Below are positions 1 to 38,814 of a DNA stretch of 38,814 bases, in pieces (the first letter of the stretch is position 1; every line of letters starts with the position of its first letter). Source of the stretch: a bacterium. Lineage in GTDB: Bacteria > Armatimonadota > Zipacnadia > Zipacnadales > UBA11051. The stretch covers positions 1-38,814 of the forward strand of contig JAJFUB010000137.1 of assembly GCA_021372615.1 (NCBI GenBank), in the 5' to 3' direction. Made by a program: the position numbers and the translations under genes. A model generated the notes under the pieces. The model was not told where the DNA came from, searched no databases, and was given only the letters and a program-made list of their open reading frames with translations.

Positions 1-56
1 ACCGACCGCGACCGTCGTTCACTTGCCACTTGCCACATGGCACTCGTCACTCATCA

Positions 57-959
57 CTATCCGTACTTGGCGTTCAGGACGTCCACGGCCGCCTTGCACT
101 GCCGGGTCACGTCCCAGGCATTCGGCCAGAAGCACAGGTCAATGGTCCACCAGTTGTGCGGCATCTGGTTCTGGTTCAGCTCCGGGAGCAGCTCGTCGAA
201 GTTGAGCACGCCCTCGCCGAACGGCGCGTGGGTCGAGGTCTCCTCGTCGTGCAGCGTGCCATCCGAGTCAATCAGATGCACGTGGTTGATCTTGCCGCGC
301 AGCTTCTGTGCCAGTTCCAGGCAGCCGCCCGGCAGCGTCTCCTTCTCCCCCGGCTGCCGCGCGCCGACGGCGGCGACCATGTGGCCGTGGCAGGTGTCGA
401 ACTGTACGCCGAAGTTGTCGCTGTTGACCTCTTCGACAATGCGCAGAATGTCCGAGGGCTTGTTGAAGGCGAAGCCGGGCTCGAACTCCCAGGTCATGTA
501 GACGCCCCGGTCGCCGGCCGCCCGCGCGCAGTGCTGCCAGGCCCGGACGACGTTACCACGGGCGACCTCGGGGTCAACCTGGTCGAAGATCGTGGGGGGC
601 TGGACGGTGTCCACGCGGATGCCCTGGATGCCCAGGTCCGCACAGAAGTCCAGGTTCTTGCGGAAGGCCTCCAGGTAGTCGGAGGTGTCGTCGGTGTCAA
701 TCAGGTGCTCGCCCCACAGGTTCGCCGCCAGGCCGGAAAAGCGCAGGCCGAGGCCGGCCAGTTGCTCCTTGCACGCCGCGCGCTGGTCGGCGGTCGGCAT
801 GTCGTCGGGATTGGGATGGGGCGGGAAGCCGCCCAACTCGACGCCCTGGAAGCCCAGATCCCGCAGAGTCGTGATGACTTCACCCCACGGCACCGGATGA
901 TCGGCGTACGGCCCGATCGAGTACGCCCACGAACCGATGGAAATGTCCTTCATGCTCAT
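57..959 (-). CDS. Sugar phosphate isomerase/epimerase family TIM-barrel protein
   Basis: The 300-residue protein has the layout of the xylose isomerase-like TIM-barrel family (COG1082), which isomerises or epimerises sugars or sugar phosphates in the cytoplasm using a divalent metal. Candidate metal ligands are E158 (in WEFE), D188 and H191 (in FDTCHGH) and H228 (in HVHLID). Where this family normally carries a final metal-binding Glu there is an Asp, D274, in the segment WWTIDLCFW. No signal peptide is seen. An AGGAGG lies 3 nt from the ATG at 959 and 9 nt from a second in-frame ATG at 953, so 953 may be the real start. The gene is divergent from the large secreted protein that begins at 1111. 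The substrate cannot be told from sequence. Confidence 0.9.
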   Translation of the reverse strand: MSMKDISIGSWAYSIGPYADHPVPWGEVITTLRDLGFQGVELGGFPPHPNPDDMPTADQRAACKEQLAGLGLRFSGLAANLWGEHLIDTDDTSDYLEAFRKNLDFCADLGIQGIRVDTVQPPTIFDQVDPEVARGNVVRAWQHCARAAGDRGVYMTWEFEPGFAFNKPSDILRIVEEVNSDNFGVQFDTCHGHMVAAVGARQPGEKETLPGGCLELAQKLRGKINHVHLIDSDGTLHDEETSTHAPFGEGVLNFDELLPELNQNQMPHNWWTIDLCFWPNAWDVTRQCKAAVDVLNAKYG

Positions 960-1110
960 GCGCCTCCTCGGTGACTGACAGAACCATTCGTCTCATTCCG
1001 CATCGCCGGCCCCTTCCCCTTCCCGTCTGCAGCGCCGCGCGCGGAGGGTTCCGCGCCGCAGCCACCGAACAATGGGGTGGCATCCCCATGCCGCAGACCG
1101 AGAGAGAGTG

Positions 1111-4100
1111 ATGACCGTGCGCACCCCGTGGCTCCCTGTCGTGGCCGTGATCCTGTGCTGTGTCGCCGCCTCCGCCGCCCTGGCCGAGCACCAGAGCTTC
1201 CCGCTCGAGACCCTGCAGACAGCCGCCTGTCGCGTCTCGGGCGGCAAGGTCGTGCTGGGCGAGTGGTTCGACATGGGCGCGGGGCCGGGCCTGGCCATGG
1301 AGGCCGAGGCGGCGGTGGACCTGGTGGCCGACCCGGCGGACGGCCTGGCCGACGCGGAGTGCTCGGGCGGGCGCTGCGTGGTCAGAGTGGATCGCGCGCT
1401 TTTCCCGATCAACGTCACGCGGGCCGGGCGCTACCGGCGCTGGATACGGGGGTTCTTCCCCAAGGGCGGCGGCTGGGTGCACAGCGAGTCCCTGGACTAC
1501 GGCTCTCCGCAGTGGCACACCGATTGCGACGGCGACACAGCCGGGCGGTGGGTGTGGGTGGCGGGGCCGGTGTACGACCTGTCGGCCGGGGTGCACCTGC
1601 TGTGGCTGCACAACTGGCACGGCGGCGCGAAGCTGGACAAGGTGGTGCTGCTGCCCGAGGGCGCAGCCGCGCCCGAAGGCGTGGGACCGGCGGTGACGCC
1701 GCGTGCCCCCGCGCGCGCGGGCTGGGTGCTGACGCCCCAACTGGCGACCCCCGGGTTGACCGGCAAGCCCCAGGCGCAGTGGCCGGTCGAGACCGGTGGG
1801 GGCCAGGCCGGCTTCGCGATCTCGCTCGACAGCGGCAAGAACTGGCAGCCCCTCGGCAGTGCTGTCGCGGCGCCGGGCGCCGCGGCCCTCGTGCTCCGAG
1901 CGGCCCTGTCGGCGGGGGCCGCCGGCGCCGGCCCGGCCCTGGGTGCCCCGAGTGTGGACTACACGATTGACGCCCGGGCCTTCATCGCCCTGGAGAACGC
2001 CGACGTGCGCGCGCTGTTCCTGCGCACGACCGGCGGCCTGGTGGACCTGCTGAACAAGCGGACCGGCGTGCACTGCCTTAGTGGCGGCTCGGCCGCACCG
2101 CCCTTCGAGCTACGGCAGTTGCCGGCCGGCGAGAAGAAGCCGGTGGCGCTCGTGCCCGAGCAGTTGCACCTGGTGTCGCTGCAGAACACACCCACCAGCC
2201 TGACAGCGCGCTATGTCGTGGCGGAGCGGGCGCGGGCGGAGCTGCGGGTGGCGCTCAGCGGGGCGGAGCTGACCTGGACGCTGGAGGTGGACAATTCATC
2301 CGACCTGGATATCGTCGAGGTCGCCTGCCCGCATGTCCGGGGCGTGCAACTGGGGCCGGTGTCTACCGATGATCTGCTGATTACGCCCAACTGGCAGGGC
2401 GGCGTCGAGACATCCGATCCCGTCCACGCCAACGGCGGCAGCGTCCGCTACCCCTGCGGCGGCGGCGCGGCGTGGCTCGACCTGTACGAGCGCACCCCCG
2501 CCCAGGGGCTGTACCTGTCGGCCCACGACCCGAGCCTGATGGGCTGCGTGCTGGACGCCCGGTCGGAGGCCGACACGGGCACGCTGACCTTCAGCGTCAC
2601 GAAATGGGCGCATGTCAGGCCGGGGAAGCGCTGGACGACCCCGCCGGCGGTCATCGGCGTCCACACGGGCGACTGGCACGTCGCGGCCGATGCCTACCGG
2701 ACCTGGGCCCAGACGTGGCTGCACCGGCCCACGCCGCCCGAATGGGTGCGTGAAGCGGACGGCTGGTATGGGCTCGTGGTCAGCGCCGACAGCAGCCGTG
2801 TGCCCTTCCGTGACATGCCGCAGGCCCTCAAGCGGGCCCGCGACCTGGGCACGAACTACATCCAGGTCTGGGGGCAGATGACCGGCGGGTCGAACTGCGA
2901 CTCGCTGCCGTACCCGAATCCCGTGCTGGGCAGCCTGGACGAGTTCAGGGCCGCCATCGCCGAAGTGCAGCGTTGGGGCGGGCACATCACGTTCTATGTC
3001 TCCAGCCAGTTCTGGAAGGTCAAGGCGCGCGACGGGGACAGTGTGGGCTCGACGCCGCGCAGCATGATACCGGCCTCGGTCCCGATCTGGAACTGGGACG
3101 AATGGCGCGCCTACGCCACCCGCGGCTATGGCGGGGAGTTCTCGGGCGACACGAAGCTGACGGAGGCCGAGCAGCAGCGCTACGAGACGCCGTGGGCGCG
3201 CACCATCCTGTGCCCGTACACCGACGCCTGGGCCAACCAGCACCTGCTGGGCTGGACCGTGAAGCAGTATGGCGCCAACTATGGGGCCAGCGGCATCTAC
3301 CTGGACGAGACATGCGCGGCGGGCGAGCGCATGTGCGTTGCGGCCAACCATGGGCACGAGCACCACGGCATCTGGGGCGCCTCGTTGACCCGCGACATGC
3401 AGCGCATGGTCACCGAGGGCCGCAAGCGCGACCCAAACTGGATGTTCGCCATGGAGGGCTGCGGCGACGCGGTCGGGCAGTGGGCCGACGTGAACCTGAT
3501 CTCGCCGGCTTCGGCCAAGAAGAAGGGCCAGTGGGGCGCCAATCGCCGCTTTGCCCCGGAGGTCTTCCACTACACCTTCCCCGACTACCTCCTCTACGAT
3601 GGCATCGCCAACGGCACCTACGGCATCTCAGCCGAGGAGACGTTCCTCAATGTTCACCTGCACGGCAACCGCTACGACGCCTTCTCGGTCGAGCCGGCCA
3701 AGCCCCTGGTGGCGCTGCGCCAGAAGGTCAAGCAGGTGCTGTATCGCGCCCGCTTCATGGACAATGTGGGCCTGACGGTCAGCGACCCGGCCGTACAGGC
3801 GAAGCTCAACACCCTCAAGGATGCGCGCAACGATGTCCGCCTCGTCAACCTCGTGAACGTGCCGGGGCAGGACGGGGTAACCGTGACCGTCCGTGACGTG
3901 CCCGCCGGCGAGGTTCGGGGGTACTACTTCGATGTCGAGGGCCGGGAAGGGCCGGTCAAGGTGCAGACCGGCGCCGACGGGGTAAGCTTCACTGCGCCGT
4001 TGGGCAAAGCCAGCAGCGTACTGCTGGCGGGGCGCTGCGAGCCGCTGGTCCGGCCGGCCGTGGCGTCGGTCGTGGCGGGCGAGAGCGGCCAGATTGCCGT

Positions 4101-5040
4101 GACGCTCACCAACCCCGGCGCACGGCCGATCACGGGGAAGCTCAGCCTCCAGGAGGCCCTGCCGGACCTCAACGCCGCGCCGGTCACCGTCACGGTCCCG
4201 GCGGGCAGCTCAGTCGCTGCTGCCGTTCCTCTGCGCACCGCCGCCAGGGCCGAGCGCCGCTGTCGGTCCGGCCACGTGCTCTTCACCGCCCCGAACACGA
4301 GCGTGCGGCGGCCTGTAGACGTGCTGGTGACCAGTCCCTTCGAGGTGTCGGCAGGCTTGCGGGGGGCGCGGCTGACGCTGACACTGCGCAACCTGGGGCG
4401 CACCGCACGCGAAGGCACCGTGACGGTCACCGGCGGCCCGTTGGCGGCGCTGCAGCAGGCGTTCAGCCTCGCGCCCGAGCGGGAGGCGGCGCTGACCTTC
4501 GAGGCCCCGGCGCTGGCGGAGCTGCGGCAGGTCACGCCCTGCCAGGCGGCGATCAGCTCCGAGGGAACCACCGACACGCAGAGCTTCTCCCTGCGTCCAC
4601 TGGTGCTCAACGGGGGGTTCGAGGAGCCCGGGGCCGAGGGCCGGCCGGGCGGCTGGGGTTGCCAACACGGGGAGATGGTGAGCACCGACGGCGAGGCGGC
4701 CGAAGGGCAGCGCTGCCTGAAGCTGCAGGGCAAGCCCGGCCTGTTCGTCGAGGCCGACCAGGTGATCCCAGTCCAGACCGGCCAGAGCTACACGATGCGC
4801 TGCCGCATGAAGCGCACCCCTGGCCGGGCGGGGTCGCTGGGCCCGGCGGTGGTGCTCTTCCTGAAGCGGGGGCCGGAACGCTACGTGCGCCTGCCGAAGG
4901 TGTCGAAGCTGCCGGACGACCAGTGGAACGACTACGCCGCCGACTTCACCGTCGGCGAGGACGTGGCCCGCGTTGCCATCTACCTGTACAACGTGGATAG
5001 CGAGGCGACCGTCTGGTACGACGCGGTGACCGTGGAATAG
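1111..5040 (+). CDS. Secreted DUF6259-like glycosidase-fold protein with C-terminal carbohydrate-binding module
   Basis: The 1309-residue protein starts with a Sec signal peptide (basic start, hydrophobic core, ASAALAEH). The ATG at 1111 is preferred over an upstream ATG at 1072 because it follows GAGAGAG and places the signal peptide at the N terminus. Residues ~35-190 resemble a beta-sandwich sugar-binding module. Residues ~290-540 form a beta-rich domain of the kind that precedes glycosidase barrels. Residues ~550-900 look like a TIM barrel of the DUF6259 type, with acidic candidates D732/E733 (YLDET) and E782 (AMEGCGD) on successive strands. Beta-sandwich segments follow, and residues ~1165-1309 resemble a CBM4/9-type module beginning with NGGFEEPG. 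It probably acts outside the cytoplasm on a polysaccharide or glycoside. Family assignment is by eye and no substrate is assigned. Confidence 0.88.
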   Translation: MTVRTPWLPVVAVILCCVAASAALAEHQSFPLETLQTAACRVSGGKVVLGEWFDMGAGPGLAMEAEAAVDLVADPADGLADAECSGGRCVVRVDRALFPINVTRAGRYRRWIRGFFPKGGGWVHSESLDYGSPQWHTDCDGDTAGRWVWVAGPVYDLSAGVHLLWLHNWHGGAKLDKVVLLPEGAAAPEGVGPAVTPRAPARAGWVLTPQLATPGLTGKPQAQWPVETGGGQAGFAISLDSGKNWQPLGSAVAAPGAAALVLRAALSAGAAGAGPALGAPSVDYTIDARAFIALENADVRALFLRTTGGLVDLLNKRTGVHCLSGGSAAPPFELRQLPAGEKKPVALVPEQLHLVSLQNTPTSLTARYVVAERARAELRVALSGAELTWTLEVDNSSDLDIVEVACPHVRGVQLGPVSTDDLLITPNWQGGVETSDPVHANGGSVRYPCGGGAAWLDLYERTPAQGLYLSAHDPSLMGCVLDARSEADTGTLTFSVTKWAHVRPGKRWTTPPAVIGVHTGDWHVAADAYRTWAQTWLHRPTPPEWVREADGWYGLVVSADSSRVPFRDMPQALKRARDLGTNYIQVWGQMTGGSNCDSLPYPNPVLGSLDEFRAAIAEVQRWGGHITFYVSSQFWKVKARDGDSVGSTPRSMIPASVPIWNWDEWRAYATRGYGGEFSGDTKLTEAEQQRYETPWARTILCPYTDAWANQHLLGWTVKQYGANYGASGIYLDETCAAGERMCVAANHGHEHHGIWGASLTRDMQRMVTEGRKRDPNWMFAMEGCGDAVGQWADVNLISPASAKKKGQWGANRRFAPEVFHYTFPDYLLYDGIANGTYGISAEETFLNVHLHGNRYDAFSVEPAKPLVALRQKVKQVLYRARFMDNVGLTVSDPAVQAKLNTLKDARNDVRLVNLVNVPGQDGVTVTVRDVPAGEVRGYYFDVEGREGPVKVQTGADGVSFTAPLGKASSVLLAGRCEPLVRPAVASVVAGESGQIAVTLTNPGARPITGKLSLQEALPDLNAAPVTVTVPAGSSVAAAVPLRTAARAERRCRSGHVLFTAPNTSVRRPVDVLVTSPFEVSAGLRGARLTLTLRNLGRTAREGTVTVTGGPLAALQQAFSLAPEREAALTFEAPALAELRQVTPCQAAISSEGTTDTQSFSLRPLVLNGGFEEPGAEGRPGGWGCQHGEMVSTDGEAAEGQRCLKLQGKPGLFVEADQVIPVQTGQSYTMRCRMKRTPGRAGSLGPAVVLFLKRGPERYVRLPKVSKLPDDQWNDYAADFTVGEDVARVAIYLYNVDSEATVWYDAVTVE

Positions 5041-5115
5041 GGGAGGCGTAGCCCGGGGTACCTGACCGTGGGGCCCGGCGCACACGACGCGCCACCCACG
5101 GCCTGTGCTCGCCCG

Positions 5116-5141
5116 TAGCGCGGGTGGCCTCGCCCGCGCTA
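5116..5141. repeat. REP-like hairpin overlapping a stop codon
   Basis: A perfect 9-bp stem (TAGCGCGGG at 5116-5124, CCCGCGCTA at 5133-5141) encloses the loop TGGCCTCG. The core GCGGG-GGCCTC-CCCGC is shared with the paired element at 37397-37451. It lies between two convergent genes, and its right arm contains the stop codon of the minus-strand UroD gene (5139-5141). It could also act as a terminator, although no T-run follows. Confidence 0.7.
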
Positions 5142-6053
5142 TCCATACCGGTGGGCGCGGACGGCGTCGTGGAAGGCCACGATGGCCTCCCAGGAGACCT
5201 CGTCGGTGAGGGTGTGGCAGGGGGCGGCGAGGTAGCCTCCGCCGGGGGCCATGACGGCCAGCGTGTCGCGCACGCCGGCGATGACCTGCTCGGGTGTCGT
5301 GCGCGCCAGGACGCTCTGCGCCCCCACCCCGCCCCAGAAGGCCAGGTCGCGCCCGTACTCGCACTTGAGGAACGGCAGGTCCATCGCCTCGGCCTGCACC
5401 GCCTCCAGCACGTCCACCCCGATCTCAATCAGGTCCGGGATCAGCGGCGTCACGTGCCCGCAGCAGTGGAAGGCGATCTTGACGGGCGCGAGGGCCCGGA
5501 CATGGGCGACGATGCGCTCGTGGCGCGGGCGGTACCACTGGCGATACTGCGCCGGGCTCATCACGAGCGAGCGCTGGGTGCCCAGGTCGTCACCGATCCA
5601 CACGATATCCACTCCCGCCGCCGCGTACGCGCCGTACAGCGCGCACTTCCACTCCGTGATCTCATCCAGGAGCGACGCGAAGCCGCGCGGGTCCTCGTAG
5701 GGGGCGATGAGCGTCTCGGCGTCGCCGATCCAGTGCTTGGCCTGCTCGAAGACGCCGCAGAAGTAGCCGCCGGCTACGGCCAACCCGCGCTCGTGCAGGC
5801 GCGTGGCCGCTGCTCTCGTGGCGCCGAGCGCTTCGGGGGTGGGGAGGGGAGTGCGGTCGCCGGGCTCGCCGGAGGCCTCCGGCAGGGCCAGCGATACGTA
5901 GCGCACATCGTGGCCGAAGTAGTCGGCGAACTCGACCGGGCCCGCCTCGGCCTGCAGCCGCGCCATTGCCTCGGGGGAGGGCCGCAGGTTGTACGGCACG
6001 CGGTCGGCTTCCTCGTGGCGCAGGGCTGTCAGCACGCGCTCGCGTGGCGTCAT
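5139..6053 (-). CDS. Uroporphyrinogen decarboxylase family protein, methyltransferase-like (zinc motif present)
   Basis: The 304-residue TIM-barrel protein begins with the typical UroD-family start MTPRERVLTALRHEEADRVP. It carries H196-C197-C198-G (FHCCGH) and C279 (APCH). These match the His-x-Cys and distal Cys zinc ligands of MtaA/CmuA-type corrinoid methyltransferases rather than true porphyrinogen decarboxylases. The expected role is methyl transfer between a substrate or corrinoid and a thiol, but no corrinoid protein or activator is encoded nearby, so this is inferred from family only. ATG 6053 is chosen because AGGAG sits 5 nt upstream; a GTG at 6059 overlaps that site. It lies 2 nt after the small basic ORF. 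The stop codon falls inside a palindromic repeat. Confidence 0.88.
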   Translation of the reverse strand: MTPRERVLTALRHEEADRVPYNLRPSPEAMARLQAEAGPVEFADYFGHDVRYVSLALPEASGEPGDRTPLPTPEALGATRAAATRLHERGLAVAGGYFCGVFEQAKHWIGDAETLIAPYEDPRGFASLLDEITEWKCALYGAYAAAGVDIVWIGDDLGTQRSLVMSPAQYRQWYRPRHERIVAHVRALAPVKIAFHCCGHVTPLIPDLIEIGVDVLEAVQAEAMDLPFLKCEYGRDLAFWGGVGAQSVLARTTPEQVIAGVRDTLAVMAPGGGYLAAPCHTLTDEVSWEAIVAFHDAVRAHRYG

Positions 6054-6055
6054 GG

Positions 6056-6241
6056 TCACTCCTGGTCCATGTCACCGCGACGCTGCGTCAGGCGCTGGCG
6101 GCGCCGCTCCCGACGGCGCTGCTCGCGCTTCGAGCCGCCGAAGGGTCCGCCCTTGATGCCGCCGTCGGTGATGTGGCGGTAATGGATGGGGTTGCGCCCC
6201 AGGACCGGCTTGCGGCCCTGCTTCCGTCTGCCCGTACGCAT
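6056..6241 (-). CDS. Small highly basic hypothetical protein
   Basis: This is a putative 61-residue protein beginning MRTGRRKQGRKPVLG, with an Arg-rich tail (KREQRRRERRRQR) and a Gly-rich middle (GGIKGGPFGG). I do not recognise a family. In its favour, the stop codon lies 2 nt before the UroD ATG and the AGGAG that serves UroD lies within its last codons, suggesting translational coupling. It also fills the space between UroD and the divergent nikR-like gene. Against it, the composition could arise by chance in GC-rich DNA and the ribosome site (GGGAC) is weak. An in-frame GTG at 6256 is an alternative start. If real, it may bind nucleic acid, judged only from charge. Confidence 0.45.
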   Translation of the reverse strand: MRTGRRKQGRKPVLGRNPIHYRHITDGGIKGGPFGGSKREQRRRERRRQRLTQRRGDMDQE

Positions 6242-6329
6242 GACGTCCCGTCCCACTGCCCCAAGGTGCGCGCGCCGCCGACAGCGAAGCCTATGTCACT
6301 GCGACGCCCCGCACAAGGATGGCACTCAC

Positions 6330-6737
6330 ATGGCCGACACAGAGCGCTTTGGCGTGTCCATGGATGGCGACCTGCTCGCCGCCTTCGACCAGCGCATCGA
6401 GCAAGCCGGCTACCCCAACCGCTCCGAGGCGATCCGCGACCTCGTCCGCGACTACCTGGTCGAGCAGCGGATACAGGCCCCCGACGCCCACGTCATCGGC
6501 ACCGTCACGATCATGTACGACCACCACTCCCGGCTGCTGGGCGAGCGCCTGACCGACCTGCAGCATGACCACCACGACGCCATCCGCTGCACCACCCATG
6601 TCCACCTGGATGCGCACAACTGTGTCGAGGTGATCGTGCTGTCGGGGACCTCCGCGCAGGTTCGTGAGATCGCCGAGGGGCTCATCAGCACGCGTGGCGT
6701 CCAGCACGGGCGGCTGGTGATGACCGCGCCGCAGTAG
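6330..6737 (+). CDS. nikR: NikR-family ribbon-helix-helix, nickel-responsive-type transcriptional regulator
   Basis: The 135-residue protein matches NikR in length and order. An N-terminal ribbon-helix-helix DNA-binding part (ERFGVSMDGDLLAAFDQRI, then NRSEAIRDLVRDYL) is followed by an ACT-like metal-binding domain. The high-affinity nickel ligands of E. coli NikR (His76, His87, His89, Cys95) correspond to H79, H90, H92 and C98 here, in QHDHHD and THVHLDAHNC. It is therefore expected to bind Ni(II) and repress metal transport genes. ATG 6330 follows AAGGA at 10 nt. The neighbour is not a Nik or Opp nickel importer but a convergent ABC operon at 6874-9879. That makes the target set unclear, although the pair may be functionally linked. 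Confidence 0.92.
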   Translation: MADTERFGVSMDGDLLAAFDQRIEQAGYPNRSEAIRDLVRDYLVEQRIQAPDAHVIGTVTIMYDHHSRLLGERLTDLQHDHHDAIRCTTHVHLDAHNCVEVIVLSGTSAQVREIAEGLISTRGVQHGRLVMTAPQ

Positions 6738-6745
6738 CTACATGA

Positions 6746-6868
6746 GGGGTCTGTCCCCGCACGGTCGACGGAGCCGACCGCAGGGGGCTGACCCCGGCGC
6801 AGCCAGTCTCGGGCAATCGGGTCAGCCCCCTGCGGGCCGATGCGACCGGCCCTCCGGGGACAGACCCC
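6746..6868. repeat. Nested double inverted repeat between convergent genes
   Basis: Outer arms GGGGTCTGTCCCC (6746-6758) and GGGGACAGACCCC (6856-6868) are perfect reverse complements. Inside them, GCAGGGGGCTGACCC (6780-6794) and GGGTCAGCCCCCTGC (6819-6833) are also perfect. Each arm is itself a short G/C hairpin with a complementary loop in its partner (TCTGT/ACAGA, CTGA/TCAG), as in paired REP elements. It fills the gap between the stops of the NikR gene and the ABC ATPase gene and may terminate transcription both ways. Confidence 0.85.
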
Positions 6869-6873
6869 GCGCG

Positions 6874-7557
6874 CTACTCCAGGCGGCCCGCTCGCAACAA
6901 CAGGACGCGGTCGGCATACCGGTCCACGGCCGGGTCGTGCGTCACCAGCACAATGGTCTTCCCCGCGCGGTGCAAGTCGGCCAGGCAGTCCATGACCACC
7001 CCGCCGGTCTCCGTGTCCAGGTTCCCGGTTGGTTCGTCGGCCAGCAGCAGCCACGGGTCATTGATGAGCGCCCGAGCGATGGCCGTGCGCTGCCGCTCCC
7101 CGGTGCTCAGCTCCGCCGGGCAGTGATCCAGGCGGTCCTGCAGGCCGAAGCGCTCCAGTAGCTCCAGGGCGCGGACCCTCGGATCCTGCCGTCGGGCGCG
7201 CATCCCATCGCTACCAACGTGGCTGAGCAGTCTACCCGGCAGGATCACGTTCTCGAGGACCGACAGGTACGGGACGAGGTGGAACATCTGGAAGACGAAG
7301 CCGACGTTCCGGGCGCGGAAGCGCGAACGGCCCTGGCCGCCGAGAGCATAGAGGTCCTCGCCGCGCACCGTCACCGTCCCCGCCGTGGGCCGGATCATGC
7401 CGGCGATGGTCAGCAGGAGCGTGGACTTGCCGCTGCCGCTGGGGCCGCGCACGGCCACGAAATCACCTTCGGCGACCTCCAGGTCCATGCCGTCGAGGGC
7501 CCGTACCGGCCCGTGACGCCCCTGGAACGTCTTGCTCACGCCCACGAGGCGAACCAC
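6874..7557 (-). CDS. ABC transporter ATP-binding protein, LolD/MacB type
   Basis: The 227-residue nucleotide-binding subunit has all catalytic motifs: Walker A GPSGSGKST (~residues 38-46), Q-loop FVFQMF, signature LSTGERQRTAIARAL, Walker B LLLADEPTGNLD and H-loop VTHD. The short length, the ADEPTGNLD motif and the pairing with an FtsX-fold permease place it with the LolD/MacB/FtsE group, which drives mechanotransmission or export rather than import through solute-binding proteins. The start is a GTG at 7557, 1 nt after the permease TGA and preceded by GGAGGA within the permease gene, so translation is coupled. It is the last gene of the operon and ends at the nested inverted repeat. Confidence 0.96.
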   Translation of the reverse strand: MVRLVGVSKTFQGRHGPVRALDGMDLEVAEGDFVAVRGPSGSGKSTLLLTIAGMIRPTAGTVTVRGEDLYALGGQGRSRFRARNVGFVFQMFHLVPYLSVLENVILPGRLLSHVGSDGMRARRQDPRVRALELLERFGLQDRLDHCPAELSTGERQRTAIARALINDPWLLLADEPTGNLDTETGGVVMDCLADLHRAGKTIVLVTHDPAVDRYADRVLLLRAGRLE

Positions 7558-7558
7558 A

Positions 7559-8698
7559 TCATTCCTCCATCAGCGTCCGGGCCGGGTCTTGCGTGACGGC
7601 CACCATGGCCGGCAGCAGACTCGCCAGCGCCGTGATCGCCACGCAGCCCAGAACTGTGCGCGGCAGCAAGTCCACGGCCGGCTTGACCTTGGCGAACGTC
7701 AGCTTGAAGATGTCCGCGCCATACGCCCCCGCCAGCCACGTCCCCACGGCAAAGCCGAGCAGTGCGCCCAGCGCGCCGATCAGCACCGCGCGCCCCAGGA
7801 ACAGCACGGCCACGTGCCCCGAGCCGAACCCGAGCGCCCGCAGCACACCGATCTCCTGCCGCCGCTCCCGCACGTTCAGCCAGGCCAGCAGCGCCACCCA
7901 CAGGGCGGCAGTGAGCACCACCGTGCCGACCACGACGCCGGCGTTCTGCTCGACCATCTGGCGTGTCTCCACGCGCGCCGTAGCGATGGTGCGCAACTCC
8001 GTGACGTACGTGTCTGGCAACACCTTGGCAATGCGCCCGCGGAGGATGGACAGCGCCCCGCCCGTGCACAGGCAGCCCAGGGCCTGGATCGTGTTGATCC
8101 GCCCCGGCCTCTTCAGAATCTTCTGCGCGTCGGCCAGGTGCGTGTAGAGCCGCACGTCTTCCTTGCTGGCGTCCTCGATCATGCAGCGCGCGACCTTCAG
8201 AGGCACGCCCTGGATCTCGATCCGCTGCCCCTCCTTGAGGCCCAGGTCATGCGCGATGGCATAGCCGACGAAGCACTCGCCGGGCCCCACGCTGTAGCCC
8301 ATGGGGTCCTTGCCGGGTGCGTCCACGGCATTCCGCTCAGGCAGGATCCCCGTGAGGACGATCTCCAGGCCGCGCCAGGCCAGCCGCTGCTGCAGCGTGG
8401 CCACATAGTGATCGGCGCCGATGCCGGGGGTCTGGGCCAGCTTCTGCACATAGGCCTCGGGCATGTCGCCCCGGACCGTGTCAGTGGACCAGTACTGGGC
8501 CAGGTCGGCCTGGCCCGGCAGGACCAGCAGGTTGAAGCCCAGATTCCGCATCAGGCGCTTGGCCTCGACATTGGCCGCGCGCCCCATGGCCGTCAGACCC
8601 ACGACGAGCGCCGCCGCGCAGGCGACAGCCAGCAGCGCCAGCATGAAGCTCAGCCAACGCAACCGCAGTTCGCGCACCATCAGGAGCCAAGGGGACAT
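7559..8698 (-). CDS. FtsX/MacB-like ABC transporter permease
   Basis: The 379-residue membrane protein has the FtsX/MacB layout. One N-terminal transmembrane helix (~residues 12-35) is followed by a large extracytoplasmic MacB-PCD-like domain (~36-250) and three C-terminal helices (~residues 265-289, 305-335 and 350-372). The cytoplasmic motif NVRERRQEIGVLRALGF is diagnostic of the family. The ATG at 8698 is chosen over upstream in-frame starts because the extension would be low-complexity Arg/Gly sequence antisense-like in character. This ATG overlaps the preceding gene's TGA as TGATG. With the ATPase it should form a type VII ABC system that moves or acts on a periplasmic substrate or protein partner. 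The likely partner is the anchored protein encoded immediately upstream. Confidence 0.92.
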   Translation of the reverse strand: MSPWLLMVRELRLRWLSFMLALLAVACAAALVVGLTAMGRAANVEAKRLMRNLGFNLLVLPGQADLAQYWSTDTVRGDMPEAYVQKLAQTPGIGADHYVATLQQRLAWRGLEIVLTGILPERNAVDAPGKDPMGYSVGPGECFVGYAIAHDLGLKEGQRIEIQGVPLKVARCMIEDASKEDVRLYTHLADAQKILKRPGRINTIQALGCLCTGGALSILRGRIAKVLPDTYVTELRTIATARVETRQMVEQNAGVVVGTVVLTAALWVALLAWLNVRERRQEIGVLRALGFGSGHVAVLFLGRAVLIGALGALLGFAVGTWLAGAYGADIFKLTFAKVKPAVDLLPRTVLGCVAITALASLLPAMVAVTQDPARTLMEE

Positions 8699-9879
8699 CA
8701 GGTGTGCCTCCGGTTGAGCCAGACCAGCAGGGCCGAGCCGCCCACCGCCGCCGCGGCGATGACCCCGCCGACGACCGCCGCGGCACGCCAACTGTGCTGC
8801 TCTAGCCCGGCCCCCTGGTCGCCGTTGGCCGGCGCATCCGGGTCCGGCTGCGACGCCGGCGGCTTCGCTTCCTGCTGGACATCGAACTCCATATAGCCGG
8901 TCGTCGGCTCGGGCACGGTCTCGCCGGGCACCAGCGCCGAGTCCCGGGCCCGGAAGCTCTTCCACACGCCGGACAGCGTCGCGGCCACATTGGGGCTGTC
9001 GGGGTCGAAGCCGAGGGCCTCGCGGACCTGCTGGCGGATGTCGTTGCCCCAGTTCAGCGGCAGCGCCGGGCCGAGCAGCCAGGTCGGGTCCGCGGTGCAG
9101 GTGCAGTTCTTGCCCAGCAGGTGGAACAGCTCCAGGAAGCGCCCCTCGGTGGCCTGTGTCGCCGTCAGCACCGGTCCCACGCGCCGCCCCCGGCCGAACA
9201 GCACCGCCGCTCGCGTGGCGCGCGGGTCACCCTCGTCCAGACCGACGCTCCAGCGCAGAACCCGCTCCCGTGGGTCATCCGCCCGCACGCGCACGACGGC
9301 CGGCGCCACGGCGACCGGATCGCCCATCTCGGGCTTGAAGCCCACGAGCTTGTCGGCCGCCTTGCCCGCCGCCTTCAGGACGGTCGTGTTCTGCGCCTTG
9401 TCGGCGCCCTCCACGACCACGACGACACACCAGGCGCTGATGATGTCCCGGACAATCTCCCGGCGCTTGGGCGAATCCACCGCCTGGCGGCACACGTCTG
9501 TGAGAGCCTGCTCGGGGTCGCTCGACTCGGGCAGGGGGCCCTCGGTCACACGGTCATCCGGTGACACGAGCAGCGCCTGTCCCTCCTCCGTCGGGACGGC
9601 CTCCAGCTTCGCGCGCAGGGGATGCTGCGGCTCGCGCTGAGTGTCCAGCACGTCCGGCCGGACATTCGCCTGGTCGAGGACCCGGCCGGCGACCTTCTCG
9701 TGGAGCGCCTGGGTGGCGGCCAGGGCGTCCGGGCGGGCGCCGTGCGACAGCCAGATGAGGCGATAGGGCACCGGGTCGCGGATGATGAAGCCCGAGTCGC
9801 GAATGGCGTAGGGGCAGGCCCACGCCGGCAGCGCGAGCGCCACCGCTAGGGCCGGCAAGAGGGCCAGACGTAGTCTCAT
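8698..9879 (-). CDS. Exported, C-terminally membrane-anchored protein of unknown function (ABC partner)
   Basis: The 393-residue protein has an N-terminal signal peptide (MRLRLALLPALAVALALPAWA) followed at once by CPYAIRDSGFIIRD. One C-terminal transmembrane helix (~residues 362-388) ends in the short basic tail NRRHT, so most of it would face the periplasm or exterior. A KNCTCTADP segment gives a C-x-C pair that, with the Cys after the signal peptide, could bind metal or form disulfides. A Pro/Asp-rich linker precedes the anchor. I do not recognise a named domain. ATG 9879 is chosen because it gives the signal peptide and follows GGAG; an in-frame start at 9930 is unlikely. It is first in the operon with the permease and ATPase and converges with the NikR gene. 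Confidence 0.88.
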   Translation of the reverse strand: MRLRLALLPALAVALALPAWACPYAIRDSGFIIRDPVPYRLIWLSHGARPDALAATQALHEKVAGRVLDQANVRPDVLDTQREPQHPLRAKLEAVPTEEGQALLVSPDDRVTEGPLPESSDPEQALTDVCRQAVDSPKRREIVRDIISAWCVVVVVEGADKAQNTTVLKAAGKAADKLVGFKPEMGDPVAVAPAVVRVRADDPRERVLRWSVGLDEGDPRATRAAVLFGRGRRVGPVLTATQATEGRFLELFHLLGKNCTCTADPTWLLGPALPLNWGNDIRQQVREALGFDPDSPNVAATLSGVWKSFRARDSALVPGETVPEPTTGYMEFDVQQEAKPPASQPDPDAPANGDQGAGLEQHSWRAAAVVGGVIAAAAVGGSALLVWLNRRHT

Positions 9880-10020
9880 GGTAGTCTCCAACGGAACCAT
9901 CTGGGGAAGTGTTCGCACTTGCGCGACCAAGTCCTTCCCATAGGCGCGCAGGTCATGGAGGGGCGCTGGCGAAGTTGTACCTCGTTCTTGCCGGACTATT
10001 GCCGACAGAGGTGACGCCTC

Positions 10021-13000
10021 GTGAAAGCGCCGACTCGTCTGGCCGTCCTTATGCTGCTACTGGTTGCCATCTCCGCAAGTTGGGCCGAGGACTGGCCCAC
10101 CTACCAGCACGACATGGCGCGCAGTGGTGTCAGCGGCGAGCAACTCGCCATGCCGCTCAGCCGGCAGTGGCTGCACCAGCCGTCCGCCCCCCCCAAGGCT
10201 GCCTGGGCCGATCCGCAGCCGGTCGCTGTCGAAGGTGTCGTCGAGCCCCCCAAGGTCAAGTTCGATGACGCCTTCTATACCACGTCTGCCGCGGGCCTGG
10301 TGTTCTATGGCTCCTCGACCCAGAACTACGTCTGCGCTCTGGATGCGACGACCGGGCAGGTGCGCTGGCGCGTCATCGTGGACGGCCCGGTACGCCTGGC
10401 GCCCGTCTACGACCAGGGCCGCCTGTACTTCGGCTCGGACGACGGCTACCTCTACTGCGTAGGCGCTGCTGACGGCAAGCTCGTGTGGAAGCGCCTGGTG
10501 GGGGCCACGACGGAGCGCTTGCTGGGCCATGGCCGTATGATCTCGCTGTGGCCGGTGCGAACGGGGCTGGTGGTGGACGGCGGCATCGTCTACTACACCG
10601 CCGGGATCTTCCCCGGCGAGCGTGTCTACATCGGCGCGGCCAGGGCCGCTGACGGCTCGACCGTGTGGAGCAATGAGACGGTGGACGACCAGCTCGGCGG
10701 CACCGGCAATGTCTCCCCCCAGGGCTACCTGCTGGCCTCGAAGACGACCCTCTATGTGCCTTCCGGGCGCAGCCTGCCGGCGGCCTTCAACCGTGCCGAC
10801 GGCAAGTTCATGTTCCAGCGCGGTGACGGCCGTTGGAACTACGGTGTGGTCGGTGGCTGCTACGCGCTGCTGGCCGATGACAAGCTCTACGGGGGGACGG
10901 GGCAGATCATCGGCTACGAGCAGAGCACCGGCGCGCAGGGCTTCGCCTGGTTCCCCGGCAAGCGCCTGCTGGTGACGTCCGACACGTCCTACATGCTCAA
11001 TGACTCCGGCATCACGGCTCTGGACCGCGTCAAGTACCCGGAGGCCAGTCGGCGCCTGGTCAACTGCAAGTTCCGCCGCACCAGCCTGAGCCAGGTGCGC
11101 CCGCGGCCGGCGGACTACCAGCAGAAACTCGACGCCATCAACGCCGACGAGAAGCAGGCCCAGGCCGATGTGGAGGCCTGCACGCGCTTCCGCTTCGAGC
11201 GGCAGAAGCTGGAGAGCATGATCGTTGCCGGCGACACGGTGTTCGCCGGCGGCGAGAACGAGGTCCTCGCCATCAGCGCGAAGTCGGGGCAACAGCTGTG
11301 GTCAGCGCCGCTGCAGGGCGTCGTCCGGGGACTGGCGGTGGCCGACAAGCGCCTGCTGGCGAGCACCGACGGCGGCGCGATCGTGTGCTTTGCCACCGGG
11401 GCGGCGGGGGCACCGTCGCCGAGCGGCGGGGTACAAGCCCCCGCCCCACAGGCCTTCCCTCGCGATGCCATGACCTCCGTGTTTGAGAAGGCCGCCGACA
11501 GCATCCTGAAGCTCTCGGGCGTCAAGCGCGGCTACTGTCTGGTGCTGGGCAGCCGCACCGGGCGGCTGGCGTGCGAGTTGGCGAAGCGCTCCGATCTGAC
11601 GATCTATGGCGTGGACAGCGACCCGGCGCGTGTGGTTGCCGCTCGGGAGGCGCTGCTGGCCGCGGGCCTGTACGGCACCCGCGTGACCGTGGACCACTGG
11701 CCCGCCGGTCCCCTGCCGTATGCGGACTACTGCGCCAACCTGATCGTCTCCGAGGAGACACTGACCACCGGGGCACTACCGACCTCGCAGGCCGACATCA
11801 TCCGGCACCTGAAGCCGTGCGGTGGCGTGCTGTGTCTGGGGCAGGGCGGCAAGCCCACTGTGACACGGGCCGCCCTGGCGGGGTGCATCAGCGGCGACGA
11901 GATGGGCAAGCCGGCAGTGAGCGACAAGGGCGGGCTGTGGGCGGCCTGGACGCGCGGGACGCTGCCCGGCGCCGGGCAGTGGACCCACCAGTACGGCGAC
12001 CCGGGCAACACCGCCTCCTCCACCGACACGGCCCTCAAGTGCCCGCTGGGAGTGCTGTGGTATGGCGAACCGGGGCCGAACAAGGTCCCGTCGCGCCACC
12101 TGGGCAACGCCGCCCCGCTGACCATCAATGGCCGCGTCTACCTGCAGGGCATCAACCGCATCATGTGCTTTGATGCGTACAACGGCTTGCCGTACTGGGA
12201 ACGCGAGGTGCCCGGCGCGTACCGCGTAGGCATGGTGTACGAGGCCGGCAACATCGCCTGCGACGACCAGAGCATCTTCGTGGCCACGGGCAAGCAGTGC
12301 GTGCGCCTCAGCGCCCAGACCGGCGAGACCATGCGCACCTACGACCTGCCGCCGACCACCGGTGAAGGCGAGCCCAAGTGGGCCTGGATCGCAGTTGTCG
12401 GCGATACGCTGTATGGCAGCGTCTCGCGTAAGGGGCAGGAGAGCGACACAATCTTCGCTCTCGACGCAGGCAAGGGCAAGATCCGCTGGACCTTCACCGG
12501 CACCCACATCCGCAACAACACGATCTGCCTGAGCGAGGGACGGATGTTCTTTGCTGACGCCACCGTCACCCCGGCGCAACGAGTCGAGGCGTTGCAGGCC
12601 AAGATCCAGGAGATCATGGAGAAGGGGAAGATCAGCGCCGCCGAGGCCGAGAAGCAGGTCACCAGCGCCGATGTGCGCCTGGTGACGGCCCTGGACGCCG
12701 CCACCGGCAAGCGGTTGTGGCAGCGCCCCGTGGACCTGACGGACTGCGGCCCGCATGTGCTGATCGCCATTGCCACCCGCGGGGTCGTCGTCTTCTGCGG
12801 GGCCCATTCCGACGGCCACTACTGGCCGCAGTTCCTGGCGGGTGAGTACGGCGCGCGCCGCGCCACCGTGCTGTCGGCCCAGGACGGCTCGCTGCTGTGG
12901 ACCAAGGCCATTGGCTACCGCATCCGGCCGCTGGTCGTGGGTGATGAGCTGATCGCCGAGCCGTGGTCCTTCGACCTGAAGACCGGACAGCAGAAGATGC

Positions 13001-14676
13001 GCACCCATCCGCTGACGGGGCTGGATTCGCCCTGGCAGTTCGAGCGTCCGGGCCATCACTGCGGCTGCATCGCCGGCTCGCCCAACGGTCTGTACTTCCG
13101 CTCCTGGACGCTGGGGTACTATGACCGGCTGCGCGACAACGGCACTCAGCACTTCGGCGGCCAGCGCCCCGGCTGCTGGATCAACATGATCCCCGCCAAC
13201 GGCCTGCTGGTGATGCCGGAGGCCAGTTCGGGCTGCATCTGCCTGATCTCCATCCACTGCACGACGGTCTTCAAGCCCCGCGAGACCGACCGCGCCTGGG
13301 GCACCTTCTCCACCCCCGGGGAGTGTCTGCCGGTCAAGCAGGTCGCCTTCAACCTGGGCGCCCCGGGCGACCGCCGCGCCCCCGACGGGACGCTCTGGCT
13401 CGGCTTCCCGCGCCCCTACGGGCGCATGGCGGTGACGCTCAAGCCGACGGTGAGCTACGTCAAGGACGGTGGCACCTTCGGCGCGGCGGCCGACACCGCG
13501 ACCTTCAGCGGCACCGACCTGCCGTGGGTCTATGCCTCGGGCTGCCGTGGGCTCTCCACCATGGCCGTCCCGCTGGTGGGGCCGCTCGACGGGCCGGCGG
13601 ACTACACCGTGCGCCTGGGCTTCGTCGAGACGGACAACACCGCCCCCGGCCAGCGCGTCTTTGACATCAAGCTGCAGGGGCAGACGGTCGAGAAGGGCTT
13701 CGACGCCCTGGCTGTCGCCGGAAAGCCCCGCACCGTCGTCGTCCGCGAGTTCAAGGGCGTGCGCGTAGATGGCGATCTGAAGATCGAGTTGGCCAGCGCC
13801 CAGAAAGAGCCGGCCCCCGAGCAGATGCCCATCCTCAACTCGGTGCAGATCATCCGCGAGCGCGTGCTCCATGTCGGCATGGCCGTGCCGAAGCTGAGCG
13901 TGTCCGACCCGCAGCCGGAGGCCGAGGGCAAGCTGGAGTTCAGCAACCGCACCGACCGCGACTTCGCGGGCACCGTGAAGCTGACCGTGCCGGAGGGTCT
14001 GACGGTCACGCCGGCCAGCTTCCCGCTGCAGCTCGCGATGAACCAGCAGTTCAGCCAGGCGGTGAAGCTGTCAGTGGGCCGCAAGGGCGCCCCGGTCTCC
14101 GGGGTACTCAAGGCCCAGTTGGTGCGGGCGGACGGGACCATCGAGACCGAGCGTGACGCGTCCGTGGAGTACCTGGGGGCGCGCGGGCGGGTCACCTTCT
14201 ACGCCACCGCGGACACGTACGTGTGCGCCGGCCAGGGCGCGACCAACTACGGCCACAGCGCCAACCTGCTGGTGGATGGCGGCAGCGCCACTATGGGCGA
14301 TGAGAGCCACAACACCGGGCTGCTGAAGTTCGCGCTGCAGATCCCCGGCCGGCCGGTGAGTGTCAAGCTGCGCGTCCACACCGCACCCAGCGAGGCCTCC
14401 GAGAGTGGCGACTCCGGCCGTATCTGCGTGGTGGATGAGCCGTGGGACGAGAACAAGGTGACGTACGCGAGCCGGCCCAAGCTGGGCGCCGAGGTGGGGA
14501 AGCTGGGAGCAGTGACCCGCGACGCCTGGGAGGAGCGCGTGCTGAAGGTGGACCTGACGGGCAAGGCCGAGCTGAGCCTGGCGCTCGACCCCACGAGCTG
14601 TGATGGCGCCAACTACGTCAGCCGCGAGGGCAAGCTGGCGCCGGAACTGGTGGTGGAGTATGAGGCTGCGCCGTAG
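10021..14676 (+). CDS. Giant exported PQQ beta-propeller protein with embedded methyltransferase-like, malectin-like and CBM96-like domains
   Basis: The 1551-residue protein has a signal peptide (MLLLVAISASWAED region), then a first PQQ/BamB-type propeller (~residues 25-470) with repeated blades such as ALDATTGQVRWR and AISAKSGQQLW. Residues ~490-610 look like a Rossmann SAM-methyltransferase domain, with glycine loop LGSRTG (510-514) and acidic GVDSD (D532). A second propeller follows (~650-1140), with inserted charged helices. Residues ~1145-1283 resemble malectin and residues ~1390-1550 resemble DNRLRE/CBM96. The GTG at 10021 follows AGAGG; an ATG at 10051 would shorten the signal peptide. 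Export is expected, so SAM availability is doubtful and the methyltransferase part may be structural. The downstream TPR gene overlaps its 3' end. Confidence 0.9.
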   Translation: MKAPTRLAVLMLLLVAISASWAEDWPTYQHDMARSGVSGEQLAMPLSRQWLHQPSAPPKAAWADPQPVAVEGVVEPPKVKFDDAFYTTSAAGLVFYGSSTQNYVCALDATTGQVRWRVIVDGPVRLAPVYDQGRLYFGSDDGYLYCVGAADGKLVWKRLVGATTERLLGHGRMISLWPVRTGLVVDGGIVYYTAGIFPGERVYIGAARAADGSTVWSNETVDDQLGGTGNVSPQGYLLASKTTLYVPSGRSLPAAFNRADGKFMFQRGDGRWNYGVVGGCYALLADDKLYGGTGQIIGYEQSTGAQGFAWFPGKRLLVTSDTSYMLNDSGITALDRVKYPEASRRLVNCKFRRTSLSQVRPRPADYQQKLDAINADEKQAQADVEACTRFRFERQKLESMIVAGDTVFAGGENEVLAISAKSGQQLWSAPLQGVVRGLAVADKRLLASTDGGAIVCFATGAAGAPSPSGGVQAPAPQAFPRDAMTSVFEKAADSILKLSGVKRGYCLVLGSRTGRLACELAKRSDLTIYGVDSDPARVVAAREALLAAGLYGTRVTVDHWPAGPLPYADYCANLIVSEETLTTGALPTSQADIIRHLKPCGGVLCLGQGGKPTVTRAALAGCISGDEMGKPAVSDKGGLWAAWTRGTLPGAGQWTHQYGDPGNTASSTDTALKCPLGVLWYGEPGPNKVPSRHLGNAAPLTINGRVYLQGINRIMCFDAYNGLPYWEREVPGAYRVGMVYEAGNIACDDQSIFVATGKQCVRLSAQTGETMRTYDLPPTTGEGEPKWAWIAVVGDTLYGSVSRKGQESDTIFALDAGKGKIRWTFTGTHIRNNTICLSEGRMFFADATVTPAQRVEALQAKIQEIMEKGKISAAEAEKQVTSADVRLVTALDAATGKRLWQRPVDLTDCGPHVLIAIATRGVVVFCGAHSDGHYWPQFLAGEYGARRATVLSAQDGSLLWTKAIGYRIRPLVVGDELIAEPWSFDLKTGQQKMRTHPLTGLDSPWQFERPGHHCGCIAGSPNGLYFRSWTLGYYDRLRDNGTQHFGGQRPGCWINMIPANGLLVMPEASSGCICLISIHCTTVFKPRETDRAWGTFSTPGECLPVKQVAFNLGAPGDRRAPDGTLWLGFPRPYGRMAVTLKPTVSYVKDGGTFGAAADTATFSGTDLPWVYASGCRGLSTMAVPLVGPLDGPADYTVRLGFVETDNTAPGQRVFDIKLQGQTVEKGFDALAVAGKPRTVVVREFKGVRVDGDLKIELASAQKEPAPEQMPILNSVQIIRERVLHVGMAVPKLSVSDPQPEAEGKLEFSNRTDRDFAGTVKLTVPEGLTVTPASFPLQLAMNQQFSQAVKLSVGRKGAPVSGVLKAQLVRADGTIETERDASVEYLGARGRVTFYATADTYVCAGQGATNYGHSANLLVDGGSATMGDESHNTGLLKFALQIPGRPVSVKLRVHTAPSEASESGDSGRICVVDEPWDENKVTYASRPKLGAEVGKLGAVTRDAWEERVLKVDLTGKAELSLALDPTSCDGANYVSREGKLAPELVVEYEAAP

Positions 14677-15307
14677 CGACCTGGCCCGGTGGGGGGCCTG
14701 CGGTGTCTGCTGGCTGCTGGCAACCGTGGTGCTGGCCGAGTCCGCCGCCGACCTGTGCCGGGCGGGCGCCGCGCTCTATGCAAAGGGCGACCTGCCCGGC
14801 GCGGCCGCCAGGTTCCGTCAGGCCCTCACGCAGGAGCCACGCAACGACCAGGCACACGTCGGGCTGGGGGTCGTGCTGTACGCCCAGCAGAAGCCGACGG
14901 ACGCCATCCTGCACTTCCGCACGGCTATCGGCCTGAACCCCCGCAACGTCAGCGCGCACATCAACCTGGGCTCGGCCCTGGTGGACCAGAACCGGCTCAA
15001 AGAGGCGGTGCAGGTCTGCCGGACGGCAGTGCGTCTGAACGGGAAGTCGGCCGGGGCGCACTACAATCTGGGCCGCGCCTACGCCCGCCAGAAGCAGACG
15101 CAGGGGGCGCTGAAGGAGTACGGCCTCGCGCTGCAGCTCAACCCGTCGCTGGCCCCCGCGTGGCTATCGCTGGGGACGCTGCACGCGAATGTGACGAAGA
15201 ACCGCAAAGAAGCGGCGCGGTGCTTCCGGCGCTATCTGCAGCTCGTGCCGAACCCGCCGGAGTGCACCTGCTGGATCAAGGCGTACCTGCAACGCTACGG
15301 CCAGTAG
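14660..15307 (+). CDS. Exported TPR-repeat protein
   Basis: The 215-residue protein has an N-terminal hydrophobic segment (ACGVCWLLATVVLAESA) that should act as a signal peptide or anchor. About five tetratricopeptide repeats fill the rest: AALYAKGDLPGAAARFRQAL, then units beginning VGLGVVLYAQ, INLGSALVDQ, YNLGRAYARQ and LSLGTLHANV. TPRs mediate protein-protein contacts. The ATG at 14660 lies inside the last codons of the propeller gene, a 17-nt overlap, with GGTGGAG just before it, so the two are probably co-translated and may form a complex. Upstream in-frame starts would remove the N-terminal placement of the hydrophobic segment. Confidence 0.9.
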   Translation: MRLRRSDLARWGACGVCWLLATVVLAESAADLCRAGAALYAKGDLPGAAARFRQALTQEPRNDQAHVGLGVVLYAQQKPTDAILHFRTAIGLNPRNVSAHINLGSALVDQNRLKEAVQVCRTAVRLNGKSAGAHYNLGRAYARQKQTQGALKEYGLALQLNPSLAPAWLSLGTLHANVTKNRKEAARCFRRYLQLVPNPPECTCWIKAYLQRYGQ

Positions 15308-15310
15308 CAA

Positions 15311-15346
15311 CCACAGCGCGGGCCATGGCCGGCGCCCGCGCTGTGG
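15311..15346. terminator. Probable bidirectional terminator hairpin
   Basis: A perfect 13-bp stem (CCACAGCGCGGGC at 15311-15323, GCCCGCGCTGTGG at 15334-15346) with a 10-nt loop lies 3 nt after the TPR stop and 27 nt from the stop of the convergent LamG gene. There is no T-run, so the role is inferred from position and stem strength. It may also be a member of the local palindromic repeat class. Confidence 0.65.
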
Positions 15347-15373
15347 GTGACGTCTGTGGGGGATCGGTCGCCC

Positions 15374-18300
15374 TTACGGCGTGACGACCAGCTTCTGCGT
15401 CCGGCTCAGCCCCGAGGCCAACTCCGTCGCCCTGATCGTCCACGTCCCCGGCGCGTCGTTCGCCGCCAGCGCCAGCCGCAGGGCCAGCTTCCCATCCTTG
15501 GCGCCGTAGTAGCCGCTGAACTCCGCGGGCTGCCCCTTGGCGTCCAGGATGTCCACCTTGACCGGCACCACGGCGGCCACGGGCGCGCCCTTGGCGTCCG
15601 CGACGGTGACGGCCACATCCACCGCACCGCCGCGCCTTGCCTTCGCCGGGGCCTTGAGCTGCACCGCCGCGAGCTTCTGGCTGGTGAGCAGGAAGACCCG
15701 GCCGTCGCCGGGGCCGAGCGTCAGGTCGAACTGCGCGCCGGCTGCATGCGGCTTCGTGGCCACGGCCCGGTGGGCGACGAGATCGTAGACGAACGTCCCC
15801 GGCCGCCGCACCGACACAGTGGCCGTGTTGGGCAGGCCCTGCTCCATGACTTTCCCGTGGTGGCCGACGTAGTGGCCGTAGGTGCGCTTGTCATTGAGCG
15901 CAAACAGGTAGTCGCTGCCGCGGTACTGGCGGCAGCGCAGCACGATGTCGGCATTCGGCGAGTCGGTGTAGCGGGTGTAGAAGGGATCGAGCTCCCGGCG
16001 CAACCCCGCGGCCATCTCCTGCAGCTTCGCCTTGTCCTCGTCCGCCTTCCCCGTGCGCTTGTACGTGGGGATGACGATGTCGGGCAGGATGGCCGGGCAG
16101 AGGTTCTCGTCGGCCACGACCAGGCCACCGCGCTTCTGGAAGGCCTTGATCTTGGCGACGACGCTCTCGGTGAGCACGTCGCAGTTGGGCATGACGAGGA
16201 CCTTGAAGGCGTCCAGGCCGTCGCGCACCACGGTCTCGTCGAAGAGGATCTTGGGCTGCAGGTGCGCCCACTGGAGCATCAGGTGCATGTCGGCTTCCCA
16301 CGACCCGCTCCAGCCGTAGCTGCCGCGCCCGGCAAACATCTGCGAGGCGAAGCTCTCGAGCATCGCCACATCGGTGGGGCGGTCGGGGACTTGCAGCAGC
16401 GTCGGCCCCAGGGGCTGCACGACGCTGTGGGTGAGGTTGGTCAGCACCTGCTGCGTCTCCGGGTTGGTGAAGACATACCCCTTGTTGGTGGTGCCGGTCT
16501 CCACGAGCGAGCCCCAGCCGTGGTACATGATGCCGCGGATGGGCCGGGAGATCTTGGACCAGAAGGCCTCGCGCATGTGGTCGGGAGCGATGGTGATGAA
16601 GGGCGCCTCCGGCTTCTCCTTCTCCCACGCCGCGCGCTGGGACTCATCCTCGGGCAGCTTGGGCGCCGTGCCGGTGCGGTACCAGATGATCTGCGTCATC
16701 TTCATCACTTGCTGCCCCGGCTTGCCCTCGGCCATGGCGAACAGCTCGTCGGTGGCCTCGCCGATCTTGATGGGGTCGGGGTACGAGTAGGTCCACTGGG
16801 AGACGATGTCCACATCCCCGCCGCTGCCCCAGAGGTCGGGCACGCGCACCGCCGGGTCGAAGAACGTCCAGAGGTCCTGGCGTCCGGTGGACTTCAGGCC
16901 CCGGTGGACCTCCGAGTGCAGCACATTCCAGCCGTCGCCGTTCTTCCAGAACCAACTGTAGAACGCCAGAATGCGGTCGTTGTCCTTGACCACGCGGTTG
17001 GTGGGGAAGTCCTTGAGACGCCGATAGTTCAGGCCGTTCTTGCCCATGACCTCATCGGGGATGTCGAACCCGGCCTCCTGGCGGAACAGGTCCTTGTCCC
17101 GCTGGTGGAAGCACAGGTCGGAGCCGTCGCGCACCTCGGAGTGGATCAGAGCCCCGTTGAGCGCCGGGTACTGGCCGAAGGTCTGGGCGATGGAAGCGCC
17201 GACGTTGCGGCAGAACTGCTGGACCTCCGGGAAGTTGCCGCACACGTTGTCATGCTCCCGCACCGCCCCGGTGCGGTCCACGCGGTTGAACTGCGCCTTG
17301 CGCTTCTCGTCGCGGGTCACCCACGTGCCCGGATAGGTGTAGACGGCCCCGTGCAGCCCGGCGCGCAGGAGGTCGTCCAGGAGCCGGCCCTGCTGCTCGA
17401 CCGACGCGGGGTTCATGGCCTCTGTCGGCTGTCCCGCCTGCCAGACCTTGTTTTCGTCCACCAGGCCGATGAGTTCGTGCGTGAAGCCGAAGGCCTTGAG
17501 ACGCTCGATGTCGCCCCCACCCCACATCACTACCGGCATCTGATTGGGCAGCGCGCGCGGGACGATGGTCAGCGGGATCTCCTTGTCCACCTGCAGCTTG
17601 CGGCCGCCGCTGACCCCCGACGCCGTCACCTTGAGCACGTACGTCCCCGGCCGCAGGCTCGTATCCACCTGCACCGGCACGGTCTGGTCCTGGTTGGGGG
17701 CCAGCTCCGGCAGGCTGATCTGCCGCTTCACGCCGCCGAAGACGACCTCGGCGCGCCCGCCGGTCAGCGGCAGAGCCGTGTCGTTGGCCAGGCTGACCGC
17801 CACGTTCACGTTCTGCTCCATGCGCACGAAGGCCGTGCGCCCCCCGGCTATGTTGGCCATCAGCCCGCCGGTGAAGTACGGCACGATCCCGCTCGATAGT
17901 CGCGCCTGGGCGATGTAGCCGGGGAACCCGGTGTGGGTGCTGCCGAAGCGGTCACCGATGGTCAGGTCGTGGCGACCCGGTGTGACGGGGCCGCGGCCCG
18001 GGATGATCGCCTTGCCGATCAGCTCCCCGTTGAGGAAGAAGCGCGAGCGCCCGGCGCCATCGTAGGTATAGGCGACATGCAGCCACTTGCCCGGCTCGAC
18101 GGTGATCTCCGGACCGGTGATGAAGTCCGAGTCCTTGCCATACCCTAGCGAGACGGACAGGCGGCGCTTGTTCTCACCGGAGCGTGGCATGTAGAGGCAG
18201 TAGTCCCAATTGGCCTCGGGAGTCTCCCGGACGTAGTTGATGTACTTCTTGTCGAACAGGAAGACGTTGGCGGCCTTGTCCATCTCGGGCTTGGCCATGA

Positions 18301-18661
18301 ACCAGGCCTCGAGGGTGAAGGCGCCCGCCGGCGACAGATCGTCGCCATCCTTGGCCGAGGCTCCCTGCTCCTTGTCGTTGTCGGTGCCGGCCGGGAAGGA
18401 CTCGAGGGCCCCGCCGAGGGGGCCCATAGCCACGACGCGGCCTTGCCCGCGCAGCCTTAGGTCATGCTTGTGGCCGGAGCTGTCCTGCAGCTCCCGGCCG
18501 GGCTGGAACTGCCACAGGCCGATGACGTTGGGCCCGGTGGCTTCCTCGCCGGCGTAGAGCTGCTGCCAGGGCTGGGGCGCGGCCTCGGCCGACCAGGCCC
18601 CGGCGGCAGCCAGCAGCAGGGAGACAACGGCGGCAGTGATCGTGAGTTGTCGCTTGTTCAT
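15374..18661 (-). CDS. Exported LamG-domain, glycosidase-fold protein
   Basis: The 1095-residue protein has a signal peptide (MNKRQLTITAAVVSLLLAAAGAWSAEA). A LamG/concanavalin-like domain follows (~residues 45-265; IGLWQFQPG, FTLEAWF, LHVAYTYDG, FFLNGELIG), then an Ig-like domain (~280-360). A large TIM-barrel-like region (~370-700) and a glutamine-amidotransferase-like Rossmann segment (~760-850; FKVLVMPNCDVLTESVVAKI) recall the trimerisation domain of GH42-type enzymes. A C-terminal Ig-like domain ends near KLVVTP. It probably binds and may cleave an extracellular glycan; catalytic residues are not certain. ATG 18661 follows AGGAGAGGA. It is the last gene of a three-gene minus-strand operon, 11 nt after the HEAT protein. 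Confidence 0.9.
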   Translation of the reverse strand: MNKRQLTITAAVVSLLLAAAGAWSAEAAPQPWQQLYAGEEATGPNVIGLWQFQPGRELQDSSGHKHDLRLRGQGRVVAMGPLGGALESFPAGTDNDKEQGASAKDGDDLSPAGAFTLEAWFMAKPEMDKAANVFLFDKKYINYVRETPEANWDYCLYMPRSGENKRRLSVSLGYGKDSDFITGPEITVEPGKWLHVAYTYDGAGRSRFFLNGELIGKAIIPGRGPVTPGRHDLTIGDRFGSTHTGFPGYIAQARLSSGIVPYFTGGLMANIAGGRTAFVRMEQNVNVAVSLANDTALPLTGGRAEVVFGGVKRQISLPELAPNQDQTVPVQVDTSLRPGTYVLKVTASGVSGGRKLQVDKEIPLTIVPRALPNQMPVVMWGGGDIERLKAFGFTHELIGLVDENKVWQAGQPTEAMNPASVEQQGRLLDDLLRAGLHGAVYTYPGTWVTRDEKRKAQFNRVDRTGAVREHDNVCGNFPEVQQFCRNVGASIAQTFGQYPALNGALIHSEVRDGSDLCFHQRDKDLFRQEAGFDIPDEVMGKNGLNYRRLKDFPTNRVVKDNDRILAFYSWFWKNGDGWNVLHSEVHRGLKSTGRQDLWTFFDPAVRVPDLWGSGGDVDIVSQWTYSYPDPIKIGEATDELFAMAEGKPGQQVMKMTQIIWYRTGTAPKLPEDESQRAAWEKEKPEAPFITIAPDHMREAFWSKISRPIRGIMYHGWGSLVETGTTNKGYVFTNPETQQVLTNLTHSVVQPLGPTLLQVPDRPTDVAMLESFASQMFAGRGSYGWSGSWEADMHLMLQWAHLQPKILFDETVVRDGLDAFKVLVMPNCDVLTESVVAKIKAFQKRGGLVVADENLCPAILPDIVIPTYKRTGKADEDKAKLQEMAAGLRRELDPFYTRYTDSPNADIVLRCRQYRGSDYLFALNDKRTYGHYVGHHGKVMEQGLPNTATVSVRRPGTFVYDLVAHRAVATKPHAAGAQFDLTLGPGDGRVFLLTSQKLAAVQLKAPAKARRGGAVDVAVTVADAKGAPVAAVVPVKVDILDAKGQPAEFSGYYGAKDGKLALRLALAANDAPGTWTIRATELASGLSRTQKLVVTP

Positions 18662-18672
18662 GGTGTCCTCTC

Positions 18673-19677
18673 CTACTGCAGCACCTGGATGGTGACGGGC
18701 TTCCAGATGCCGCCCGCGTACGCGCTGTCATACACCCGGACGGTGATCTGGTTCTTCTCCCCCCACTTCAGCTCTTTGGTCACATCGAGGGCGAAGGGCT
18801 TGTCCCAGCCCTCGGTGCCCAGGTCGTGCTGGCCGACGTACTGGCCGTTGACCCACACCCAGGCAATCTCGTCCACGCCGCCGAAGGCTATCTCGACGGC
18901 GAGACACTGGGGCTTGGCCGGCAGGTCGAAGGAGCCGCGGTACCACGCGACGCCGTCGTACTTCTGGCCCTGTTCCTCCCAGGCCGCTCCGATCTTGATG
19001 GGCAGCCAGGCCGAGTCGTTGTAGGTCGGCTCGTACCACTTCTGCAGGTGCCCATCAGCCTTGGGATCGGTCTTGAAGCGCCAGCCGTCCGTGGGCAGCG
19101 GGATCTCCTGGGACACCTTGATGTCGTGGTCCCAGTCCTTGCGGTCGCGGATGGACACCGTCTCCTTGAAGAAAGGCCACACCGCCGCGGCCGCCACCTC
19201 GCGCACCGCGTCCGCCTCATCCGTGCGCGCCTTCTCGAGCAGGTCGTTCATCTCCTGGGTGCGCGGCTTGAGCTGTACGAGCAGTTGCACCGCCGTCAGC
19301 CGCATGAGCGGATCGGCATCCGCCAGGCCCTTCTTCAGGTGCGGCAGCGCCTCGGCCGTCAGCGGGTCGCATAGCGCCGACAGGGCCGCGCGCCGCACGA
19401 GGGCGTCGGCATTGTCCAGGGCGCCGGTCAGCGCCGGTCGCGCCGGGGTGCCCGCCTCGATGAGTAGCCGCACTGCCGTCCGCCGGACCACGAGGTTGGC
19501 GTCCTGCAGGCCGGCGGCCAGGGCCGGCACGGCGGCCGCGCCCTGGTTGGCCTGCTGGATCAGCGCCATGCGGCGCGCGGCCGGCGAGCTGGTCGCCGGC
19601 GCGGCCTGTCCTGCCGCCAGGGCGCCAAGCTGCAGCCCCAGCAGCAGAACTCCGAGATGCACAAGGGGTGTCTTCAC
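18673..19677 (-). CDS. Exported HEAT-repeat protein with galactose-binding-like domain
   Basis: The 334-residue protein starts at a GTG with GAGAGGA upstream and has a signal peptide (VHLGVLLLGLQLGALAAGQA). Residues ~40-170 contain HEAT-like units (VRRTAVRLLIEAG, VRRAALSALCDP, MRLTAVQLLVQL, VREVAAAAVW). Residues ~195-330 match the jelly-roll sugar-binding domain seen at the N terminus of GH2 enzymes, with VAWYRGSFDLP and VWVNGQYVGQHDLG. No catalytic barrel follows, so this is a binding or scaffold protein, not a GH2 enzyme. It sits between two LamG-type proteins in the same operon and may present or recognise glycans with them. Confidence 0.92.
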   Translation of the reverse strand: MKTPLVHLGVLLLGLQLGALAAGQAAPATSSPAARRMALIQQANQGAAAVPALAAGLQDANLVVRRTAVRLLIEAGTPARPALTGALDNADALVRRAALSALCDPLTAEALPHLKKGLADADPLMRLTAVQLLVQLKPRTQEMNDLLEKARTDEADAVREVAAAAVWPFFKETVSIRDRKDWDHDIKVSQEIPLPTDGWRFKTDPKADGHLQKWYEPTYNDSAWLPIKIGAAWEEQGQKYDGVAWYRGSFDLPAKPQCLAVEIAFGGVDEIAWVWVNGQYVGQHDLGTEGWDKPFALDVTKELKWGEKNQITVRVYDSAYAGGIWKPVTIQVLQ

Positions 19678-19739
19678 GGGTTCGGTCCTCTCTGACGTAG
19701 TTGGGCCCCACTCACGACGGGCGGCCCAGTCGTTTCAGT

Positions 19740-20465
19740 TCACAGTTGTCGCCGCGGCCCGAGCCACACCTGGTCGCGCCACAGGCGCAAGTCGCGGAAG
19801 GACACGGGTGCGGCCGACCGGTCCGGTGCCGGCTCAGGTGCGTCCGGCGTCTTGATGTTGTACAGACAACCCAGCCCCCAGCCCCGGAACACAGGTGTGC
19901 TCGGGTCAATGGCATAGGCGCCGGTGAAGGCGGAGTGCGCCCGGATGCGGTCGCCCACCCAGAGCATCTGCCCGTGCGGGCCCCACGAGAAGGCCAGGTC
20001 ATGCCACTTCCCGGTGGGCAGTTCCGGGCTGACGATGATGTGCCAGCGGTCCGGGTCCGGCTGCGGCTGCGAGCAGTAGCCGAACGACACGCGGAAGGCG
20101 GTTGGACCCGCACGCTGCGCAGCGACTTCCAGCGACGGCCACGTGGTCCCCGGCGTGCCCAGGGTGGTGCGCTCGTACGCGTCCGACAGCAGCATCCCCT
20201 CCTGGAAGTCGTCGTCCACAAGGATCGTCACCGCGATCGTGCCCGCCGCGGTGGGCAACTGCTGGCCGCAATCGGCGTAGCGCACCCACGACGCGCCGTT
20301 GCGGAGGGTAACGCACTGCCCGTGTCCGATGGCGCCATGCTCCCGGCCGCGGGGCAGCTCGGTCAGCGGGTCCGCGAAGTCCGGCGCCGGGGCAGCGGCC
20401 AGGGAACCGAGACCCGCCCACATCGTGACGGCGGCGATCCAGGCGTGCCAGGTAAGGCGACGCAT
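19740..20465 (-). CDS. Exported LamG/concanavalin-like protein
   Basis: The 241-residue protein has a signal peptide (MRRLTWHAWIAAVTMWAGLGSLAAAPA) and one LamG-like beta-sandwich. Evidence is the segment GTIAVTILVDDDFQEGMLLSD, the strand pattern KWHDLAFSWGPHGQMLWVGD and the closing FRDLRLWRDQVW. The ATG at 20465 is set by a strong GGAGGAGGT 6 nt upstream; longer in-frame extensions lose the signal peptide. It is first in the operon with the HEAT and LamG-glycosidase genes, which begin 62 nt downstream, and is divergent from the XRE-cupin regulator at 20642. The ligand is unknown. Confidence 0.88.
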   Translation of the reverse strand: MRRLTWHAWIAAVTMWAGLGSLAAAPAPDFADPLTELPRGREHGAIGHGQCVTLRNGASWVRYADCGQQLPTAAGTIAVTILVDDDFQEGMLLSDAYERTTLGTPGTTWPSLEVAAQRAGPTAFRVSFGYCSQPQPDPDRWHIIVSPELPTGKWHDLAFSWGPHGQMLWVGDRIRAHSAFTGAYAIDPSTPVFRGWGLGCLYNIKTPDAPEPAPDRSAAPVSFRDLRLWRDQVWLGPRRQL

Positions 20466-20592
20466 GTCCCGACCTCCTCCCACTGCGGTGGCGCCCGAGC
20501 CCCGGCGGCCAGTTCGTGGGCACCGCGGGTATGCCGTTTTCGCCGTCGCCACCGGGGGAACCTGCCCCGACCCCGTCTTGCGCCACCCGGCC

Positions 20593-20621
20593 TTGACGTC
20601 CAGCAGGGCGTTCGTTATAGT
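20593..20621 (+). promoter_or_regulatory. Sigma70-type promoter of the XRE-cupin gene
   Basis: TTGACG (20593-20598), a 17-nt spacer and TATAGT (20616-20621) form a near-consensus promoter. The start point would be near 20628, only about 14 nt before the GTG start. The near-palindrome CACCCGGTG at 20625-20633 lies over that start point and could be an operator, for instance for autoregulation. A minus-strand TATAAT (complement of 20634-20639) overlaps but has no clear -35. Confidence 0.72.
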
Positions 20622-20641
20622 GAACACCCGGTGATTATACT

Positions 20642-21214
20642 GTGCGGGACACGTCGCCGCCCGAACCCGTCGCCGCCGTCGGGCCCAGGCTCCGCGCACT
20701 GCGGGAGCAGCGAGGCCTGTCCATGCGCGGCCTGGCCTCCCAGGCCGGTGTCGCCGCCAGCTACGTGTCGGCTGTCGAGGCCGGACGCATCTCCCCCACC
20801 ATCGCCACCCTCCGCAAGCTCCTGCTCGTCCTGGGCGAGGACTTCGCCAGCTTCTTCGCCGCCGCCGGTGCGCCACCTGACGACCCCGTCTTCCGCCGCG
20901 AGGACATGCGCCAGGTCGCCGATGCCACGCGCCGCTATACCCTCGTGCTTCCGCGACGGCCGGACATCCGTTGCGAGATTCTCGACGAGGAGTTCCGCCC
21001 CTCGCGCCAGACGCCGCCCTACGAGACGATCGGTTCCGACCTGGCCGGCTACGTGCTGGAAGGTGAAGTGCTGCTGGAGATCGAGGGCCAGGAGCCGCGT
21101 GTTCTGCGGGCCGGGGACGCCTTCTACGTGCCGGCTGACCGGCCCGTGCGCGGCCGCTGCCAGGGCGATACGCCCGCGCGGCTGGTGACGGTGGCCGTGC
21201 CGCCGCGCTACTGA
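20642..21214 (+). CDS. XRE-family transcriptional regulator with cupin sensor domain
   Basis: The 190-residue protein has a helix-turn-helix of the XRE type at ~residues 13-68 (LRALREQRGLSMRGLASQAGVA, then SYVSAVEAGRISPTIATLRKLL). A cupin_2 beta-barrel follows at ~110-188 (GYVLEGEVLLEIEG, LRAGDAFYVPADRPVRGRC). Such proteins usually sense a small metabolite in the cupin and control an adjacent catabolic gene set. GTG 20642 has no good ribosome site and would sit about 14 nt after the predicted transcription start, so translation may be nearly leaderless. Candidate targets are the divergent LamG operon and the downstream Fe-S/GH2 genes. Confidence 0.93.
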   Translation: MRDTSPPEPVAAVGPRLRALREQRGLSMRGLASQAGVAASYVSAVEAGRISPTIATLRKLLLVLGEDFASFFAAAGAPPDDPVFRREDMRQVADATRRYTLVLPRRPDIRCEILDEEFRPSRQTPPYETIGSDLAGYVLEGEVLLEIEGQEPRVLRAGDAFYVPADRPVRGRCQGDTPARLVTVAVPPRY

Positions 21215-21218
21215 CGCC

Positions 21219-21234
21219 GCTGCCCACGGGCAGC
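21219..21234 (+). terminator. Short hairpin after the XRE-cupin gene
   Basis: GCTGCCC (21219-21225) and GGGCAGC (21228-21234) can pair 5 nt after the stop codon, in practice a 6-bp stem with a 4-nt loop. There is no T-run, so it could attenuate rather than fully end transcription into the Fe-S gene. Confidence 0.35.
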
Positions 21235-21270
21235 ACTCATTCCGAGCAGTGTCTATCAGGAGGGCAGGAC

Positions 21271-22212
21271 ATGCTTACGTCGCAGATGGTCAAGGAGTAC
21301 GCGAAGAGCGTCGGGGCTGACATCGTCGGCATCGCCGACATGAACCGCTGGGAGGGAGCCCCGCCGTACGCCGACGCCCGCTACATCTGCCCAGACGCCA
21401 GGACCATGGTCGTCATGGGCTTCCGCATCCCGCGCGGGACCTTGCGCGGCATCGAGGAGGGCACCTTCTACACCGCCTACGCCTCCATGGGTTACGCGGC
21501 CATCAACCACGTCCTGCAGCCCATGGTGCTCTGGCGGGTGACGGCCATGCTGGAGGACGCGGGGTATGAGGCCATGCCCATCTCCAACAACTTCCCGTGG
21601 TGCAACATGGCCACCGGCACCGGCGTGCTGCAGCCCAACTGGAGCCGCCCCGTGTCCCCCGACAAGCCAGCACCCGACGTATTCGTGCACATGCGGCTGG
21701 CCGCGTTCATGGCGGGCCTGGGCGAGATCGGCTGGTCGAAGCTGTTCATGTCGCCACAGTTCGGCCCCCGCCAGCGCCTGGCGGCCATCCTGACCGACGC
21801 ACCGCTGGAGGCCGACCCGCTGTACGAGGGCCCGCAGCTGTGCGACCGCTGCATGCTCTGCGCCCGCGACTGCACCGGCAAGGCCATCAGCACCTCCGAG
21901 TCGGTCAAGGTGGTCGTGGCCGGACGCGAGCTGGAATGGGGCGCGCTGGACTACGAGGGCTGTAGCCGGGCCTTCTGCGGCGCGAACCACCACCACAACC
22001 CCTTCGCTGTGACGGACGAGGACCGCGAGCACTTCGCCCGCCGGAACGAGGAGTCCGAGGGCTACAAGGTGTCGCCGACGTACGGCTATGGCCGGGCGCT
22101 GGAGGGTGCACGGGGCTGCATCCGCGCCTGCATGATCCACCTGGAACAGCAGGGCAAGCTCGGCAACACCTTCGACCGCCCCTTCCGGCGCCGGGCCGAG
22201 TGGCGGCTGTAG
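21271..22212 (+). CDS. QueG/reductive-dehalogenase-like Fe-S protein
   Basis: The 313-residue cytoplasmic protein resembles epoxyqueuosine reductase/reductive dehalogenase-like proteins in its central segment and C-terminal ferredoxin part. C191-x2-C194-x2-C197-x3-C201 (in CDRCMLCARDC) can hold a 4Fe-4S cluster. The second cluster of QueG is not clearly complete: only C231, C236, C283 and C287 remain, the last two in GCIRACM. It is shorter than typical QueG and is unlikely to be the queuosine enzyme itself. Relatives use cobalamin, but a cobalamin site cannot be verified by eye. ATG 21271 follows AGGAGG. It lies between the XRE-cupin gene and the GH2 operon, suggesting a redox step in that pathway. 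Confidence 0.82.
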   Translation: MLTSQMVKEYAKSVGADIVGIADMNRWEGAPPYADARYICPDARTMVVMGFRIPRGTLRGIEEGTFYTAYASMGYAAINHVLQPMVLWRVTAMLEDAGYEAMPISNNFPWCNMATGTGVLQPNWSRPVSPDKPAPDVFVHMRLAAFMAGLGEIGWSKLFMSPQFGPRQRLAAILTDAPLEADPLYEGPQLCDRCMLCARDCTGKAISTSESVKVVVAGRELEWGALDYEGCSRAFCGANHHHNPFAVTDEDREHFARRNEESEGYKVSPTYGYGRALEGARGCIRACMIHLEQQGKLGNTFDRPFRRRAEWRL

Positions 22213-22220
22213 AAGCCCCT

Positions 22221-22285
22221 GGAGCGCGGCTCTCCGAAGCCGCAGCCTTCGCCGTGTGCCCTGCGGCTCTGGAGAGCCGCGCTCC
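22221..22285. repeat. Paired inverted hairpin element (REP-doublet-like)
   Basis: GGAGCGCGGCTCTCC (22221-22235) and GGAGAGCCGCGCTCC (22271-22285) are perfect reverse complements, extended inward by AGCCGCAG (22238-22245) and CTGCGGCT (22261-22268). Each half also folds alone on GCGGCT/AGCCGC. A near-identical half copy lies at 32114-32140. It separates the Fe-S gene from the GH2 gene and may attenuate transcription. Confidence 0.85.
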
Positions 22286-22308
22286 ATGAAGAGATCGGAG
22301 TGTCACCG

Positions 22309-25068
22309 ATGAAGCGTACTGAGCTGCGTCACGGTTGGCGGCTGCAAAGCTCATTCCTGGACCCGCGCGACGGCGCGGTGCTGTCTCGGACGGGCGTCGC
22401 GTTGGACGGCTGGCACGAGACCGAGGCCCCGCGCACGGTCCTGTGCGCGCTCACCAAGGATGGGACGTACCCCGATGTCCGCATCTGGCCGAACCCCTTC
22501 CGGGTGCCCGACTCGTCGGACGCCTTCAACGAGACCCAGGACCTCGCACAGTACAGCCATCTCCCCGACGGCCGGAACCCATGGCGCGATCCGTGGTGGT
22601 ACCGCCTCCAGTTCGACCTGCCCGCCCTGGCCGACGGGCAGCATGTCTGGCTGAACCTCGACTGCCTCAACTACCGCGCCGACGTGTGGCTCAATGGCGT
22701 GCAGCTTGCCGCCCGCGAGCAGATCGCCGGCATGTTCCAACGCTTCCGGTTGGACCTGACGGACCATGTGCAGCCGGGCGCCAACGCCCTTGCCGTTCTG
22801 ATCCACCCGGTGGACCATCCCGGCGAGCCGCAGACCCAACTGGAGGTGTTCGGGCAGGTCCGCGACTTCCGCACCGACCTGTGCAACGATGTCACCGAGG
22901 TCATGTCCGTCGGCTACGACTGCTTCCCGACCGTGCCCGACCGCAACCTGGGCCTGATCCAGGAGGTCTGGCTGGAGGTCACCGGGCCTGTGGATGTGCG
23001 ACACCCCTTCGTGCGCAGCCAGCTCGACCTGCCTGACCTGAACCTCGCGCGGCTGACCGTGTCGGCGGAGCTGGCCAACGCGGCCGGCTCTACCGTGCGC
23101 GGGACGCTGTCGGGCGTCATCACCGACGCCGGCGGGCAGCAGGTCGCCACCTTCTCCCGCCCCGTCACGCTGCTGAGCCACGGGACCCGGGAGATCACGA
23201 TCGCCCCGACCGACGCGCCCGAGCTGGCCCTGGCTGACCCACAGCTCTGGTGGCCGAACACGTACGGGGAGCAGCCGCTGTACGGGCTTGAGCTGACCTT
23301 CACACCTAGCGGCGCGATGAATCGCGCCACTACCACCTCCCAGACGCGGTTCGGGATCCGGCGAGTGGACCGGGAGCTGCACGAGATGGACGGCGCGCAC
23401 GGCTTCCGCTTGCGCGTCAACGGGGAGCTGGTCTTCCAGCGCGGGGGCTACGTCCAGCCGGAGATGATGTTCGACTGGAACCGCGAGCGCGTCGCGGCCG
23501 AGTTGCGTTATCTCGCCCACGCCAACCTCAACTACGTCGTCTTTGAGGACATCCCCAACCCGCCTGACTGGTACCTGGACTTGTGCGACGAGCTGGGGCT
23601 GATGATCTGGAACTGTTACTACGACTGCTACTGGCTGCAGCACAACCGGCCCTGGAACATAGATGTCGCGCTGCTGGAAGACTGCACCGTGGACATCGTC
23701 AGACGCTACCGCAACCACCCGTCACTCATCATCAACATGGCCCAGAACGAGGGCGAGACGCGCGAGGATGTGTACGAGATGTGGCGCCGCACGATGCTGC
23801 AGCACGACCCCGACCGCTTCCTCATTCCCTCCGGCTCCTTCCCCGACTACCGCACCGGCACGCCGCCCTGGTTCGACCGCGAGCTGCCGGTGGGCTGTAA
23901 TGACTACATGCCCAAGACCTATAGCTGGCAGTTGCCGGCTGGCTACTACCAGCTCGTGCGCGACTTCCGCAACTGGATGTTCATGATCGAGAGCGGGGCG
24001 GCGTCCGTCCCGCCGCTGGAGAGCCTGCTGCAGTTCCTGCCGCACCTGGCCGACCTGGGCCCCAACCCCGGCGACGATCCCGGGTGGCCCCTGGATGAGG
24101 CCTGGGCGCACTTTGGGGCCAACTCGTACTACGAGTGGTTCGACCGCGGCCTGCGCCTGATGTACGGCGAGCCCACGGACCTGCAGGACTATCTGTGGAA
24201 GGCCCACCTGACCACCTACGACCAGCACCGCGGGTTCTTCGAGGCCGTCCACCACCGCATGTGGAGCCTGACCAGCGGCTTCGGCGAATGGAAGATCAAT
24301 AGCGCCTTTCCCGACATCCAGTGGCAGCTCTACGACTGGTTCCTGCGGCCCATGGTCAGCCTCTACGCCATCCGCAAGGCCTGTGCCCCGTTCGCGATCC
24401 AGCTCTCGCCGCTGGACCGGCAGGTCCTCGCCGTCAACAGCACACTGGCGGACGCGCCGGGCCTGCAGACTCGGGCCGTAGCGTATGACATGGACCTCAA
24501 CGTGCTCACCGAACAGAGCCTCAGCGCGGACCTGCCGGCCAACGGTGTCCGCGAGTTGCTCGTGCTCGAGCTGCCACCCTCGTTCGTCGAGTTGCCCGTG
24601 TACTTCGTGAAGCTGGAGCTACGCGACGGATCCGGCCAGCTTCTCGCCGACAACTTCTACTGGCTGTCGGCGCGGCTGGAGGATGTGGACGTGCACTTCG
24701 ACCCCGATGCGTTCCGCAGTTGGCCCGCCAACAAGCCCATGATGACCCCGCGCCGCACGCCATGCCTGGGCGAACTGGCCGACCTGCTTCGTGTACAACC
24801 ACAACTGACCGCCGCCAGGGAGGGCAAGGGCCTCGCGGTGCAGGTGCGCAATGACAGCGACGCGTTGGCCTTCTTCATCCGCGCCCGCGTGCTGCGAGGT
24901 GGGGACGAGGTCCTGCCCGCGCTCTGGAGCGACAACTACTTCTCGCTGCTACCGGGGGAGATCAGGGACCTCACGGTCGAACTGCCCGCGACAGAGGGGC
25001 CGCTGACGGTGGCGGTCGATGGCTGGAACATCACGCCGACCACCGTGGAGCTGGAGGCGCCACGATGA
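22309..25068 (+). CDS. Glycoside hydrolase family 2 protein (beta-mannosidase/exo-glucosaminidase-like)
   Basis: The 919-residue protein has the GH2 order. The sugar-binding jelly roll is at ~residues 90-190 (WWYRLQFDLP, ADVWLNGVQLA), an Ig-like domain at ~225-345 ending TRFGIRRVD, a TIM barrel at ~360-680, and C-terminal beta domains follow. The acid/base pair is N480-E481 (NMAQNEG) and the likely nucleophile is E561 (MIESGAASVPP). This form resembles mannosylglycoprotein endo-beta-mannosidase and exo-beta-glucosaminidase rather than LacZ. No signal peptide is seen, so it probably acts in the cytoplasm on imported oligosaccharide. ATG 22309 is favoured, with GGAG 8 nt upstream, over a GTG at 22300. 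Its TGA overlaps the next gene's ATG. Confidence 0.93.
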   Translation: MKRTELRHGWRLQSSFLDPRDGAVLSRTGVALDGWHETEAPRTVLCALTKDGTYPDVRIWPNPFRVPDSSDAFNETQDLAQYSHLPDGRNPWRDPWWYRLQFDLPALADGQHVWLNLDCLNYRADVWLNGVQLAAREQIAGMFQRFRLDLTDHVQPGANALAVLIHPVDHPGEPQTQLEVFGQVRDFRTDLCNDVTEVMSVGYDCFPTVPDRNLGLIQEVWLEVTGPVDVRHPFVRSQLDLPDLNLARLTVSAELANAAGSTVRGTLSGVITDAGGQQVATFSRPVTLLSHGTREITIAPTDAPELALADPQLWWPNTYGEQPLYGLELTFTPSGAMNRATTTSQTRFGIRRVDRELHEMDGAHGFRLRVNGELVFQRGGYVQPEMMFDWNRERVAAELRYLAHANLNYVVFEDIPNPPDWYLDLCDELGLMIWNCYYDCYWLQHNRPWNIDVALLEDCTVDIVRRYRNHPSLIINMAQNEGETREDVYEMWRRTMLQHDPDRFLIPSGSFPDYRTGTPPWFDRELPVGCNDYMPKTYSWQLPAGYYQLVRDFRNWMFMIESGAASVPPLESLLQFLPHLADLGPNPGDDPGWPLDEAWAHFGANSYYEWFDRGLRLMYGEPTDLQDYLWKAHLTTYDQHRGFFEAVHHRMWSLTSGFGEWKINSAFPDIQWQLYDWFLRPMVSLYAIRKACAPFAIQLSPLDRQVLAVNSTLADAPGLQTRAVAYDMDLNVLTEQSLSADLPANGVRELLVLELPPSFVELPVYFVKLELRDGSGQLLADNFYWLSARLEDVDVHFDPDAFRSWPANKPMMTPRRTPCLGELADLLRVQPQLTAAREGKGLAVQVRNDSDALAFFIRARVLRGGDEVLPALWSDNYFSLLPGEIRDLTVELPATEGPLTVAVDGWNITPTTVELEAPR

Positions 25069-26183
25069 GCGATCTGCGCGTCGTGGTGTTGGAGTTCATC
25101 GCCTCCTGCGCCCTGCCCGAGCGGGGGTCGGGACGCTACCGCTACTCGCTCTCCTGCGCCGAGCCGACGCTGTACTCGTCCACGTATGCCGCGATGGCGC
25201 GGTCGCTGCTGGGGGCGCTCGACGATGCGGACGCCGAGGGCTGGGCGGCCTACCTCAGTGCCCACCAGGATGACGATGGGCTCTTCCGCGACCCCGTCAT
25301 CTTCGGGCAGGGGTGGTATGCCGACGATCCGCTCTGGTGCGGGCGGCCCCACCTGACCTGCCATGTCATCACGGCGCTGACGTGCCTGGGCGCCGTCGCC
25401 ACGAAGCCCCTCGCTTGGCTCGACCCATGGCGTGACTGCGATGCGTTGGAGGCCTGGCTGGAGGCGCGCGATTGGGGTGCACGCGTGGGCTGGACCGGCA
25501 ATGAGATCATGAACGTGGGCACGCTGTTGCAGTACGCCCGCGACTTCCACCACGACGCTCGCGCCGGCGCGGCAGTGGAGTGCCTGCTCGACTGGCTGGC
25601 GGAGCACCACCTGAACCCCGCCACCGGCGTCTGGGGCGACGTGGACGTGACCGACCCGCTCTGGCGGTCCCACGCCGTGCAGGCCGCCTACCACTGGTGG
25701 CCGCTGCTGGCCTATGACGGCCACCCGTTCCCGTGCGTGGAGCGGGCACTGGACACCGTGCTGGCGACGCAGAACCCGCGCGGCGGCTTCGGCTGGGGTG
25801 TGCACAACCCCGCCGAACCGTTCGCCAGCAGCGCCTGCGAGGACATCGACTCCCTGGACCCGTTGGCGCGAATGGCGAGCCAGACGACGTACCGCCAGGC
25901 CGACGTGCAGGCCGCCCTGCGCACCGGGGCGCAGTGGGTGCTGACCAACCAGACGCCCGACGGCGGCTTCGTCTTCATCCGCGACCGCGCCTTCGAGTAC
26001 GGCCACCCACAACTGCGCGGTGAAGCCGACCGGGGCGCCATGTTCCCGACCTGGTTCCGCCTGCTGTCGCTGGCCCTCGCCGACACCGCCGCGCCGGGCA
26101 GCGTGCCCGGCGGCATCCCGTGGCAGTTCACCTCGTGCCCCAGCATGCAGTTCTGGGGCGCTCCCGGAGCCTCCCCGCCATGA
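25065..26183 (+). CDS. Alpha/alpha-toroid (prenyltransferase/squalene-cyclase-like fold) protein
   Basis: The 372-residue protein shows repeats of the terpenoid-cyclase/prenyltransferase toroid, such as AYLSAHQDDDGLFRDP, CLLDWLAEHHLNPATGVWGD, VLATQNPRGGFGWG and WVLTNQTPDGGF. The catalytic DxDD of squalene-hopene cyclase is not seen and there is no signal peptide, so a cyclase role is not supported. Proteins of this fold also include sugar-processing and peptide-binding members. ATG 25065 overlaps the GH2 stop as ATGA and its own stop overlaps the UroD homologue start the same way. That implies close functional linkage with the glycosidase and the isomerase. Function unknown. Confidence 0.85.
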   Translation: MSDLRVVVLEFIASCALPERGSGRYRYSLSCAEPTLYSSTYAAMARSLLGALDDADAEGWAAYLSAHQDDDGLFRDPVIFGQGWYADDPLWCGRPHLTCHVITALTCLGAVATKPLAWLDPWRDCDALEAWLEARDWGARVGWTGNEIMNVGTLLQYARDFHHDARAGAAVECLLDWLAEHHLNPATGVWGDVDVTDPLWRSHAVQAAYHWWPLLAYDGHPFPCVERALDTVLATQNPRGGFGWGVHNPAEPFASSACEDIDSLDPLARMASQTTYRQADVQAALRTGAQWVLTNQTPDGGFVFIRDRAFEYGHPQLRGEADRGAMFPTWFRLLSLALADTAAPGSVPGGIPWQFTSCPSMQFWGAPGASPP

Positions 26184-27409
26184 CCTCGCGCGCACGCTTC
26201 CTGGCCGCTCTGAACGGCCAACCCGCCGACCACCCGCCGCTGACCACCTGGTGCTTCGGGCTGCCGGCGCTGCCGGGCCTGAAGTGGGAGATGGATGGCG
26301 TCCCCCGCGACTACTGGTACTCCCTGCGCATGGAGCATCTGCACACGACCACCGTCCCCTGGACGCTGGCGGACGACTTCCGGCGGGTGCAGGCCTGGGC
26401 CTCGCTGGGCGTGGACGATGTGCTCGATGTCTCGATCCCCTGGAGCATGGCGCCGGAGGTGTCGCTCCGCGAGTGGTGCCCGGACCGGTATGAGGGCGGA
26501 TACCCGGTATGGCTGCGGGAGTATGACACGCCCGCCGGGCCGCTGCGGCACGCCGTCAAGCGGACCGATCCCGAGCCCCCCGGCTGGCCCATCCAGCCTC
26601 GTTCCGTGCCCCTCATCGAGGACTTCAACATCCCCCGCGCGGTGGAACATGCCGTCAGCAGCCCCGCCGACGTGGCGGCCATCCCGTACCTGTACGGGAC
26701 GCCGGACGAGTACTGGCGAGAGTGGTTCGACGTGCGGATGCAGCAGGTCGGGGCCTTCGCCCGCGCGCAGGGCGTGGCCGTGCAGGCCTGGTCGGCGTTC
26801 GGGATGGATGGCGTGGTGTGGCTGACGGGGACGGAGGGCGCAATCCTGATGGCCCTCGACCAGCCGGAGGCCTTCGGGCAGCTCGTGGACCACATCGCTG
26901 CGACGGACGTGGCCCGCACAGAGCTGGCCCTGTCGTCGCCGGACGTGGACCTCATCGTCCAGCGCGGCTGGTACTCCTCGACCGACTTCTGGTCGCCCGC
27001 GCTGTTCGACCTCTATGTCTTCCCGCACCTGCAGGAGCTGGCCGGGCTGGTGCATCGGCACGGGCGCAAGCTGGCCTATGTGATGACCACCGGCGTGCAG
27101 CGCCTCGGCCCGCGCCTGGCCGATGCCGGGGTGGACCTGCTGTACTTCGTGGACCCCCTGCAGGATGGCGTAGACCTGGCGTGGGCGCGCGACGAGCTGG
27201 CGCCGCGCCTGGCGCTGGTGGGCGGCTGTAATGCCCTGACGGTCGGCAGCGGCGATGCGGCGCGTATCCGCCGGGAGGTCCGTCTGGCGCTGGACACCCT
27301 CGCCGGCACTCATCGGCTCATCCTGCATCCCGTGGATGCGCTCTTCCCCGATACGCCCTGGGCCGGCGTCGAGGCCCTCATCACCGCCTGGCAGGAGTGG
27401 TGCACATGA
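26180..27409 (+). CDS. UroD-family protein lacking the zinc ligands
   Basis: The 409-residue protein has the UroD-family start (MTSRARFLAALNGQPADHPP) and TIM-barrel pattern. The segment equivalent to the zinc-binding FHCCG of methyltransferase members reads YVMTTG. The distal Cys region reads LHPVDALFPDTP, with no Cys. The usual His-x-Cys...Cys site is therefore absent, which argues against Zn-thiolate methyl transfer. True porphyrin decarboxylation is also unlikely from context. ATG 26180 overlaps the toroid gene's TGA and its own TGA overlaps the isomerase ATG. The local pairing with a fucose/arabinose-isomerase-like enzyme suggests a sugar-derived substrate, by inference only. Confidence 0.87.
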   Translation: MTSRARFLAALNGQPADHPPLTTWCFGLPALPGLKWEMDGVPRDYWYSLRMEHLHTTTVPWTLADDFRRVQAWASLGVDDVLDVSIPWSMAPEVSLREWCPDRYEGGYPVWLREYDTPAGPLRHAVKRTDPEPPGWPIQPRSVPLIEDFNIPRAVEHAVSSPADVAAIPYLYGTPDEYWREWFDVRMQQVGAFARAQGVAVQAWSAFGMDGVVWLTGTEGAILMALDQPEAFGQLVDHIAATDVARTELALSSPDVDLIVQRGWYSSTDFWSPALFDLYVFPHLQELAGLVHRHGRKLAYVMTTGVQRLGPRLADAGVDLLYFVDPLQDGVDLAWARDELAPRLALVGGCNALTVGSGDAARIRREVRLALDTLAGTHRLILHPVDALFPDTPWAGVEALITAWQEWCT

Positions 27410-28734
27410 GCAACCCGGGCCGTCCCTTGCAGGCGAGAGTGGCGGTGTGCGGGTTGTGCAGCCCGCTGGAAGTCGGGGCCGATCAGGCCCCGGTACACGC
27501 AGCGGCGCTGGTGCGGCTGCTGGAAGAGGCCGGCTGTGAGGTCGTGCCTCTCGGAGTGGTGGACACCCCCGACCGGGCCGCGGCGGCCGGGCGGCTGTGC
27601 GCCGAGCAACACGTGGACGCGATCGCCGCCGTCGCGGCCAGTTGGTTCGAGGACTACCTCGTGCTCGACCTGATCGAGGAATGGCCCGCGCCGCTGGTGC
27701 TGTGGTCCACGGTGGGCATGGAAACCGGCGCGCTGTGCGGGATGCAGCAGTTGACGTGCACCCTCAAGCAGCTCGAGCGCCCCTTTGTGGCCCTCTTCGG
27801 CGAGTTGGCCGACCCGGCATGCGCCGAGCGGGCCCTGACGGCGCTGCGGGCAGCGGCGCTGCGCGCGCGCTTGCGCCGTGCCCGTATCGGCCTGGCCGGG
27901 TCCCGTGTCGGCGGCATGACCCACACCGCGCCGAATGAGTTCATGCTCAAGCGCAGCATGGGGCCGCGGGTCGTACCGCTGGACTTGCCGCTGCTCCTGC
28001 AACGTGGCGAGGCCGTGACGCCGGAGGCGCGACAGAGGCACTGGGCGGAGATCGTGGGCCGGGCGGGCGAATGCCGCGTGCCCGACAGCGCCGGCCTCGA
28101 CTCCATGGGTGTCTACGTGGCGCTGCGGGAGATCGTGGTCGAGGAGGGGCTGGACGCGGTCAGCGTCGGCTGCTATCCGCACCTGATGGGGCGCGTGTGC
28201 CTGGCGGCCTCGCTGCTGGCCGATGAAGGCGTGCCGATGGCTTGCGAGGGCGATGTGAACGGGGCGGTGGGCCAGCTCACTCTCCAGCTTCTGACCGGCC
28301 GGCCCACCCATCACACCGATTGGCTGAACCCGCTGGTCGATGGCACGGTGGTCTTCACCCACTGCGGGTCGGGGTCGTTCTCGCTGGCGGAGGACCCCGC
28401 GCAGATCAGCCTGCGCGAGGTGCGGCTGATGGGGCAAGGGGTGTGCGCCCTGTTCCCCGCCCGGCCCGGCCCGGTGACGCTGCTGAGCCTTATCCCCATC
28501 GCCGACGGCACTCAGGTGGCCCTGCTGGAGGGCGAGGCGTTGCCGACCGAGATGGTCTTCCCCGGCAACCCGGTGCGGGTGCGGTTCGACCGGCCGGTCG
28601 CGGAGCTGATCGCCTGGATCCACGAGGCCGGCGTCGGTCACCACTGGGCGATCGGCGCCGGCCATGTGGGGCAGGCGGTGCGGGATTGGGCGGCCCTGGC
28701 GGGGCCAGGACTGCGGCTGGTCACGCCGGGCTAG
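27406..28734 (+). CDS. L-fucose/L-arabinose isomerase-like protein
   Basis: The 442-residue protein matches the FucI/AraA-like family, which interconverts aldoses and ketoses with Mn(II). The conserved C-terminal block reads ACEGDVNGAVG (E281), HHTDW (D305) and FTHCGSGSFSL (H319), positions corresponding to the metal ligands or catalytic acids of the family. It is shorter than FucI (~590 residues) and AraA (~500), as is common for uncharacterised family members, so the substrate is open. ATG 27406 overlaps the UroD homologue's stop as ATGA. It is the last gene of the operon, and its TAG shares the CTAG tetranucleotide with the stop of the convergent gene. Confidence 0.9.
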   Translation: MSNPGRPLQARVAVCGLCSPLEVGADQAPVHAAALVRLLEEAGCEVVPLGVVDTPDRAAAAGRLCAEQHVDAIAAVAASWFEDYLVLDLIEEWPAPLVLWSTVGMETGALCGMQQLTCTLKQLERPFVALFGELADPACAERALTALRAAALRARLRRARIGLAGSRVGGMTHTAPNEFMLKRSMGPRVVPLDLPLLLQRGEAVTPEARQRHWAEIVGRAGECRVPDSAGLDSMGVYVALREIVVEEGLDAVSVGCYPHLMGRVCLAASLLADEGVPMACEGDVNGAVGQLTLQLLTGRPTHHTDWLNPLVDGTVVFTHCGSGSFSLAEDPAQISLREVRLMGQGVCALFPARPGPVTLLSLIPIADGTQVALLEGEALPTEMVFPGNPVRVRFDRPVAELIAWIHEAGVGHHWAIGAGHVGQAVRDWAALAGPGLRLVTPG

Positions 28735-30815
28735 CCTAGACTGCGCCGGTACGCTGGCAACTCCTCGTCCAGCACGCGGCGCATCTGGCCGATCTTCCAC
28801 TCCAGGTGCGCCCGGTCGCACATGTACTCCATGCTCGGCTCCCAGCCCAGGCGCGAGTCCGCGTCCACGAGCGGAATGGCCCCGGCCGCGTTGGCGATCT
28901 CGGCCTCGCCCAGCTCGCGCATCTGCGCGATGAGGGCGTCGGCCGCCGCCGCATCGGCGGCATTGAGCAGATCACGCTTGAGCAGCCACCAGCGCTTGGT
29001 GTTGATGGTCGTCTGCACATAGCGGCGGATGAACCGCCCCAGGCCGAGCATCCGCAGCGCCTCGGGCTGCTGCCGCTCGGGGGTGACAGCCACGGCCTGC
29101 TCCAGCTTCGCCAGTCCCTGCTCCCAGTGAGCCGCGAACTTCTCCAGCAGGCCGATCTCGGTCGGCACATCCTCCGGCTTGTGCGGGTTGTAGCGGGTCG
29201 TCAGGATGCAGTTGCCGAAGTGCGCGTAGGGGGCGTCCGGGAACTCCTCGGGCTCATCCTGGAAGAGCAGCGGATAGGACGGCCCCACACGGAAGGGTCC
29301 GTACTGGTCCTCATTGGTGGGCACGTAGAACGGCCAGGCCTCGCTCCAGTGGCGCCAGGCTTCCACCGCCAGGGGGCCGCCCTCGGGGCCGAAGTCGCGC
29401 ACCGCGATCCGCGCGGCCATCTCCTCGGTCGTCGTCTCCGGCGCCCAGTACGCCCACTTGGCCAGCTCATTGACGAACGACGGCCACCAGCCGTAGTGGT
29501 GCGACTCCATCAGCCCCACCAGGCCCCAGTCCCGCTGCGCCTTGCGGACCGCCTCGTAGCGCTTGGCCCACTGGAAGGGGATCGGCTGGTAGGGGATCAC
29601 ACCCATGTCCCAGGACACGCCGGCAGTGTTGGTCATGCTGTACAGGGGGATGCCGCGCTCGTGGGCGGCCTGGGCCTCGCTGCGGAAGTACACGCCCGGC
29701 CCCTCGAAGGACGTGGTGTAGTCCACGCAGCGAGTCACGATGCCATCCTTCTCGATGTTCTCGAACATCTCGAAGGTGGCCTGCAGGGAGATGTCGGTGG
29801 GCAGCGACCGGATCAGCGCCAGTCGGTCCTCCTCCGGCGCCCAGCCCCAGTTGTAGGTCCAGAAGACGATGTCCAGGTCGGGGTTGACCTGCCGCAGGAT
29901 CGGCTTGAGCAGCTCCAGCCACTCCGGGTAGTCGTAGCACGGCCACCAGCCGGGGCTGGGGCGCTTGTCCTTGGTGCGGTCCACGGTGGGGTCGAGGCGC
30001 AGCTTGCCGGTGGTGTGCTCGTCGTGGCTGGGGAACTCGCACGACTCGCCCACGAAGACAATGCCTTTGGCGCCGGGGCAGGAGCGCATGAGGTTGCCAT
30101 AGGTGCTCTCATAGTACGCCTGGGCGTCGGGGTCGGCCGGGTGCTTCTCGCTGATCATGTAGCTGTACAGGTACACGTCCACCCCATAGAGCGCCGCCCG
30201 GTCAATGAGGTTGTTCATGTCCAGGTAGCCGGTCGTCGTCATGTCCGTGCCCTTGGCGAAGACGAGAATGGCATCCATGCCGGCGTGGGCGATGGCATTC
30301 AGTTGCGTGTCGGGAAACTGGTCAATGCCCCAGCCGGAGTGGATCATGCGCGGGGAGAAGAGCGGCTCGCGGATGAGGTCTTGCGCGTCCAGGAACGGCC
30401 CCTGGCGCAGGTTCATCAAGTCCTCGAGATAGTAGCAGCCCTGCCCGATGCCGCGCTCGTCCGCGCCGCAGACGGTGATCGTGTCCCCGGCCACCTGCAG
30501 CCGGTAGCTCCGGGGCTTGCTGAGGCCCTGGCCCAGCGCGGGCGCCTCGGCGGCGGTGGTCAGGCGGATCGTCCGCGCCGCGCCGGCTCCCTCGCCCCGC
30601 ACGAGCAGTGTCGAGACCCCCATGCTGCGCAGCAGGTAGTCCTGCAGGTCCTGGGCCAGGCCGAGGAGGTAGTCGGAGGGCGAGGGGTTGACGGCGATCT
30701 GCCAGCCCTCCCCGATGACGGTCTCGCCGTCGCGGGGCTGCTCGGCCGGGTCTCGTCGGTCGGTGCGATGGATGATGTTCAGTCTCTGCCGGAACTGGAA
30801 GTTGCGCTCGGGCAT
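28731..30815 (-). CDS. GH20/GH67-like glycosidase-fold protein
   Basis: The 694-residue protein has an N-terminal alpha/beta domain like that preceding GH20 and GH67 barrels (residues ~50-150; SYRLQVAGDTITVCGADE, then GCYYLEDLMNL). A TIM-barrel region follows (~155-480), with candidate acids in FVGESCEFPSHD and barrel strands such as DIVFWTYNWGW. The C-terminal helical part (~480-694) is rich in Trp and acidic residues. It has no signal peptide, so it is probably cytoplasmic. Cleavage is inferred from fold only; hexosaminidase and glucuronidase are both possible. ATG 30815 has AGGAG 7 nt upstream. The stop overlaps that of the plus-strand isomerase gene, leaving no intergenic space. Confidence 0.86.
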   Translation of the reverse strand: MPERNFQFRQRLNIIHRTDRRDPAEQPRDGETVIGEGWQIAVNPSPSDYLLGLAQDLQDYLLRSMGVSTLLVRGEGAGAARTIRLTTAAEAPALGQGLSKPRSYRLQVAGDTITVCGADERGIGQGCYYLEDLMNLRQGPFLDAQDLIREPLFSPRMIHSGWGIDQFPDTQLNAIAHAGMDAILVFAKGTDMTTTGYLDMNNLIDRAALYGVDVYLYSYMISEKHPADPDAQAYYESTYGNLMRSCPGAKGIVFVGESCEFPSHDEHTTGKLRLDPTVDRTKDKRPSPGWWPCYDYPEWLELLKPILRQVNPDLDIVFWTYNWGWAPEEDRLALIRSLPTDISLQATFEMFENIEKDGIVTRCVDYTTSFEGPGVYFRSEAQAAHERGIPLYSMTNTAGVSWDMGVIPYQPIPFQWAKRYEAVRKAQRDWGLVGLMESHHYGWWPSFVNELAKWAYWAPETTTEEMAARIAVRDFGPEGGPLAVEAWRHWSEAWPFYVPTNEDQYGPFRVGPSYPLLFQDEPEEFPDAPYAHFGNCILTTRYNPHKPEDVPTEIGLLEKFAAHWEQGLAKLEQAVAVTPERQQPEALRMLGLGRFIRRYVQTTINTKRWWLLKRDLLNAADAAAADALIAQMRELGEAEIANAAGAIPLVDADSRLGWEPSMEYMCDRAHLEWKIGQMRRVLDEELPAYRRSLG

Positions 30816-30963
30816 GGTTCACTCCTGGGCGCGGGTTGCGCCGTCCCTGCGTGTTCGGCGTCGCGGGCCGGTTCTCCTGTCCCGCAGGGGCGGGAGGTTT
30901 CGGTCGCACGGCAGCGAAGAGGCCGGCGCAGGTAATCGGACCCAAGACAGCCGGAGGTTTGCC

Positions 30964-31932
30964 ATGATCAGAATTGGCCTCATATCCGCCGCCTCGTATG
31001 CCCCCACCTTCAACGGTGACGACGTGCCCCGCAAGGCCGCCATGACCCATGGGCCGATCTTCTCCAGTTGCTTCAACGGCTACGACCCCGCGCAGCTCGA
31101 CGCCCACGCGGGCGAGGGCAAGTTCCCCTTCAGCCCCGTGGAGCAGCAGTTCGAGGGCGTGCGGGCGGTCAAGATCTGGGACCCGCTGCGCGAGGCCGCC
31201 GAGCATCTCGCGGCCATCGTCGGCATCCCCGAGGTCTGCGACACGCCCGAGCAGTGCACCGAGGACGTGGACGCGGTCATCATCCCCGACGACGGGTCGG
31301 GCTCTCAGTACAAGTACGCCGTGGCCGCGCTGGAGAAGGGCCTGCCGACGTTCGTGGACAAGCCGCTGGCCATGACGGCCAAAGAGGCCAGGCAGATCGC
31401 GCAGGTGGCCAAGGACCACGGCGCGCCCTTCATGTCCGCCAGCTCGCTGCGCTTCGTGCCCGACATCGTGGCCCTGCGCGACGAGGTGCGCGGCGGGGCG
31501 TTCGGGGAGGTCAACCTGGCCAGCGTGGCCGGCGGCGGCGATCCGATCTGGTACGGCATCCACGCCCTCTCGATGGCGTACGGCGTCTTCGAGTCCGGCG
31601 CGGTGTCCTGCCTGAATGTCGGCGTGCCCGACCGCAACGTCGTCCGCGTGCGCTATGCCAACGGCCGCGATGTCATGCTGATCGTCGGCCAGGCCCCGCA
31701 GATGTGCGGCGGGTACCAGATCAACATCTACGGCACCAAAGGCTGGAAGTCGGTCACGCCGAACCTGAAGGACCTGTATGTCTACCTCATGCAGCGCTTC
31801 CTGGCCCTGGTGCGCGACGGCGAGGTGAGTGTGCCGATTGACGAGGAGGTCGAGGTCATCGCGGTGCTGGAGGCCGGACAGCGGTCCCTGGCCGAGGGCC
31901 GCGAGGTCACGATTGCCGAGATGCTGCGGTAG
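30964..31932 (+). CDS. Gfo/Idh/MocA-family oxidoreductase
   Basis: The 322-residue protein has the Gfo/Idh/MocA arrangement. The N-terminal Rossmann-type part includes VDAVIIPDDGS and the variant motif VDKPLAMTAKEA, where family members usually have EKP. The C-terminal beta-sheet domain contains GGGDPIWYGIHALSMAYG, including a His at the usual catalytic site. The N-terminal strand reads RIGLISAASYAPTF rather than the typical GxGxxG loop, so NAD(P) binding may differ. ATG 30964 follows GGAGG at 7 nt. It diverges from the GH20/GH67-like gene. Oxidation of a sugar or cyclitol is likely; substrate unknown. Confidence 0.9.
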   Translation: MIRIGLISAASYAPTFNGDDVPRKAAMTHGPIFSSCFNGYDPAQLDAHAGEGKFPFSPVEQQFEGVRAVKIWDPLREAAEHLAAIVGIPEVCDTPEQCTEDVDAVIIPDDGSGSQYKYAVAALEKGLPTFVDKPLAMTAKEARQIAQVAKDHGAPFMSASSLRFVPDIVALRDEVRGGAFGEVNLASVAGGGDPIWYGIHALSMAYGVFESGAVSCLNVGVPDRNVVRVRYANGRDVMLIVGQAPQMCGGYQINIYGTKGWKSVTPNLKDLYVYLMQRFLALVRDGEVSVPIDEEVEVIAVLEAGQRSLAEGREVTIAEMLR

Positions 31933-31939
31933 GGCGCCG

Positions 31940-32140
31940 TTGGAGCGGCCATGTCAGGGCGGGGTGTCGCGTTCAGACTGGCTCCGCCAGTCTGCGCCGA
32001 CGGGGACCCCGCCCTGGTCTGCCACCTGTGCCCCAGTGTGGGTGGGGTAGTGCGGGCTTCCCGCCCGCTCTGAGCCGGGGCGGGCTGGAAGCCCGCACTA
32101 CCGCCGAGGCAGCCTGCGGCCCTGGAAAGCCGCGCTCCAA
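31940..32140. repeat. Composite cluster of nested palindromic repeats
   Basis: This intergenic stretch holds several inverted repeats. CAGGGCGGGGT (31955-31965) pairs with ACCCCGCCCTG (32006-32016) around a 9-bp hairpin, CAGACTGGC-TCC-GCCAGTCTG (31974-31994). Next to it GTAGTGCGGGCTTCC (32047-32061) pairs with GGAAGCCCGCACTAC (32087-32101). Outside both, TTGGAGCG (31940-31947) pairs with CGCTCCAA (32133-32140), part of a half copy of the element at 22221-22285. No gene is seen here. Confidence 0.85.
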
Positions 32141-32171
32141 TCCCCCCGCCCTTCGCGCCTAGGCCGGCTCG

Positions 32172-32180
32172 TGCTATAAT
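32172..32180 (+). promoter_or_regulatory. Extended -10 promoter (TGC-TATAAT)
   Basis: A consensus -10 TATAAT (32175-32180) is preceded by TGC, the extended -10 form. The -35 region (TTCGCG near 32152-32157) is poor. The predicted start point is near 32187, which coincides with an in-frame GTG at 32186 and lies 23 nt before the ATG at 32210. Confidence 0.68.
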
Positions 32181-32209
32181 CGGGTGTGGCAAAGGCGGTG
32201 AACCTGATC

Positions 32210-32800
32210 ATGCCCGATTTCCAGTGTGAGAAGTGCGGCGAGACGCTGCGCGAGGGGGCCCTGACCTGTTGGGCCTGCGGGACGCTGACCGAGGCGGGCC
32301 GACGGGCGCGCGAAGCGTCCGGGGACGATGACGAGACCTGGCGGCAGTCGGTCGAGGCGGCGCGGCGGCGGCAGGCCGAGCAACCCGCGGTGGACCCCGA
32401 CGCGGCCCTGGAGCGCGTGCTGGTGGAGACGGGGCAGGACCTGCCCGTCACCCGGCGACGCCCCGAACCCACCCTCGACTTGCGCCGCGACAGCCAGCAG
32501 CTGCTCTCCTCGTCCGAGACGATGGGCAGCCTCGGCGCGCTCCTGGCGTTCCTGACGTCCCTCGGGGGCGTGCTGGCCGCCGTGGCGGGGATACTCTCCG
32601 GCAACACGATCCAGCTGCTGGCCGGCCTGGCGGGCTTGGTGGCCTTCGGGGGGCTGGCGCTCTTGGCGTACTTCCAGGCCCGGTTCCTGGCCGAGATGGG
32701 GCGGGCCCTGACCGACGCGCTGCAGCAACTGCGCCGTCTGCAAGCGGCCCTGCAGGAGCGGAAGCCCGGGCACCACGACACGGACGGCGGCACGGAATGA
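32210..32800 (+). CDS. Zinc-ribbon membrane protein of unknown function
   Basis: The 196-residue protein opens with a zinc ribbon (MPDFQCEKCGETLREGALTC, then WACG), two C-x2-C knuckles. A charged middle region follows, then two hydrophobic helices (~residues 108-129 and 135-156) and a basic C-terminal helix. ATG 32210 gives the standard ribbon start, with GGCGGTGA upstream; a GTG at 32186 would add eight residues and be leaderless. The stop overlaps the aldolase-like gene start as ATGA, so the two are coupled. I do not recognise a specific function. The zinc ribbon on a membrane anchor could mediate protein or nucleic-acid binding at the membrane. Confidence 0.82.
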   Translation: MPDFQCEKCGETLREGALTCWACGTLTEAGRRAREASGDDDETWRQSVEAARRRQAEQPAVDPDAALERVLVETGQDLPVTRRRPEPTLDLRRDSQQLLSSSETMGSLGALLAFLTSLGGVLAAVAGILSGNTIQLLAGLAGLVAFGGLALLAYFQARFLAEMGRALTDALQQLRRLQAALQERKPGHHDTDGGTE

Positions 32801-33852
32801 CCTCGGAGCCCTTCAGCGGACGGCAAGTCGCGACCGATGAGCTGCTGGCGGAGTTGACCGAGGTGCGCGTGCGGCGGGCCGACGAGTTGCGCGCCCATGC
32901 CGCGGCGCGACAACGCCGCCCCGACCTGGCCCCCGATGGCCGCCTCGTGATCCTGGCCGCCGACCACCCGGCGCGGCTGGTCACCGGCTCTCACGGCGAC
33001 CCGCTAGCCCTGGCCAATCGCCAGGAGTACCTCGGCCGTATCCTCCGCGTGCTGCAGGCCGGGCATGTGGACGGCCTGATGGCCACGCCGGACATCATCG
33101 AGGAAGTCCTAGCAGTGGACCTGCTGCTGGCCGAAGGCCGCGGGGAGGCCGCGTGGGGGCGCGTGTCCTCACGCGCCCAGAGCGGGCGTGAGGACACGCC
33201 CGCCCACGCGGGAGTAGGACTGCTGGACGGCAAGCTCCTCATCGGCTGCATGAACCGCGGCGGCCTGGCCGGGACCGCGTTTGAGATGTGGGACGCCCTC
33301 ACGGCCTATGACGCCCGCGGCCTGCGTGAGATGCACCTCGACGGCGCCAAGCTCATGTTCCGCCTGGACCCGACGAGCCGGGGCAGCGGCCAGACCCTCG
33401 TCTGGTGCGCGCAGGCCATCAACGCCTGCCTGGAGGAAGACCTCGCGATCTTCCTGGAGCCCCTGCCGGTGCGCGAACAGAACGGGCGGTTCGTTGTCCA
33501 AAAGGAGGCGGGCGAACTCGCCCGCATCTGTGGCGTCGCCTCGGCGCTGGGCCGCTCATCGCTGCGCACGTGGTTGAAGCTGCCGTACTGCCCGGACTAC
33601 GGGGTGGTGGCGCGGGCCACGACCTGCCCGATCCTGATGCTCGGGGGCGAGGCCGGGGACCAGCCCGTGGCCCTGCTGGAGGATCTGGCGCGGGGCCTGG
33701 GAGCCGGTCCGAACGTACGTGGGGCGCTCATCGGCCGCAACGTGCTCTATCCGGGCGCCCATGACCCGGCAGTGATGGCGCGGGCGATATGGCTGCTGGT
33801 CCATGAGCGCATGCCGGCGCGCCTGGCGTGGGAACAGGCCCACAGCGAGTAG
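32797..33852 (+). CDS. Cgl0159-type (beta/alpha)8 aldolase-like protein with in-frame palindrome
   Basis: The 351-residue protein matches the Cgl0159 family, a class I aldolase-like barrel. Recognisable segments are DGRLVILAADHPAR, DGLMATPDIIEEVL, LLIGCMNRGGLAGTAFEM, LDGAKLMFRLD and TWLKLPY...ILMLGGE. K261 in WLKLPY and the following GG motif resemble the Schiff-base lysine and phosphate loop of DhnA-type aldolases. The substrate is unknown; relatives have been linked to inositol or sugar catabolism. Residues ~121-136 are encoded by a tandem hairpin repeat and look inserted, between TPDIIEEVL and LLDGKLLIG, where I expect only a short link. ATG 32797 overlaps the zinc-ribbon gene stop. Confidence 0.88.
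   Translation: MTSEPFSGRQVATDELLAELTEVRVRRADELRAHAAARQRRPDLAPDGRLVILAADHPARLVTGSHGDPLALANRQEYLGRILRVLQAGHVDGLMATPDIIEEVLAVDLLLAEGRGEAAWGRVSSRAQSGREDTPAHAGVGLLDGKLLIGCMNRGGLAGTAFEMWDALTAYDARGLREMHLDGAKLMFRLDPTSRGSGQTLVWCAQAINACLEEDLAIFLEPLPVREQNGRFVVQKEAGELARICGVASALGRSSLRTWLKLPYCPDYGVVARATTCPILMLGGEAGDQPVALLEDLARGLGAGPNVRGALIGRNVLYPGAHDPAVMARAIWLLVHERMPARLAWEQAHSE
33157..33203. repeat. Tandem hairpin pair inside a coding region
   Basis: Two adjacent 22-nt hairpins have perfect 9-bp stems. GGGCGCGTG/CACGCGCCC with loop TCCT occupies 33157-33178, and GCGGGCGTG/CACGCCCGC with loop AGGA occupies 33182-33203. Their 14-nt cores (33161-33174 and 33186-33199) are exact reverse complements. The architecture matches the intergenic paired elements of this window, but this copy is read in frame in the aldolase-like gene. 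Confidence 0.9.
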
Positions 33853-33869
33853 CAGGGATCAGGCTTCCG

Positions 33870-34967
33870 ATGGCCCGCATGTACCACAGCCGTGACCAAT
33901 CCGTGCCGCGCGCCCCGCGCGCAGCCGGCGTCTCCATGCTCTCATGGGGCGCCAACCCGCTGCATGCGCTCGTGCGCCTCAGCGCCGGGCGGCTGGCGCT
34001 GTACCTGACCCAGTTGGGCGACCTGCTCAACGCCGGGCTGACGATGTACGACGCCATGGGTGAGTTGGGCAACCACGCCCACGACTGGCGGCTGCGGCGG
34101 ATGAGTAAAGAGATCTCGGCCGGCGCGGCGCAGGGGCGGTCGCTGGCCCAGCAGATGGAGCGCTATCCGCAGTTGCTCCCGCCGCAGGTGCGGGGGATGC
34201 TGCTGGCCGGAGAGCGCGCCGGGGCGCTGCCCCGCGTGTGCCAGGAGTTGGCCGACGAACTGCGCGCTCAGCAGAAAGCCCGCTGGGCCGCCGCCATCGG
34301 CGAGGTATGGTTCGGCCTGCTGTTCTTCGTGGGCCTGCTGGTGCCGGGGCTGCCGCGCCTGATCAACCCCGAGCATCCGGATGTGGCCGCCTATGTGCGG
34401 TATCTGACCGGCGTGGCGCTGCCCGCCCTGATCGGCTTCATTGTGGTGTGGAACGGCGCCAAGCTGGTGGGCTCGATCCCGGCGCTGGCCGACCCGGTGC
34501 AGACGCTGCTGTACTACCTGCCGGGGGCCGGGCACCTGATCCGCCGCAGCGCCCTCAACCGTGGCGCCGTGGCCCTGGAGGCCCTGCTGCGGGCCGGGGT
34601 GGAGATCCAGGAGGCACTGTCGCTGGCCGCCGACTGCAGCGGCAATGCCGTCATCCGTCGGCAGTTGCATTGGGCCGCGGCACAGGTGCGGGCGGGCCGA
34701 CCGCTGGACCAGGCGCTCAGCCGGGCCAGCTTCCTGCCCGGCCCGGCCAAGCAGAGCCTGATCTTGGGAGAGCGCGCCGGAACCTATGAACGCGTGTTGG
34801 GCGCGGTCGCCGAGGATGCGAAGGCGACCCGCTCCCGCGCGGTGTTACTAGTGAACATCACCGGCTATGGTGTGATGCTGCTGGTCTCCGCCGCCGTGGT
34901 CGTTCTGATCGTCTACTCCGCCGCCAGCGGCTATGTGAACGCCCTGCTCAATGCCAACCTGGAATAA
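33870..34967 (+). CDS. Type II secretion/type IV pilus inner-membrane protein, GspF/PilC-like
   Basis: The 365-residue protein has two GspF-type repeats. The first (~residues 30-150) includes LTQLGDLLNAGLTMYDAMGEL, the second (~230-345) GAVALEALLRAGVEIQEAL, and both have the family's GERAG motif (LLAGERAGALPR, ILGERAGTYERV). Hydrophobic helices lie near 152-168, 185-205 and 325-352. Such proteins form the inner-membrane platform for pilin or pseudopilin assembly. No ATPase, prepilin peptidase or pilin gene is nearby, so it is an orphan or belongs to a dispersed system. ATG 33870 has AGG 6 nt upstream; an earlier in-frame ATG at 33828 would overlap the aldolase gene. Confidence 0.9.
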   Translation: MARMYHSRDQSVPRAPRAAGVSMLSWGANPLHALVRLSAGRLALYLTQLGDLLNAGLTMYDAMGELGNHAHDWRLRRMSKEISAGAAQGRSLAQQMERYPQLLPPQVRGMLLAGERAGALPRVCQELADELRAQQKARWAAAIGEVWFGLLFFVGLLVPGLPRLINPEHPDVAAYVRYLTGVALPALIGFIVVWNGAKLVGSIPALADPVQTLLYYLPGAGHLIRRSALNRGAVALEALLRAGVEIQEALSLAADCSGNAVIRRQLHWAAAQVRAGRPLDQALSRASFLPGPAKQSLILGERAGTYERVLGAVAEDAKATRSRAVLLVNITGYGVMLLVSAAVVVLIVYSAASGYVNALLNANLE

Positions 34968-35003
34968 CTCGCGTCGTGTGTCGCCGGACGAAAGGTCATC
35001 TCT

Positions 35004-37253
35004 ATGAAGCGTTGCGCCCTCCTGCTACCGCTCCTGCTCGCGACTTCCTGCGCCCTGGCCGGCGCGCTCGCGGGTGGCGACTTCGACTCCGGCCTGACCG
35101 GCTGGCAGGTGGTCAAGCAAGGGGGCGCCCAGGCCGCCGTCAGCAATGACAAGCCCGCCTCAGGCCGGGGCTGCCTGCAGTTGGCCTGCACGGGCAGCGA
35201 CCAGGCCTGGGTGCTCGGGCCCGCGCTGCCGGGGAAGACCGGAGACGTGCTGCAACTGACCTTCTCGGCCCGGCGCGGCCCCGGCAAGGCGATTCTGCTG
35301 ATGACGCTGGCGGCGGACGCCGCCGGGCTGGCCGCGACGCCGGTATGGGAGGGCGTGCTGCCGGCCGACAACAACTGGCACAAGGTCAGCCTCCTGCTCA
35401 AGACTCCGCCGCTGCCGGGCGGCAGCGTACCGCGTCTGGCCTTCGGCGTCGCCGGCCTGGCCGGCTCGTGGGCGGTGGATGCCGTGGACGCCCAGCCGGG
35501 CCAACTGCCCGCCCTGCAGCCCGAGAAGCCCACCGGCGAAACGATGCAGACCGACACGCTGCCTGAGGGCTGGCAGCCGGAGGGCAACCTCGACGCCCGC
35601 ACCAAGGAGATTGCCGGCCAGACGGAGTTCCTGCTGGATGTCAACGGCATCGAGGTCGGGCTGCAGCCGGAGTTCACGTGCCGGCGCGGCGTGCGCGAGG
35701 GCATGGTGCTGTATGCCGTCAACCGGGGCGACCTGAACAAGGAGCTGCAGATCAGAATCGCGGCCCCCACGGGCTTTGAAGGGCCCGTGTGGACGGTGCC
35801 GGTGCGTGGGAAGTCCAACTCACCCGATCAGCGGGCCTGGGCCGGCACCACGCGCTTCCACACGACGCTGCAGGCGATGCGCAGCGGCACGTTCTGGGTG
35901 AAGCTGATCGCCAAGTCCGGCAACGACGAGAAGGCCGCGCCCATCAAGATCACGTGCCAGGGGCAGTACCCGGCGACGGGCGTAGTCTGGCGGGACAGCG
36001 TCGCCCCCGCCGCGTTGCAGGCCGCGCGACAGGCCTACGTGGACCTGAACCTGCTGACGGCCCCGCCCGACCCGGCGGCCTTCCAGGCCATGGCCGCCGC
36101 CGTGCAGGGCCAGGGCGAGTGCCTGATCGGGCCGCTGCTGCAGTCCCTCACCCCGCTACAGTATCCGGCCGCCGTTGCGCGGCTGTACGCAGACCTGCCC
36201 GGCGTGCTGTGGGTGGACGCCCCCGACGATGTGGCCGGCAGTACGCTCAGCGTCCTGCCGAAGCTGGCGGCGGACCTGCGCCAGGCGCGGCCGCAGTCGT
36301 ATCTCATCTCGCCGCCGCTGACGCTAGCGCGCGACTGGCAGAAGAACCAACTGGCCCCCACGGCGCCGGCGGTCGTGTCGCCCGAGCGCCTGGCGGGCGT
36401 CGTGGCGGTCGCGACGCACCCTCCGCTGCAGGCCCCGCCCTGCGTGCTGCAGCAGACCGTGGACGGCAGCGGGAACGTCGTCAACGGGGGGCTGGCGGCA
36501 CTGGGCGCACAGACGGACCTGGGCGGCCTGTCGCGGCTGATGACCGAGCGGCGCCTGAGCCTGCCGATGCTGGTCGGGCCGCTGCAGTCGCGCCCGGGCA
36601 GCGACGACCGGCTGGCGGCGCTACACCTGGCCCGCGCCATGACCAACGCCGTCTCCGAGGGCGCCACCGGCGTGCTGCTGGAGCCGGCCGCCTCCGACGG
36701 CAACGCCTGGGGCCTGACCCCGGCGGCTCCGTCACCCGAGGAAACCCCGACCCAGCAGGTTGTGCGGCTCCTGGGCTGCGAGCTGGCGGGGGCCGCGCCG
36801 CTGGTGCCCCTGGCCGACAGCCCGGGCGTCTCGACCGCCCCCGATGCCGCCGTCTGCTACAAGCCTTTCCTGCGCGGCGGTGAGGGTGTCGTCGTGCTGT
36901 GGAACAATACCAGCGCACCCCAGGACCTGACCGTCGAGGTCCGCTTCGAGCCGGTCGTGTGGCACCGCCTGACCTTCTCCTACCAGGGCGACTTCGCCAC
37001 GCGGCGCTGGGACCCGATCATGCAGTTCCCCCCCGAGGCCTTCAAGCGTCGCCGTCCGGCCGTCTTCCTCCACCTCGAGCCGCTGGAGGTCCAGGTGCAT
37101 TCCTTCCGCTTGCTGACGCCCCACGCGGCCTGGCTGCGCAAGGTGGAGTTCACCACGCCCTTCAAGTCCACCACCGGGCCGGAGCTCCCGCGCGCGGATG
37201 ATCGCACGTGGTGGACCGACATGATGCGGGGCGGCCGGGGAGCGGGGCGGTAG
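35004..37253 (+). CDS. Large exported protein with N-terminal carbohydrate-binding-like domain
   Basis: The 749-residue protein has a signal peptide (MKRCALLLPLLLATSCALAG). The LATSC sequence could be a weak lipobox, so it may be a lipoprotein. Residues ~22-165 form a CBM4/9-type beta-sandwich beginning GGDFDSGLTGWQVVKQGG. A second beta domain spans ~190-320. Residues ~330-610 look like a TIM-barrel-type alpha/beta region, and the tail ends in a beta-sandwich near LEVQVHSFRLLTP and a Gly/Arg-rich end. I do not recognise a family or catalytic residues. It starts 36 nt after the GspF-like gene on the same strand and ends just before a strong hairpin. Confidence 0.85.
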   Translation: MKRCALLLPLLLATSCALAGALAGGDFDSGLTGWQVVKQGGAQAAVSNDKPASGRGCLQLACTGSDQAWVLGPALPGKTGDVLQLTFSARRGPGKAILLMTLAADAAGLAATPVWEGVLPADNNWHKVSLLLKTPPLPGGSVPRLAFGVAGLAGSWAVDAVDAQPGQLPALQPEKPTGETMQTDTLPEGWQPEGNLDARTKEIAGQTEFLLDVNGIEVGLQPEFTCRRGVREGMVLYAVNRGDLNKELQIRIAAPTGFEGPVWTVPVRGKSNSPDQRAWAGTTRFHTTLQAMRSGTFWVKLIAKSGNDEKAAPIKITCQGQYPATGVVWRDSVAPAALQAARQAYVDLNLLTAPPDPAAFQAMAAAVQGQGECLIGPLLQSLTPLQYPAAVARLYADLPGVLWVDAPDDVAGSTLSVLPKLAADLRQARPQSYLISPPLTLARDWQKNQLAPTAPAVVSPERLAGVVAVATHPPLQAPPCVLQQTVDGSGNVVNGGLAALGAQTDLGGLSRLMTERRLSLPMLVGPLQSRPGSDDRLAALHLARAMTNAVSEGATGVLLEPAASDGNAWGLTPAAPSPEETPTQQVVRLLGCELAGAAPLVPLADSPGVSTAPDAAVCYKPFLRGGEGVVVLWNNTSAPQDLTVEVRFEPVVWHRLTFSYQGDFATRRWDPIMQFPPEAFKRRRPAVFLHLEPLEVQVHSFRLLTPHAAWLRKVEFTTPFKSTTGPELPRADDRTWWTDMMRGGRGAGR

Positions 37254-37275
37254 ACGGCAGGCCCTCACCCCCTGC

Positions 37276-37316
37276 CCCCTCTCCCATTGCGACGCTGCGC
37301 GTCGCAGGGAGAGGGG
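37276..37316. terminator. Strong hairpin of the CTCACCCC/CTCTCCC repeat type
   Basis: CCCCTCTCCC (37276-37285) pairs with GGGAGAGGGG (37307-37316), and inside it TGCGACG (37288-37294) pairs with CGTCGCA (37300-37306) around a 5-nt loop. That gives a 17-bp stem with a 2-nt bulge, beginning 23 nt after the stop of the large exported protein. The leading CCTCACCCC...CCCCTCTCCC text recurs at 38551-38571, so this may be a dispersed repeat that also ends transcription. Confidence 0.7.
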
Positions 37317-37393
37317 AATCTCGTCCGCCAGGGGCGGCGGCTTCCCCGTACGCCTGGTCTGGGGCCACAGCGGCACGAGCAGCCCCCCACACA

Positions 37394-37454
37394 GTAGCGC
37401 GGGCGGCCTCGCCCGCGCGGTGCAGGACCGGGCAGGCGAGGCCGCCTGCCCTAC
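37394..37454. repeat. Paired hairpin element with complementary loops
   Basis: Two 22-nt hairpins with perfect 8-bp stems, GCGCGGGC/GCCCGCGC (37397-37418) and GGGCAGGC/GCCTGCCC (37430-37451), have exactly complementary loops, GGCCTC and GAGGCC. They are separated by 11 nt, and GTAG and CTAC flank the pair. The stems differ between halves yet stay fully paired. A single-hairpin relative is at 5116-5141. Confidence 0.88.
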
Positions 37455-37516
37455 GGGACGGCCAAAGGGGGATGCCCCGGGGAGAGGGGGTGTGCCCTGG
37501 GGCGAGACAGGGGGCG

Positions 37517-38515
37517 CTACTTCTCGCTGATGGTCTCGGTCACTTTCATGCCAAAGTGCCGCCCGCCCTCTTCGAGCGCCACGAGCACCTTGGCGCCCGG
37601 CTGCAGGGCCACCAGCGACACCGGCTGCCCCTCCGGGGTGACCAGACGGATCGTCTCGGCGTTCTGCAGGATCGTCGTGATCTCCGGGCCGTCCAGGATG
37701 TCCGGCCCCACACGGGCCCGGACCAGGGCCAGGGGGCGCCGCTCGGTCTTCACGCGGCCGATGTTCGCCCGACGCGTCTGTCCCTGCGCGTTCACCAGCA
37801 GCACCTCATCCCCCGAGCGCAGGTCCGCCAGGTACGCCGTCCTCCCCTCCGGGAGCCGCACATAGGCATGGACCGGCCCGGCATTGACGCGGAAGGGCCG
37901 CGGGGCGACGTAGGGGTTCTCGACACTCTCGGAGTGCGTGAGGAAGAGCGCAGAGCTGGCGTTGCCGGTCAGCATCCCCTCGCCCAGGCCCATGTTCGTC
38001 GTCGTGTCCAGGCAAACGCGGTCCCCCATGCCCAGCGGCCGCACCTCGACGATCTCCGCCACCTGCAGCTCCACCTGCTCCTCGCAGCCCTTGACGGCCT
38101 CGACCGTACGGCGCACCTCGGTCGGGTCATCCGTCACGAGGACCACCCCGGCCACCCCGGTCTCCAGCGTCTGCACGGCCGTCAGCGCCTCGGCGGCGTT
38201 GCGGACCGTGGCCATGACACGAGCGCCGGCGGCGATGATGTTCTCGAGAGGGATGATGGTCCAGTCGGGGGTCTCGACAATGACGAGGCCGGCCCGGCCC
38301 AGTTCGGCCGCGCGCTGCTCGTCGGCCTTGCTCTCGATGCGCACGCGCTGGACGTCCGTCAGGTCGCCATCAGGAGCGACGGTCGCGATGAGGCCCAGGG
38401 CCCTCGCGTCCGCGCTGCGTCCCTCCTCAAGGACGAGGCCGTCGGCCCCCGCCTCCAGGGCGGCCGTGACGAGCGACTTGTTCCAGGGGATGACTTGCAC
38501 CCAGACGGTTCTCAT
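37517..38515 (-). CDS. 3-dehydroquinate synthase II (archaeal AroB' type)
   Basis: The 332-residue protein matches the MJ1249/AroB' family along its full length, with MRTVWVQVIPWNKSLVTAALEAGADGLVLEEG at the start and later VRPLGMGDRVCLDTTTNM, GEGMLTGNASSALFLTHSES, FRVNAGPVHAYVRLPEG and YLADLRSGDEVLLV. In archaea this NAD-dependent enzyme converts 2-amino-3,7-dideoxy-D-threo-hept-6-ulosonate to 3-dehydroquinate. The related bacterial GriH makes 3-amino-4-hydroxybenzoate instead. It shares no ancestry with classical AroB. ATG 38515 has GGAG 6 nt upstream. It is transcribed alone toward the large exported protein gene. Which product it makes depends on the partner aldolase. Confidence 0.9.
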   Translation of the reverse strand: MRTVWVQVIPWNKSLVTAALEAGADGLVLEEGRSADARALGLIATVAPDGDLTDVQRVRIESKADEQRAAELGRAGLVIVETPDWTIIPLENIIAAGARVMATVRNAAEALTAVQTLETGVAGVVLVTDDPTEVRRTVEAVKGCEEQVELQVAEIVEVRPLGMGDRVCLDTTTNMGLGEGMLTGNASSALFLTHSESVENPYVAPRPFRVNAGPVHAYVRLPEGRTAYLADLRSGDEVLLVNAQGQTRRANIGRVKTERRPLALVRARVGPDILDGPEITTILQNAETIRLVTPEGQPVSLVALQPGAKVLVALEEGGRHFGMKVTETISEK

Positions 38516-38558
38516 GGTGACTCCGATGTGGGAACGGCGTCAAACGGCATCCTCACCC

Positions 38559-38690
38559 CTGCCCCTCTCCCTCGCGCTCGGAAAGGCTGAGCGCTCCGGA
38601 GAGGGGATCGTGGGTCGCTCTGTGGCTGCGAAGTCACAGAACGGTCGCATCGGGTTCCCCTCTCCGGAGCGCAGCGAGGGAGAGGGGCAG
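38559..38690. repeat. Large double inverted repeat upstream of the DHQ synthase II gene
   Basis: CTGCCCCTCTCCCTCGC (38559-38575) pairs with GCGAGGGAGAGGGGCAG (38674-38690), and GCGCTCCGGAGAGGGG (38591-38606) pairs with CCCCTCTCCGGAGCGC (38657-38672). Each half can also fold on CCCCTCTCC/GGAGAGGGG. It lies just upstream of the DHQ synthase II gene and could lie in its leader or form a cruciform. The rest of the window, 38691-38814, shows no gene. Confidence 0.85.
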
Positions 38691-38814
38691 CAACTGTATT
38701 GCGAGTCAAGCTTGTTGTGCGTGCTCTTTGGTAGTTTGTCGCGGCCGCCGCCTCTCGGCTAGCTCCGCGTCCCGCCCGCCTTCTGTCCGCGATGGAGGGG
38801 CCTGCAGGCGGGCG

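Follow-up and report, generated by a model that had tools for sequence, protein, structure and literature searches.

Known chemistries of the UroD superfamily are porphyrin decarboxylation and methyl transfer. The closest described counterparts of the locus analysed here are CsxA exo-beta-D-glucosaminidase and the GH2 beta-mannosidases, protein prenyltransferase beta subunits and class II terpene cyclases, the MtaA/MtbA/CmuA-type methyltransferases and HemE, the isomerases AraA, FucI and SftI, and PuuR-type XRE-cupin regulators. The window (the whole stretch of DNA that was analysed, 38,814 nucleotides from an Armatimonadota bacterium) holds relatives of these proteins side by side, and a search of the open-access literature found nothing relevant on this gene combination.

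Layout of the operon and its regulator

The features of the locus are as follows.

20593..20621, + strand: sigma-70-like promoter, TTGACG-17-TATAGT, 5' of the XRE-cupin gene
20610..20625, no strand: palindrome GTTCGTTATAGTGAAC, overlapping the -10 box; candidate operator for the XRE-cupin protein
20642..21214, + strand: XRE-cupin (PuuR-like) regulator gene, part of the conserved system
21271..22212, + strand: QueG/reductive-dehalogenase-like Fe-S gene, outside the conserved module
22220..22287, no strand: REP-like hairpin between the Fe-S and GH2 genes
22309..25068, + strand: GH2 gene, exo-glycosidase related to CsxA/beta-mannosidase; catalytic residues E481, E561
25065..26183, + strand: TOR gene, (alpha/alpha) toroid protein; predicted fold, conserved family
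26180..27409, + strand: UROD gene, UroD superfamily; V301, T303 and D386 replace the Zn ligands of MtaA-type methyltransferases
27406..28734, + strand: ISO gene, AraA/FucI-fold aldose-ketose isomerase; candidate metal ligands E281, D305, H319, H413
28731..30815, - strand: GH20b-domain protein gene, convergent with ISO, 4-base overlap

At each of the three junctions between GH2, TOR, UROD and ISO (25065-25068, 26180-26183 and 27406-27409) the neighbouring genes overlap by exactly ATGA, and every one of the four has a third-position GC of 0.90-0.91. A sequence-only reading had described this four-gene coupled operon, with an XRE-cupin and a QueG-like Fe-S gene directly upstream; the positions, the junctions and both upstream genes were found as described. 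The promoter at 20593-20621 is the sole sigma-70-like site in 20300-31100. The hairpin (stem -54.4 kcal/mol, z -5.2), one arm of which has 73 exact copies across the genome, may separate GH2 from control by the XRE promoter.

The two upstream genes differ in their standing. The window XRE-cupin protein shares the HTH and cupin domains of PuuR-type regulators and matches the PuuR model at E 1.5e-21, but it scores 76.8 bits against a cut-off of 211, and its gene is linked to TOR, UroD and ISO genes, not to putrescine catabolism. All seven homologues found (14 genomes) adjoin TOR, ISO or clade A/C UroD genes, and the XRE-cupin gene is a member of the conserved system. The Fe-S gene did not show the same adjacency, and was excluded from the module because its orthologues are found on different contigs and a genome can hold as many as 12 paralogues. 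Relatives of the regulator elsewhere have TGTGC-N8-GCACA-type palindromes upstream; this operator was rejected for the window, where it has no match above chance and the XRE gene has a different palindrome, GTTCGTTATAGTGAAC, with one match in the window, which we infer to be the candidate operator.

The four proteins and their described relatives

The GH2 protein has the Pfam domains Ig_GlcNase (71 bits), Glyco_hydro_2_N2 and Glyco_hydro_2 in the same order as CsxA and the GH2 beta-mannosidases, and E481 and E561 align with CsxA positions 469 and 541; the domain set and both catalytic glutamates of GH2 glycoside hydrolases are therefore present. No signal peptide was apparent, and the earlier assignment to a cytoplasmic-type GH2 holds. 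The sequence is otherwise distant from CsxA and the beta-mannosidases, with N480-E481 where CsxA enzymes have S-E or S-D before the acid/base position, and the exo-beta-D-glucosaminidase subfamily was rejected on the missing serine.

TOR gave a predicted model with pLDDT 93.1, in which it has the six-hairpin alpha/alpha toroid fold of protein prenyltransferase beta subunits and class II terpene cyclases. TOR belongs to a rare family (46-76% identity between phyla) that, unlike those enzymes, has no Pfam family above threshold, the only matches being sub-threshold ones to squalene-cyclase/prenyltransferase families. The nearest folds are farnesyltransferase beta (Z 22.7, rmsd 3.7, 298 aligned) and the squalene/terpene cyclases, as would be expected if the operon served isoprenoid or terpenoid-glycoside metabolism, with TOR working as a terpene cyclase or prenyltransferase on an aglycone freed by GH2. 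We give this reading very little credence, since the DxDD motif is absent in 16 of the 18 TOR members, including the window protein (the matches in the other two fall in a variable loop), conserved residues at the inner-helix N-termini are largely polar (E259, D260, D262, H96, H100, N146, R332), and the toroids of GH88, unsaturated glucuronyl hydrolase and 2-epimerase match TOR about equally by Foldseek TM-score. On the missing DxDD, TOR was rejected as a class II terpene cyclase, in agreement with its first description as a toroid protein without a cyclase motif.

UROD matches Pfam URO-D (PF01208, 44 bits), the family of HemE and the MtaA/MtbA/CmuA-type methyltransferases, and is the UroD homologue that had been proposed. 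It was rejected as HemE, since the hemE equivalog TIGR01464 was not among its NCBIfam matches even at E 0.1. For UROD and ISO alike, solved relatives were found by profiles and none by phmmer with single sequences; the nearest for UROD is the methylcobalamin:CoM methyltransferase 4ay7, against which all three MtaA-type Zn ligands are replaced (H by V301, C by T303, C by D386), and UROD was therefore also rejected as a canonical Zn methyltransferase. The H-x-C site is lost in the entire UROD clade, and the zinc-site motif in two of the UroD clades A, B and C.

The kinship with 4ay7 invites the idea that an MtaA-like UROD demethylates an O-methylated sugar freed by GH2, with ISO then isomerising the product. 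An MttB-family gene follows UROD-ISO-GH38 in one genome (G028), the window's genome has 68 UroD-family loci in 6.4 Mb, and 31 of 75 UroDs examined keep H-x-C, all of which would fit; with the Zn ligands replaced in UROD, the H-x-C site lost clade-wide, no corrinoid protein in the window genes scanned and none ranking in the families that flank 40 of the genome's UroD regions, we nevertheless regard such demethylation as unlikely. UROD differs from HemE and the methyltransferases also in being partnered with sugar genes. The idea that every UroD paralogue has a role in sugar metabolism was rejected: the 72 neighbours of UroDs in the same genome show no dominant Pfam family, and the sugar association is therefore specific to clades A-C.

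ISO has a sub-threshold Pfam match to AraA_C and a predicted model with pLDDT 89.9. Its full-length fold matches L-arabinose isomerase (Foldseek TMq 0.85; VIA Z 35.9, rmsd 2.9, 430 aligned) and L-fucose isomerase (FucI; Z about 30). In a metal-ligand mapping based on AraA rather than FucI, AraA E306, H350 and H450 align with ISO E281, H319 and H413, and AraA E333 has no exact partner, the invariant D305 lying three residues off. The full-length fold bears out the proposed FucI/AraA-type isomerase, although identity to AraA and FucI is only about 15-18% and the window has no ribulokinase/epimerase or fuculokinase/aldolase partner. In an Oscillospiraceae genome (G217), ISO is grouped with a D-lyxose/D-mannose isomerase, a PfkB kinase, a mannitol-1-phosphate dehydrogenase, LacI and a monosaccharide ABC importer.

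Among NCBIfam models, ISO matches SftI of the sulfo-transaldolase pathway best (E 4.5e-31, 108 bits), and with its relatives included the range is E 4.5e-31 to 2.3e-43. That ISO is a sulfoquinovose isomerase in an operon degrading sulfoquinovosides is very unlikely, as these 108-149 bits fall far under the cut-off of 700, none of the window genes scanned encodes a GH31/GH188 sulfoquinovosidase, a transaldolase or another sulfoglycolysis enzyme, and the neighbours are of GH2, GH38, GH42 and GH20 types.

Co-occurrence of the parts in other genomes

Relatives' genes were called with a home-made caller on MAG contigs. The UROD clade and ISO occur together in 9 of 10 other Armatimonadota genomes, mostly adjacent (Fisher p 1.8e-12), and TOR is directly flanked by a UroD gene in 9 of 22 loci (p about 4.9e-10); shared ancestry may explain part of this co-occurrence. 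The UroD neighbours of TOR mostly fall into three separate, well-supported clades, and the association extends beyond the clade of the window UROD to several others. UROD and ISO reading frames overlap in G016 as well, UroD-TOR-GH2 are contiguous with an ATGA overlap at locus L014, and 3' of TOR at locus L013 (one MAG contig) GH2 and UroD are fused in frame in one open reading frame. GH38, GH42, GH20-type and GH2 proteins are repeatedly found around UROD-ISO and around TOR, and a relative of the GH20b-domain protein (25% identity) lies near UROD-ISO in G016.

The operon is real, and its parts recur together in several bacterial phyla. Accidental grouping in a gene-rich carbohydrate island, for which the 68 UroD loci and a gene order that differs among relatives could be cited, is hardly credible against adjacency and co-occurrence far beyond chance, conserved overlaps, a fusion and a common regulator. 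The sequence-only reading had suggested looking for conserved co-occurrence of the four families in this order, and would have yielded had relatives been scattered and never adjacent; across genomes they are repeatedly adjacent, but not as a single set. The operon consists of two modules, GH2-TOR and UROD-ISO, that can occur apart, and is not one invariant unit: the modules are about 11 kb or less apart in G004, they lie on different contigs in G016, and TOR occurs without ISO in most genomes. A single pathway for all four genes is therefore not certain.

Proposed pathway and significance

On balance we favour an XRE-regulated sugar-catabolism operon in which GH2-TOR would release a sugar and UROD-ISO would convert it. 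The XRE-cupin protein would sense a sugar or sugar derivative and control transcription from the promoter at 20593; GH2, as a retaining exo-glycosidase, would act on an imported glycoside to free a monosaccharide or a derivative of one; TOR may act on the same glycoside or on the freed sugar; UROD would transform the sugar in a step that involves neither porphyrin nor Zn-methyltransferase chemistry; and ISO, as a metal-dependent aldose-ketose isomerase, would make a ketose entering central metabolism. The sugar, its route of import, the sequence of the steps and the parts given to UROD and TOR are inferred; the window operon contains no kinase, aldolase or sugar importer. The operon probably breaks down a sugar compound, including one step not described before.

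UroD genes are strongly expanded in this genome without an assigned role, and the system brings three UroD clades together with glycosidases, an uncharacterised toroid family, a sugar isomerase and a common regulator. Since it ties UroD clades to sugar genes, the question of their role becomes testable with four purifiable proteins. We tentatively propose, as a possibility somewhat short of even, that UroD clades A, B and C and TOR form a new enzyme partnership with a new sugar-transforming reaction and a dedicated XRE-cupin regulator, common to Armatimonadota, Lentisphaerota/Verrucomicrobiota-type genomes and (TOR, ISO) Oscillospiraceae. TOR may be the first member of a new family of carbohydrate-active enzymes, and if UroDs do act on sugars, this would be new chemistry for the UroD superfamily.

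Gene order and conservation of the four-gene operon

The four genes proposed by the sequence-only reading were found in the window, each with coding-type codon-position GC, and ATGA was present at all three junctions, where the upstream stop codon shares bases with the downstream start codon. The operon stretch comprises the following features.

20593-20621, promoter-like site TTGACG-17-TATAGT, 5' of the XRE gene and the sole such site on the stretch
20642-21214, +, XRE-cupin regulator gene
21271-22212, +, QueG/RDH-like Fe-S gene
22309-25068, +, GH2
25065-26183, +, TOR (toroid protein)
26180-27409, +, UROD (UroD-superfamily protein)
27406-28734, +, ISO (isomerase)

Pfam and NCBIfam returned the claimed families, with GH2 domains of the Ig_GlcNase/mannosidase type, a toroid with squalene-cyclase/prenyltransferase matches that were all sub-threshold, URO-D, and an arabinose/sulfoquinovose-isomerase-like protein. 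One REP-like hairpin copy lies between the Fe-S and GH2 genes (22220-22287); its arm, GAGCGCGGCTCTCC, has 73 copies dispersed over the window genome, frequently paired +/- at a spacing of 40-50 bases, against 0 copies of the reversed control.

When 201 genomes from the phylum were searched at the protein level (close UROD, at least 58% identity; close GH2, at least 65%), ISO was found in 13 genomes, close UROD in 11, TOR in 9 and close GH2 in 5. With the window genome left out and shared ancestry uncorrected, a UROD-clade protein and ISO occurred together in 9 of 10 genomes (Fisher p = 1.8e-12), and p was 0.008 for TOR/ISO, 0.0006 for GH2/ISO and 0.008 for GH2/TOR. UROD and ISO are neighbouring or a few genes apart in eight genomes (G004, G013, G016, G024, G028, G067, G121, G138), so relatives of these genes are not merely scattered; their frames overlap in G016, and they occupy separate contigs in G001. 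TOR lies directly 3' of GH2 in G016 and G020 (locus L018), and GH2 is near TOR in G004. Since GH2-TOR and UROD-ISO are separable in G016 (contigs C10 and C7, respectively) and share one contig within ~11 kb in G004, the window operon looks like two modules fused into one overlapping operon.

The upstream regulator

The XRE-cupin and QueG/RDH-like Fe-S genes were present upstream of GH2 as the earlier reading had said. XRE-cupin homologues (E 1e-20) number seven, including the window's own, in six of 14 genomes, and all seven lie beside system genes: five within TOR, UROD or ISO loci (window, G108, G290, G090, G138), and two, both divergent, in G133, each adjoining a UroD of clade A, one of the TOR-tied UroD clades. 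The regulator belongs to the system. The Fe-S gene was rejected as a member, its best orthologues lying on other contigs, with up to 12 paralogues per genome. Tandem arrays of such Fe-S genes occur in G024 (C72) and G290 (C28 and C46).

Palindromes of the TGTGC-N8-GCACA type lie 5' of five of the seven XRE genes (L153 and L154 both from G133, the others from three further genomes). The match is exact at L153, L077 and L079, whereas L154 and L084 each have one mismatch. This motif was not found in the window, where the palindrome GTTCGTTATAGTGAAC lies over the -10 box of the XRE promoter. We infer that the palindromes of the window and its relatives are candidate operators.

TOR and its UroD neighbours

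Among 22 distinct TOR loci (at least 46% identity), UroD is the immediate neighbour of TOR in nine (window, G112, G108, G004, both G133 loci, L013, L021, L102; p = 4.9e-10 at the UroD density of the window genome, 68 URO-D family loci with heterogeneous neighbours in 6.4 Mb), and one gene separates the two in G016 and L025. In the UroD tree, TOR neighbours fall in three clades, two purely TOR-linked and the third the window/ISO clade; the L012 neighbour falls outside. The order at L014 is UroD-TOR-GH2, with an ATGA overlap. A single reading frame 3' of TOR at L013 (11019-14036) carries GH2 domains (101-624) and a UroD domain (~651-1003), and is a candidate GH2::UroD fusion, which needs confirmation because the linker has an inverted repeat; a hairpin insertion may have removed a stop codon. 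A MatE-family transporter gene lies beside TOR or a few genes away at L023, L024 and L102.

The best profile match of UROD among solved structures was 4ay7, a methylcobalamin:CoM methyltransferase, whose positions aligned with UROD V301, T303 and D386 we take, from established MtaA-family knowledge, to be its Zn ligands. The H-x-C site is gone in the entire UROD clade and kept in 31 of 75 UroDs examined. O-methyl-sugar demethylation is therefore disfavoured, as UROD is without the Zn site. Many URO-D proteins of the window genome have the H-x-C methyltransferase motif, others H-x-D or neither; a second UroD-family gene in the window (5139-6059, -), with H-x-C, lies next to one that encodes a large DUF6259/CBM_4_9 protein.

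The TOR model (pLDDT 93.1) matched farnesyltransferase beta with Z 22.7, and Foldseek returned, at TM ~0.5, squalene-hopene cyclases, GH88, unsaturated glucuronyl hydrolases, mannose isomerase and 2-epimerases. DxDD was not found in TOR, as the sequence-only reading held, and the invariant residues, including H96, H100, N146, E259, D260, D262 and R332, sit at inner-helix starts, where, if TOR resembles other toroid enzymes, they would line the cavity. Terpenoid chemistry is disfavoured because DxDD is missing and the conserved residues are polar.

Likely sugar isomerisation and the proposed pathway

The ISO AlphaFold model (pLDDT 89.9) matched L-arabinose isomerase over its full length (Z 35.9) and L-fucose isomerase (Z ~30). 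By alignment, ISO E281, H319 and H413 correspond to AraA ligands E306, H350 and H450; AraA E333 is without an exact counterpart, invariant ISO D305 lying three residues away. Sulfoquinovose breakdown is disfavoured because ISO scores low against SftI and no partner genes were found among the scanned genes of the window. A catabolic sugar-isomerase role for ISO is likely, given its homologue in an Oscillospiraceae genome (G217), which lies amid genes for D-lyxose/D-mannose isomerase, PfkB kinase, mannitol-1-phosphate dehydrogenase, a monosaccharide importer of the ABC type and a LacI regulator. The window GH2 is related to CsxA, its E481 and E561 aligning with CsxA 469 and 541.

GH38, GH42, GH20/DUF4838-type and GH2 proteins recur near UROD-ISO and TOR, and some of these loci have Gfo/Idh/MocA oxidoreductases, DegT aminotransferases, DUF6785 proteins and MatE transporters. 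The constant UROD-ISO pair amid varying glycosidases suggests a single sugar, or a small set of related ones, freed from different glycosides. An MttB-family methyltransferase gene lies 3' of UROD-ISO-GH38 at L074 (5690-7168).

Sugar-catabolic operons are of an already known kind; the four-gene combination, for which the earlier reading knew of no described pathway, and the TOR-UroD partnership had no match in the literature searched for them. In the best-supported reading, the XRE-cupin regulator would sense a sugar that GH2 would release, TOR and UROD would modify it in putative steps, and ISO would form the ketose.
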